42,206 bases of DNA from a virus, in the IMG/VR virus record IMGVR_UViG_3300036790_000830, positions 1 to 42,206 of that record; one strand, 5' to 3'. Position numbers and translations under genes: made by a program. The notes beneath the pieces are model-generated. The model worked only from the letters and a program-made list of their open reading frames with translations, was not told the origin of the DNA and did no database searches. Shown piece by piece: positions 1 through 42,206 of this stretch (position 1 is its first letter; each line of letters opens with the position of its first letter).

Positions 1-1260
1 ATGGTTCCGTCACGACAACAAAGAAAGTCCAAGCCGCTTCCAGATGGATTCACTCTGGATTTTGATTCGCTGATCGATGCTCCTCAGGTTGCCACGGAAA
101 ATAAATTGGGCCAGCTCGCACTCGTACAGGTTTCCGGCAGCACGACAGCCTTCGACCCCAACAATTCGCTCGATCACACTCCAGACCATGCCGATTGTCC
201 CGCCTGCCAGGCGGCCAACCGCGCCCTGGTCGCCGACAATCTTGACCTGGCATCCATGCCGTTCAATGATGCCGGCCGGTCCTGGATGCTGCTGCGCCGG
301 CAAGATTCAGACTTGCGCGACCGCACTCACGAGACCACCCAGGATTACATCGATGCGCTGGGAAGATTTTTCGGCGCCCTCCGCCTGCGAGACATTACGC
401 CGGGCCATATTCGCGGCTATCAGATCGCGCGGCAAAATAACCGGTTGCGCTCCGCCGGCCGCGAACTGAAGCCATGGAAGCGTGCAGCCGGGCACTCCAT
501 GATCAACCATGAGCTCTCCGTGGTTGGCCAGATGCTTACTCACTGCCGGCTCTGGCATCGCATCAAGCCCTACTACTTCCCGCTCTCCATTCCCAGTTGG
601 AGCCCCCGCGAGATCCTCACCGAAGAACAGGAAGAACGCTTATGGGAGATCGCCAGCCGGCATCCTGAGGCCGCGCTGGCCTACTGGGTGGCCACCATCA
701 CCAACAACACCACGGCCGCCGGCATGGAGCTCCGCGGATTACGGCTGAAGAATCTGTTTCTGAACGGCGATGATGAGATCTCCGAAATCTATATCCCCGA
801 CGATTCGGTGAAAAACACATCGCGGCCGCGAAAGATCGCGTTGAACCACACCGCCAAATGGGCCGTGGCGCAGTGCTATAAACGCGCGTTGAAGCTGGGC
901 TCCTGCGAGCCGGAGCATTACCTTTTTCCATTCAGGATGAAGCGCAATGCCTACGATCCCACGCGGCCCGCGTCGCGCTGGTTTCTGCGCAAGAGCTGGG
1001 AGAAGCTGCGCACGGCAACGGGTTTCGCGGAACTAAACCCCTACGATCTACGTCACCACTGCATCACGCGGCTGCTCGAGAACGACGTCAATGAAAACAC
1101 CGTAATCTCCATCGCCGGCCACGTCGGCAAGAAAATGATGGAATACTATGCGCACCATCGGCGCCGCGTGAAATATGCGGCCGTGCTGGCCATCGAGCCA
1201 AAAAAGAAACCGGTCAAGAGCGAGACCGCCGCGATCGCCATGGAACATAAAACCGGCTAG
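1..1260 (+). CDS. int: Tyrosine recombinase / phage integrase
   Basis: This 419-residue protein would integrate or excise the phage. Residues about 95-190 look like the SAM-like core-binding domain, and about 205-405 like the catalytic domain. Visible catalytic-domain landmarks are LRGLRLKNL, a lysine in SVKNTSRPRKI, YDLRHH (box II), IAGHVGKK and the nucleophile region MEYYAHHRR. By hand alignment the usual first arginine (T-G-x-R) falls on an alanine, and box II starts with Tyr instead of His, so the active site is atypical. The C-terminal pattern GH-x5-M-x2-Y-x-H-x-R recalls integrases I associate with Acidobacteriota. The ATG is the first base of the window, so an upstream extension cannot be excluded. 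The gene converges on the tail operon: its TAG shares the CTAG at 1257-1260 with the stop of the opposing gene. No att site was identified. Confidence 0.92.
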   Translation: MVPSRQQRKSKPLPDGFTLDFDSLIDAPQVATENKLGQLALVQVSGSTTAFDPNNSLDHTPDHADCPACQAANRALVADNLDLASMPFNDAGRSWMLLRRQDSDLRDRTHETTQDYIDALGRFFGALRLRDITPGHIRGYQIARQNNRLRSAGRELKPWKRAAGHSMINHELSVVGQMLTHCRLWHRIKPYYFPLSIPSWSPREILTEEQEERLWEIASRHPEAALAYWVATITNNTTAAGMELRGLRLKNLFLNGDDEISEIYIPDDSVKNTSRPRKIALNHTAKWAVAQCYKRALKLGSCEPEHYLFPFRMKRNAYDPTRPASRWFLRKSWEKLRTATGFAELNPYDLRHHCITRLLENDVNENTVISIAGHVGKKMMEYYAHHRRRVKYAAVLAIEPKKKPVKSETAAIAMEHKTG

Positions 1261-1535
1261 AACAGCCTCCCCATCGCCGAAGCATTCAAGCTGCTCAGCC
1301 TGGTCAGCTTCCCCCAGCCCGGGCCGGTGCCTTCCGTCAGAATGTATTTGTGACGGCCGCTCGGCGCCCATACCATCCGCCCCGGGCCATCCGGCCTGAA
1401 CGCGCCGCCCTCCGGATCCTCGTCGATCAGGTCGCGCAAGTACCGCTGCTGCTCCGGAGAAACGCGCCGTTCATTCCCCGGCACACCCGCCTGCACGCGC
1501 GAGAAGATCGATTCGATCAAATCAAAAGCTGTCAT
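1257..1535 (-). CDS. Hypothetical protein ending the tail operon
   Basis: I do not recognise this 92-residue protein (MTAFDLIESIFSRVQAGVPG...). It is soluble, with no signal peptide or membrane segment and no cysteine motif. The chosen ATG at 1535 overlaps the stop of the upstream exported lectin-like gene as ATGA (1532-1535). No good Shine-Dalgarno precedes it, so translational coupling is likely. An upstream in-frame start would lie wholly inside the previous gene and gives implausible protein. As the last gene of the spike operon it could be a small chaperone or assembly factor for the spike, but that is inference from position only. Its stop overlaps the convergent integrase stop. Confidence 0.6.
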   Translation of the reverse strand: MTAFDLIESIFSRVQAGVPGNERRVSPEQQRYLRDLIDEDPEGGAFRPDGPGRMVWAPSGRHKYILTEGTGPGWGKLTRLSSLNASAMGRLF

Positions 1536-2743
1536 GGCAATGTCGCGCCAATCCAGTTGCTTACCGATATGCCGGAGCCTAAAGCCGTGAACCCGGCATA
1601 ATTGCCTGCGATGTGATAAGTGGAATCGGAGAAGGTCTGGAACACCGTGCCATTGATGAGTATGGTCAACGTGACGGTGCTGGTTCCGCTCGCATCTAAC
1701 TCCAACGTCTCGCCTGGCGCTTGTGTATGTGCCCATTGGCCTAACAATGTCCAGCTTCCGGCAACTCTCACATACAGGTCGATGTTGCCGCCATTTTCAA
1801 GCGCGGCGTAGAGGTTGTCCAAACCACCGTTGATAGGTGTATCTCGAACAAGCGGGCCTATCCAGGTGCCACCGCCCACTGTGATCTTGGAGGACTGATT
1901 AGGACCAAAGGGCGTCGTCCAGATTGCGCCCGCCCACGAACCAAGACTGGCTAGAGCTGGCACCGCCTTGTTCCCCGTAAGCACCCATCCTCCGCCTTCG
2001 TCGGACCCCCAGTTGAACCACCAGTTCACGCCCAGCCATCCGGCATCTGCTCTCGTGAAGTTGTCCGCAGGCACAGAACTGAACGAGGGAAGGCTGCCGC
2101 CGGTCCATGTGCCTGTCGTCGCAGTGGGAACTGAATTCTGCTCTACAACTCCAACACCGGGCACCCCCCCGTTGAAGTTATAGGTGCTATCTACTGCCGT
2201 GGCGTTGATCGTAAGTCCGCTCCCGCTATCAAGCATCGACCAGAAGAAGACCGGCCCTGTGCCCGCCACATACAATCCCAGCGTATTGCCCACCACTGGC
2301 GCGGAGTTAGTCGGCGCGACGGCCCCAAAGTCGGTGGGAGTGGGATTCAGCACGCCAAGGGCCCAGGATGTCGAGTAGCCTGTATATCCATCGTTGTAGC
2401 ACCTGCCGCTTCCCGAGCGCACGACAAGCGATTGAAATGAAATAGAACTCTCAGTCCCAACGATAGAAGTCGTGTATTGATTATTGTGAAAGGTGCCCGC
2501 ACTGTAGGCTCCCAAGGAATGCGTGCAGGGAGCTGTCGAAGCCATTACAAAATCCGACACAATCGCAGGATCGCAATCAGATCCTGTTACGGTGGTCCAG
2601 TTAGTACCAAGTCCGCCATTGGCGCGCGCAAAAGTATCTGTGTAGGTTGGCCCCAAACTGTTTGTCACAGCACCAAAAGGCAGCGTTGGCCCCTGCGCGA
2701 AACAACTTGCGGAAGCAAGCAAGAAGGCTAGGAATATTTTCAT
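1532..2743 (-). CDS. Exported protein with two lectin-like domains
   Basis: This 403-residue protein starts with a clear Sec signal peptide (MKIFLAFLLASASCFAQ, AxA-type cut near residue 16). Two similar domains follow. Each opens with a D-x-F-x-R-A-x-G-x-L-G-x-N-W motif, at about residues 36-49 and 228-242, and continues with beta-rich Gly/Ser/Thr sequence ending FTALGSGISVSNW. That pattern is typical of concanavalin/LamG-like carbohydrate-binding domains, often found in duplicate on phage tails and secreted bacterial proteins. The gene overlaps the spike gene upstream by ATGA (2740-2743), so the two are probably co-translated. Likely role: binding host or neighbouring-cell surface glycans. 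A signal peptide on a phage tail gene is unusual. It could instead be a lysogenic-conversion protein. Confidence 0.75.
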   Translation of the reverse strand: MKIFLAFLLASASCFAQGPTLPFGAVTNSLGPTYTDTFARANGGLGTNWTTVTGSDCDPAIVSDFVMASTAPCTHSLGAYSAGTFHNNQYTTSIVGTESSISFQSLVVRSGSGRCYNDGYTGYSTSWALGVLNPTPTDFGAVAPTNSAPVVGNTLGLYVAGTGPVFFWSMLDSGSGLTINATAVDSTYNFNGGVPGVGVVEQNSVPTATTGTWTGGSLPSFSSVPADNFTRADAGWLGVNWWFNWGSDEGGGWVLTGNKAVPALASLGSWAGAIWTTPFGPNQSSKITVGGGTWIGPLVRDTPINGGLDNLYAALENGGNIDLYVRVAGSWTLLGQWAHTQAPGETLELDASGTSTVTLTILINGTVFQTFSDSTYHIAGNYAGFTALGSGISVSNWIGATLP

Positions 2744-5700
2744 CGGTACACCTTAAAATTGAGTGTGAGTGCTCCGGGAGTGATCGAATCCGCAGTCGAA
2801 TTACAAACCTTAAAATTGACGTTACCTGAAGTAGGATACGGGTATATCTGTAGAACTTCGCCCGTCGCCGAAACGCCGTAGCCAGTCACTGCGGTTGGAT
2901 CGCCATTAAACCCCACCTGGATCGTGTCCGTAGTCGCCACACCTGACGTTGCTACCGTCACAACTGTTTCGCACGCTCCCGATCCCACGGCTGCGGTATT
3001 CATCGCGGCAGTGCCTGAGCCGATAAGCACGCCGAATGCGCCGACAGACCCGGTGTTGATCGCAAGCGCAGTTGCTACTCCGGTTCCAACGCCCGAGACG
3101 GTAGAGAGGGGAACAACGCTTCCCGTCGGCAGCGACACGGGAACATTAAAAGTGCAAAGTAAGTTCGTACAAGTCCAGGGAATGACACCATCGGTAATAT
3201 CGTCGATAGCAAAAGTTCCAATTAGCGTAGAACCAATTGACCAATTCTTTGCAGAGTCCATAAAAAGTGTTGCCGATCCGCTGCTAGGAGAAATAGTTTG
3301 ACTTTCGAGGAAAGTATTATTCAAATTTGTCATCGCCACAAACGCAGGTAGATCAGCAGTCACCATAGTGCGGCAAGTCGGATCGGCAGCCGATCCCGAA
3401 GCAGGACCAGCCAAGATGCAATTTGCTGCTTGTGTCAGCAACTGCGAATCTATATTCAAATTGCCGCTGCTCGTTACAGGAGTTCCGGCAGTTGCAGAAA
3501 ACAAGTGTCCGGTCCCGCTACCTACAAGGGCTACACTGCTGACACTTCCTCCACCTCCGCCGCCGCTGTAAATAGGAATGTTCAATACGCTGCCGGCGAG
3601 GGTGGCCGCTCCGCTTGATCCTGTTGTTGTCAGAGTGATTCCGGCGCCGCCGCTCCCGCAATAGATGTTCCCCCATGCTCCTGGCGAGCCTCCTGTGGTA
3701 TTAACCCAACCGCAAACTCCAGTTGCCGATGCGTCTGAGTCTTCAACAATATCTCCTTGCAGCCACGTTCCCGTAGTAGGAGCCGCTGCCGCCTTCGTCA
3801 ACAACTGCATTTCATTCCCAAGCACTGGTGCCGAGTAAGTCAGTGCGCCGGGTGAGCCCGTGACCGTAGTTCCGTTCATAAGTGTGATGATGATGTTTGC
3901 TGGGTTTCCCGCATTGATAGCGCCGATGATACTGTTTGTGACAATCCCCGCTACAGAAACGTGCTGGCCTAGAGACAGGTCTTGCGTCGAGGAAAGAGTC
4001 AAAGTGCCGGTATCGGATGGATTCCCTGTAAATGTCTGGCAGGCATAATTAGTTGAAACGCTGGTGGACGTAGATGAAAGAACGGTATAGGGACCGGAAT
4101 TCAGGTAACTCTCCGCCGTTCCCGCTGTCCAGAATCGATAGCCTGTTGCGAAGGTCGAGCCTCCAGACGCGACCGTGAAGGTAAGAGTAGTCCCAGAGCA
4201 AGAACTAGCCGTAACCGTTGCTTGCGGAGCCGTACAGTTGAGCACGGCGCTAGACGGCGACGTGCAAGTAGTCTGCCCATTGTTTGGCGTCCCGGTTGTT
4301 CCAGCCGTCACGACTACATTCAGGCCGTACCGCTCCGTAGCGCTTGTAGATGCCCAGTAGGAAGGGGGCGCAACGATCTGCCCGGCGAGCAAAGTTGTCC
4401 CGTTCGGCAGCGCGGCAAATGCCGTGTCTGAATACAGAAAATCCGCCGCTTGTGTTTTGTACTGCCATAACTGATTGATATTCACGTCATTGAGAGATTG
4501 CGCGGGCGCTTTCAGTGCGGTCTGTCCAACATTTATAGGCGGTGAGTAGGAGATGAAAGGCGTACTCCCATTCGATCCTGTCATGTTATTTCGCGATATG
4601 CTTGGCAGTCCGACAAACGGAGTAGTATTGTTTGCTCCAGTTCCCGCGGCGAAAATTCCATTGATGGCGGTCAGCTGCAGCGCAGATTCGTTAGGGGGGC
4701 TCATCACGATAGAAGGTGCGTTGAATCCCGCCGTAGTGAGCGATTGGTTGACTTGATAGCTACCTTCCATATCCAGCGTGAATTGCGTACCAGAATTGGA
4801 CGGGCAATCCAGCAATGTGATTCCTCCGTACCCTGGATAAAACGGCTCATCCACTTCCATTCGGATATTGCGGGAAGTCATCTTCACTTGAGAACCTGCA
4901 AAACAAGCCGAATTATCCAGCATGACATAGGCTCCAGAATTTGAGTTGACCTGTTGAGCGCTCAGGGAAGCATTTGAAATGCTGAAAGAATCAACGGCTC
5001 CCACTCTCCAATAAAGCATCGCAACGCTCGCCGCTCCGTCTGAGCGCCACCCCTTGTCCATCTCAAAATCGATTCCGCCATTTGAAAAATAGTAATCAAA
5101 ATACTTTCCGGAATCCACATTGTCATTCAGGATCATGGTTCCGGAATCAACGCGGCTGCCAAAATAAAAGCCTACGCCGAACTGATTCGCGGCGGGAAGC
5201 CCTGGGTATCCGTTGAGGTAGATTCCCTTGATGACTTGTTCGTATCTTGCCGTGGTATCCGTGTAAAAAGCCACGCTGGTTGTGGTCGCCGTTCCTGAAT
5301 CGCTCGTTGCGCTTTCGTTTGTGCAGACATGACCTGTCGGTATCTCAAACTGCGAGGTAGTCAATCCGGTCGCGCTGACCTGCGCTACCAGATTGTTCAG
5401 GCAAAATCCAGCCGTCAACCCCTGGATGATGACCCACTCGCCGGCAGACAATGTGTTTGTGGCTGTAATCGTAGCTACGTTGGACGCAATCGCAGATTGC
5501 GTAATCTGAGAGATAGTTCCGGTCGCCGGACCGTTCCACAGGATAGAAGCGGGAGTTGTCCCACCGGAACTTGCACTCGGTATTCCCTCTACCGAGCAAC
5601 CATGGTACGCATCGATGCCTGCGGAAATCACATACTTCCGCGCTCCGGGGAATTGAACCACGCCCCCATAGAATCCGACGTTGTTGTTGTAGCAGGCAGT

Positions 5701-5880
5701 GAACGCCGCCTGAACCGCGGCCGTGTCATCCGTCGCCCCATCGCCTTTCGCGCCGTACACTGTAACGTCGTACGTCGGATGCGGCAGGCCGACGGTCTTC
5801 GAGCCGTTGGCAGGGAGATATTGCGGCGTCTGCGCTGCGGCAGCGGCCGCCAGCGCGAGAACAAAGATCAGCTTCTTCAT
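2740..5880 (-). CDS. Tailspike-like protein, right-handed beta-helix, with signal peptide
   Basis: This 1046-residue protein opens with a Sec signal peptide (MKKLIFVLALAAAAAAQ). Residues 37-63 carry YDVTVYGAKGDGATDDTAAV, the classic start of a pectate-lyase-like parallel beta-helix used by phage tailspikes and polysaccharide depolymerases. A long Ser/Thr/Gly/Asn-rich beta region follows. From about residue 790 there are glycine-rich collar-like segments (SGGGGGGSVSSV, MVTADLPA) of the kind seen in phage fibres. A strong Shine-Dalgarno (AAGGAG, 6 nt before ATG) supports the start. GC content is visibly lower than in the head genes, as is common for host-range modules. It would recognise or cut host surface polysaccharide. 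No catalytic residues can be assigned by eye. Apparent export before assembly is puzzling. Confidence 0.82.
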   Translation of the reverse strand: MKKLIFVLALAAAAAAQTPQYLPANGSKTVGLPHPTYDVTVYGAKGDGATDDTAAVQAAFTACYNNNVGFYGGVVQFPGARKYVISAGIDAYHGCSVEGIPSASSGGTTPASILWNGPATGTISQITQSAIASNVATITATNTLSAGEWVIIQGLTAGFCLNNLVAQVSATGLTTSQFEIPTGHVCTNESATSDSGTATTTSVAFYTDTTARYEQVIKGIYLNGYPGLPAANQFGVGFYFGSRVDSGTMILNDNVDSGKYFDYYFSNGGIDFEMDKGWRSDGAASVAMLYWRVGAVDSFSISNASLSAQQVNSNSGAYVMLDNSACFAGSQVKMTSRNIRMEVDEPFYPGYGGITLLDCPSNSGTQFTLDMEGSYQVNQSLTTAGFNAPSIVMSPPNESALQLTAINGIFAAGTGANNTTPFVGLPSISRNNMTGSNGSTPFISYSPPINVGQTALKAPAQSLNDVNINQLWQYKTQAADFLYSDTAFAALPNGTTLLAGQIVAPPSYWASTSATERYGLNVVVTAGTTGTPNNGQTTCTSPSSAVLNCTAPQATVTASSCSGTTLTFTVASGGSTFATGYRFWTAGTAESYLNSGPYTVLSSTSTSVSTNYACQTFTGNPSDTGTLTLSSTQDLSLGQHVSVAGIVTNSIIGAINAGNPANIIITLMNGTTVTGSPGALTYSAPVLGNEMQLLTKAAAAPTTGTWLQGDIVEDSDASATGVCGWVNTTGGSPGAWGNIYCGSGGAGITLTTTGSSGAATLAGSVLNIPIYSGGGGGGSVSSVALVGSGTGHLFSATAGTPVTSSGNLNIDSQLLTQAANCILAGPASGSAADPTCRTMVTADLPAFVAMTNLNNTFLESQTISPSSGSATLFMDSAKNWSIGSTLIGTFAIDDITDGVIPWTCTNLLCTFNVPVSLPTGSVVPLSTVSGVGTGVATALAINTGSVGAFGVLIGSGTAAMNTAAVGSGACETVVTVATSGVATTDTIQVGFNGDPTAVTGYGVSATGEVLQIYPYPTSGNVNFKVCNSTADSITPGALTLNFKVYR

Positions 5881-5934
5881 TTACTTCTCCTTAATATCGG
5901 CGCTCCCCGGCGGCGGGTCTTCGTCACCGGGTGA

Positions 5935-6681
5935 TTATGCGAGCAACAGAACGGTGATGGGGCCTTGAGCTGGGCCGGCGGTGAACACTATTTGCCAGGT
6001 CGATCCGCTTTGCAGGGTGGGAGTTCCGTAATCGGTTCCCGGCGTCTGGAAAACTCCCCCTGCGAACACCAGCGGAACTGGCATCGATTCGGCCGAGGCG
6101 GTAAAGCTGAAAGTTGTGTTCACGCCGTCCACCGTGCCGGTTGCTGCTTGCGCGCCGGGAATTGTGCCCCCGGGCGCGACAGAAATCAGCGCGGGATTGC
6201 CGTCAGCGTCGAACATCAGCATCATGCCTGCGCGCTCGGCTGCCGGCGGCAGCGTTACAGTTGCGCCATAGTCGGTGAGGGGAAGCTGCAGCGCCAGCGC
6301 CGCCCGCAGCGCGAGCTGCTGCACCAGGATCGTCAGCGTATCCAGCGCCGCGTTGATCGTGTCTGGATAGAATGCGCCGCCGTTGGCCAGGTCCAGGTTC
6401 TGCAGCTCGGCCATGTCCGTGGTAATCGTCAGCGTGAGGCCGGTGGCCAGGTTGCCGGCCGTGAGCGTGATCGAGCCGCCCGGGCTCGTATCCTGGTCTG
6501 CGTTCAGGGCGACGGTGTAATTCGTCGTCAGCGCCAGCACCGTGATCGCGCTCGTCGCCACGTCCAGCGTCACCACATACAGATCCGCCGGCTCAAACAC
6601 CTTGAACGTAAAAGGAAAGGTTGCCGTCGTGCCGGCGCCAATGAACGGCCCCGCCACCCGCGTAGTCGAACTGATGGTCAT
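5935..6681 (-). CDS. Short tail fibre / proximal fibre adaptor
   Basis: The 248-residue product starts at ATG 6681, preceded by GGGAG at good spacing. An upstream in-frame start would cross the divergent intergenic region. The N-terminal ~100 residues (TTRVAGPFIGAGTTATFPFTFKV, then an NYTVALN strand) match the N-terminal fibre domain common in podoviruses, which docks onto the tail. The last ~60 residues (GVNTTFSFT...VPLVFAGGVFQTPGTDYG...IVFTAGPAQG) match a small beta domain frequent in phage fibres. There is no long shaft or receptor-binding tip, so it may be an adaptor carrying the separately encoded spike at 2740-5880. It lies between the + strand island and the spike and shares its direction with the spike, 54 nt away. 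Confidence 0.75.
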   Translation of the reverse strand: MTISSTTRVAGPFIGAGTTATFPFTFKVFEPADLYVVTLDVATSAITVLALTTNYTVALNADQDTSPGGSITLTAGNLATGLTLTITTDMAELQNLDLANGGAFYPDTINAALDTLTILVQQLALRAALALQLPLTDYGATVTLPPAAERAGMMLMFDADGNPALISVAPGGTIPGAQAATGTVDGVNTTFSFTASAESMPVPLVFAGGVFQTPGTDYGTPTLQSGSTWQIVFTAGPAQGPITVLLLA

Positions 6682-6766
6682 AGAGAACTCCCTGGTCACA
6701 CTTCCGTAATAGCCAACGAAAAACGCAGGCGTGGTAAACTGTTGCCTCTCAAGAAAGAGGATCAAA
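6682..6766. promoter_or_regulatory. Divergent intergenic region
   Basis: These 85 nt separate the fibre gene (-) from the + strand island and must hold the start signals for both, unless the fibre gene is read through from upstream. For the + direction a possible extended -10 (TGG followed by TAAACT at 6735-6740) lies 27 nt before the GTG start. No good -35 box is at proper spacing. An AGAGGA Shine-Dalgarno precedes GTG 6767, and GGGAG precedes the fibre ATG. The promoter call rests on position and one weak match. Confidence 0.3.
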
Positions 6767-7210
6767 GTGAACAAGATAGTTGCGCTCGCGATAGTGATCT
6801 GCTGCGCGCTGGGGGCAACGGCGCAGACGCCAGCAGTAAGCGCGCCGTCCATTTACATCGACACCGACCCGAGCTTTCAAACAGCTTTGGCCGCGGCTAT
6901 GGTCAAGAAGCATGACCCTGCGCGCATAGTGATGGACAAGGCGCAGGCTGACTACGTTTTGACAGCAAGCGCGGTCAATGCCCATACAGAGTCCGGTGCC
7001 AGCAAGATCGCCAGGTGTCTGTTTGCCTACTGCGTGGGCATTGAGGGAACATCTTCAGTGAGCGTGCAACTTGTCCAGAAGGGTGTGGTCGTCTGGGCAT
7101 ACCAGGTCCGCAAGAGCAATGGAGGGCCTGTCGGCATCCAATCGCTATCCGAGGCCATAGCAAAACATCTGCGAAACGATTACCTTAATAAGCATGAAGG
7201 GGGCCAGTGA
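6767..7210 (+). CDS. Small exported protein, moron-like
   Basis: The 147-residue product starts at GTG 6767 with AGAGGA a few nt upstream; a longer ATG start at 6731 lacks such a site. It has a Sec signal peptide (VNKIVALAIVICCALGATAQ, AxA-type cut). The mature part has SIYIDTDPSFQTALAAAM, then ADYVLTASAV and VVVWAYQVRK. This resembles a family of small exported acidobacterial proteins that I know only as hypothetical. It lies on the opposite strand to all neighbouring tail genes and overlaps the membrane-protein gene downstream. That is the usual arrangement of a lysogenic-conversion (moron) cassette. A role at the envelope, such as surface change or superinfection exclusion, is inference. 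Confidence 0.72.
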   Translation: MNKIVALAIVICCALGATAQTPAVSAPSIYIDTDPSFQTALAAAMVKKHDPARIVMDKAQADYVLTASAVNAHTESGASKIARCLFAYCVGIEGTSSVSVQLVQKGVVVWAYQVRKSNGGPVGIQSLSEAIAKHLRNDYLNKHEGGQ

Positions 7211-7503
7211 TGCTCGCGAAACTCGGAAAATTCATCGATCTGCGGCTCGCATGTACCATCAGCGTCGGCATTCTCGGCGCACTGACAACTTATGAACTGC
7301 TCGCCGCAGTGCTCCATTGGTGGGCATCAGGATGGACCGACCTTACCTACCAGCAACAGGCTGGGCTCGACATCGCGTTCACTGCGACAATGCTCGGAGC
7401 GAGTTTCTATATCCTCTTCCGACTCGTACGTCGGATCCGCAACGTGCGCCGGCTGCGCGCCGCAGGGCTGCGCGTACCCGTTTGGCCCGCGCCACGGCCT
7501 TAG
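7210..7503 (+). CDS. Two-helix membrane protein, partner of the moron gene
   Basis: This 97-residue protein begins at ATG 7210 in a TGATG overlap with the upstream stop; GAAGGGGG sits at correct spacing. GTG 7207 is an alternative start. It has two hydrophobic segments, about residues 14-38 (CTISVGILGALTTYELLAAVL) and 52-70 (IAFTATMLGASFYILFRLV). A basic tail follows (RRIRNVRRLRAAG). Topology would be two transmembrane helices with a positively charged C-terminus inside. The coupled upstream gene makes an exported protein, so the two probably work together at the inner membrane. Holin-like size and topology are noted, but the lysis genes lie elsewhere. Its TAG overlaps the TAA of the convergent giant virion gene. 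Confidence 0.68.
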   Translation: MLAKLGKFIDLRLACTISVGILGALTTYELLAAVLHWWASGWTDLTYQQQAGLDIAFTATMLGASFYILFRLVRRIRNVRRLRAAGLRVPVWPAPRP

Positions 7504-10500
7504 CCGCCGCCCGCTAGTGCGCCCCACCAGTTCGGATTCTCAACTTTCCCTTCATTCGTGCGCTTCATATATCGCAGCGTCTTCACCGCCTGACCCGATC
7601 CCGGCACGCCCAGCATCTCCCCGCCCGACTCAGCCGCATCCAGACCAATCCCCAGCCAGTCCTTCTCATCCTTCGGGGTAGCCGCGTGCAGCATCGCTTT
7701 GCCGCCCTTGTCGAACATGTTCTCCAGCGGCGTGAACTTCATGTCGCGGCCTTCCACGATGACATTAGCCAGGCTGCCCAGCAACGGTATCGTATCCGCC
7801 GAAAACAGCAGCGCCCGCTTCGCCGCCCACAGCGCCGGATTCTCCCCGTCCTTCGGCCCGTCTCCGGTCACCAGCGCGCCCAGCAGCGCCGGCACAATCG
7901 CTGTGAGCGCGGTGGCATAGGTCAGCTTCCCCACGCGGCCGCCCAGGCTTCCGCCGCCAAACCGAGCCTGATGCGCGTTATCGCGGAGCTGGTTATAAAC
8001 GCCGTTGTGAAAGCCGTACAGAATCGTGATCATCTTATTGAAGTCGTTGTTGCGCATGATCGCCGGCAGATCCTTCGGCGCCGATGTTCCCAACCCCAGC
8101 CGCACCGCGCTGTCCGCTTCGTGTGCGGCGTTGCTCTGAGCCTCGCCCTCCGGCAGGTCCGCATATTTCTGCAGCCCATCCCGATACGCAGCGCGCCACA
8201 GTGTGTGGCTGAAGAGGTGATCGACCGTCGCCAGCGTGAATCGCGCAGCCATTGCGGCCTTCTTCGTGAATCCTTCCTTGTAGCTGGGCTCCCGCAACAC
8301 TGCCCGCACATCGCGGTCCAGGTTGTCGCCGCGGAAGCGCATCTCGTTCGGCGAGAGTTCTCGATTCTCCCGCGTCATCTCCAGCGGCCGCGCCAGAAAG
8401 TCCACCAGCGATTGAGCGATCGATCCCGGCCGCGCGTATAGCAGCATTCGAGGCGCATGGGTGATCTGCAGCAGTGACGTGGACACCTTGAAACCGATTG
8501 AGGCCGCCACCATGTTTCCGCGCAGCGTCTGCATCATGTTGCTCAGGTCGCCAAGCCCCTGCTGCACGCTTCCGTTGCGGTCGTTGATGATCGTCCGCAG
8601 CCACGGCATGAACTGCGCCTCGTAGGCTGGCCCCAGAGTCTCCCGCAGCGTCTTGCGCACTTCTGTGTCCAGCAGCAGCCGCTGGGTGCTCAGCATAAAC
8701 TCACGGTGCGAGAGATCCTTCGCCACCTTCGCAACGTGATCCGTCAGCACGCGCTCATAGTCGAGATCCAGCGGGCCGCCGAACCCGGTGCGCTCCTTCG
8801 TGTACCCCTTCGACGTCGCGGCGCGCACATAGCCGGATTGCATCGCATTCTGGGCGGTTTCCTTCGCCTCCTGCTGCATCCCTTTGTCCGAAAAGCGCGG
8901 GTCCATCTTGATCGGGTAGTAGCCGCCGGCCAGGTCCATCTCCGTGCCATCGTCCAGCGCAACCTTGAACGGAGTCACCTTCACCATCGATGGAGGCAGC
9001 CCCGTCAGCCGCGTCTCCATCTCCCGCATGCGCTCGCCCAGCGGCTTCAGGCTGTCCCACGCCTTTTGCACGAAGCCCCATTCCTCGCGCGTCAACATCC
9101 CACCGATGCGCTGGACCGCGTCTGGATCCCATCCGAACGAAGCGAAGGTCTTTTTCAGGCGATCGAGATTCCCCTCATTGCCCATATTGAACGCGATCGC
9201 GAGCATACGGCGCCGCGAAAGCGGCTCGCCAACCCCATCCACGGTCACCTTGTCCATCCATAGGCGTTTGCGCATCTCCGCCGGCATGTCGGCCAGGGCG
9301 TCGGTCACCGTCCGGGTTACATCATGCTGCATCGTGTACTCATCGCCCTGCGCGTCCGATGCAAGGTTCCATACGTTGTCGTGCCACGGGCCGGACTTGC
9401 CGCCGTCCAGCCATTCCACCATGCGTTCCATGCGCACCAGCAGCGCATCCCCGCGTTGCGCCACGCTGCCAATGCGGTCCGCGCCCGAGCGATTCTCGTC
9501 GAAGATCTTCTCCGGCTTAACGCGCAGGTTCTCCCGCGCAGACTCGATCATGGCGCTCTTCGCCTCGGCGAAGTCTACCTGCTTACCCTGCACGTACATC
9601 TTGAATTCCTGCATGGCCAGGTGCCGTACATTCACCAGCGCGTCATGCAGATCGCGCACTTCGCTCAGCGGCACATTGCGGTAGTCGCCAAAGCGGCCCT
9701 CGTTCAGGATGCCGGGCGCAATCGCCGGCTCGTTCCCCTGTCCGTACACATCCTCCGCCCATGCGCGCAAGCTGCGCTCCGGAGCTTGCACGGCCGGTCC
9801 CAGCTTGTAGCGCGCCAGCAGCCAGTTGAACTGGTCACGGTAGTCCATCCCGCTCTGCACGTCCGCCAGCCCCAGCCGCTGCTGAATCCCGCGGCTCTGC
9901 ATCCGCTTCGCGTAGCTCGCGAACTTGTCCGCATAGTCCCGCGCTGCCGATGCTTCGCGGAATAGAAAGTGATTCAGCAGTTCCTTGTTCTTCGCCTCGG
10001 CCGCGCGCTGCGCGTCGCCCCGCCGCACCGCATCAAACGCCTCGCGAGAGAACATGCGGCTCGCGTTCAAATACCGGTTCGGCTGCAGGTCCGCAATCGC
10101 TTTCCCCTCGATCATCTGCCGCGCGGCTTCCTGGTAGTGTTCCAGCGGCTCAATCGCAATCGAGCGCATCGCCGTCTTTGCCTCGGCAGAACGCTGCTGC
10201 AGAGCCGCAACCCGCTCCCGCAATGCCCGCAGCTCGCGGTACAGGTTCCCGGCGTGTTCCTTGTTCTCCAGCGCAAAGCGCGCCCGGTCATTCAGCGTCC
10301 CGTCGTACCGCACATCGCCGTATTTGTTGACCAGGTAATCCCGCGTAGCCGCCTCGATCGCCGGCGTCCGCCGCATCGTAGCCTGCAGCGACCGCATCAT
10401 CTCCTCGCCCGATCCGTAGCCGAACAACTCTGCCGCCGTCTCCGCGTCCGTTCCGCCCTCCTGGCGGTAGAGTCCCGGATGCAGCTTTTGCAGGGCCTTC

Positions 10501-13500
10501 ACGCGGTCTTCGCCAAACTGGCTCACCAGCGCGTCACGATTCAACGTCAGATCGGTCCCGTCATCCAGCTTGCCGCGCCGCAAGCTGCGGATCGCCGTGT
10601 ACTCCGGCCGCGCATCGATCTCCTGCGTCACCGCGTCGCGCACGTTGCCCTTCTCTTCGCGCCAGGCCTGCGTCTTCTCCCGCAGCGCCGCATCTTTCAT
10701 CTCGCGCCACAACTGCGCCTTGGCCTCGTTCACCTCCAGGCCTTTCGATTCGGCGTATTTCTTGTACTCGTCCTCGGTCCAGCCAGCCTCTTCGGGATTG
10801 TCGAACAGCCGCTGTCCAGCTTCCTGCCCCCTTTCCTGTTCAATCCGGTTCACCGCATCGTCGCCGGCATAGAGCCTGTCCATCACGCCGCGGATGTCGC
10901 TCGACAGCTCCACGCCCAGCGCGCCAGCGCGCCGGTAGATCGACCCCAGCCACACCGCAAAATTATGGAATGCGCGCGTGAGGCCCGACGTGGGCGCATT
11001 GCCCTCACGTGCATACTGCTCATTAGCCCGTGCCCACTGCTCATGCTGCTCCGTCGTGAAGCCGTTTTTATAGGCTTCTTCCGGCGTAGTGCCCAGCCAG
11101 TCGCAGATTTTCTTGAAGTCGTCTTTCAGCGCGTCGCTGGCGCCCTCGCGCTGCGTCAGCTCGCGAAACATCTCTAAATATGCGTGCGCAGGCTCATGGA
11201 TAAAGGTCGAGAAGTCGCCGATCTTCGTCTTGCCGATCTCGTAGCGGCCACCCGGCAGCATCCGGAACCAGCCTCGCTTGGCATTTACTCCATCATCGGC
11301 AGGGCGTTCATCGGCAGTTGCTGGTTCGCCAGTTCCGGATCGGCTCCCAGCTCCGGATTCGTCCCCGGCGCCAATCCCTGCTGCGCCATTCCGGCCATCA
11401 GGTTCTTCACCGCCCGCTCCCTCGTCCCCGGCGGCAACCCGAGATAGGTCTGCATCACTTGCTGTGTTCTGGCGCTGAGCTGCTTCTTCGACGGCATTGT
11501 GAAACTCCTCCGGAGTGAGTTTGCTCCCGAACGCGCGGTTAAAGGCGTCGTAAGCATCGTTCGTCGTGTTCGCCCGTTCCGACACGTTCAGATCGGCATC
11601 GTGCGCATAGCTCTTGAATGCTGTTTGCGCGGCCTTCGGATCGCCGTCGAGAGTTCGCGCCAGCGCATCCACAACCGGGTTATCCGCGTCGCCCTCGCGC
11701 TCCACCGATCCCAGCCTCGCCACGGCCGCGCGGATGCCGGGAAGAAGGTTCCATTCGTCAGGCCGCGAAGCAAATGATGCGATTGCCGGCGCCAATTTCT
11801 TAAGCTTTTCAACAACCGACCTCGGAACCGCGTCCATCAGCCGAGGGTCATCGATCACTGACTCCAGCGGATCGGGCTTGCCTTCCTGGTAGAGCACGTT
11901 CCCACTTGGCGAAGCCGCATGGAAAGCGTTCACGCCCTTTTCGGAGAGAAGGCTGCGTACCTTCTCGACCGCATCGTCACCAGGGTGAAGTGACACATCC
12001 GCCGCGTCGTAATAGTCGGCTCCGCCTTCCTTCATACCCCCCCGCCCAGCCGGCGGCTGATGGTCACTCACTCTGATTTCAGCTGATCCATCGTTCGGAA
12101 GGTCCACACTTATATAGCGCGAGTAGTTGAGCCGTCCTTTAACGGTATAATCCAACCGAGCCTTACGCAGCAGATCCTCAACCTGATGCTGCTTGCCGTC
12201 CATATATGCAACTCGGCTGTCTAAATCTTCGTCATGCTCATGATCCCTCTGCTGACGTTCCCGTTCTACCGTTTCCTCTTCTTCGGCCTCATTGTAATCT
12301 TGCTCAATTGCTTCACGGCGGTCGTCCTCCGACATTTCCTGCCAATCTTCGGAGCCGTATATACTTTCGAAGCTCTGTCCATAGGAATTAATGGCCTCAA
12401 AACTATTGCCGAGGGCTGCGCGTCGCTTGACATCCAAGTTCTCTGCGTTACTCTGGTACAGAGGGTTCGTATTGCCTTCGACAGGCTGACTCCGATTCCC
12501 CGCTTCCCGCTCAAGTACACTGCTAGGCGATTCTGAAGCGGACATCGATTGCGGACCCTCACTTCCACTCACGATATCCGGGTTATGCAGCGCCAGGAGC
12601 TCATCGGGCTTCAGCCCGGCGCGCGTAGCCAGGTTCGCAATCGCGTTCGCGTGCAGCGTCGCGTAGCTGTCGGCCGCGGGCTCCGTCTCGCCGGCGTCGA
12701 CGTACCGCTGCTTCAGATCGCTGTAAACCTGCTTCCACTCCGGCGTCGCCTGCGTCTCCGCATCTGCCTGCGCGTATTCGGCCTGCAGCTTCTCCACGCC
12801 GCCCTTGGCCATCCAGTCCTGCAGCTCCGCCTTTCCTGCTTCAGCCTGCCGCGCCGAGAGATCGGTAGACGGGTCAATCAAATCCGGCAGCAATCCTTTT
12901 TGGTGCTCCGGATCGAGCCGCCCGAAGAAGTTCGCCTTCGGAATCTCCAAGTCGGATCCTGCAGTTGCTGCTTCCGCCAGGTTCGTCGCGCCAACCTGGT
13001 TCGCCATCAGCGCCGGGTCGAGCTTCTTCTCCTGGAAATAGTTCACGAAATCCTGCGCCGGAATCCGAAGGCTGTCATCGCCCTCAAACTGCGCATTCGC
13101 AAAAGACTGAAACGCCTCAGGCGAACGCGCCCGCAGCTTTGACGATTTCGCCGCGTCCACCAGGTCGGCCATCGTCTGCTGGAACGATGTCCCTGTATTC
13201 TCTTCCGGGGTCTGCCCGGAAGCGTCGGCCTCGCCACCCAGGCCCGCGAAGCCAATATGCATGCCTCCCATGGCCGCCGCGCCTTGCAGCGCGCCGCTGC
13301 CGAGGCGCGTGCTCCACGGCTGCCCCATTACCAGGTTCTGCGATAGTTGGCCTGTCGCTCCCGTTGCCGCGCCCATCCCCACCGAAGAAAGCAGCGGGCT
13401 CCGCTTGAGAAAGGGAAGAAAATCCGTCAGGCCCATCGCCACATTTGGGGCCAAGTTCATGCCGGCCACGACGTCCGCAGCGTGCCGCGCCTCGGCATCG

Positions 13501-14324
13501 GACTTGCCGGTGCCGGTCATCTGCGTAAGGGTTGCCCCGCCCTGCTCAGCGCTGAACGCGGATCCCACGCCCGCAGCCGCCAGCACCTTGGCGGCATTCT
13601 CGCTCAGCCCCAGCGTCCGCGCAATGAACGAGGCGCCAGCGCCAATTCCCATCGTTGGCAGAATCGGCCCCAGCATCTGCGCGCCCTTGTCGAGGCCCGT
13701 CTCCTGCTCCCCAACCGCAGCGGGATCGAGAGTGCGCGCGGCTATTTGGAGTGAGTTCAGGCCTCCGGGATTGTTCCCGTGCCAGCCGGCAAACGAACCA
13801 ACATTGCCGGCAAAGCTTTCCGTGCCCTCCAGCGCATCGATCGCCACGCGAGACAGCGGATAGTCAAACACGCGCTGCTTCAGGCTTCCCGAGCCGCCTA
13901 TCGCCTCAAAGGCGCTCTGCGCGGCGTCGCTGACCTTCTCGCGCCATGTGGGATCATACGCGCGCAGCTGCGCCGCGCCCTCGTCAATGCGTGAAAGGCT
14001 ATCCAGGTCGTCATGCGCAACGCCGGCAAAGTTCGGGTCCTGCAGTTGCCGCGCAAGGATCGGGTTCCTGATCTCCATATCCCGGCGATCCAGGTCCGCC
14101 GCCGTCGCCCGCTGCTGCGCGGCCTGGGGATTGTTGCGCACCAGGTCAACGCCCATTCCCGTTTGCTGCGAGAGCTGCTGCGCCTGCGCTTCCTTATCGG
14201 GATTCATCGTAGACGCAGCCGCAACCACCGCCCGCATCGGGACGCCGGTCGACGGCATATCCGGCAGCGAGCCGTCCGCCGCCATCTGTTGAGCGATACT
14301 CAACCCTGAGTTAGGTGTGCTCAC
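7500..14324 (-). CDS. Giant polyvalent ejected virion protein with zincin motif
   Basis: This is a 2274-residue protein in the position of T7 gp16, which is 1318 residues. The chosen start is GTG 14324, in a GTGA overlap with the upstream gene; an earlier ATG would lie wholly within that gene. The N-terminal region has Gly/Ala-rich hydrophobic stretches at about residues 170-310. Residues about 580-810 form an acidic, AT-richer segment with a domain pattern (RYISVDL...IRVSDHQPP) seen in large polyvalent phage proteins. An HExxH zincin motif, HEPAH, lies at 1043-1047 in FSTFIHEPAHAYLEMF, matching the metallopeptidase domain of polyvalent proteins. GGYYPIKMDPRF near 1805 begins a C-terminal large-protein-associated region. 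A hydrophobic segment (TALTAIVPALLGALV) lies near 2140. It is probably packed in the head and injected with the DNA. Confidence 0.88.
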   Translation of the reverse strand: MSTPNSGLSIAQQMAADGSLPDMPSTGVPMRAVVAAASTMNPDKEAQAQQLSQQTGMGVDLVRNNPQAAQQRATAADLDRRDMEIRNPILARQLQDPNFAGVAHDDLDSLSRIDEGAAQLRAYDPTWREKVSDAAQSAFEAIGGSGSLKQRVFDYPLSRVAIDALEGTESFAGNVGSFAGWHGNNPGGLNSLQIAARTLDPAAVGEQETGLDKGAQMLGPILPTMGIGAGASFIARTLGLSENAAKVLAAAGVGSAFSAEQGGATLTQMTGTGKSDAEARHAADVVAGMNLAPNVAMGLTDFLPFLKRSPLLSSVGMGAATGATGQLSQNLVMGQPWSTRLGSGALQGAAAMGGMHIGFAGLGGEADASGQTPEENTGTSFQQTMADLVDAAKSSKLRARSPEAFQSFANAQFEGDDSLRIPAQDFVNYFQEKKLDPALMANQVGATNLAEAATAGSDLEIPKANFFGRLDPEHQKGLLPDLIDPSTDLSARQAEAGKAELQDWMAKGGVEKLQAEYAQADAETQATPEWKQVYSDLKQRYVDAGETEPAADSYATLHANAIANLATRAGLKPDELLALHNPDIVSGSEGPQSMSASESPSSVLEREAGNRSQPVEGNTNPLYQSNAENLDVKRRAALGNSFEAINSYGQSFESIYGSEDWQEMSEDDRREAIEQDYNEAEEEETVERERQQRDHEHDEDLDSRVAYMDGKQHQVEDLLRKARLDYTVKGRLNYSRYISVDLPNDGSAEIRVSDHQPPAGRGGMKEGGADYYDAADVSLHPGDDAVEKVRSLLSEKGVNAFHAASPSGNVLYQEGKPDPLESVIDDPRLMDAVPRSVVEKLKKLAPAIASFASRPDEWNLLPGIRAAVARLGSVEREGDADNPVVDALARTLDGDPKAAQTAFKSYAHDADLNVSERANTTNDAYDAFNRAFGSKLTPEEFHNAVEEAAQRQNTASDADLSRVAAGDEGAGGEEPDGRNGAAGIGAGDESGAGSRSGTGEPATADERPADDGVNAKRGWFRMLPGGRYEIGKTKIGDFSTFIHEPAHAYLEMFRELTQREGASDALKDDFKKICDWLGTTPEEAYKNGFTTEQHEQWARANEQYAREGNAPTSGLTRAFHNFAVWLGSIYRRAGALGVELSSDIRGVMDRLYAGDDAVNRIEQERGQEAGQRLFDNPEEAGWTEDEYKKYAESKGLEVNEAKAQLWREMKDAALREKTQAWREEKGNVRDAVTQEIDARPEYTAIRSLRRGKLDDGTDLTLNRDALVSQFGEDRVKALQKLHPGLYRQEGGTDAETAAELFGYGSGEEMMRSLQATMRRTPAIEAATRDYLVNKYGDVRYDGTLNDRARFALENKEHAGNLYRELRALRERVAALQQRSAEAKTAMRSIAIEPLEHYQEAARQMIEGKAIADLQPNRYLNASRMFSREAFDAVRRGDAQRAAEAKNKELLNHFLFREASAARDYADKFASYAKRMQSRGIQQRLGLADVQSGMDYRDQFNWLLARYKLGPAVQAPERSLRAWAEDVYGQGNEPAIAPGILNEGRFGDYRNVPLSEVRDLHDALVNVRHLAMQEFKMYVQGKQVDFAEAKSAMIESARENLRVKPEKIFDENRSGADRIGSVAQRGDALLVRMERMVEWLDGGKSGPWHDNVWNLASDAQGDEYTMQHDVTRTVTDALADMPAEMRKRLWMDKVTVDGVGEPLSRRRMLAIAFNMGNEGNLDRLKKTFASFGWDPDAVQRIGGMLTREEWGFVQKAWDSLKPLGERMREMETRLTGLPPSMVKVTPFKVALDDGTEMDLAGGYYPIKMDPRFSDKGMQQEAKETAQNAMQSGYVRAATSKGYTKERTGFGGPLDLDYERVLTDHVAKVAKDLSHREFMLSTQRLLLDTEVRKTLRETLGPAYEAQFMPWLRTIINDRNGSVQQGLGDLSNMMQTLRGNMVAASIGFKVSTSLLQITHAPRMLLYARPGSIAQSLVDFLARPLEMTRENRELSPNEMRFRGDNLDRDVRAVLREPSYKEGFTKKAAMAARFTLATVDHLFSHTLWRAAYRDGLQKYADLPEGEAQSNAAHEADSAVRLGLGTSAPKDLPAIMRNNDFNKMITILYGFHNGVYNQLRDNAHQARFGGGSLGGRVGKLTYATALTAIVPALLGALVTGDGPKDGENPALWAAKRALLFSADTIPLLGSLANVIVEGRDMKFTPLENMFDKGGKAMLHAATPKDEKDWLGIGLDAAESGGEMLGVPGSGQAVKTLRYMKRTNEGKVENPNWWGALAGGG

Positions 14325-16489
14325 TTCGTCGGCTTCCCTTGTCTGAGCCACCATGCGGCAATATTCGCCTGCGTAGACGGCATCCCGTTCGACTGCAGGT
14401 CCTGCATCGCCTGCACCGTGTAGCGCGGCGGAATGTCCATCATCCTGACGCTCTGGTTGCCAATCCACACAGTGGCTTTGCTCTGCTCGTCTGGAGTGAG
14501 CGTGGCCACCGGCTTGAGGCCGCCGCTGGTACTGAATACCCCCGACGTGTAGACCTTGTCGATTGTCATGTCCCGCGCGATCTTGCCCTTTTCGTCCCAG
14601 CTCAATACGCGGCCATTTTTCTGCTGCTGGTTGTCGATCTCGTTCTTGATCGCAGTTTCCAACTGAACGCGCTGCACTTTATCGGCGGTGGTTTTAGGCT
14701 CGGCCAGGTTTGGCAGCTGGTTCATCGTAAAGATGTCTGTGAGCTGATCGTGGTCAGTGGTAACGGCGCGAATCTTATCCTCATTACCCTGCATAGCCGT
14801 CGCCTGACGCAGCGCCGTCAAGTAACTGGCATTTGAAAGCTGCCCCTGCGCGTAGGCCTGCCTCACGGTATCGACGGTCTGCTGCTTGGGATCCGCGTCC
14901 CAACTCGCCAACAGGTTCACTTCCTTTTCACCTAGCACCGACTGATTAAGCAGGTATTCCTGCTTCGCCTTCTCGTTAAAGCCGTTGAGGTCCTCCGGTG
15001 TGAGCTGCATACTGACGTCATGGGGCAGCCCCGCAAGCGATTGCCCGTTATCGAACCAGTAGTCCGTCGCCTGTTTCAGCACGGCCGCGTGCTCCTGGTT
15101 GTCGATCTGCCGGTTCATGCTCGCCAGGCTCCGCACTTGGCTCTCGGCCTCGCGCTGCTGCACCGGGTCGCTCACGTTCGCGTTCACCCAGCCGACTGCC
15201 TTTTCCTCATCCGCCGGGCTGCTGAAATTCTTCGGATCGAAAGGCGCGCTCACCGCCTGGCGCGGGTCGATGTATTTCCCGTCCGGATCAGTCATCGCAT
15301 AGTGCATCACGCCCTGGCCGGTGTCGTCCTTGCCGGTGAGCCCCAACGTCTGGCCCTGTGTGATCTTCTGGCCTTCGGTGTAGTTAACCGCGCCCAGGCC
15401 GTTGAAAGTTGCCGTATAGCCGTTCGGCAGCGCAATCTGGGCAGAACGGCCCAGCTGCGGATCCATCCACACCTTCGTCACGGTCCCGCTCGCTGGCGCG
15501 TGTACGTTCGTTCCCGGCGCGGTGTGGATGTCGATCCCGTCCACGCCGTCTGTCGTCGAGATCGTCCCCGCGGGAATCGGCTGCGTCAGCGGACCCGCGC
15601 CCGGCGTCTTTTGCAGGCTCTGCACGGCCTGGTTGCGGAACTCCGTCACCTGCTCGGCCTTCGAGGCGGACTTCACTGCATTGCCCATCATCTCGGCCTG
15701 CCGCATATCCATCTCGTCTTTATGCGCGTCGAAGAAGTCTGAGGCTTCGTTGTACGCGTGCTGATCCAGCAGCGACGTCACAACGCTTCTGTACCGGTCT
15801 GTCCGGTTCTGGCGCAGCATCTGATCGGCCTGCGGACTGTCCGGCGCCACGCCGCTCAACCCCGCGTAGTTCAGCACTTCCGCATCCGACTGTGCGCCGA
15901 ACTTCGCAAAGTTTGAGTCGTCACGGTTGCGCCCGGCCACGTCCAGCGTGCTCATCGTGTTCAGGCTTTCCGCGCGCGCCTTGGCCTGATCCTTGCCGTA
16001 CTGCACGCGTTGCACGTTCTCATGGTCGGCCATCTGCTGGCCCAGCGTCAGCAGGTGATTATTCGTCACCTGGTCGAACATGTTCTGCTGAATCGGGTTC
16101 GTCAGCGACGTACGTGCATCCTGCCGCGCTTTTACGATCGCCTGCGCTGTCGGATCGAACTGCTGCGTAGCGTTGATCCCCTCCGTCGACTTGTATTGCC
16201 CCAGCATTGGCAGCGCGGCGCTCAGAAATTGCGTCTCTGCGGCCTTCGTCTGGGCATCGTCCATCGTGTCCTGCACGCGATCGCCGATGGTGTTGCCCAG
16301 CTTGGCTTCCGTGTCGCCGGCCTGCATCAGCGTCGAGCCGGTCTGCGTCAGCAGTCCCGGCGCGGCGTTCCGCATCGGGCTCACCCAGGGCGAGTTCGCC
16401 GGCGAAATCGGCGTCGCGCCCTGGCTCACATCCGGCGCAAACGTGGAGGGAACTTCTCCCGGCGCAAAAGTCCTCGGCACCATTGGCAT
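14321..16489 (-). CDS. Internal virion protein with degenerate M23 peptidase domain
   Basis: This 722-residue protein lies between the gp14-like and giant gp16-like genes, so it corresponds in position to T7 gp15. Residues about 310-405 resemble a LytM/M23 endopeptidase fold: DGIDIHTAPGT, VHAPASGTVTKVW, YTATFNGLGAV, GQTLGLTGKDDTGQGVMHYAM. The family's zinc and catalytic residues are His in H-x(n)-D, and both His of HxH. Here the Asp (D320) and second His (H396) remain, but the first His is absent and the first His of HxH is Val (V394). Enzyme activity is therefore doubtful. The flanking parts are long, Gln/Ala-rich and probably helical. Its stop overlaps the next start (GTGA). It probably forms part of the ejected core that spans the cell wall. 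Confidence 0.85.
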   Translation of the reverse strand: MPMVPRTFAPGEVPSTFAPDVSQGATPISPANSPWVSPMRNAAPGLLTQTGSTLMQAGDTEAKLGNTIGDRVQDTMDDAQTKAAETQFLSAALPMLGQYKSTEGINATQQFDPTAQAIVKARQDARTSLTNPIQQNMFDQVTNNHLLTLGQQMADHENVQRVQYGKDQAKARAESLNTMSTLDVAGRNRDDSNFAKFGAQSDAEVLNYAGLSGVAPDSPQADQMLRQNRTDRYRSVVTSLLDQHAYNEASDFFDAHKDEMDMRQAEMMGNAVKSASKAEQVTEFRNQAVQSLQKTPGAGPLTQPIPAGTISTTDGVDGIDIHTAPGTNVHAPASGTVTKVWMDPQLGRSAQIALPNGYTATFNGLGAVNYTEGQKITQGQTLGLTGKDDTGQGVMHYAMTDPDGKYIDPRQAVSAPFDPKNFSSPADEEKAVGWVNANVSDPVQQREAESQVRSLASMNRQIDNQEHAAVLKQATDYWFDNGQSLAGLPHDVSMQLTPEDLNGFNEKAKQEYLLNQSVLGEKEVNLLASWDADPKQQTVDTVRQAYAQGQLSNASYLTALRQATAMQGNEDKIRAVTTDHDQLTDIFTMNQLPNLAEPKTTADKVQRVQLETAIKNEIDNQQQKNGRVLSWDEKGKIARDMTIDKVYTSGVFSTSGGLKPVATLTPDEQSKATVWIGNQSVRMMDIPPRYTVQAMQDLQSNGMPSTQANIAAWWLRQGKPTK

Positions 16490-16490
16490 G

Positions 16491-17276
16491 TTAAGCTCCC
16501 ACTCCTATTCCAATTTGCGGCACCGGCATTCCTTGCGCCAGTCGCTGCTTCAGCCACTGATTCATGTTCCACTGGCCCGCGATCTGCGTCGCCGATCCCA
16601 GCAGGCTGTTCACCGTGCTTCCGACGGGTGAGATCGATCCGGCCGAGCGCGTTGCGTTGACCGCGCTGGTGCGGTCCAGCAAGCTCTGGTTCGCGTAGTC
16701 CGTGCCCTGCTCGCGCGCCGCCCAGGCCTGCCGCGTGGTGTTCGAGTTGATCGCCATCACGTTCAGGTCCTTTTGCACGTCCATGCTCGCGGCGACAGTC
16801 GCGGAGCTGCCCACGCCCAGCGCAATGCCGCGCGCGGCCATTGAAGCCGTCGCCTGCGCTTTCTGCTCCCCGGCCTGCAGCGTGTAGTTAGCAATCTGGC
16901 TTTTGCCGCTCTCCTCGATCGATTCGGCCGTCATCTCCGCGCGGCTTGAATTGATGGCCGCCATGTCGCTCTGAAAAGCAAAGCTAGAGGCCTGCGACTT
17001 GTCCTGGTACTGCGCCGTCTTCGCCGCATAAAAGCTTCCGATCGCCGAGCTGACTCCGCCGAGCACGGACGTGATCAGGCCCACGTTCTTCAGCGCCTGC
17101 CCCGTCTGCGCCGTTTGCGCCATGGTGGGCGACATGCCCGTCGTGTTGGCGTTCTGGCCCGTAAACCAGTTCTGAACGCCGTCCCAGCTCGACGTCAGGA
17201 AATTCGGAGGCCCGGGCACGCCGGACGTAGGCAGATTATCCAGCGTCTGCATTGGTAAAAACGGAATACTACCCAC
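16491..17276 (-). CDS. Internal virion protein, T7 gp14-like
   Basis: The 261-residue product shows the hallmark of podovirus core protein B. A hydrophobic glycine-rich segment (VGLITSVLGGVSSAIGSFYAA) is followed by a long Ala/Gln/Ser helix (QSDMAAINSSRAEMTAESI, ATASMAARGIALGVGSS) and then an INSNTTRQAWAAREQ region. T7 gp14 is about 196 residues and forms the outer-membrane pore of the ejection tunnel; a similar role is likely. The GTG start at 17276 has GGAGGT upstream and overlaps the nozzle gene by 8 nt. An internal ATG at 17252 is possible but has no ribosome site. It is followed after 1 nt by the M23-like internal protein, forming an ejection-protein cassette. Confidence 0.85.
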   Translation of the reverse strand: MGSIPFLPMQTLDNLPTSGVPGPPNFLTSSWDGVQNWFTGQNANTTGMSPTMAQTAQTGQALKNVGLITSVLGGVSSAIGSFYAAKTAQYQDKSQASSFAFQSDMAAINSSRAEMTAESIEESGKSQIANYTLQAGEQKAQATASMAARGIALGVGSSATVAASMDVQKDLNVMAINSNTTRQAWAAREQGTDYANQSLLDRTSAVNATRSAGSISPVGSTVNSLLGSATQIAGQWNMNQWLKQRLAQGMPVPQIGIGVGA

Positions 17277-20055
17277 CGATGGCCACCTCCAGCGTCAGTC
17301 CCACTACTTCCAGCGGCAGCGGCTGCGCCTGCCGGATCAGTACCTGGCCGTTCTCCTGCCAGCTCGGCGTATTCAACACCAGCAGCTCCGCAGTCTTGAG
17401 CGAGGGCGGAGATCCCCATGGCTCATTTGTCCGCTGCGCGATCTCCGTCAAGTGCTCCGCATCCGGCCCCACCAGAATCCCGCTCGACTGGTACACCTTC
17501 ACCCACGCCTTGTTGATGTTCTTCGTGCGCCCCTGCCCATAGCCATCCAACTGCATCACCGCGGGCAGTGTTTGTAAATCGCTCATGTACGGCAACCCCA
17601 CGGTAACTGTGCTTGCCGCGTGGTCCAGCGTGATCGCGCCGCCCGTTACTACTTTCTGCGACTGCACGCCGCCGTCAGCCAGCACGGCCACCGTGCAGCC
17701 TTCCAGCCAGGTCAGACCGGTGATCTGAGTCTTCGGAGCTCCAAACGTCTGCGTGATGCCGGCGTCCACAAAGAATCCGGCCGAGAGGGTTGTAATTTGC
17801 CGCGTCGCCATCCGCTCCACGTAGCGCACCGTCTGGCCATTGATCGTCCGGTTCACCACCGCGTAGAGCACGTCTTCCGCGCCTTCCGAAACGCAGGCAA
17901 TCGACTCAAATGTGCCCTCTGTCGAGTGGTGATGCCACGCGCCGAGCTGCTCTTCGGGGATATACGTCAGTCCCAGCAGGTCTCCGCCGCTCGACACGAA
18001 CCAGACAATCGGCCACGGCGCCTTCGAGTATGCCTGGTCAACGATGGTCAGGTTGTCAAACAGATGCGCCGCCCGCAGCGAGAGATCATTGGTCATGTAG
18101 CCGTTCACAGTCCACGCATAGCCCAGCTCGCGCACATGGCCGCCGCGCGCGGCCGCGTACACCATTGACGTGTTGATGATCGTCGGCTGCACCCCGGAAG
18201 CGCCGATGTAGCTCTGCGGGTTCACGCTCACTGACGATGGCGTGATTGCCGAGGAGTTCACCGGAACCAGCGCATACTCGCTCTCGCTCGTCAGCAGGAT
18301 CAGCTCCAGCATCGGCATCAGGTGCTGGATCGTGTCCGCCTGCAGCGCCGCCACGCGAAACACCACCGCGTCCGTATCCAGCGAAGGCAGCGAGTAGCTG
18401 AACATGCTTTCCGTGCCGGAGTTCGACATCCACGCATTCTGCGGCGCGTTGAACGTTCCCGCAAAGCACTTCCGCTGCTGGAAGTAGCACACGGCTCCAG
18501 GATAGTTACCCGCGCCGGAAAACACCCCGTAAGGCGTACCCGGCACGATGCTCATATCCGGCGCAATGTTGTTATCCACAAAGCTCAGCGACGGCGTCGT
18601 GCCGATGAATCCCCACAGCCCGTTGAATTGCTTATAGACGCTGTAGTTCGCGGCGCCGGCAACCGCCGCCCAGGAGATGGTGTTGAAGCTTCCCGGAACG
18701 TCGAGGTTGTTCAAGACTGAGACCGAAGCGCTCAGCAGGCTCGAGCTCACCCCGTCCGACCCGAACGCCTGCACCGCGTAAGGGCTCACGATGTTGAAGA
18801 TCTTCGTCCCATACTGAATGGTGGCGCCGTACGAGTAGCTCCCCGTGGATTCCCATTCAAGATTGTTGCCGCTGTAGTCCATCAGGTAGAGCTCATCGTT
18901 GATGAGGTTGCCGCTCGAATCCACGGGTACCGCCGCGACCATGTAGAACCCGTCGAGCACCACCGGCGGTCCGGAGGGCGGCGTGTAGGTCAGGTTGGCC
19001 ACATAAACGCCGTCCCCCAGCGCCAGCGTGTGGCTCGATACGGTGGTGATGAGCGCCTGCCCCACATAAGAAACGCCCGAACCGTCTACCGTGCCGTCCG
19101 TCACCGACTCGATCTGCGCCAGGTAGCCCGGCGACGCAGCCACGGCCACATTCTGCGGCGTCGCCAGCGGCGGCGCAAAGCTGAACGGCGTCATCGCCCA
19201 GGCCGTGGCGCTCAACCGCGCCAGCTCCTGCGGAGGATAGTTCGGATGCACCAGCGTCATCACATCCGCGCTTTGCGCATAGTGGATGCTGAACAGATCG
19301 GCTGTCGCGTAAGGCGTGGGAATCTCGTAGGTCAGATCGGTCGGCAGCAGGTACCAGTATTCGTCGGTGGCAGGGTTCGTATCGAGATAAATGCTCCCGG
19401 GAACTAAAGAAGGGGGCACCCCCAGCCGGTAATAGAAGACGCCTCCGTGGCTCACTATATCGCCGATGGCGTGGTTCGGCTGCACGGCCAGACCGCTATC
19501 CTCGGCTGCTGCTGTAACCGCAGCCAGGTCTCCCGTTGCCGCATCGATAAGATGGAAGCTATCTGCATCGATGACCTCGACGTCGTAAGGCCCATATCCA
19601 AGCCCAGTGGGATAAGCGCCCGTTGGTTCATCGGTGAGGAGGATCGCCAGCACGACCGATTGCCCGCTGGTTAGGCCGTGGCCGGCCCAGGTAATCACCG
19701 TCGGCGATGCGATCGTGTAGGTGACCTGCGCCGAAGGCAGGAACGCCGGCTGCTCCGTGGAGTATTTGAGCGTCTCCCCCATCGTGTGGAATCGCGCGTA
19801 CCCCAATCCCAGCTCGATCGCCATCGTCTGGTTCAGGCTGAAAGTGAATGAGATCAGCCGCGCGATGCCGTTGTTCTTCGTCGCGCTCACATAAGCAAAG
19901 CCCGCCCGGTTCTTCGCCGCGCCCGTTGGCGTCACCAGAAAATTCTCCAGCTCCGCCGCCCCGCTCTGAAACTTGGCGTCGTCAATGCGCCCGAACATCT
20001 CCGGCGACAATTCGCCGCCGGCAAAACTTCGGCTATAGACTCGCGTGTTCCCCAT
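17269..20055 (-). CDS. Tail nozzle / tail tubular protein B (T7 gp12-like)
   Basis: This 928-residue protein opens with SRSFAGGELSPEMFGRIDDAKF...ENFLVTPTGAAKNRAGFAYV. That is the diagnostic start of the podovirus nozzle family (gp12-like); the usual form is GGELSP-x4-R-x-D-x2-Ky followed by N-F-x3-P-x-G-x3-R-P-G. The rest is beta-rich and ends with segments on binding and outlet loops that I cannot divide further. The ATG follows directly on the TAG of the adaptor gene, with GAGGT about 7 nt upstream. It should form the hexameric distal part of the short tail, below the gp11-like adaptor ring. It is longer than T7 gp12 (794 residues). Confidence 0.9.
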   Translation of the reverse strand: MGNTRVYSRSFAGGELSPEMFGRIDDAKFQSGAAELENFLVTPTGAAKNRAGFAYVSATKNNGIARLISFTFSLNQTMAIELGLGYARFHTMGETLKYSTEQPAFLPSAQVTYTIASPTVITWAGHGLTSGQSVVLAILLTDEPTGAYPTGLGYGPYDVEVIDADSFHLIDAATGDLAAVTAAAEDSGLAVQPNHAIGDIVSHGGVFYYRLGVPPSLVPGSIYLDTNPATDEYWYLLPTDLTYEIPTPYATADLFSIHYAQSADVMTLVHPNYPPQELARLSATAWAMTPFSFAPPLATPQNVAVAASPGYLAQIESVTDGTVDGSGVSYVGQALITTVSSHTLALGDGVYVANLTYTPPSGPPVVLDGFYMVAAVPVDSSGNLINDELYLMDYSGNNLEWESTGSYSYGATIQYGTKIFNIVSPYAVQAFGSDGVSSSLLSASVSVLNNLDVPGSFNTISWAAVAGAANYSVYKQFNGLWGFIGTTPSLSFVDNNIAPDMSIVPGTPYGVFSGAGNYPGAVCYFQQRKCFAGTFNAPQNAWMSNSGTESMFSYSLPSLDTDAVVFRVAALQADTIQHLMPMLELILLTSESEYALVPVNSSAITPSSVSVNPQSYIGASGVQPTIINTSMVYAAARGGHVRELGYAWTVNGYMTNDLSLRAAHLFDNLTIVDQAYSKAPWPIVWFVSSGGDLLGLTYIPEEQLGAWHHHSTEGTFESIACVSEGAEDVLYAVVNRTINGQTVRYVERMATRQITTLSAGFFVDAGITQTFGAPKTQITGLTWLEGCTVAVLADGGVQSQKVVTGGAITLDHAASTVTVGLPYMSDLQTLPAVMQLDGYGQGRTKNINKAWVKVYQSSGILVGPDAEHLTEIAQRTNEPWGSPPSLKTAELLVLNTPSWQENGQVLIRQAQPLPLEVVGLTLEVAIGG

Positions 20056-20787
20056 CTAGCGACCTCTGATCCAAGAAACCGCCGGCTCTACGCGCGTCTT
20101 CCGCTGGTTCGCGTCGCTCGCCTCGGCCTGCCCTTTGAACGAAGTGAACATTTGCAGCATCTGCTCCGCGGCCTGCATGCCGACGTCGCCTTTGATCAAC
20201 GGCCCGGCAATCATCGAAGCCAGTAGATAGCTCAGAGCCAGCGTGAACAACGGACTGAACTTTGTGGTGTCTTCCACCAGCGTCGTGTAGCGCAGAATCG
20301 CGCCCCGCACATTCGTCAGCACAATCTGCGACCCATCCGTCTGCGTCTCGACCGCGAACGGCTGCGGCACATCCAACGGCGCGCCGGGTTCGGGAAGATA
20401 ACCCTGCGGATGGAGCGCCAGATGATCGTGCTCCCCCGGCCGAAACCACATCTGGTAATCGCTGTCCGCTCCCGGCGGAATCACGGCCAGCACGTTGATC
20501 GCTCCGCTGGGCAGCGCATAAGCGAAGCGCCAGGTCCCGCGGCTCGTCTCCGTATCGCCATCTGGAGCAATCCAACTGCTCACCGTCGGATTGGATACCT
20601 CGGCCAGCGCCACGCGCCGCGTCGCGAACCCCCACGACGCCATTTCCAGCAGGGCATTGCGTGCGGTCCAATAAAAATTCGCGCAAAGCTGCGCCTGCAC
20701 TGAGCCGTCGGGCGGCTTGATGCTCGTCACCTGGGCCGTGTCCCCCAGATGGCTCAACGCCAGGTTGCAGATCGTAACTTCGCTCAT
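20056..20787 (-). CDS. Tail adaptor / tail tubular protein A (T7 gp11-like)
   Basis: The 243-residue protein begins MSEVTICNLALSHLGDTAQVTS and contains CANFYWTARNALLEMASWGFATRRVALAEV. This matches the podovirus head-to-tail adaptor family (gp11-like), in which an early NxAL-x2-LG motif and an aromatic ARN-x-LL-x4-W region are typical. A C-terminal helix (FSPLFTLALSYLLASMIAGPL) also fits. It would form the 12-fold ring joining the portal to the nozzle. GAGGG lies upstream of the ATG. The gene comes after a hairpin with a U-rich tail (20798-20840) and directly before the nozzle gene. Confidence 0.87.
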   Translation of the reverse strand: MSEVTICNLALSHLGDTAQVTSIKPPDGSVQAQLCANFYWTARNALLEMASWGFATRRVALAEVSNPTVSSWIAPDGDTETSRGTWRFAYALPSGAINVLAVIPPGADSDYQMWFRPGEHDHLALHPQGYLPEPGAPLDVPQPFAVETQTDGSQIVLTNVRGAILRYTTLVEDTTKFSPLFTLALSYLLASMIAGPLIKGDVGMQAAEQMLQMFTSFKGQAEASDANQRKTRVEPAVSWIRGR

Positions 20788-20797
20788 TTAATCCCTC

Positions 20798-20840
20798 ACA
20801 CAAAAGAGATGGGGCCCAGGCGGTTACCTCAGCCCCCATC
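20798..20840 (-). terminator. Rho-independent-type terminator between head and tail genes
   Basis: On the - strand the sequence from 20840 folds as GATGGGG, then an imperfect inner stem (CTGAGG with CCTGGG) and the partner CCCCATC. The loop is about TAACCG, and UCUUUUGUGU follows directly. It lies 25 nt after the stop of the 62-residue gene and upstream of the tail adaptor start. A leaky terminator here would lower tail-gene expression relative to capsid genes. Confidence 0.55.
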
Positions 20841-20865
20841 CTTCGCTATTCAGCGCCCAGTGCTT

Positions 20866-21054
20866 CTACTTCGCCGCCTTTTCCTCGGCCTCAGCCGCCG
20901 CGCTCTCAGCCTGAGCTTCAGCCAGGTCGGCGTCCGCTTTTGCCTTCTTCGTCGGTGCCAGGTTCTCGTTCTTCGGCCCCGTGTAGTCGAACTCCTCGCC
21001 CTCAAGGCGAATTTGATCGATGTAACAGTCGCGCAGTGCACGCACCCTTGCCAT
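20866..21054 (-). CDS. Small phage protein at the head-tail boundary
   Basis: This 62-residue protein starts MARVRALRDCYIDQIRLEGEEFDY and ends with an Ala/Glu/Lys-rich helical tail (DADLAEAQAESAAAEAEEKAAK). The N-terminal half resembles very short proteins common between coat and tail genes of tailed phages, with the pattern R-V-R-A-L-R-D-C and a small beta domain. Their function is not known to me. A strong Shine-Dalgarno (AAAGGAGGG) precedes the ATG, suggesting high expression. Hairpins lie both upstream (21093-21122) and downstream (20808-20840). Confidence 0.78.
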   Translation of the reverse strand: MARVRALRDCYIDQIRLEGEEFDYTGPKNENLAPTKKAKADADLAEAQAESAAAEAEEKAAK

Positions 21055-21092
21055 ATTCCGTCCCTCCTTTCTTATTACCCCCTGAGATCGAT

Positions 21093-21122
21093 GAAGGGAC
21101 TCCCGTTCACGGAAGCCCCTTC
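21093..21122 (-). terminator. Strong hairpin after the cementing-protein gene
   Basis: On the - strand GAAGGGGCTTCCG pairs with CGGGAGTCCCTTC around a UGAA loop, giving about 13 base pairs including two G-U pairs. It starts 7 nt after the stop of the Bbp16-like gene. No U-run follows, so it may stabilise the 3' end of the capsid mRNA or cause partial termination rather than act as a full terminator. Confidence 0.5.
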
Positions 21123-21128
21123 ACCGCG

Positions 21129-21572
21129 TTAGTTGACCGAGAAGCCTGAGTTACGGCTCACGTTGTCCTGGATCGTGTTGCTCACCCACGCGTCGAAAGC
21201 GCCGGCCGTAAGCGCCGCCGTTCCCACGCGCCACACCACGCGCCAATACTCCAGCATCCCTGGCGGCGGCTGCACCATCAGCATCACCGTCCCCGCCAGC
21301 AGGCTCGCCTTTGCAATCGGCAGCCCAGCCACTACGTCGGTAAACGTCGTGTTATCGGCCGAGCTCTGCAGCACTGCCTGCACCGTTGCCGAACCATCCG
21401 AAGTCACCGCTGTCGTGCATACGGCGTTGATCCAGAGGTTCTCGCCTGTCAGGCCCGCGTCGCCGGAGCCGTTGCCATTGCCGGTGTCGTACACATTCGT
21501 TGAGGGTGTATCACCCGTGGCTGTCACAGCCTGAGCTTCACAGAAGATCAGGTTTGAATCGAGCATTCCCAT
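21129..21572 (-). CDS. Capsid cementing / decoration protein, Bbp16-like
   Basis: The 147-residue protein contains LIFCEAQAVTATGDTPSTNVYDTG near its start, and AVLQSSADNTTFTDV and PPGMLEYWRVVWRVG later. This matches, from memory, the Bbp16-type jelly-roll protein of Bordetella phage BPP-1, which caps the capsid surface and stabilises the shell. Length and position directly after the coat gene agree with the family. The GGAAGGA ribosome site lies 3' of a GC hairpin at 21588-21605. A second hairpin follows the stop. The isolated, hairpin-flanked cistron suggests separate control of the amount made. Confidence 0.85.
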   Translation of the reverse strand: MGMLDSNLIFCEAQAVTATGDTPSTNVYDTGNGNGSGDAGLTGENLWINAVCTTAVTSDGSATVQAVLQSSADNTTFTDVVAGLPIAKASLLAGTVMLMVQPPPGMLEYWRVVWRVGTAALTAGAFDAWVSNTIQDNVSRNSGFSVN

Positions 21573-21587
21573 AGTCTTTATCCTTCC

Positions 21588-21605
21588 CGGCGCCCTGCGG
21601 CGCCG
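21588..21605 (-). other. GC hairpin before the cementing-protein ribosome site
   Basis: CGGCGCC (21588-21594) pairs perfectly with GGCGCCG (21599-21605) around a 4-nt loop. It lies between the coat stop (21645) and the Shine-Dalgarno of the Bbp16-like gene. It could protect a processed mRNA end or tune translation. There is no U-run, so a terminator is less likely. Confidence 0.4.
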
Positions 21606-21644
21606 CGCTCAAATTTCGTTAATGGGCTGTTGAGGACCGGGCCG

Positions 21645-22709
21645 TTAGCTGACCACGGCCTCCGTTCCCAGGATCTGGTCGACGGTCAGAACCGGGACGC
21701 CCTGGAACATAAGCTGGCCGCCCTGGATCTGCGTGCCGGTGCCGGCAACGGAGCCAGGGGCCACGCGCCCATACTGGTCGAGCGCGGCAGTGAAGCTCAG
21801 GATGTTCTGGCTCTTGTCCAGCGCGCCGATCGACAGCATCTCTTTCACTGTGCGCGTGGCCAGGAACGTGGCGTTGCCCATGCCCATGCTGGGGATGCGT
21901 CCCAGCGCCCGAATCATCAGCTTGTTGATCCAGGTGGCTGCCGTGATGGCCTGCGTGCCTGTCTGGCCCGTCAGGTCGCTCACGCTGATGTTGCAGACTC
22001 TCACCGCGTAGCGCCAGTCGGGAACCGCCAGCCCGAACTTCCACACCAGCCGCTCCCCAAACACGCGGTACGGGTTATGGTTTGCATCGAAAGCATCGAC
22101 TTCGCCCAGGTCTTCCTGGGTCAGGCCGCCCTTGTCACCCTTGGGATAGAACGTGGTGACCGTGTCCTCTCCCCACACCACCAGCCACACGGACGTGTTG
22201 CTCGCTGCGTTGCTGCCGCCGGCATTGATGATGTTCTGCGCCTGCGGTCCGCCTCCGGAGATCGCATTGTAGCGCGGCGTCAGGCCTAGAATCGAGTCTT
22301 TCTGCGTGTTCGCGTTCCCGTAAATAAGCGCGGTCTGGTAGGCCTGGTTCATCGCCTCCGTATGCGCCCGCGTCTCGCGCAGTCGAAACGCATCGGAATT
22401 CCCGTTAAGCTTTGCAGCGTCCACGTCGATCTGGGGACGCGCCTCATACATCATGCTCGTGTCTTCAACGGCCGCCACCGTGGACTTGGTGGACGGCACG
22501 CCGACATAGAAGCGCCGCGGAGCAATCACCGGAAGTGACGTGCGCACGAAGCTCTTATGGCCGGTGGGAAGGTTGCCTTCAATGACGTTCGCGTACCTTA
22601 CAAGCTCGCTGGATGTATTCAGCAGCTCGGCCACGGCGGCGACTTTGCCGTCCGGGCCAAACGATTTGGCAATGTCAACCAGAGAATTGTAGCCATTGGA
22701 AAACAGCAT
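21645..22709 (-). CDS. Major capsid protein, Bbp17-like
   Basis: This 354-residue coat protein contains EGNLPTGHKSFVRTSLP, DVDAAKLNGN...FRLRETRAHTEAMNQ, ALIYGNANTQKDSILGLTPRYN and SNTSVWLVVWGEDTVTTFYPKG. These are all landmarks of the BPP-1-type (HK97-fold) major capsid family. It would form the icosahedral shell. It starts 5 nt after the scaffold stop, with AAAGGA upstream, and is followed by the cementing protein, the order expected for this family. Length is normal for the family. No maturation protease was recognised. Confidence 0.92.
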   Translation of the reverse strand: MLFSNGYNSLVDIAKSFGPDGKVAAVAELLNTSSELVRYANVIEGNLPTGHKSFVRTSLPVIAPRRFYVGVPSTKSTVAAVEDTSMMYEARPQIDVDAAKLNGNSDAFRLRETRAHTEAMNQAYQTALIYGNANTQKDSILGLTPRYNAISGGGPQAQNIINAGGSNAASNTSVWLVVWGEDTVTTFYPKGDKGGLTQEDLGEVDAFDANHNPYRVFGERLVWKFGLAVPDWRYAVRVCNISVSDLTGQTGTQAITAATWINKLMIRALGRIPSMGMGNATFLATRTVKEMLSIGALDKSQNILSFTAALDQYGRVAPGSVAGTGTQIQGGQLMFQGVPVLTVDQILGTEAVVS

Positions 22710-22714
22710 ATCCG

Positions 22715-23380
22715 TTATCCTTTCTTCGTTTTGTCATAGAGAACGTCGCCCAGGGCGCGGCCGCCAGTCGCGGCGCCGCCTCCCACGAACTTGTCCTCAC
22801 TGATGGCCTTACCTGCCTTGAACATGAACCGGATTACCTCCGGATGATTTCCAAGGCCGGTTTCGTCCAGCAGCTTGCGCAGATCCGGCGTCCCGAAAGT
22901 ATCGAGCGCCTTGCGAGCCACGCCAAGGTTTTCAGCCAGCTTCTCCCCGCCAAACTCCTTGTCGGCGGTCGAGCTGTCCAGCCATTCCTTGTGGATCGCC
23001 TGTATCTGATCGGCCTGGCGCGCAGCAATCGCGGGCGCCATCTTCTCGATCAGCTTCTGCGCCGCATCCTGCGTCAGTCCGGCCTCTTTGGCCGCGCCGC
23101 TGAACGATTCCAAAACCTCGGGGTCGTACTCAGTCCCCTCCGGAGCCGTGAAGGTGTACTTCTCCGGCGCTCCGGCAGCCGCGGCCGCTTCGGTAGCTGC
23201 GGCTGCTTCGGTCGTGGTCTCGCTCGTTTGCGTCTCAGCGGCGGCTGCCGTCTGAGTCTGCGTAGTCTGCGTCTGCTGGGTTGTGTCCGTCGCGCTCGTG
23301 GCCTGTGCCAAAAGCGTTCCGGGCGCCTCTATAGAGGCACTGGCTTCAGTTGGATTGGTCGCCGCTGCCGTCTCTGTCAT
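22715..23380 (-). CDS. Capsid scaffold protein
   Basis: The 221-residue protein has a low-complexity Ala/Thr/Gln N-terminal half (TDTTQQTQTTQTQTAAAA). Next comes EKYTFTAPEGTEYDPEVLESF and a helical region (AAKEAGLTQDAAQKLIEKMAPA). That combination is typical of scaffolds encoded directly upstream of the coat gene in this phage type. The C-terminal part (GNHPEVIRFMFKAGKAISEDK) is also family-like. It would guide procapsid assembly and leave before DNA packaging. AAGGAG precedes the ATG, and the start overlaps the 3' end of the Bbp19-like gene by 35 nt. The disordered N-terminus is longer than usual. Confidence 0.82.
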   Translation of the reverse strand: MTETAAATNPTEASASIEAPGTLLAQATSATDTTQQTQTTQTQTAAAAETQTSETTTEAAAATEAAAAAGAPEKYTFTAPEGTEYDPEVLESFSGAAKEAGLTQDAAQKLIEKMAPAIAARQADQIQAIHKEWLDSSTADKEFGGEKLAENLGVARKALDTFGTPDLRKLLDETGLGNHPEVIRFMFKAGKAISEDKFVGGGAATGGRALGDVLYDKTKKG

Positions 23381-23684
23381 TGCGCTGCTCCTTCACCATG
23401 ACCGGATAGAGCTCCGGGCACAGATTCATCACTTCGTTCAACAGTTGATTGCCCATATTCCGGTTTCCTTCCTGGAAGGCCATCTTCATGGCGTTCGTAT
23501 CGAAGGAAAGCCGGAACGGGCCGCTAAGATCGAGCAGCCGCCACACAAAGCGCCGGCCGCGTGGAGAACTCATCAACCACTTCAGGTCGCCGATCTCCTG
23601 CTGGCGCGCAACCCGCTTGCGCGCGTCTTCTTCGCGCTTGTCGGCCTGCTGCTTCGGGAGATCGGTGGGATCGTAACTGCTCAC
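23346..23684 (-). CDS. Bbp19-like head-module protein
   Basis: This 112-residue protein has the signature MSSPRGRRFVWRLLDLSGPF...MAFQEGNRNMGNQLLNEV. It corresponds to the Bbp19-like domain found between the portal and scaffold genes of BPP-1-type phages (normally a LLATPAGRRFLWRLL-like motif followed by F-x-EG-x-RN). The N-terminal third is charged and helical. Its exact role is not established; location implies head assembly. It overlaps the capsid-staple gene by 4 nt and the scaffold gene by 35 nt, so its level is probably tied to both. Confidence 0.82.
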   Translation of the reverse strand: MSSYDPTDLPKQQADKREEDARKRVARQQEIGDLKWLMSSPRGRRFVWRLLDLSGPFRLSFDTNAMKMAFQEGNRNMGNQLLNEVMNLCPELYPVMVKEQRNDRDGSGDQSN

Positions 23685-24013
23685 TTCGCCTTCCCGTACA
23701 AAATCTTCGCGGCGCGGCCAAAGAGATCCATGCCCAGGCCGTCCAGCTGCATGTCGGTAATCTGCAGGTCTATGCTCGACTGCGAGCCGTCGCCCTCAGT
23801 CGCGCTTTCCCGCGTGGCCGCCACCGTGGCTCGCGCCACAATCGTCACCTCCGTGCCAACCGAGGGCAGCGTCTTCACGCCCAGCTTCTCGAGCGAGTCG
23901 TCATTGAGGCAGATGTTCAGCCCCCACGGATATTTGGGAGCGTCCGCCGCGCTGGGGCTCACCGTCTGCTGTGCTTCCGCCGGCGTATTCTCCATGTTGA
24001 TCAAGCTTGTCAT
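23681..24013 (-). CDS. Capsid staple-like protein
   Basis: The 110-residue product carries YPWGLNICLNDDSLEKLGVKTLP, VGTEVTIVARATV and SIDLQITDMQLDG. These match the small beta protein called capsid staple in BPP-1-like phages (pattern Y-P-x-G-L-x-L-x-L-N-x-E-x-L-E-K-L-G). It would bridge capsomers or act at the procapsid surface. AAGGAGGAG precedes the ATG. The gene follows the portal gene after 3 nt and overlaps the Bbp19-like gene by ATGA. Family identity is good; biological detail is from memory. Confidence 0.82.
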   Translation of the reverse strand: MTSLINMENTPAEAQQTVSPSAADAPKYPWGLNICLNDDSLEKLGVKTLPSVGTEVTIVARATVAATRESATEGDGSQSSIDLQITDMQLDGLGMDLFGRAAKILYGKAK

Positions 24014-24016
24014 TAC

Positions 24017-25747
24017 TTAAGCTCCTCCTTGCGGCACTTCCGTCCCAGAGGGCGATTGATACCCGCTGAACATGTTCATGATGTCCGACCCCGGCCCGTT
24101 TGCATTCGCCGGCGCGCCCTGCGCTGCCGCTCCAGCCTGCCCAAAGTTCTTCGCCGCGTTGCTCACCTGCTCGGCCGCCGCCAGCTTCTGCTGCGCGGCC
24201 TGCGCATCCGCGCGCGTCTTGCGGATGATTGCCACCTGGTCGTTTGCCAGCACCAGCTTCGGATCCACGCCCAGCATGTCGCTGTAAGCGTCCGCCCAGG
24301 CGTCGGAGTCGAACTTGTCCAGCACGTCCGGCTTCATCTGCGCCACCGTGCCCAGGCTGCCCACGAAGCGGTCCACGCTGTTGGTGCCGATCGCCCGCTG
24401 CGCCTGGGCCAGCACAGAGATAAACTCGATGTTCAGGTCCATCCCCGCCAGCTCCGGCGGCGCCGCCGGCAGCGCACCCATCTCCGCCATGTGCGTGAAC
24501 GTCGATTCGATCAACGGCAGCAGCAGCTCGTTGTTGATGCGGTCCAGCACCGGCCCCATCATCAGCATCTTTTCTTCCTGCCGCGCCGCTATCTCCGTCG
24601 CCGTCATCTGCGGGTTCGTGGAGTTGGCCAGCATCAGAAAGATGTCGCTGAAGAAGCTCTGCCGGATGCGCTCGCGCACATCCTGGATGTCCGCGAGCAG
24701 CTCGCCGAGGTTGAGCTGCACATCGAAGGCCGTCTCGATCTTCGCGCTCGCGCCGCCGGCCGGAATGAACGTGATCCCGCCAGGCAGCCGCTCCACGTCG
24801 CGGTTCTTCAGCGAGTCAGGCGCCTGCAGCGGAGGATTCGTCTGATAGTCGACGCCTTGCGCCTTCCGCAGTTGCTCATGCTGCAATTGCTTGATGTCGC
24901 CCAGCGCTTCCATGCCCGGCGAGTTGCCGTAGATGTCGCCGCCGGCAACCGCCCAACGCGGCACCACGGCGGGGAACTGTTTGAAGCCGCCCTCGCGCAG
25001 AACCTGGTCGCTGTTGCCGGAAAGCTCGAAGTAGTAGCTGGCCCACTCCATATTGCGCGCGTCGCGCTTTGACGGATCGCGGTCCGAGCGCGGCTCGATC
25101 GCATGTACGATCGGCACCCACGCCTCCAGTTGCCCGCTCGCATACATCGCCTGCACGGTTGAAGAGCAATTCTTCAACCCAAACTCCTTCACAATCTGGC
25201 TCACGCGCTGCTCAAACTCGCGGTAGAGCGTCGTCACGCGGCCCTGCCAGTCGGTTGCGATCGCATATTCGCCCACCGTTAGCGGGTAGTGACGAATCAC
25301 CGTGTTGAAGTCCGGCAGCACAATCGAAGCGCCCGTCCCGAACGCGCTCATTTCCTCGTAGATCTGCTGCAGCGCATCGTAGGTGTTCGACTTTTGAAAA
25401 ACCGCGTGCATCCGCTGGGCTACCTCGTCCAGCCACAGCTTCACCGGCTGCGCGTTATTCAGTTCCGGATCGTGCGTGCCCAGCCTGAACCACGGCCGCG
25501 CCGGGCTTGTCGCGCCCGCCATCAGGCCGGCGGCCAGCGTGCGCAGCGCGCGAATGCCCGTGTTGTCGTAGATCTTGTTGTTGCGCCGCCTGCCCTTATC
25601 CCTGTCCTGCCGAAAGTAGCGGCCATTCCACGGCAGCAGGTGCGTCGAGATGTCCTGCCAGTGCTCCCACCAACTGGCGCGCTCGATCTTCAACTGCCCC
25701 CAGCGGATCAGCAGCTTTTGCCGCATTTTTGCGAAATTCTCAGGCAT
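24017..25747 (-). CDS. Portal (head-to-tail connector) protein
   Basis: This 576-residue protein has RASWWEHWQDISTHLLPWNGRYF, IYDNTGIRALRTLAAGLMAGATSPARPWF and TYDALQQIYEEMSAFGTGASIV. These are hallmarks of the podovirus head-to-tail connecting protein family. It forms the 12-fold ring through which DNA is packed and ejected, and it seats the gp11-like adaptor. Later landmarks include the MTATEIAARQEEKMLMMGP helix and an Ala/Gln-rich C-terminal helix (ADAQAAQQKLAAAEQV) that fits the portal barrel. Length is normal. It precedes the staple and Bbp19-like genes in the expected order. Confidence 0.93.
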   Translation of the reverse strand: MPENFAKMRQKLLIRWGQLKIERASWWEHWQDISTHLLPWNGRYFRQDRDKGRRRNNKIYDNTGIRALRTLAAGLMAGATSPARPWFRLGTHDPELNNAQPVKLWLDEVAQRMHAVFQKSNTYDALQQIYEEMSAFGTGASIVLPDFNTVIRHYPLTVGEYAIATDWQGRVTTLYREFEQRVSQIVKEFGLKNCSSTVQAMYASGQLEAWVPIVHAIEPRSDRDPSKRDARNMEWASYYFELSGNSDQVLREGGFKQFPAVVPRWAVAGGDIYGNSPGMEALGDIKQLQHEQLRKAQGVDYQTNPPLQAPDSLKNRDVERLPGGITFIPAGGASAKIETAFDVQLNLGELLADIQDVRERIRQSFFSDIFLMLANSTNPQMTATEIAARQEEKMLMMGPVLDRINNELLLPLIESTFTHMAEMGALPAAPPELAGMDLNIEFISVLAQAQRAIGTNSVDRFVGSLGTVAQMKPDVLDKFDSDAWADAYSDMLGVDPKLVLANDQVAIIRKTRADAQAAQQKLAAAEQVSNAAKNFGQAGAAAQGAPANANGPGSDIMNMFSGYQSPSGTEVPQGGA

Positions 25748-25785
25748 GGCTTCTCTTTCCTATTCCCTATTCCCTGGTCCGTGCC

Positions 25786-26136
25786 TCAGCTCCCCAACAG
25801 CGTGTTCTTGCCCAGCGGCATCGCGCCCGTTACGCCGCCCGGCCCCGTCAACATCGTGCTGCTCAGGCCCCCGTTGCCCATCTGCGCCGCGCGCGCCAGA
25901 ATCGACGCCACATTCGGTACCTGCTGGTTCGCCGCGTTCTGCGCAACCGCGCTCTGGCGCTCAGTCGACAACGAATTCGCCTCGGCCGTCTGCTGCGCCG
26001 TGTTCTGTTGCGTCAGCGCCTTCTGCTGCACCGCGTCTTGCTTCTGGCCGTTCACAATGCCATACGCGGTCGAGCCCACAGCCGCGCCGGCGCCTATCAC
26101 TCCCGCAATCGCAGCAATCGTCGCCGCACCAGACAT
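25786..26136 (-). CDS. Small Ala/Gln-rich phage protein with hydrophobic N-terminus
   Basis: The 116-residue product starts at ATG 26136 with GAGGAG upstream; a longer in-frame version would be mostly arginine-rich shadow sequence. Residues about 4-30 are a glycine-rich hydrophobic segment (TIAAIAGVIGAGAAVGSTAYG). A Gln/Ala helix follows (QDAVQQKALTQQNTAQQTAEAN), then a Gly/Leu-rich end. Proteins of this shape occur upstream of portal genes in related phages. It resembles a short internal-virion or membrane-active protein, but I cannot assign a role. Confidence 0.7.
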   Translation of the reverse strand: MSGAATIAAIAGVIGAGAAVGSTAYGIVNGQKQDAVQQKALTQQNTAQQTAEANSLSTERQSAVAQNAANQQVPNVASILARAAQMGNGGLSSTMLTGPGGVTGAMPLGKNTLLGS

Positions 26137-26170
26137 AGCGCTCTCCTCGTTCCTGCTGTTTCCGGGATGG

Positions 26171-26371
26171 TTACTCGTTGATGTTGTGCGCAGCCTGCGC
26201 CATCGCCCGCACCTTGGAGCCGTGCTTGCCCGCCAGCGCCTCGCGCAGCTTCGCCGCAGGAATCGGCTTGTCCACCGGCACGCCAAGCGCGCGGTGCAAC
26301 CGTCCCTTATGGCTTTTCTTGAACGCTCCCTGCGCCCACTTGTCGACAACCTTTTTCGCGCTGCTAGCCAT
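26171..26371 (-). CDS. Small basic phage protein
   Basis: This is a 66-residue basic protein with FKKSHKGRLHRALGVPVDKPIPAAKLREAL. The motif G-x-L-H-R-x-L-G-V-P-x-x-x-x-I-P-x-x-K-L recurs in small proteins in head modules of many tailed phages. Their role is not established as far as I recall; DNA or capsid-interior binding is plausible from the charge. GGGAG precedes the ATG, and the stop of the upstream gene lies only 3 nt away. The basic residues and helical predictions suit a packaged nucleoid-like component. Confidence 0.75.
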   Translation of the reverse strand: MASSAKKVVDKWAQGAFKKSHKGRLHRALGVPVDKPIPAAKLREALAGKHGSKVRAMAQAAHNINE

Positions 26372-26374
26372 GGC

Positions 26375-26833
26375 TCACTCTCCCGTAATGACAACCGTGT
26401 TCGCGTCTTGACGCCTGCTCAGCAGGCTCGCGGCCTCGTCAGTGAATTCCGCTTCCGCCTCTTCCACCGTCACGGACTGCGTCGGAAACAGCATCGTGAT
26501 GATGACCGGCGAGCGCGAGACAAACACCTGCTTGCGTCCCGCGCTCGCCGGAATCACGTTGTACCCCGTCAGCTCAACCCATCCGTCGCCCACCAGCACC
26601 GCTGCCGAGCCGGTCACAATCACCAGCGTCGGCCGCTTGATCAGCACGCCCACCAGCACCATGTCCTTCGGCATCGCAATCGTCCGCGCATACATCCCCG
26701 CGTGGATCAAATGTTCGGTAGGCACATCCACCGGCTCATTGCCCGTAAGCGCGGCCTGCAGCTCGTCGAGCCGCGCCAACATATCCGAAGTCGTCGCCGG
26801 CAAAGGCGCCATCCGGGTTACAAGCGTGCTCAT
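26375..26833 (-). CDS. Conserved phage head-module protein, cupin-like pattern
   Basis: The 152-residue protein starts at ATG 26833, overlapping the upstream stop by ATGA. A longer upstream start would give arginine-rich shadow sequence. Landmarks are HAGMYARTIAMPKDMVLVG, LVIVTGSAAVLVGDGWVELTGY, VIPASAGRKQVFVS and MLFPTQSVTVEEAEAEFTDEA. The alternating beta pattern and H-x3-Y-x-R motif suggest a small cupin or jelly-roll fold. Proteins with this pattern are frequent between terminase and portal genes in BPP-1-type phages. Function is unknown. It is translationally coupled to the preceding gene. Confidence 0.75.
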   Translation of the reverse strand: MSTLVTRMAPLPATTSDMLARLDELQAALTGNEPVDVPTEHLIHAGMYARTIAMPKDMVLVGVLIKRPTLVIVTGSAAVLVGDGWVELTGYNVIPASAGRKQVFVSRSPVIITMLFPTQSVTVEEAEAEFTDEAASLLSRRQDANTVVITGE

Positions 26834-27120
26834 TCTTTCGCGGCCAACTGCTTTTCGAGCGACTCGGTCTTCGCGGCTTGCCCCTGCTGGTAGGGCATCC
26901 ACTCCGCATATTGCGATCCAGGCCGCGGGCCATCCCCTTGAAACAGAAACACGCTGGTCTGGTTCGATGCCACGCCGTTCGAGTTGAAAACGGCGAGATT
27001 GATGCAAGTGTCAGACCAAACATGCGCGATAATTGCCGCGTAGGTCTGCTCGTTAGAACCGGAGTCAGGGGTGAATGGCGGGTGGTACCAAACCACCCTG
27101 CCAATTGTGGGCTTGATCAT
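26830..27120 (-). CDS. Conserved phage head-module protein
   Basis: The 96-residue product (MIKPTIGRVVWYHPPF, then AAIIAHVWSDTCINLAVFNSNGV and EWMPYQQGQAAK) belongs to a small conserved phage family I recall as hypothetical. The MIKPTIGRVVWY start and V-W-S-D-x3-N-L-x-V-F-x-x-x-G motif are typical. It looks like a compact beta domain. A strong AAGGAG lies 7 nt before the ATG. It overlaps the cupin-like gene downstream by 4 nt, and the pair recurs together in my memory of related phages. Confidence 0.75.
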   Translation of the reverse strand: MIKPTIGRVVWYHPPFTPDSGSNEQTYAAIIAHVWSDTCINLAVFNSNGVASNQTSVFLFQGDGPRPGSQYAEWMPYQQGQAAKTESLEKQLAAKE

Positions 27121-27149
27121 TTACGTCTCCTTCAGGTGGTGAGTTGCGT

Positions 27150-27620
27150 TTACGTTAGGCGCCTGCAAAACACATGGTTGGTATTCGTGTAGCGGTCACT
27201 ATCAAGAAACAGCAGCCGCGCCAGCCTGCCGCCCACCGGCGCGCTGTAGAAGATCGCCGTGCAACCGATCTGGCGGCAGTGACTCTCCATTGCATCCATC
27301 AGCTCCCGGCCCAGCCCGCCGCGGCGCGCGTACTTTGCCACATACAGACTCTCCACTGTTGCCGACATGCGCCCGTAGTGCGGGACCACGGCTGCGATCA
27401 CCATCGCAAACCCGCACAGAACGCCGTCAACGTAATGAACAGCGAAGCACTGCGCAAAATCTCCCAACGCCTCGTAATGCGCGCGGTTCGGCGCCGTCAC
27501 GCCCAGCAGCGGATTCGCGCACTCCTTCGAGTACTCTTCAAACAGCATCGGACTCGCCGGATCCTCGAAGATCTCCGCCACGCCGCACGCCCGAACCTCA
27601 CATCTTTGCGTAGGGGTCAT
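27150..27620 (-). CDS. GNAT-family acetyltransferase
   Basis: The 156-residue protein has a GNAT fold pattern: FAVHYVDGVLCGFAMVI, then SATVESLYVAKYARRGGLGRELMDAM (the acetyl-CoA binding R-x-x-G-x-G loop on a beta4-alpha3 unit) and AIFYSAPVGGRLARLLF. The start at 27620 has GGAGGAG directly upstream and overlaps the terminase 3' end by 23 nt; ATG 27650 is a possible longer start. GNAT genes next to terminase occur in other phages. The substrate is unknown; it may modify a virion protein or a host factor. Confidence 0.8.
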   Translation of the reverse strand: MTPTQRCEVRACGVAEIFEDPASPMLFEEYSKECANPLLGVTAPNRAHYEALGDFAQCFAVHYVDGVLCGFAMVIAAVVPHYGRMSATVESLYVAKYARRGGLGRELMDAMESHCRQIGCTAIFYSAPVGGRLARLLFLDSDRYTNTNHVFCRRLT

Positions 27621-29061
27621 ACTCCTCCAGCCGCTCCCGTTTCCGCTCATTCATTCCCTTACGCACATTCGCCGGCGTATCCGGCAGTGCAAACGTCAAT
27701 CCCAGCGCATCCGCCAAATCGGGCGAGCGTCCCAGCCGCTTCTTCACCTGGTCCTTGGCTTCGATCTGAAACTTGCCGCCGGAGAAGAAATACGTCGGCG
27801 TGGTCAACTCGGCCACCATCTCCGGGATCTGCGGCATGCAGCCGCCGCCCTTGATCCACTCCGCCATCTCCATCCACATTTGTGCGCGCATGTTCACGTA
27901 GCGCGGGTTCCCGCTCGGCTTGTCGAACTGGATCGCGTACACCGGCCGCCCGGCCGCCCGCAGCACGTCCACCGCGCCGTGCGCCCATCCCACCGTGTCG
28001 TCGAAGAACGATTCCTCCGCGCCCAGGTCGTTCATCATGTTCATCGTGCGATTGGCAATATCCACGCTCACCGCGCTGCCTCGCGTGTGCCGCATGATCG
28101 CCGGCTGCAACGCTGCCAATCCCTGTCTGGGGAAGTGAACGGTCCGGTCGTCGCCGAATCGCGCCACGTCCACGCCGATCCGCTTCACCGCCCACTCAAA
28201 GCTGCCCGCCTGCGGCGAGCGCTTCATCGCCGCTTCCACTTCCTCCACGCTCAACAGCGCATTGATCGACCCCGGTGGAAACTGCCCCAGCACATACGCC
28301 ATCACCCACGGGTTGTCGCGCCCGTAAGCCTTGATCTGCTGCCGCGCCCACTCGATGTCCACGCGGGGCGTCCGGTTCGGTGCGTCCGGATCGGCGGTGA
28401 TCGAAAGCACCGCCCATTTGCCCTCGTCCCACTCCCCACGTAACCGCACACTCACTTCGTACAGCAGCCCCGTCTGGCTTGTCGTGTTTCCCGCCGTAAC
28501 GATCAGCCCGTCTTCGCAGCTCGACAACCCCTGCTCGGCACTGCGCAGCAGGTTTGGCGGAATGTCTCCGCTCTCGTCGATCAGGTAAAAGGGAAAACGC
28601 GAATGCAACCCGCTCAGCGTGCGCCCAATCGTTTCCAGGTCCGCCGTCTTCGGCCAGCTGGTCGCCGACAGAAACCACGTCTCCGCGTGATCCCGCGCGA
28701 AGATCCGCGACCCCGTCCACTCAAACGCCCGCTGCAGAAACGGGCTCGCATTGCGCCACCGCGCTATCTCCGCCCACAGGTTGCGTCGCAGGTTATCGCC
28801 GGTAATCGAGACCGCAATTCCCTTCGGATGTTCGGTGCCCCGCGCGAAGCACACCAGCCTGTGCCATCCAGCCCAGGCCAACACTGCAGTCTTTCCCGGC
28901 CCCGCGCAAGCCTTCATCGCCAGCCGCTTGCGCCCCGGCTTGCCCAGCAGCTCCAATGCCTCAGCCTGCCATAAATCCGGCTCAACCTTGAATACCTCGC
29001 GCACAAAGAGCAGCGGGTCGCGCCGCCACTTAGCTATTTGCCGCGGCGCTTGCTCCATCAT
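27598..29061 (-). CDS. terL: Terminase large subunit
   Basis: This 487-residue packaging motor has an ATPase domain with Walker A ACAGPGKT (residues 51-58) and Walker B FYLIDES (158-164). A coupling-type motif near TAGNTT (189-194) follows. The nuclease domain shows GVDVARFGDDRT (296-307, D298 a likely metal ligand), a second acidic site at FFDDTVGW, and the late LADALGL motif. It would cut concatemers and drive DNA into the procapsid through the portal. It overlaps the small subunit by 32 nt and the GNAT gene by 23 nt. Length and motif order are normal. The exact packaging mode (cos or pac) cannot be told. Confidence 0.94.
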   Translation of the reverse strand: MMEQAPRQIAKWRRDPLLFVREVFKVEPDLWQAEALELLGKPGRKRLAMKACAGPGKTAVLAWAGWHRLVCFARGTEHPKGIAVSITGDNLRRNLWAEIARWRNASPFLQRAFEWTGSRIFARDHAETWFLSATSWPKTADLETIGRTLSGLHSRFPFYLIDESGDIPPNLLRSAEQGLSSCEDGLIVTAGNTTSQTGLLYEVSVRLRGEWDEGKWAVLSITADPDAPNRTPRVDIEWARQQIKAYGRDNPWVMAYVLGQFPPGSINALLSVEEVEAAMKRSPQAGSFEWAVKRIGVDVARFGDDRTVHFPRQGLAALQPAIMRHTRGSAVSVDIANRTMNMMNDLGAEESFFDDTVGWAHGAVDVLRAAGRPVYAIQFDKPSGNPRYVNMRAQMWMEMAEWIKGGGCMPQIPEMVAELTTPTYFFSGGKFQIEAKDQVKKRLGRSPDLADALGLTFALPDTPANVRKGMNERKRERLEEYDPYAKM

Positions 29062-29563
29062 CCCAACTCCCGGTCACCAGCTGCGCCAGCGTCACGCGCC
29101 CGTCGTGCTCAATGCGGTCCGTGAACATCTTCTGGTACTTGCCCAGCAGCTCCAGCGCCCGTACCTTGTCGGCCATCTTCAGCCTCTGCGTCACCGTGCG
29201 CACGCGGCCAGGTCCGTCTACTGTTTCGTCCTCGACACTCGCAACCGCCGCCCGCGTGTCCGGATCCAGACGATGCACCGGAATTCGCGCGCCATCCTCG
29301 TCGTACAGCTTTCCGGAGTCAACGTAGGCCAGTCGCGCCAGCTCGCGAGCCGTGCGCTCGATCGTGATCTCCAGCTTTTCGTTGCGCCTGGCCTGCCCAT
29401 CCGCGATCGCCGCGGCCACCTTAGCATTCCTTAGCAACCGGGCGCCTTGCACGTGCGCGCTCCCAGCCTCAAATCCAGCCGCCTTCGCGGCCCGCGTCGC
29501 GTTGAAGTCGATCTGATACTCAGCCGCAAAGATCGCCTGCTTCGGGGTCATCTTTCCGGTCAT
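29030..29563 (-). CDS. terS: Terminase small subunit
   Basis: The 177-residue protein starts MTGKMTPKQAIFAAEYQIDFNATRAAKAAGF, followed by AHVQGARLLRNAKVAAAI. That is the typical helix-turn-helix N-terminus of the Terminase_2 family, which recognises the packaging start site. The middle part (AYVDSGKLYDEDG...VHRLDPDTRAAVASV) and a C-terminal helix (KMADKVRALELLGKYQKMF) also match. GGAGGGG precedes the ATG. It lies directly before and overlaps terL. Confidence 0.92.
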   Translation of the reverse strand: MTGKMTPKQAIFAAEYQIDFNATRAAKAAGFEAGSAHVQGARLLRNAKVAAAIADGQARRNEKLEITIERTARELARLAYVDSGKLYDEDGARIPVHRLDPDTRAAVASVEDETVDGPGRVRTVTQRLKMADKVRALELLGKYQKMFTDRIEHDGRVTLAQLVTGSWDDGASAAANS

Positions 29564-29566
29564 GGC

Positions 29567-29854
29567 TCAAACCCCTCCGTCGTCAAAATCAAGCGCGGCC
29601 TTGTCGTCCTGAGCGAAATCGAAGGACCTGCTTCTTGCGGCATCCGCGATCTGCGGCGGGCAGTTTCGCGCATCGGCCCGCGAGATCTTCGTTCCCCCAT
29701 CGCGTTTCGGAATCGACTTGAGCAGCGCCTGCCGGATCGCTTCCTCAACCCACTCCACATCCCGCTCCCACATCTCCGCCACGCGCGCGATCGACATCCC
29801 GCCGGCGAACTGCATCGCCGCTACCTCGCGCGCTGCCTCGTCCGGCTCTTGCAC
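29567..29854 (-). CDS. Small phage protein with helix-turn-helix-like segment
   Basis: The 95-residue product begins at GTG 29854; ATG 29815 with GAGGT upstream is an alternative start. Residues 13-45 (AMQFAGGMSIARVAEMWERDVEWVEEAIRQAL) look like a helix-turn-helix, as in small regulators or terminase-associated proteins. It lies next to terS. The C-terminal third (RSFDFAQDDKAALDF) is encoded by a REP-like DNA element at 29601-29630, so the original protein probably ended earlier, near KRDGGTKIS. Function is unknown; regulation of packaging or late genes is possible. Confidence 0.65.
   Translation of the reverse strand: MQEPDEAAREVAAMQFAGGMSIARVAEMWERDVEWVEEAIRQALLKSIPKRDGGTKISRADARNCPPQIADAARSRSFDFAQDDKAALDFDDGGV
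29601..29630. repeat. REP-like palindromic element inside a coding region
   Basis: TTGTCGTCCTGAGCGAAATC and the bases after it closely match a palindromic intergenic repeat I recall from many bacterial genomes (consensus like GTCCTGAGCGAAGTCGAAGGAC). Here GTCCT (29606-29610) and AGGAC (29623-29627) form the arms. It is read through in frame by the 95-residue gene. It is atypical for a phage and points to acquisition from a host chromosome. Confidence 0.5.
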
Positions 29855-29864
29855 GGCGCACCCG

Positions 29865-30236
29865 CTACGCGGTCACAGTCAGCGTGCGGTCGCTGCTCGC
29901 CATCAACTGCTCGCGCAACACCCGCGGCAGAATCACACAGCCCTCGCTTGCCGTGTGATCCCCCGCCGCGTTGTCGCCGTGTACCATAAACCCCGACCGC
30001 CCGAACGTCTCCGTTCCGGCCGCCGGCGTCAGATGCGCGACAATCGGACCCTTCCCGCCCAGGTCGTCAAAGAATGCGCCGATCTCCCAGTCCCCCTGCG
30101 GAATCGGACCCACGCACGCGACAGCCTGCTGCGCGGGGCTGTTCAGCCCCTCGCCGCAACCGGAATATCCCAACCCCACGCCGCTGCCTGCCGGGTTCAC
30201 CAACTGCCCCGTCGTCTGCGAGTACTTCCAGCCCAT
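29865..30236 (-). CDS. Endolysin candidate, Tlde1/DUF2778 L,D-transpeptidase-like fold
   Basis: The 123-residue protein has MGWKYSQTTGQLV, GLGYSGCGEGLNSP, GPIPQGDWEIG, GRSGFMVHGD (H86) and ASEGCVILP (C100). The His-Gly-Asp and Ser-x-Gly-Cys motifs are the catalytic pattern of the L,D-transpeptidase (YkuD) fold in the Tlde1/DUF2778 family, whose members cut or exchange peptidoglycan stem peptides. It sits just downstream of the membrane lysis proteins, so it is the best endolysin candidate. No signal peptide is seen, so a holin would be needed. The start at ATG 30236 follows the previous stop by 5 nt; longer starts extend into the upstream gene. Confidence 0.78.
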   Translation of the reverse strand: MGWKYSQTTGQLVNPAGSGVGLGYSGCGEGLNSPAQQAVACVGPIPQGDWEIGAFFDDLGGKGPIVAHLTPAAGTETFGRSGFMVHGDNAAGDHTASEGCVILPRVLREQLMASSDRTLTVTA

Positions 30237-30241
30237 AACGC

Positions 30242-31072
30242 TTAAAACCCCGCCATCCGCAAATCGCGATCGGTGGCCTGCACCGCAGCCGCCGCCTCGT
30301 ATCGCCCAATTTCCCAGTGAGCCGCCGTAATGCATGCGGCGGTGCGGCGATAGTTTTTCGAGTCCACGACAGCCAACTTGATTTGCGCGTCTGAGGCCAT
30401 CTGCGCCACAGCCGCTTTGCTTGAGATTGAAATAACCAGCGCGAGAATGGCGTTCACCACCGTGCCCACCGCGTTCACATCCGCTGTAGCCTTCTGCTGG
30501 CTGGCCGGGTTTCCGATCTTCGCCACCGCCAGCAGCGCCGCGTTCACCTGCTGCTGAAAGGTCACCACCTGCGTTTGCAGCTGCGCCAGTACCGAGGCCG
30601 TGGGATTCGCGAGGTAGGCCTTGGCCTGCGTAACCAGCGCGTTTGAGAGCGTATCAAACGTAGACGTCGCCGCGACGAAGAGCAGGCCGGCCGCGGGATC
30701 GAGCACTGCGCCAGCGGAATCCGCGACAGCCACAACGGATTGCAATGCCGGCGTCCAATTGACAATGGCCTGGGCCGCATTCGCCGGGCTGCATCCGGCA
30801 ACAAAAGGAACCGGCAGCAGCAGCGCGATCAGCGCCCACGCGCCCAGTTTCGCCGTCGAGCCTGCCGCGCTCGGAGCCTCGCTCGGATCCTTAGCCAGCA
30901 GCCCCAGCAGCGCCGTCGCAACTGCTGCGGCTAAGGTGACGATCGTTCCCGTGCCGGCATTGCCCAGCGTTACGCCTTGCTGGCTCAGTACGCCCGCAAC
31001 CGTCACAATCGCGATCAGTAGCCCAGCCGCCGATGTCTTCGGGTGATTCCAGATATTACTCAGAGAGTTCAT
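30242..31072 (-). CDS. Holin-like membrane protein fused to a lipobox region
   Basis: The 276-residue protein has three hydrophobic segments: about residues 15-34 (AAGLLIAIVTVAGVL), 40-60 (GTIVTLAAAVATALLGLLA) and 77-93 (LGAWALIALLLPVPFV). The first two, behind a WNHPKT start, look like phage holin-family helices. The third ends in VAGC (C94), a good lipobox, and is followed by a long Ala-rich helical domain. Holins lack such a tail. The layout suggests fusion of a holin-like part with a lipoprotein (spanin-like or periplasmic) part. A strong AAGGAGG precedes the ATG. It lies between the coiled-coil membrane protein and the endolysin candidate, so a lysis role is likely. Confidence 0.68.
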   Translation of the reverse strand: MNSLSNIWNHPKTSAAGLLIAIVTVAGVLSQQGVTLGNAGTGTIVTLAAAVATALLGLLAKDPSEAPSAAGSTAKLGAWALIALLLPVPFVAGCSPANAAQAIVNWTPALQSVVAVADSAGAVLDPAAGLLFVAATSTFDTLSNALVTQAKAYLANPTASVLAQLQTQVVTFQQQVNAALLAVAKIGNPASQQKATADVNAVGTVVNAILALVISISSKAAVAQMASDAQIKLAVVDSKNYRRTAACITAAHWEIGRYEAAAAVQATDRDLRMAGF

Positions 31073-31126
31073 TGCGCCTCCTTTGGCGGTTGATGGTTAT
31101 AACTTGCACCGGGAAATCCCTGCTTT

Positions 31127-31342
31127 TCAATCGGCGCCGTGCCGCGGAGCTAACCGGCCTTCGACATGCGAAAGCCTGGTCTCGTGATCCCGCGTGGTGT
31201 CTTTCAACTCCACAACGTCAGAGCTGATGGATTTAAGCTGCTGTGCGTCCTCCCCGCTGCGGCGAGCCGAAGCTCTGCTGGACACAAACCATTGCCCAAT
31301 GATGCCGACAACGGTGATGGCGACTATCACCCACTTCTCCAT
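31127..31342 (-). CDS. Membrane-anchored coiled-coil protein of the lysis block
   Basis: The 71-residue product has one N-terminal transmembrane helix (WVIVAITVVGIIGQWFVSS, residues 4-22). A charged heptad-like helix follows (EDAQQLKSISSDVVELKDTT, then HETRLSHVEGRL). This is the shape of XhlA-type and inner-membrane spanin-like phage lysis proteins. GAGGAG precedes the ATG. It is the first gene of the holin/endolysin block. It could be a holin accessory protein or the inner-membrane subunit of a spanin whose outer part is the lipobox-bearing protein next to it. Confidence 0.65.
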   Translation of the reverse strand: MEKWVIVAITVVGIIGQWFVSSRASARRSGEDAQQLKSISSDVVELKDTTRDHETRLSHVEGRLAPRHGAD

Positions 31343-31398
31343 GCGCTCAGCTCCTCACGCTTGCTTGGGATAAATACCGGTTATCGGAGCCGTCAGCC

Positions 31399-31713
31399 CT
31401 AGCTGGCCTGCGCAAACCGATTCGCCTCGAGCGCTCTCACATGCTGCGCGCGGGCCGCCGACTCCTGACCCAGGGCCGGCAGATACCGCACTCCGGGCAA
31501 CTCCGCAAACGGCAGCGGCGCCCTCATCGCCGCCTGGCGGTTACGCGCCGCAATGGCCTCGGCCAGCGTCAAATCGCGCAGCGACACGCCGAAGCTCACC
31601 CACGCGCACGCACAGTTCTCCACGGCCTGGGCGGCCTGCTTATGCTTCATGTAGAAGCGGCGCGTTTCATTAAACACACGAGTGATCTTGGACATTCTGG
31701 TGGGCCAAGCCAT
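31399..31713 (-). CDS. Hypothetical protein at the start of the late region
   Basis: The 104-residue protein (MAWPTRMSKITRVFNETRRFYMKHKQAAQAVENCACAW... written here only in outline) is basic at the N-terminus and has RDLTLAEAIAARNRQAAM and LPGVRYLPALGQESAARAQ. I do not recognise it. The start is uncertain: ATG 31713, ATG 31695 and TTG 31761 are all in frame, and none has a good ribosome site. It follows a terminator-like hairpin and precedes the lysis genes, so it may be the first cistron of the late operon. Confidence 0.5.
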   Translation of the reverse strand: MAWPTRMSKITRVFNETRRFYMKHKQAAQAVENCACAWVSFGVSLRDLTLAEAIAARNRQAAMRAPLPFAELPGVRYLPALGQESAARAQHVRALEANRFAQAS

Positions 31714-31762
31714 CGGGGCTTGGAAGCCGTGAGGAAGGAAAACGCTAAAGTGCCAAAGCAAA

Positions 31763-31780
31763 GAGCGTCAGGCGACGCTC
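31763..31780 (-). terminator. Rho-independent-type terminator closing the early block
   Basis: On the - strand GAGCGTC and GACGCTC form a perfect 7-bp stem around a GCCT loop, followed by UUUGCUUUGG. A second small hairpin (CGAGC/GCTCG) lies just upstream at 31786-31803. It comes about 70 nt after the stop of the zinc-finger regulator gene and before the lysis genes, where early and late transcription units would meet. Confidence 0.55.
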
Positions 31781-31848
31781 ACCGTCGAGCAGGTTGCCGC
31801 TCGATAATTATTTGGGTTCGAAATTCACACTAACCGCAGTTGAGGAAG

Positions 31849-32451
31849 CTAAAAAGCCCCAACTTCACTTTTCTTTAGATTTTTTCCTCTACCCCCGCTC
31901 ACTCCAAGGCGCAGGCCCGCTGCGCGCAGACGCGGATGAGCCTCGTGCAGATGCACCTGCAACTGCCTCAACCCATAGCTCAAACCGCAAAATAAACACC
32001 GCTTTACCTGTATGCCTCGATCTAACGTCACAGTCGGTCTGTTCTCGTTACTAACTTGATTCCTCGCAGCCTTCTGTTCTACGATCTGTCTCACCACAGA
32101 TTCAGGCAATCCATGCCTCAGAGCTAACTGTGCGGCTGGCGCGACCTTAAGCTCTCGGATAATTTCAGCTCTCTCTTCCGTTCCAACCAAAATATATTCA
32201 GGGGTTTTCTCTCTCCGTCCCTGCGGCAGCCTCGCCTGCACCGGCACGGTGAACACATCCAACTCGTCGACCGCCGGCGCTTCCACGGCCTGCGCCGTCT
32301 CAAAACAGCACGCCTCTCCATCAGCGCAGCGCAAGCAAACCGGCTCCGATTTCGCATCATCCACGCTCACCCACATCTGAGCCTGGCAGCGATGCCCCTT
32401 GCGCCGGCACTCAACGCACTCCACGTTGATCAAGCTCGCCAATGCGCTCAT
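31849..32451 (-). CDS. Cys-rich and C2H2 zinc-finger protein, likely regulator
   Basis: The 200-residue protein starts at ATG 32451 with GAGGGTGG upstream, overlapping the previous stop by ATGA. It has an N-terminal cysteine cluster (CVECRRKGHRC, residues 12-22, and CLRC...CC near 39-49). A helix-turn-helix-like middle follows (QLALRHGLPESVVRQIVEQ). The C-terminal C2H2-type finger CLFCGLSYGLRQLQVHLHEAH recalls the Ros/MucR pattern (C-x2-C-G-x-L-HL-x3-H). The end is basic (GGRGKNLKK). It is the last gene before the terminator and the late genes. That position matches late-gene activators or antiterminators of other phages. Direct evidence of DNA binding is only the motifs. Confidence 0.7.
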   Translation of the reverse strand: MSALASLINVECVECRRKGHRCQAQMWVSVDDAKSEPVCLRCADGEACCFETAQAVEAPAVDELDVFTVPVQARLPQGRREKTPEYILVGTEERAEIIRELKVAPAAQLALRHGLPESVVRQIVEQKAARNQVSNENRPTVTLDRGIQVKRCLFCGLSYGLRQLQVHLHEAHPRLRAAGLRLGVSGGRGKNLKKSEVGAF

Positions 32452-32699
32452 CCCGCCACCCTCGCCAACCGCATCATCCGCTCCACGCTCGCCCTGCTTT
32501 CCCGCATCCCCGCGCGCCGCGGCCCCATCCCCTGCCTGCGCGCGAATATGTCGTTCCAGATCACGCACTCGCGATGCAGCCGCTCCGCGTTGCTCCAGCC
32601 TTCAGCCGCAAACATCCGCGCCTGACCATCCCCATCCAGCGGCTCGGCCGGGACCACCGCGCCGCGCTTCACAGTCGCAATCACCACAAATCGCCTCAT
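32448..32699 (-). CDS. Hypothetical small basic protein
   Basis: The 83-residue protein (MRRFVVIATVKRGAVVPAE, then WSNAERLHRECVIWNDIF) is unrecognised. It begins with a beta-strand-like segment and becomes arginine-rich near the end (RESRASVERMMRLARVAG). Both ends overlap neighbours by ATGA (32696-32699 and 32448-32451), so it is translated in a chain with the replication-type gene and the zinc-finger regulator. No membrane segment or metal motif is seen. Confidence 0.65.
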   Translation of the reverse strand: MRRFVVIATVKRGAVVPAEPLDGDGQARMFAAEGWSNAERLHRECVIWNDIFARRQGMGPRRAGMRESRASVERMMRLARVAG

Positions 32700-33475
32700 C
32701 GTGCGCTCCCTGCTTTCGCTTCCGCCTGCAGCCGCATCTCCCGCGGATCCCATCCCCAGCGGTTCTTGTCACGCCAGATGCCATCCCCAAGGAATTTCTC
32801 CAGGCCGAATTTGTATTTCAGCTCGCGCCGCAGGTACAGCACATCCTGCTCGCGCACCGCCGCAATCATCCCCAGCGCAATCGTTGCCGCCGGCTCGCCT
32901 TTCTCACAGGCCCGCTTCACTGCATCGGCGATCATGCGCCGCTTGCGGCGCCGGTTCTCCGCGATGCCCAGGGCACTCGACACCTGGTCCACCGCGCGCT
33001 TGATAGCCAAACCCGCTCCGTCCCCATCGGCAACGATGGGGATTACAGGGGTTCGTCTCCTGGATGTCTCAAGGACGTCTCTTCCAAATAGGGGGTGTGG
33101 GGGATTGTCGTCAGTGACACCCTTTTTTGCACGGCTGTCACCCTTTTTGGTCGCCGCTGACACCCTTTTACCCTTCGCCAAAAGGGTGACATCCTGACAC
33201 TGTTTCAGCTTGTCCACATTCAGCCGGTACTCAGTCACCACATGAGCTCCGCCCCCTCGCGCCACAAGACTGATCCACCCTTCGTCGGCCAGCTCCGCCA
33301 GCTTGCGCTTCACCGTGCGCTCGCTGTAGCGGCTCATCGCGGCAATCCGCCGAATCCCCGGATAAGCATTCGTGCCATCGTCCTGCGCCGAGTTGGCGAT
33401 CACCTGCAATACAGCCAGTTGCACCGGATCGTGCATGGTCGACGACCACACGTCCGCCATCATGCGCACGCTCAC
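32696..33475 (-). CDS. Winged-helix replication-type protein
   Basis: The 259-residue product has a winged helix-turn-helix at about residues 15-75 (VQLAVLQVIANSAQDDG, YPGIRRIAAMSRYSERTVKRK, LADEGWISLVARGGG). That pattern is typical of phage replication-initiation proteins (lambda O or DnaD-like N-termini) that bind the origin. A charged linker and a C-terminal helical domain follow (IADAVKRACEKGEPAATIAL), with FGLEKFLGDGIWRDKNRWGWDP at the end, as in proteins that load the host helicase. The GTG start at 33475 has GGAGG five nt upstream; TTG 33541 is a longer alternative without a ribosome site. No helicase or polymerase gene lies nearby, so it presumably recruits host enzymes. Confidence 0.72.
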   Translation of the reverse strand: MSVRMMADVWSSTMHDPVQLAVLQVIANSAQDDGTNAYPGIRRIAAMSRYSERTVKRKLAELADEGWISLVARGGGAHVVTEYRLNVDKLKQCQDVTLLAKGKRVSAATKKGDSRAKKGVTDDNPPHPLFGRDVLETSRRRTPVIPIVADGDGAGLAIKRAVDQVSSALGIAENRRRKRRMIADAVKRACEKGEPAATIALGMIAAVREQDVLYLRRELKYKFGLEKFLGDGIWRDKNRWGWDPREMRLQAEAKAGSAR

Positions 33476-33579
33476 AGCGGCCTCCGGCAGTAAGTCTTCC
33501 TCGAAGCAGCCGTCACAGTGCTCTCCCGTGCGCCGCTTCAACCCAGGCGCAGCGTCTGTTTTCCGTAAACTTCATTGGT

Positions 33580-33598
33580 TTTGAGTTAGGCCTTTTCC
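33580..33598. repeat. 19-nt direct repeat, copy 1
   Basis: TTTGAGTTAGGCCTTTTCC occurs here and again at 33924-33942, exactly 344 nt apart. Each copy covers the stop codon and last codons (E-K-A-stop) of a gene on the - strand. The two copies frame the 103-residue gene, which suggests duplication or insertion of that gene by recombination. Confidence 0.6.
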
Positions 33599-33897
33599 AG
33601 CCAGAAATACCGCGTCATCTGATCCGCCGAGCGGCTGCTGCTCAGGAACTGTCCATCCTTCTTCGCCCGCTTACCCATCGCCGTGCGGATATAAGCCGCG
33701 TTACTCTGCGAGCTGCATTGCACCTGGAGCGCCTGCCCAGCCTTGAGCCGGCAGACCTGCTCGTACATGTCGTCGTACTTCGACGCATTCCTTCCCAGCG
33801 GCGACGCCGGCACGTCGTCCATGGACACCACGCTCACCGCTGGCTCCGCAGCTCTCGCGCCACGTTGCCCCCCCCCTACAGCCGTTGCCTTTTTCAT
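33586..33897 (-). CDS. Hypothetical protein between direct repeats
   Basis: The 103-residue protein starts at ATG 33897 with AGGAG upstream. Its C-terminal two-thirds (RNASKYDDMYEQVCRLKAGQ, NAAYIRTAMGKRAKKDGQFLSSSR, then MTRYFWLEKA) looks like a compact folded domain. I have seen similar short domains in phage and plasmid proteins without known function. The alternating basic and Ser residues could fit nucleic-acid binding. It ends with the same codons and 3' sequence as its upstream neighbour because both genes end in a 19-nt direct repeat. No metal site or membrane segment is seen. Confidence 0.65.
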   Translation of the reverse strand: MKKATAVGGGQRGARAAEPAVSVVSMDDVPASPLGRNASKYDDMYEQVCRLKAGQALQVQCSSQSNAAYIRTAMGKRAKKDGQFLSSSRSADQMTRYFWLEKA

Positions 33898-33923
33898 CGC
33901 TCTCTCTTTCTCCTCGCCTAGCA

Positions 33924-33942
33924 TTTGAGTTAGGCCTTTTCC
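33924..33942. repeat. 19-nt direct repeat, copy 2
   Basis: This copy is identical to 33580-33598. It contains the TAA stop (33930-33932) of the 176-residue gene. The unit between the copies carries one whole gene, which would be lost cleanly by recombination between them. Confidence 0.6.
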
Positions 33943-34460
33943 TCTCCCGTGCGGGCCTCGGCGGAGATGCCGGGCCGCATGAGTGTTTCGCCCCTGCGAA
34001 TATGAGCGTGCCAATTACGAAGCACGGCTGCCGTGCTTATGCAGTGATGCTTGGCCTTTTCGATGTTCCCCGCTAGGTGCGCGGCCAAGGCTTTTCCAGC
34101 CAAATATCCGACTAGCCAAAACCAATCCATCGGTGCTTTGCCGGCGTCGCCCTGCACGCCCCACCTTTCAACCTGGTGAGCTGCTTCCAGCGGGATGGCA
34201 TTATCAAAGTCATCGACTTCGGGCGTATTGAGTAAATCCCTGAGCCGCTGATTCTCTGCTGCCAGCGCGTCGGTCTCTACCATTAGCTCAGCGATGCGCC
34301 CGAATTGCCGAGCGAGATAGCCGGCGACAAGGCGCGTCATTTCACGCGGAACAGGCAGTTCTACGCATAGATCGACTAAGGCTTCTAAGCCGATCTCTTC
34401 CTCTTGCTTCGTGATGCCCATTTCTTTGAGCGGCGTCACCGTCTTGCTTGCTTCATTCAT
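33930..34460 (-). CDS. Conserved phage early protein, MazG-like pattern
   Basis: The 176-residue protein has two helical N-terminal regions (LEALVDLCVELPVPREMTRL, VETDALAAENQRLRDLL). Next comes AAHQVERWG...DAGKAPMDWFWLVGYLAGKAL and KAKHHCISTAAVLRNWHAHI. The pattern E-R-W-G-x5-D-x2-K-x-P-x-D-W-x3-I/V-x-Y-L, ending in a helix with A-A-x-L-x-N-W, is widespread among phages. It vaguely resembles helical MazG-type nucleotide pyrophosphohydrolases, but I see no clear E-x-x-E-x(n)-E-x2-D metal site. It overlaps the next upstream gene by 8 nt. Function is not assigned. Confidence 0.65.
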   Translation of the reverse strand: MNEASKTVTPLKEMGITKQEEEIGLEALVDLCVELPVPREMTRLVAGYLARQFGRIAELMVETDALAAENQRLRDLLNTPEVDDFDNAIPLEAAHQVERWGVQGDAGKAPMDWFWLVGYLAGKALAAHLAGNIEKAKHHCISTAAVLRNWHAHIRRGETLMRPGISAEARTGEEKA

Positions 34461-34626
34461 TTCCGCTCCCTTTTGCCTGACTCTTCACAGCACCCTTCGC
34501 TCGCCCCCTCTTCCGCGCCGGCCGCTTCCGCTTCGTACTCAAGATCCGCTCCAGCAGCATCCCCGCCATGAACCACCAAACCCCGACCCACAAACCGCCG
34601 AGCTGCGCCAGGCCTCGCGAGATCAT
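34453..34626 (-). CDS. Small membrane protein with basic tail
   Basis: The 57-residue product (MISRGLAQLGGLWVGVWWFM, then AGMLLERIL) has one transmembrane helix and a very basic Lys/Arg tail (KRKRPARKRGRAKGAVK). The ATG at 34626 has GGAGGGG upstream and overlaps the previous stop by ATGA. The single helix with a cytoplasmic basic tail suits a membrane-associated phage factor, for example one that acts on a host membrane protein or anchors DNA. I do not recognise it. Confidence 0.6.
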   Translation of the reverse strand: MISRGLAQLGGLWVGVWWFMAGMLLERILSTKRKRPARKRGRAKGAVKSQAKGSGNE

Positions 34627-34904
34627 CGTCCCCTCCAGCTCACGCCCTGCCGCGCCAGGTTCACGCGCCGCTTCTTCTCGCTGCGATACCGCCGCGCCCT
34701 GCGCGCCATCTCCGGATCGTCGAACTCCCAGCACTCGGTGTGCTCCACAATCAGCATCTCCAGCAGCTCGGCCAGCTTGTCCGGCGTGCGCTGCCGCCGG
34801 TCGCGAATCTCCTCAAACTCCCCGCACCCGTAGCACTCGAACGCATTCAGCGCCTCCCGCCAAACCATGCCGCCATCCTTCGGCCGCACCCGCTTCGTCT
34901 TCAC
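34623..34904 (-). CDS. Small zinc-ribbon-like protein
   Basis: This 93-residue protein has FECYGCGEFEEIRDRRQRTPDKL and AELLEMLIVEHTECWEFDDP. The C-x2-C plus later H-x2-C could bind one zinc ion. It is rich in Arg and Glu. Similar short proteins occur in phages I associate with Acidobacteriota. The GTG start at 34904 has GAGGG upstream, and the stop overlaps the next ATG (ATGA). It is one of at least five small or medium phage proteins here with cysteine clusters. Confidence 0.65.
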   Translation of the reverse strand: MKTKRVRPKDGGMVWREALNAFECYGCGEFEEIRDRRQRTPDKLAELLEMLIVEHTECWEFDDPEMARRARRYRSEKKRRVNLARQGVSWRGR

Positions 34905-34907
34905 GGT

Positions 34908-35012
34908 CTATCCCTCAACTCCAAGGCTTGCTTTCCGGGCCTTGAGTTCCCGCTCCGCTGCCCGCATTGCGGCGAGATGATAGACGGCTCCCCATGGGAT
35001 CGGGTAGCTCAT
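34908..35012 (-). CDS. Very small gene, 34 residues
   Basis: MSYPIPWGAVYHLAAMRAAE followed by a Lys/Arg/Glu helix and GVEG-stop. The ATG (35012-35010) overlaps the stop of the preceding 46-residue gene as ATGA, and its TAG is followed after 3 nt by the GTG start of the zinc-ribbon gene. GGAG lies just upstream. The tight chaining on both sides supports a true gene. The content suggests an amphipathic helix; function unknown. Confidence 0.5.
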   Translation of the reverse strand: MSYPIPWGAVYHLAAMRAAERELKARKASLGVEG

Positions 35013-35149
35013 ATCTCCAGGCCCTTGAGGCGCAGCACGGCAAAACCGTCCTGAGCCTCAACCACGACCTGACGTAAGGCGCCGCTCTCGAAGACTGCCT
35101 GCGATGTCTGCAAAAGAAAGCGGCGCTTCGGCTGGAAACGTTGAATCAC
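35009..35149 (-). CDS. Very small gene, 46 residues
   Basis: This starts at GTG 35149 with AAGGA five nt upstream; that ribosome site overlaps the TAA of the previous gene. The product (VIQRFQPKRRFLLQTSQAVF, then GALRQVVVEAQDGFAVLRL) looks like one small beta domain. It ends in the ATGA overlap with the next small gene. The same frame stays open upstream to about 35434, but the upstream part reads as Arg/Gly/Pro-rich shadow sequence where another frame is the better coding frame. Function unknown. Confidence 0.5.
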   Translation of the reverse strand: MIQRFQPKRRFLLQTSQAVFESGALRQVVVEAQDGFAVLRLKGLEI

Positions 35150-35157
35150 TGCGGTCC

Positions 35158-35397
35158 TTAATCGGCGACGGGCTGCGCGCCCCAATCCGTGTTTTCCTGT
35201 TGGATCGTCACGCTGTATTCGCCCGGAGGGACCACGTGGGCCTTGTGCTCCTGGTGAACAAGCGACACGTCGCCAGGCTCGCCGAGCACGCGAACGTAAG
35301 TATTGCCGTCTTCGCCCTCGTACATTTCGACCAGGTCGGCAACGTCGGCCTCCGCCACGTTCGACATGAAGCTGTGATGATGGCCGAAGTGGAACAC
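35158..35397 (-). CDS. Small acidic protein, possibly with a 5' frameshift
   Basis: The 79-residue frame (FHFGHHHSFMSNVAEADVAD, then YEGEDGNTYVRVLG, HVVPPGEYSVTIQQ) looks like a true compact beta protein. Its start (GTG 35397, or ATG 35367) has no ribosome site. A good start lies upstream in another frame: ATG 35434 with AAAGGA, reading MIQPKVIPESAKRV. A single-base deletion near 35392 would join them into one protein of about 91 residues. So this is either a frameshifted gene, a sequencing error, or programmed +1 frameshifting. It is the first of a chain of tiny genes running to 34453. Confidence 0.5.
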   Translation of the reverse strand: MFHFGHHHSFMSNVAEADVADLVEMYEGEDGNTYVRVLGEPGDVSLVHQEHKAHVVPPGEYSVTIQQENTDWGAQPVAD

Positions 35398-35467
35398 GCT
35401 TTGCGCTTTCTGGAATCACTTTTGGTTGAATCATCGGACGATCCTTTCGGTTGATTGTTGCGGTTGC

Positions 35468-35485
35468 GCACCGTCGCGACAGTGC
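35468..35485. promoter_or_regulatory. Near-perfect 18-bp palindrome
   Basis: GCACCGTCGCGACAGTGC is an 18-bp inverted repeat with one mismatch pair. It lies 4 nt after the stop of the repeat-bearing gene, in the 92-nt gap before the small-gene chain. It could be an operator for a dimeric repressor or an mRNA 3' hairpin. No U-run follows on the - strand. Confidence 0.4.
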
Positions 35486-35489
35486 AGGG

Positions 35490-37139
35490 TTAAGAGTGAG
35501 TCTGCTGCAGAGGACCGCCGCAGAGCGGCTTGAGAAATACATCTCCCTGGCGGATAAAGCGGCCGCGTTTGTATTCGGTCTCCGTCAGGCCAAAGGTCCA
35601 GCCGACTGCCTCATAGCAGCGCGTGTGGTCATGGCGCACGCGCAACGTGTATTGCCGGCCCGTTGACGGATCCGTGAGCCGCACAAAACGCAGCGGCCGA
35701 TCCTCGAAGTCGCGCAGATCCTGCGCCTCGAGCAGCTCGGCGCGTTCAACGCCCTCGCGATAGCGCGTAACCAGCCGCTGGCCGGCGTCGATCAACTCTG
35801 AAACCGGAATATCGGGAAAGTTGGAATGAAGCTCGTCGACGTGAATGAGCTTCATTTTGGCTGCAGAACAGAAGTTCTCCCAGCCCATCCGCTCGATCAT
35901 CACGCGCCGGATCTCCGCGTTTTCTTCCTTGCGCACATGCTCAATCGTGATCGATTCGGGCTGCTCGATGACGAACTGCGGCACGCGTGCTCCGTGCCAC
36001 GCCCAGACTCCCCATCCGTCGCGAAATCCAACCGCCGCGCCGCTTTCGCAATGCAGGCGATGTGACCCCCAACCACGAGGCCTATCGGGGTTCGCCAGTT
36101 CCAAATGAGCGGCTAATGGCCTTTCGCTGACAATCACGAAATCGCGATGCGGCCACCACCAACATGCAGACTCCATGGTTGCTTCGTAAGCCCTGGCGCG
36201 TTCCCACAGATCGCCCTCTAAGGCAAGGTCGCATACCTCACGAAAAAATGAGGTCCACGCGCCACCCCACCACCATCCGCCCGCCCAAAACTGGCCGCCG
36301 ATGACAGATCCCCATGATCGACGCAGAACCTCGCCAACCGCGTCGCCAACCGCGTCGCCAACCGCGTCGCGAACCGCGTCGCGAACCGCGTCGTCAACCG
36401 CGCCGTCAACCGCGCCGTCAACCGCGCCGCGAACCGCGTCGCCAACCGCGCCGCGAACCGCGCCGCCAACCGCGCCGTCAACCGCGCCGCGAACCGCGTC
36501 GCGAACCGCGCCGTCAACCGCGCCGCGAACCGCGTCGCCAACCGCGCCGCGAACCGCGCCGCGAACCGCGCCGCGAACCGCGTCGCCAACCGCGCCGCGA
36601 ACCGCGCCGTCAACCGCGCCGCGAACCGCGCCGCGAACCGCGTCGTCAACCGCGCCGCCAACCGCGCCGCCAACCGCGCCGCCAACCGCGCCGTCAACCG
36701 CGCCGCGAACCGCGCCGCCAACCGCGCCGCCAACCGCGCCGCGAACCGCGTCGCCAACCGCGCCGCGAACCGCGCCGCGAACCGCGTCGTCAACCGCGCC
36801 GCGAACCGCGTCGTCAACCGCGTCGTCAACCGCGCCGCGAACCGCGCCGCGAACCGCGTCGTCAACCGCGCCGCGAACCGCGTCGTCAACCGCGCCGCGA
36901 TGCATTTCGATGAAGAGAGCGGCGATCGGCCCCGCTAATGCGACTGCGAGGGGGGAGGTCGTCCAGACAATCACCTTCGGCGGCTCGAGGCCAGCGAAGC
37001 GGTAACACTCCCGAACCGATGCCTCAAACCGCGGCCTATCCGCATCTCCAGTTCGAAGGCCGATCTCTATCCACCTATCAGCCCATTCGTCAAAGCGCGC
37101 TCTCTGCGCCGCCGTCAGTTTCTCAATTCGCTTTCGCAT
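35490..37139 (-). CDS. DUF6745-like protein with a long tetrapeptide repeat array
   Basis: The 549-residue protein starts MRKRIEKLTAAQRARFDEWA, with PPKVIVWTTSPLAVALAGPI near residue 55. It resumes after the array with WGSVIGGQFWAGGWWWGGAW, LHCESGAAVGFRDGWGVWAW and VGWTFGLTETEYKRG. Those flanks match, from memory, the DUF6745 family of uncharacterised proteins in actinobacteria, acidobacteria and their phages. Residues about 81-268 are 47 tandem A-V-x-x tetrapeptides, where x-x is [R/D/G][G/D]. Each is encoded by one 12-bp DNA unit. The array is charged, with Val every fourth residue, so it may form a regular rod or coil. GAGGGG precedes the ATG. Function is unknown. Confidence 0.8.
   Translation of the reverse strand: MRKRIEKLTAAQRARFDEWADRWIEIGLRTGDADRPRFEASVRECYRFAGLEPPKVIVWTTSPLAVALAGPIAALFIEMHRGAVDDAVRGAVDDAVRGAVRGAVDDAVDDAVRGAVDDAVRGAVRGAVGDAVRGAVGGAVGGAVRGAVDGAVGGAVGGAVGGAVDDAVRGAVRGAVDGAVRGAVGDAVRGAVRGAVRGAVGDAVRGAVDGAVRDAVRGAVDGAVGGAVRGAVGDAVRGAVDGAVDGAVDDAVRDAVRDAVGDAVGDAVGEVLRRSWGSVIGGQFWAGGWWWGGAWTSFFREVCDLALEGDLWERARAYEATMESACWWWPHRDFVIVSERPLAAHLELANPDRPRGWGSHRLHCESGAAVGFRDGWGVWAWHGARVPQFVIEQPESITIEHVRKEENAEIRRVMIERMGWENFCSAAKMKLIHVDELHSNFPDIPVSELIDAGQRLVTRYREGVERAELLEAQDLRDFEDRPLRFVRLTDPSTGRQYTLRVRHDHTRCYEAVGWTFGLTETEYKRGRFIRQGDVFLKPLCGGPLQQTHS
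36337..36900. repeat. Array of 47 tandem 12-bp units inside a gene
   Basis: Read on the + strand, each unit is ACCGCG[C/T]CG[CG/CC/TC]A. I count 47 units with no insertion or deletion. Only positions 7, 10 and 11 vary, giving six unit types, all present. The combination T at 10 with G at 11 never occurs. By hand the types encode RG 19, DD 7, GD 6, GG 6, DG 6, RD 3. Synonymous positions never vary (Val is always GTT, Ala always GCG). Because 12 is a multiple of 3, other frames stay open and create long spurious reading frames. Confidence 0.95.
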
Positions 37140-37147
37140 TCATCCCC

Positions 37148-37414
37148 TCATTCCGTCAGCTGCCCCAACTCAAGCCGCGCCGCCTGCTTCTTTTCCCGCC
37201 GCGTCTGCTCCACTCGTTCAGCCAGGCGCGGCACATAATCCTTGACCAGATCCTCCGCGTCTTGCGGCTTGCACCGCTCGTCCACCGAAAACACCGAGTC
37301 ATGCGGCCGGATCACAAGCACGCAGATCGCGTCGCTGTTCTTGCGCAGCCAATCCGCGTACCCCGCAACCGTCCCCGTCCGCGCCCAGTCCGGACCTTTC
37401 TTCGCTTCAGCCAT
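37148..37414 (-). CDS. Hypothetical small protein
   Basis: The 88-residue protein (MAEAKKGPDWARTGTVAGYA, DWLRKNSDAICVLVIRPHDS) ends in a charged helix (RLAERVEQTRREKKQAARLE). The middle has a beta-strand ICVLVIRPHDSVFSVD. I do not recognise it. It lies 8 nt upstream of the repeat-bearing gene, so the two are probably co-transcribed. A 223-nt gap with no convincing gene precedes it, which may hold its promoter. Confidence 0.65.
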   Translation of the reverse strand: MAEAKKGPDWARTGTVAGYADWLRKNSDAICVLVIRPHDSVFSVDERCKPQDAEDLVKDYVPRLAERVEQTRREKKQAARLELGQLTE

Positions 37415-37637
37415 CGGAAAAACCCTGCATTTCAGTTACTAAGTGCGGCGGCGCGGGTGTGATCGCCGGCCTGCTAATTTACCCGCGCTTGCGCCCGGTT
37501 TCCCAGCCTACTCGCTTCAGCTTCGTCCGTTTCAGCAGCCGTCAGGCAATGGACATCGTAGCTTCGCTTTCACCCGGTACGCCTCGGCCGCGGCCCCGCC
37601 GCACCCTCCCGCGCCAATCCCTCGAATGGCGCGAAAC

Positions 37638-38426
37638 TTATTTCTTCTTCTTTGCGCGGCCATGAATCCGAGCCGCTGCCGCCCTATCGATAACCACAGG
37701 TTCCATCCCCGGCGCAGAGATAGTCAGACTCCTTGCCTCTCCCGTCAGAACCGACTGCGCCAGGTTATCCATTGCACCGAGCACACCGGAAAATGCGGGA
37801 TCGTCAGACATTAATCTGTGCGCCTCCGCCAATCGCTCCGGGTCGCGGCCAACCTCGCTTGCAGCCAACGCAATGAGGCGCTGGGTTATCGATGGATCCT
37901 GGCGCTTATCTTCGGCCGCAAACAGCGGACTCTTCTTCCGCTTCGCAATCGCCTCGACAAACCGTTCCAGGTCGCGCTTCCACACACCATGCCGCGCCAC
38001 AATCTCTTCAAACTCCTCGACGTCATGGCCCCGCACGCGCCACACTGGCCGCTGCTTGCTGTCGATCATCGGCTCGCCGTCCGCGTCGACAGCCCGCGCC
38101 GCATGACACAGCTCGTGATCCAGAAGCGCTAGTTTTTTTGCGCGATCGAATTCCGGGTCTTCCCAAAATTCCTTGTTGAGCACGATCACAAAGTCGTAGT
38201 CAATAAGCTCGCGCTGTAGATCTGTGGCCTTCACGCAACGCCCCAGCACGATCTTGCCGTCGGCATTCGGCTTCGTGCCTTTCCGCCATGCCAGCGCGAT
38301 ATTGGCTGCGGCAATATCAAAGTGCTGCTCCGCGCGTATCTCATCGAGCAGCTCGTAAGGCTGCCCGCTCAAGAAAACCTGCTCGCGAGTAATAAGTTCA
38401 AACAGAACCTTCTTCGGCTTGCCCAT
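37638..38426 (-). CDS. Putative phage metallopeptidase (HExxH)
   Basis: The 262-residue protein starts at ATG 38426 in a TGATG overlap, with GGGAGG upstream; a longer start is inside the previous gene. The zincin motif HELCH lies at 104-108 in LALLDHELCHAARAVDADG. VWRVRGHDVEEFEEIVARHG follows, the arrangement of the putative phage metallopeptidase domain (a third ligand is probably in GHDVEEF). A C-terminal helical region ends in a lysine run (GRAKKKK). The family is common in early regions of phages; its substrates are not known to me. It could cleave a host regulator. Confidence 0.8.
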   Translation of the reverse strand: MGKPKKVLFELITREQVFLSGQPYELLDEIRAEQHFDIAAANIALAWRKGTKPNADGKIVLGRCVKATDLQRELIDYDFVIVLNKEFWEDPEFDRAKKLALLDHELCHAARAVDADGEPMIDSKQRPVWRVRGHDVEEFEEIVARHGVWKRDLERFVEAIAKRKKSPLFAAEDKRQDPSITQRLIALAASEVGRDPERLAEAHRLMSDDPAFSGVLGAMDNLAQSVLTGEARSLTISAPGMEPVVIDRAAAARIHGRAKKKK

Positions 38427-38782
38427 CACGGCCTCCCGCAAGCCGACACAATCATCTGCGCCCACTCAATCCAAAAACCGCGCGTCTCCCAGGCGAGATA
38501 CACCATGACCACCACGGTCGCCGAGATATACGCGAAGTTCTCCAGCCGGCCGCCGCGCGGCCCACGGGTCATCTCATTGAGGGCGTCGATCTCCTCAGTA
38601 CACTTCGCGCAGAAACGCGACTCCGCCGGCACCCAGCGCCCGCAGCCCTCCGCCTCGCACACCCGCAACCGCGCCGACGTGAACTGCGTCCCGCGCCTGG
38701 GCGCTTCCGGCCCGTCGCCCCAGAGTCCCTCGCCCGTGATCCCCAGGCCCTCGTCCCTCGTCCCCATTCCTTTGCTTTTCAT
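38426..38782 (-). CDS. Zinc-ribbon protein with C-terminal membrane helix
   Basis: The 118-residue product starts at ATG 38782, overlapping the previous stop by ATGA. It has a cysteine cluster (CEAEGCGRWVPAESRFCAKC, residues about 61-80), then a transmembrane helix near the end (FAYISATVVVMVYLAW). The N-terminal 30 residues are Gly-rich (MGTRDEGLGITGEGLWGDG) and look like low-complexity sequence. The layout, a zinc ribbon linked to one helix, suggests a membrane-tethered adaptor. It chains into the metallopeptidase gene by TGATG. Confidence 0.65.
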   Translation of the reverse strand: MKSKGMGTRDEGLGITGEGLWGDGPEAPRRGTQFTSARLRVCEAEGCGRWVPAESRFCAKCTEEIDALNEMTRGPRGGRLENFAYISATVVVMVYLAWETRGFWIEWAQMIVSACGRP

Positions 38783-39054
38783 GCCGCCCGTCCTTTCCGC
38801 CGGCGCCGCCGGCGTTCGTTGCGTTCCGTGCGCCGCAGCTGCTCGATCTCCCACGGCGCGCGTTTCCTCGGCCTAGCGGCCTTGGCCTGCGCCTGCATCG
38901 CATCCCACTGCCTCATACAGCCAGGCTGGCTGCAAACCGTCTTGCTGGGGCCGTACCAGGACACGCCGTCATGCACCATCCGGCAGCTCCAGCAAGGCTC
39001 CTGCTCCGTGCATCCGCAATACCTGCATCGATCCGGCACGATGGTGAGTGTCAT
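38779..39054 (-). CDS. Small zinc-binding protein with Arg-rich tail
   Basis: The 91-residue protein begins MTLTIVPDRCRYCGCTEQEP, then CWSC and VCSQPGC. The C-x2-C-G-C...C-x2-C pattern is a small zinc-binding unit recurring in phage early proteins. The C-terminus is strongly basic (RRTERNERRRRRRKGRAA) and probably binds nucleic acid. The ATG at 39054 overlaps the stop of the ParB-like gene by ATGA, and its own stop overlaps the next gene the same way. Confidence 0.68.
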   Translation of the reverse strand: MTLTIVPDRCRYCGCTEQEPCWSCRMVHDGVSWYGPSKTVCSQPGCMRQWDAMQAQAKAARPRKRAPWEIEQLRRTERNERRRRRRKGRAA

Positions 39055-40997
39055 TTCTTGGCCGCCTTTTTGGGCACCTTCTTTGCAGGCTTCTTCTTCG
39101 CCACGGCCTTCTTCGGCGTAGCCTTCGGGGCCGTCTTCTTCGGCTTTTGTGCGAAGTCTTCGTATCCAAGGAGTCTGCAAGCGGCGTCGAATTCCTTGCG
39201 CATATCCCCAGGTTCACTCCACTTGTCGATACTGAGACCCTGCGTAATCAGGTAGAGCGAAGCTAGGGCCTGAGCAAAATGCGGGCTAAGCAAAGCGCGG
39301 CCTTGCAGGTCCTGACGCAGATACGGGCAGAGCTGCTTCTCGACAACCTTTTCATCGAACGCCGCATTATCCAGGACTTCGATGAGGATGTTTCGCAGCG
39401 CGGGCTCTACGATGGTCTGAACCTTGGCGATGGTTTCGAAGGCTTTCGCTACGCGATTTTGATTCTCGCCGTAGCGCGCTTTTTCCTCTTTCTCATACTC
39501 TGCCTTACGCTCTGCTTCGGATTGCCCCGATCTCCCGACACCGCCACTTTTCGCCGCCTTGAGATAGGCCTTGGGATGCACCTTGCAAACCGGCTCGATG
39601 CACGCCCGCACAATCTCACCCGGCTTACGCGCTTTGTTGTCGTCGTCTATGTAACCGCGGTTACCATCGTCGCTCCAATCCACCGTGACAGCCGCGCGCG
39701 CGTACTCGCACTTCTTTGTCGCGTGCTCCCACTGGCCGGCCTTGAACAACTGCGCCGGGTTCACACCGCCGCCATTCTTGATCTGCCGCGGGGCCGTGGT
39801 CGTCGCCTTCCAGCTCACACGCAAAACCGGCAGCGGCATCCCGTTGACGTCTTTGCTGTCTTTCTTTGCGGTCTCGATGCCGTACAACACGAAGCCTCCC
39901 GTCTTCGCCTTAAAACACGCGCCGTCCGTGCAGATCGGCGCCGTGATGTCGAGATCGCCAAACAGGGGTGTGTTGGCTTTGGTGTTCTTCGGGCAATCAA
40001 GGCAGCTCCCGGTATCAGGCAGCAGCCAGTCTTCCTCCATCGGCCAGGGCGCGCGGCTCAGCGGCGTTCCGGACTCCGACGCGATATGCTCCTTCAGCCG
40101 TTGAACGCTCTCCGGCTCCCAGCGGTGATTCCAGCTCGACGGCCGCGCGCTCTCGGTTTCGCCCTCGTCCCCGTCTTCATCGAAGTCGTCCCCGGCCTCG
40201 GCGCCTTCCACCGGCAGCGCGGCCTTTGGATTGAGCCTGCGAACACGATCAGCAATCACCTTGGCAACTGGAACCTTCACGCCGGCCTGCCGATCAAGAC
40301 ACCACTTCAGCGCGGCGTTTTGATCGTCGTCACCCAGCCGCGCCAACAGCAGCGCGTGGTCGACGGTGATGAGCCGCTCGCGCAACGCATCTTGAGACCA
40401 GGCCGTGAGCGTGAGCAGCTTGAGCGACTTGGCGACGTGGGCCACGTCTTTGCCCACCCTGGCCGCTACGGCCTCGATCGAGCCATGGCGCGTGAGTAGC
40501 TCGCCGAAGGCCTCGGCCTGTTCGAGCGCTGGCACGTCCACGCGCTGCAGGTTTTCAGTCAGCGCTTCGTCGGCCGCCGTCGCATCGTCCATCTCGCGCA
40601 CGATGCACGGCACTTCCGTGAGGCCCGCGATGGTCGCAGCTTCCGAGCGCCGATGGCCCGCAACGATCTCGTACCGATCGTCAATCTCGGTGCGTATCGC
40701 GTCGGGATGCATTATGAGCTTGCTAGATTCCGAAGGCTGCCCAAACGGCATGTCGTATACCGTGCCATCCTTGAGCTCGACCACTACGGCGCGCATCCAC
40801 CGGACCAGCAGCGGCGACAGGATGCCGCTCTGCTTGATCGATGCAGCCAGTTCCTTCAGCCCAGCTTCATCGAACGTCTTGCGTGGGTTGAGAGCGCTCG
40901 CATCCAGGCGCTCAAGTGGAATCATCTGCACCTGGCCGAGCTCCGGCTCAGCGAGGGCCACCAGTGTTTGCTCCGCGATCCTCTTCGCGGCCGTCAT
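39051..40997 (-). CDS. ParB-like nuclease-domain protein with Lys-rich tail
   Basis: The 648-residue protein has the ParB/Spo0J N-terminal domain: LDASALNPRKTFDEAGLKEL (box I), VAGHRRSEAA (residues 112-121, box II) and EALTENLQRVDV. A KorB-like helix-turn-helix region follows (TRHGSIEAVAARVGKDVAHV). Residues about 67-107 are an insertion between strands of the ParB fold. Later cysteines (GSCLDCPKNTKAN...CTDGACF) form a likely zinc site, as in ParB proteins of some plasmid systems. The last 30 residues are a histone-H1-like Lys/Ala/Pro tail. The start at ATG 40997 overlaps the upstream gene by ATGA. It could bind DNA sites on the phage genome; no ParA is present in the window. Confidence 0.85.
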   Translation of the reverse strand: MTAAKRIAEQTLVALAEPELGQVQMIPLERLDASALNPRKTFDEAGLKELAASIKQSGILSPLLVRWMRAVVVELKDGTVYDMPFGQPSESSKLIMHPDAIRTEIDDRYEIVAGHRRSEAATIAGLTEVPCIVREMDDATAADEALTENLQRVDVPALEQAEAFGELLTRHGSIEAVAARVGKDVAHVAKSLKLLTLTAWSQDALRERLITVDHALLLARLGDDDQNAALKWCLDRQAGVKVPVAKVIADRVRRLNPKAALPVEGAEAGDDFDEDGDEGETESARPSSWNHRWEPESVQRLKEHIASESGTPLSRAPWPMEEDWLLPDTGSCLDCPKNTKANTPLFGDLDITAPICTDGACFKAKTGGFVLYGIETAKKDSKDVNGMPLPVLRVSWKATTTAPRQIKNGGGVNPAQLFKAGQWEHATKKCEYARAAVTVDWSDDGNRGYIDDDNKARKPGEIVRACIEPVCKVHPKAYLKAAKSGGVGRSGQSEAERKAEYEKEEKARYGENQNRVAKAFETIAKVQTIVEPALRNILIEVLDNAAFDEKVVEKQLCPYLRQDLQGRALLSPHFAQALASLYLITQGLSIDKWSEPGDMRKEFDAACRLLGYEDFAQKPKKTAPKATPKKAVAKKKPAKKVPKKAAKK

Positions 40998-42127
40998 TTC
41001 GTCACCGCCTGATCGCTGAGCTGTGCGCAATGGTGGGTATAGAGCGTGTAGGTATGTGAATTGAGCCCCGCCAGAATGCACTGATCCCGGCGCAGAGGCC
41101 CCGCCGTAACCACCGCGCTCTCTTTCACCTCGTACGTCCAGCGGCCATTCCACTCGCCGCAAAGGCGGCAATAGAGCTCAATGCAGCGCTCATCGTCCAG
41201 CCGGCTCCGGTTGCCTGCCGCCGAGTTGACGCAATCCGCGATGCGGTGAGCCAGATCCCGATGCCTCGTTCCATTCGCGGCCGCACCGCAGGCCTTCGCC
41301 ACCAAAACCCCGTCGCGGTCGAAGATGCGCGTGCGCCCCAAAATATCGCCATGCTCCACGCGCCACGGCTCTCCAAACTCACCGCCCGCGCCAATCCCTT
41401 CGCTCGCGGCGCCGTCTCCCTCTTCTGGCACAATCTCCTGTCTCGGCAGGTCGAACTGCGCAACATCGAGCGACGGCAGCGCCTGCAGATCGTCGAGGAT
41501 CTGCAGCACGCGGCCGCAACGGCAATTCTTTTTGTGCTGAATCGCGCCTGTGCCATACACTGAGCGCTTGCATTCGCGGCAGGTCCACACCCGCGCGGCA
41601 GCCCCATCGTCAACGTTCAGATCGATGTGCCCGACAGTGCCCTTGGCCAGTTGCGCGGCGGCAAACAGCAGCCCGCAGAGAAGCCGTTCCCGCTCCTCAT
41701 CCACAGACCGCACCACCCGCCGCAGCGGCTCCGGCACTTCGCCGGCAACATGCGGCCGCCCCGGCGCAAATGAGGCCGCGTCGGGATACTTGAAATCCTC
41801 AACCAGGCCCACCCCCGGCACGTCAACGCCGACAGCGGCCCGACAGGAGCGCAGATGCGGCAATCCGCCGTCGACGCAGCCAGGGCAATTCTCGGCCACC
41901 AACTGGCAATCAGGCTTGTGCTTGGGCGTCGAGGCGCGCAGGTTGCCGCAGCACGCCAGCCGCAAATCGGCCTCGCCTGAATAGGCGAATGCTGCGCGGA
42001 GGCCAGATTCTACTCCGGTTTCGGTAATTATGTGACTGGTTTCGGCCTGATAGGCCGGCGAGCCTTCGGTATAGAACCTTTCGAGTTCAGGACCGGAGAC
42101 GGCAGGGACGGTGCGAGGGTCGCCCAT
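40994..42127 (-). CDS. Cys-rich hypothetical protein
   Basis: The 377-residue protein has several cysteine clusters: LACCGNLRAS, KPDCQLVAENCPGCVDGG, RVWTCRECKRSVYG with KKNCRCGRV, and CIELYCRLCGEWNG. Together they may bind two or three zinc ions. The part GEPWRVEHGDILGRTRIFDR, ending near AHRIADCVNSAAG, resembles a short domain common in phage proteins that I know only as hypothetical. A GGAAGAGAG ribosome site precedes ATG 42127. It is translationally coupled to the ParB-like gene. Function is unknown; a role in early transcription or DNA metabolism is inferred from position. Confidence 0.7.
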   Translation of the reverse strand: MGDPRTVPAVSGPELERFYTEGSPAYQAETSHIITETGVESGLRAAFAYSGEADLRLACCGNLRASTPKHKPDCQLVAENCPGCVDGGLPHLRSCRAAVGVDVPGVGLVEDFKYPDAASFAPGRPHVAGEVPEPLRRVVRSVDEERERLLCGLLFAAAQLAKGTVGHIDLNVDDGAAARVWTCRECKRSVYGTGAIQHKKNCRCGRVLQILDDLQALPSLDVAQFDLPRQEIVPEEGDGAASEGIGAGGEFGEPWRVEHGDILGRTRIFDRDGVLVAKACGAAANGTRHRDLAHRIADCVNSAAGNRSRLDDERCIELYCRLCGEWNGRWTYEVKESAVVTAGPLRRDQCILAGLNSHTYTLYTHHCAQLSDQAVTK

Positions 42128-42206
42128 GGTTTCTCTCTTCCCGTTTCGCCGGAAAGAGGAAAGTCAAATAGGCCGGTGCTCTAAAGATTTCTTGGAGGCC
42201 TGACAT
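42087..42206 (-). other. Possible short reading frame cut at the right edge
   Basis: From the last base of the window an ATG (42206-42204) opens a 39-codon frame (MSGLQEIFRAPAYLTFLFPA...) that runs into the start of the 377-residue gene in another frame. Nothing upstream can be seen, so this may be a real tiny gene, the end of a longer gene, or chance. The 79 nt before ATG 42127 otherwise hold only that gene's ribosome site. Confidence 0.2.

Follow-up and report, generated by a model that had tools for sequence, protein, structure and literature searches.

Tailed phage tails are taken to be completed in the cytoplasm. Why, then, do two neighbouring genes in the tail region of a soil-type phage each begin with an apparent Sec signal peptide, and do their products belong to the virion at all? 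An earlier note on this DNA raised two answers, tail parts that assemble after export and secreted proteins that are never virion parts. We followed up both in the window, by which we mean the whole stretch analysed, 42,206 nucleotides that make up the entire virus record IMGVR_UViG_3300036790_000830. The spike gene and the second gene lie on the minus strand exactly where the earlier note had placed them (Table 1).

By its genes, the window belongs with the BPP-1-like (Rauchvirus-like) temperate podoviruses. Recognisable products include tail tubular proteins, the major head protein, a head-tail adaptor, terminase and a large virion protein; the head and tail proteins match PHROG families 376, 394, 212 and 332, an integrase gene is present, and Bordetella phage BPP-1 and Limnohabitans phage DC33 are among the nearest isolates. 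Membership of the BPP-1 group is supported by the tail tubular protein B-like gene, whose 928-residue product is 60% identical to BPP-1 over 69% of the query. The 2322-residue protein is followed by the 248-residue adaptor, the spike and the second signal peptide-bearing protein, and comparison of this order with bbp10-bbp9-bbp8 of BPP-1 places the last two genes in the slot of Mtd, the receptor-binding protein of BPP-1. In both phages the large virion protein thus precedes a tail fibre with the same N-terminal domain and then a known or putative receptor-binding protein. Bbp9, however, has 508 residues and is followed by an Mtd (Bbp8) that lacks a signal peptide, whereas the window has the 248-residue adaptor and a spike that carries one. 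BPP-1 also has an Avd/RT diversity element, for which the window offers no room between the second gene and the integrase (~270 bp); a diversity-generating retroelement beside the receptor-binding gene is absent from the window and is not required for the Rauchvirus-like grouping. That interval holds a 92-residue open reading frame (1257-1535, minus strand), and a similar small gene (91 residues) follows the signal peptide genes of the related contig L087. Among PHROG and profile matches across the window, we found no receptor-binding candidate besides the two signal peptide genes.

Table 1. Features of the spike locus and of the virion genes that place it (window coordinates)
Feature	Position	Strand	Details
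Second signal peptide gene, 403 aa, two internal repeats	1532..2743	-	Start overlaps spike stop, ATGA at 2740-2743
Predicted Sec signal peptide of second gene, MKIFLAFLLASASCFA^Q	2696..2743	-	Sequence and heuristic
Spike gene, 1046 aa	2740..5880	-	N-terminal pectate-lyase-like beta-helix, C-terminal tail-fibre-like part
Tail-fibre-like segment, spike residues 695-754	3619..3798	-	PHROG 23059 tail fiber protein, E 3.4e-7 (weak)
Pectate-lyase-like beta-helix start, spike residues 39-185	5326..5766	-	PF12708 and PHROG 8280
Mature N-terminal stretch TPQYLPANG	5803..5829	-	Common to the otherwise different signal peptide protein of L003/L086
Predicted Sec signal peptide of spike, MKKLIFVLALAAAAAA^Q	5833..5880	-	Sequence and heuristic
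Spike ribosome binding site AAGGAG; in-frame TAA directly before ATG	5887..5892	-	
Split tail adaptor, 248 aa	5935..6681	-	T7/BPP-1-type tail fibre N-terminal domain (residues 1-136) and short C-terminal domain
2322-aa protein, bbp10 position of BPP-1	7500..14468	-	PHROG 9880, LPD22, synteny with BPP-1
Tail tubular protein B-like gene, 928 aa	17269..20055	-	PHROG 376, E 7e-189

Signal peptides were called with a rule-based heuristic of our own, not with SignalP, that considers n-region charge, the hydrophobic core and the -3/-1 rule. Both window proteins are positive, with a positively charged n-region, a hydrophobic core and small residues at -3 and -1; their N-termini read MKKLIFVLALAAAAAA^QTPQYLPANG (spike) and MKIFLAFLLASASCFA^QGP (second protein). 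The textbook signal peptides of the earlier note are therefore present on both genes, but the AxA-Q ending it gave them does not hold for the second protein, whose motif is CFA-Q and not a strict AxA-Q. The heuristic accepts 1.7% of 7444 internal pseudo-N-termini and one of the 119 upstream genes in related contigs whose products have 150 residues or more. When the first 30 residues are shuffled, 12% and 25% of the sequences still pass, because composition alone is suggestive, and the case for signal peptides consequently rests on the relatives, in which the slot is filled by unrelated proteins, each with a signal peptide of its own. The ribosome binding site and the in-frame TAA before the ATG fix the spike start and make an N-terminal extension impossible; that stop codon, together with the variable gaps between adaptor and spike genes, also ruled out an upstream start or an adaptor-spike frameshift fusion. 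Ahead of the spike, nothing above chance was found for a promoter or terminator of its own, and the hairpin between adaptor and spike is not unusual (z -1.1). The literature searched yielded no report of tailed-phage spikes with Sec signals; signal peptides have been counted in two Bacteroides phages, with the genes unnamed (PMC5723332).

The beta-helix that the earlier note had recognised is borne out for the N-terminal part of the spike, which matches Pfam PF12708 (E 5.4e-5, under the curated cut-off), PHROG 8280 tail spike (E 5e-6, a weak match) and mannuronan epimerases in the PDB. Its description of the second protein as two-domain likewise agrees with an internal repeat that scores 81 against 42.7 +/- 7.2 for shuffles, but no family match supports calling that protein lectin-like, the sole match being PHROG 2804 virion structural protein (E 1.2e-5). 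Lower GC had been taken as a sign of separate acquisition. The GC content is indeed low, at 53.5% for the spike (GC3 0.54 against about 0.74 upstream) and 56% for the second gene against about 62% upstream, but the argument is weak, given that the fused fibres of relatives are also displaced by a mean of -2.6 points. Close homologues of the spike were found on one contig only, from a different type of phage and with the N-terminus cut off, and no viral relatives were found for the second protein; neither the window spike nor the L087 spike gave a match among isolated phages and plasmids. AlphaFold modelling of the N-terminal half of the mature spike and the second protein was uninformative (pLDDT 32).

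The adaptor that precedes the spike has no receptor-binding part. It matches PHROG 1640 tail protein (E 5e-25) and Bbp9 of BPP-1 (44% over residues 1-118), and its N-terminal domain is that of the adaptors of T7-type tail fibres and podovirus tailspikes (gp17-N family; PHROG 1640 and others). In most relatives, however, the adaptor open reading frame extends to 348-1095 residues, whereas that of the window ends at 248 and the spike is a separate gene with a signal peptide. Once duplicates and cut-off contigs had been set aside, an adaptor and its next gene could be read in 93 contigs. The adaptor is short in ten, and in nine of these (adaptors of 204-315 residues) the next gene is spike-sized and headed by a signal peptide. 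Eight of the nine were called by the heuristic (window, L086, L087, L088, L089/L166, L090, L119 and L133/L164) and one by eye (L101/L165, with a long n-region and LRA^Q). The tenth, L076, has a 184-residue adaptor and, 319 nt away, an open reading frame without a signal peptide, possibly a broken fused fibre. Among the 83 contigs with longer adaptors (348-1095 residues) the heuristic made a single call, L135/L219, which was discarded by eye for the weak hydrophobic stretch in MTKPTSEQVTFIASGA. The comparison with tail genes of related phages that the earlier note proposed thus finds signal peptides in 9/9 contigs that have a split adaptor and a spike-sized next gene and in 0/83 with a longer adaptor.

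The association between split adaptor and signal peptide gives a Fisher p of 4e-9 on raw calls, a value that treats contigs as independent, which they are not. On the adaptor tree the split, signal peptide-bearing state changes three times, with two separate signal peptide clades and a fused relative without a signal peptide, L085, nested in the first; with only three independent pairs on the tree, a phylogenetic test of the co-variation has no power. L085 (CAIWPS010000779.1) is a BPP-1-like prophage with a fused 993-residue fibre, in a MAG named as a beta proteobacterium; either its lineage changed host and lost the signal peptide, or the contig is misbinned.

Altogether the nine contigs hold 17 SPI-type and two lipoprotein-like signal peptide genes, up to four of them consecutive (L088). 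They lie 11-25 nt behind the adaptor (54 nt in the window) or overlap, a spacing like that of late genes and not of an independently expressed cargo gene. The bodies behind the signal peptides differ: a beta-helix in the window, L087 and L089, a body unlike these in L086 and LamG/CBM5-12 in L133, an indication that the signal peptide is kept while the body is exchanged. The start of the mature spike is nonetheless common to an otherwise different protein (Table 1), and the L088 protein has a similar mature stretch, TPTPQYQP; this shared start could serve as a docking tag or mark a site of recombination.

A link between signal peptide-bearing and adaptor-fused spikes comes from L087 and L097 (IMG/VR 3300028573_000058). 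Residues 17-691 of the L087 spike, which has a signal peptide, align with residues 266-923 of the 974-residue L097 protein, in which adaptor and spike are fused and a signal peptide is absent (E 2e-35, 29% identity over 716 columns; best of 200 shuffles 3e-4). One spike type, homologous over about 700 residues, therefore occurs either fused to the adaptor without a signal peptide or separate with one. The fused form has four cysteines, whereas L087 has 12 in the compared region. We found no adaptor-fused homologue of the window's own spike, and the evidence of this kind concerns the L087 spike. Moreover, homologous spikes headed by signal peptides extend to at least three further phage layouts, where they neighbour an 851-residue tape-measure-like gene (L241), a terminase (L244) or a portal gene (L246); others are found in a differently arranged podovirus (L239) and behind a different protein of about 190 residues (L238, L242). 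Signal peptide proteins of the unrelated phages L119 (gene 1, 334 residues), L238 (5710-8229) and L242 (5638-8514) have in common a mature N-terminal module, IxWPxGC...YN...CV, with a weak BLAST match between L119 and L242 (E 0.004), which is possibly a common docking or surface module.

Both window proteins have Gln at +1, as do 16 of the 17 SPI-type signal peptides of the podovirus set, counted by eye. A Q-rule for Sec/SPI substrates has been described for Bacteroidetes (PMC5837995, PMC10653852), and Acidobacteria are not mentioned in the first of these papers (PMC5837995). On the first 200 kb of the Granulicella tundricola plasmid pACIX901 (Acidobacteriota; L251-L254), 14 of 22 signal peptide calls have +1 Gln, compared with 2/16 on proteobacterial plasmids (p = 0.002), and Acidobacteriota may thus follow a Q-rule like that of Bacteroidetes. 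The phages resemble Bacteroidetes in exposing Gln at the mature N-terminus of exported proteins but differ in having Shine-Dalgarno starts and a GC content of 0.57-0.66, and they match the acidobacterial plasmid. The +1 Gln pattern, GC near 0.6 and Shine-Dalgarno starts together point to Acidobacteriota rather than Bacteroidetes, and we infer that this phylum is probably the host of these soil-type phages. The genome scan for a host returned one betaproteobacterial MAG contig, L085 with its fused fibre.

Cysteine makes up 1.93% of the mature signal peptide proteins and 0.29% of 33 upstream structural genes in the same contigs. Fused fibres have 0.61% (0.91% at matched GC), downstream genes without signal peptides are intermediate at 1.02%, and exported proteins of Granulicella show no cysteine excess (0.71% vs 0.88%). 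The 18 cysteines of the window spike form nine sequence-adjacent pairs. In the spike homologue on L002, cysteines 63, 95, 326, 359, 539 and 549 are kept and 160 and 186 are both absent, a joint loss that fits a disulfide, as would be expected if the two residues were paired.

The reading we prefer is that an adaptor-spike fusion was split and that the two genes encode receptor-binding tail proteins, a spike and an accessory binder. The 248-residue adaptor would remain in the cytoplasm and be built into the tail. Spike and partner, made from the same late operon, would each be directed to Sec by a signal peptide, signal peptidase I would cut before the Gln, which would probably be capped as pyroglutamate, and both would fold in the periplasm with disulfide bonds. 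At lysis, virions with bare adaptors would meet the exported spikes, which would dock through their mature N-terminus. Export of both proteins via Sec is very probable, supported as it is by the slot-wide signal peptide convention, the +1 Gln, the cysteine enrichment and the link between split adaptor and signal peptide, so that the export half of the earlier note's proposal of assembly after export is upheld. That the exported proteins are the receptor-binding parts of the virion is rather less secure but still probable. Export and virion membership together imply docking at or after lysis, which is the least certain step and unproven, and with it virion assembly would end outside the cytoplasm. 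Tailspikes join otherwise finished podovirus particles last and can be added in vitro (P22), which makes late docking physically plausible; a direct precedent for docking after export was not found in the literature searched. We regard the complete sequence of events, from Sec export through folding outside the cytoplasm to docking on the adaptor at or after lysis, as evenly balanced between right and wrong.

The main rival develops the second answer of the earlier note: a depolymerase and an accessory binder, produced by the lysogen or late in an infection, would be secreted to remove polysaccharide from surfaces, release progeny or nourish the lysogen, and adsorption would be left to another protein or to the bare adaptor. 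It would suit the Sec signals, which head every gene of the slot and as many as four consecutive genes in L088 and L238, the enzyme-like bodies, some lipoprotein-like genes downstream and a temperate phage with an integrase. It would, however, leave the virion without a recognisable receptor-binding protein, and it does not explain the homologous adaptor-fused spike of L097. The Mtd position, the PHROG tail and virion matches and the tight linkage behind the adaptor with promoter signal no higher than chance also speak against it. These observations, with the late-gene spacing, weaken the secreted reading, which we consider unlikely. The exported spike, virion part or not, might instead be presented by the producing cell, there to block receptors or to clear them enzymatically, for superinfection exclusion or to prevent self-adsorption. 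From such a position an exported copy could readily occupy or digest the host receptor, and this role would account for the convergence on signal peptides of different phage types that share one host type, but the window holds no separate full-length spike copy for the virion, and its spike has neither membrane anchor nor lipobox; we give this explanation little credence.

Less probable again is that the hydrophobic N-terminus is an assembly element, an adaptor plug or membrane tether, and that the spike is built in uncut in the cytoplasm. The pass rates of same-composition shuffles are in keeping with this idea, but the charged n-region, the cleavage motif and a +1 Gln like that of acidobacterial exported proteins argue against it, as do the cysteine enrichment with loss of a pair and signal peptide sequences that are unrelated between phages and hence offer no single conserved plug. 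That host secreted genes were acquired laterally by chance and have no role in the phage life cycle would account for the lower GC and GC3 of the spike but not for signal peptide genes in the same slot in nine contigs and two clades or for homologues in other phages, and no match was found among plasmids; we judge this highly improbable.

Extended beyond the window, receptor-binding proteins exported by Sec would mean that a group of tailed phages that spans morphotypes and probably infects Acidobacteriota has rerouted these proteins to Sec, with the spike exported, oxidised and docked at or after lysis, a generalisation that we put forward tentatively, as somewhat short of an even chance. If it is true, some virion parts acquire disulfides, and possibly pyroglutamate caps, as they mature in the periplasm, which bears on the order of phage assembly and on superinfection. 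Soil viral 'secreted CAZymes' annotated as auxiliary metabolic genes may then be tail parts, and the locus provides a sequence signature for spotting such phages, perhaps acidobacterial phages, in metagenomes.

Other genes near the locus are of separate interest. A 722-residue virion-region protein with a Peptidase_M23 domain (14321-16489, minus strand) sits where an internal virion protein is expected and could be a cell wall hydrolase carried by the virion. A gene on the opposite strand, placed between the adaptor and the large virion gene, encodes a 147-residue signal peptide protein (GATA^QTP; 6767-7210, plus strand) and looks like cargo expressed separately from the late operon; a homologue occupies the same place in L088 (8447-8896, minus strand). 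In L030, a cysteine-rich 149-residue signal peptide protein is encoded on the opposite strand (1361-1810, minus) between a 428-residue gene and the gene for a 2582-residue virion protein.
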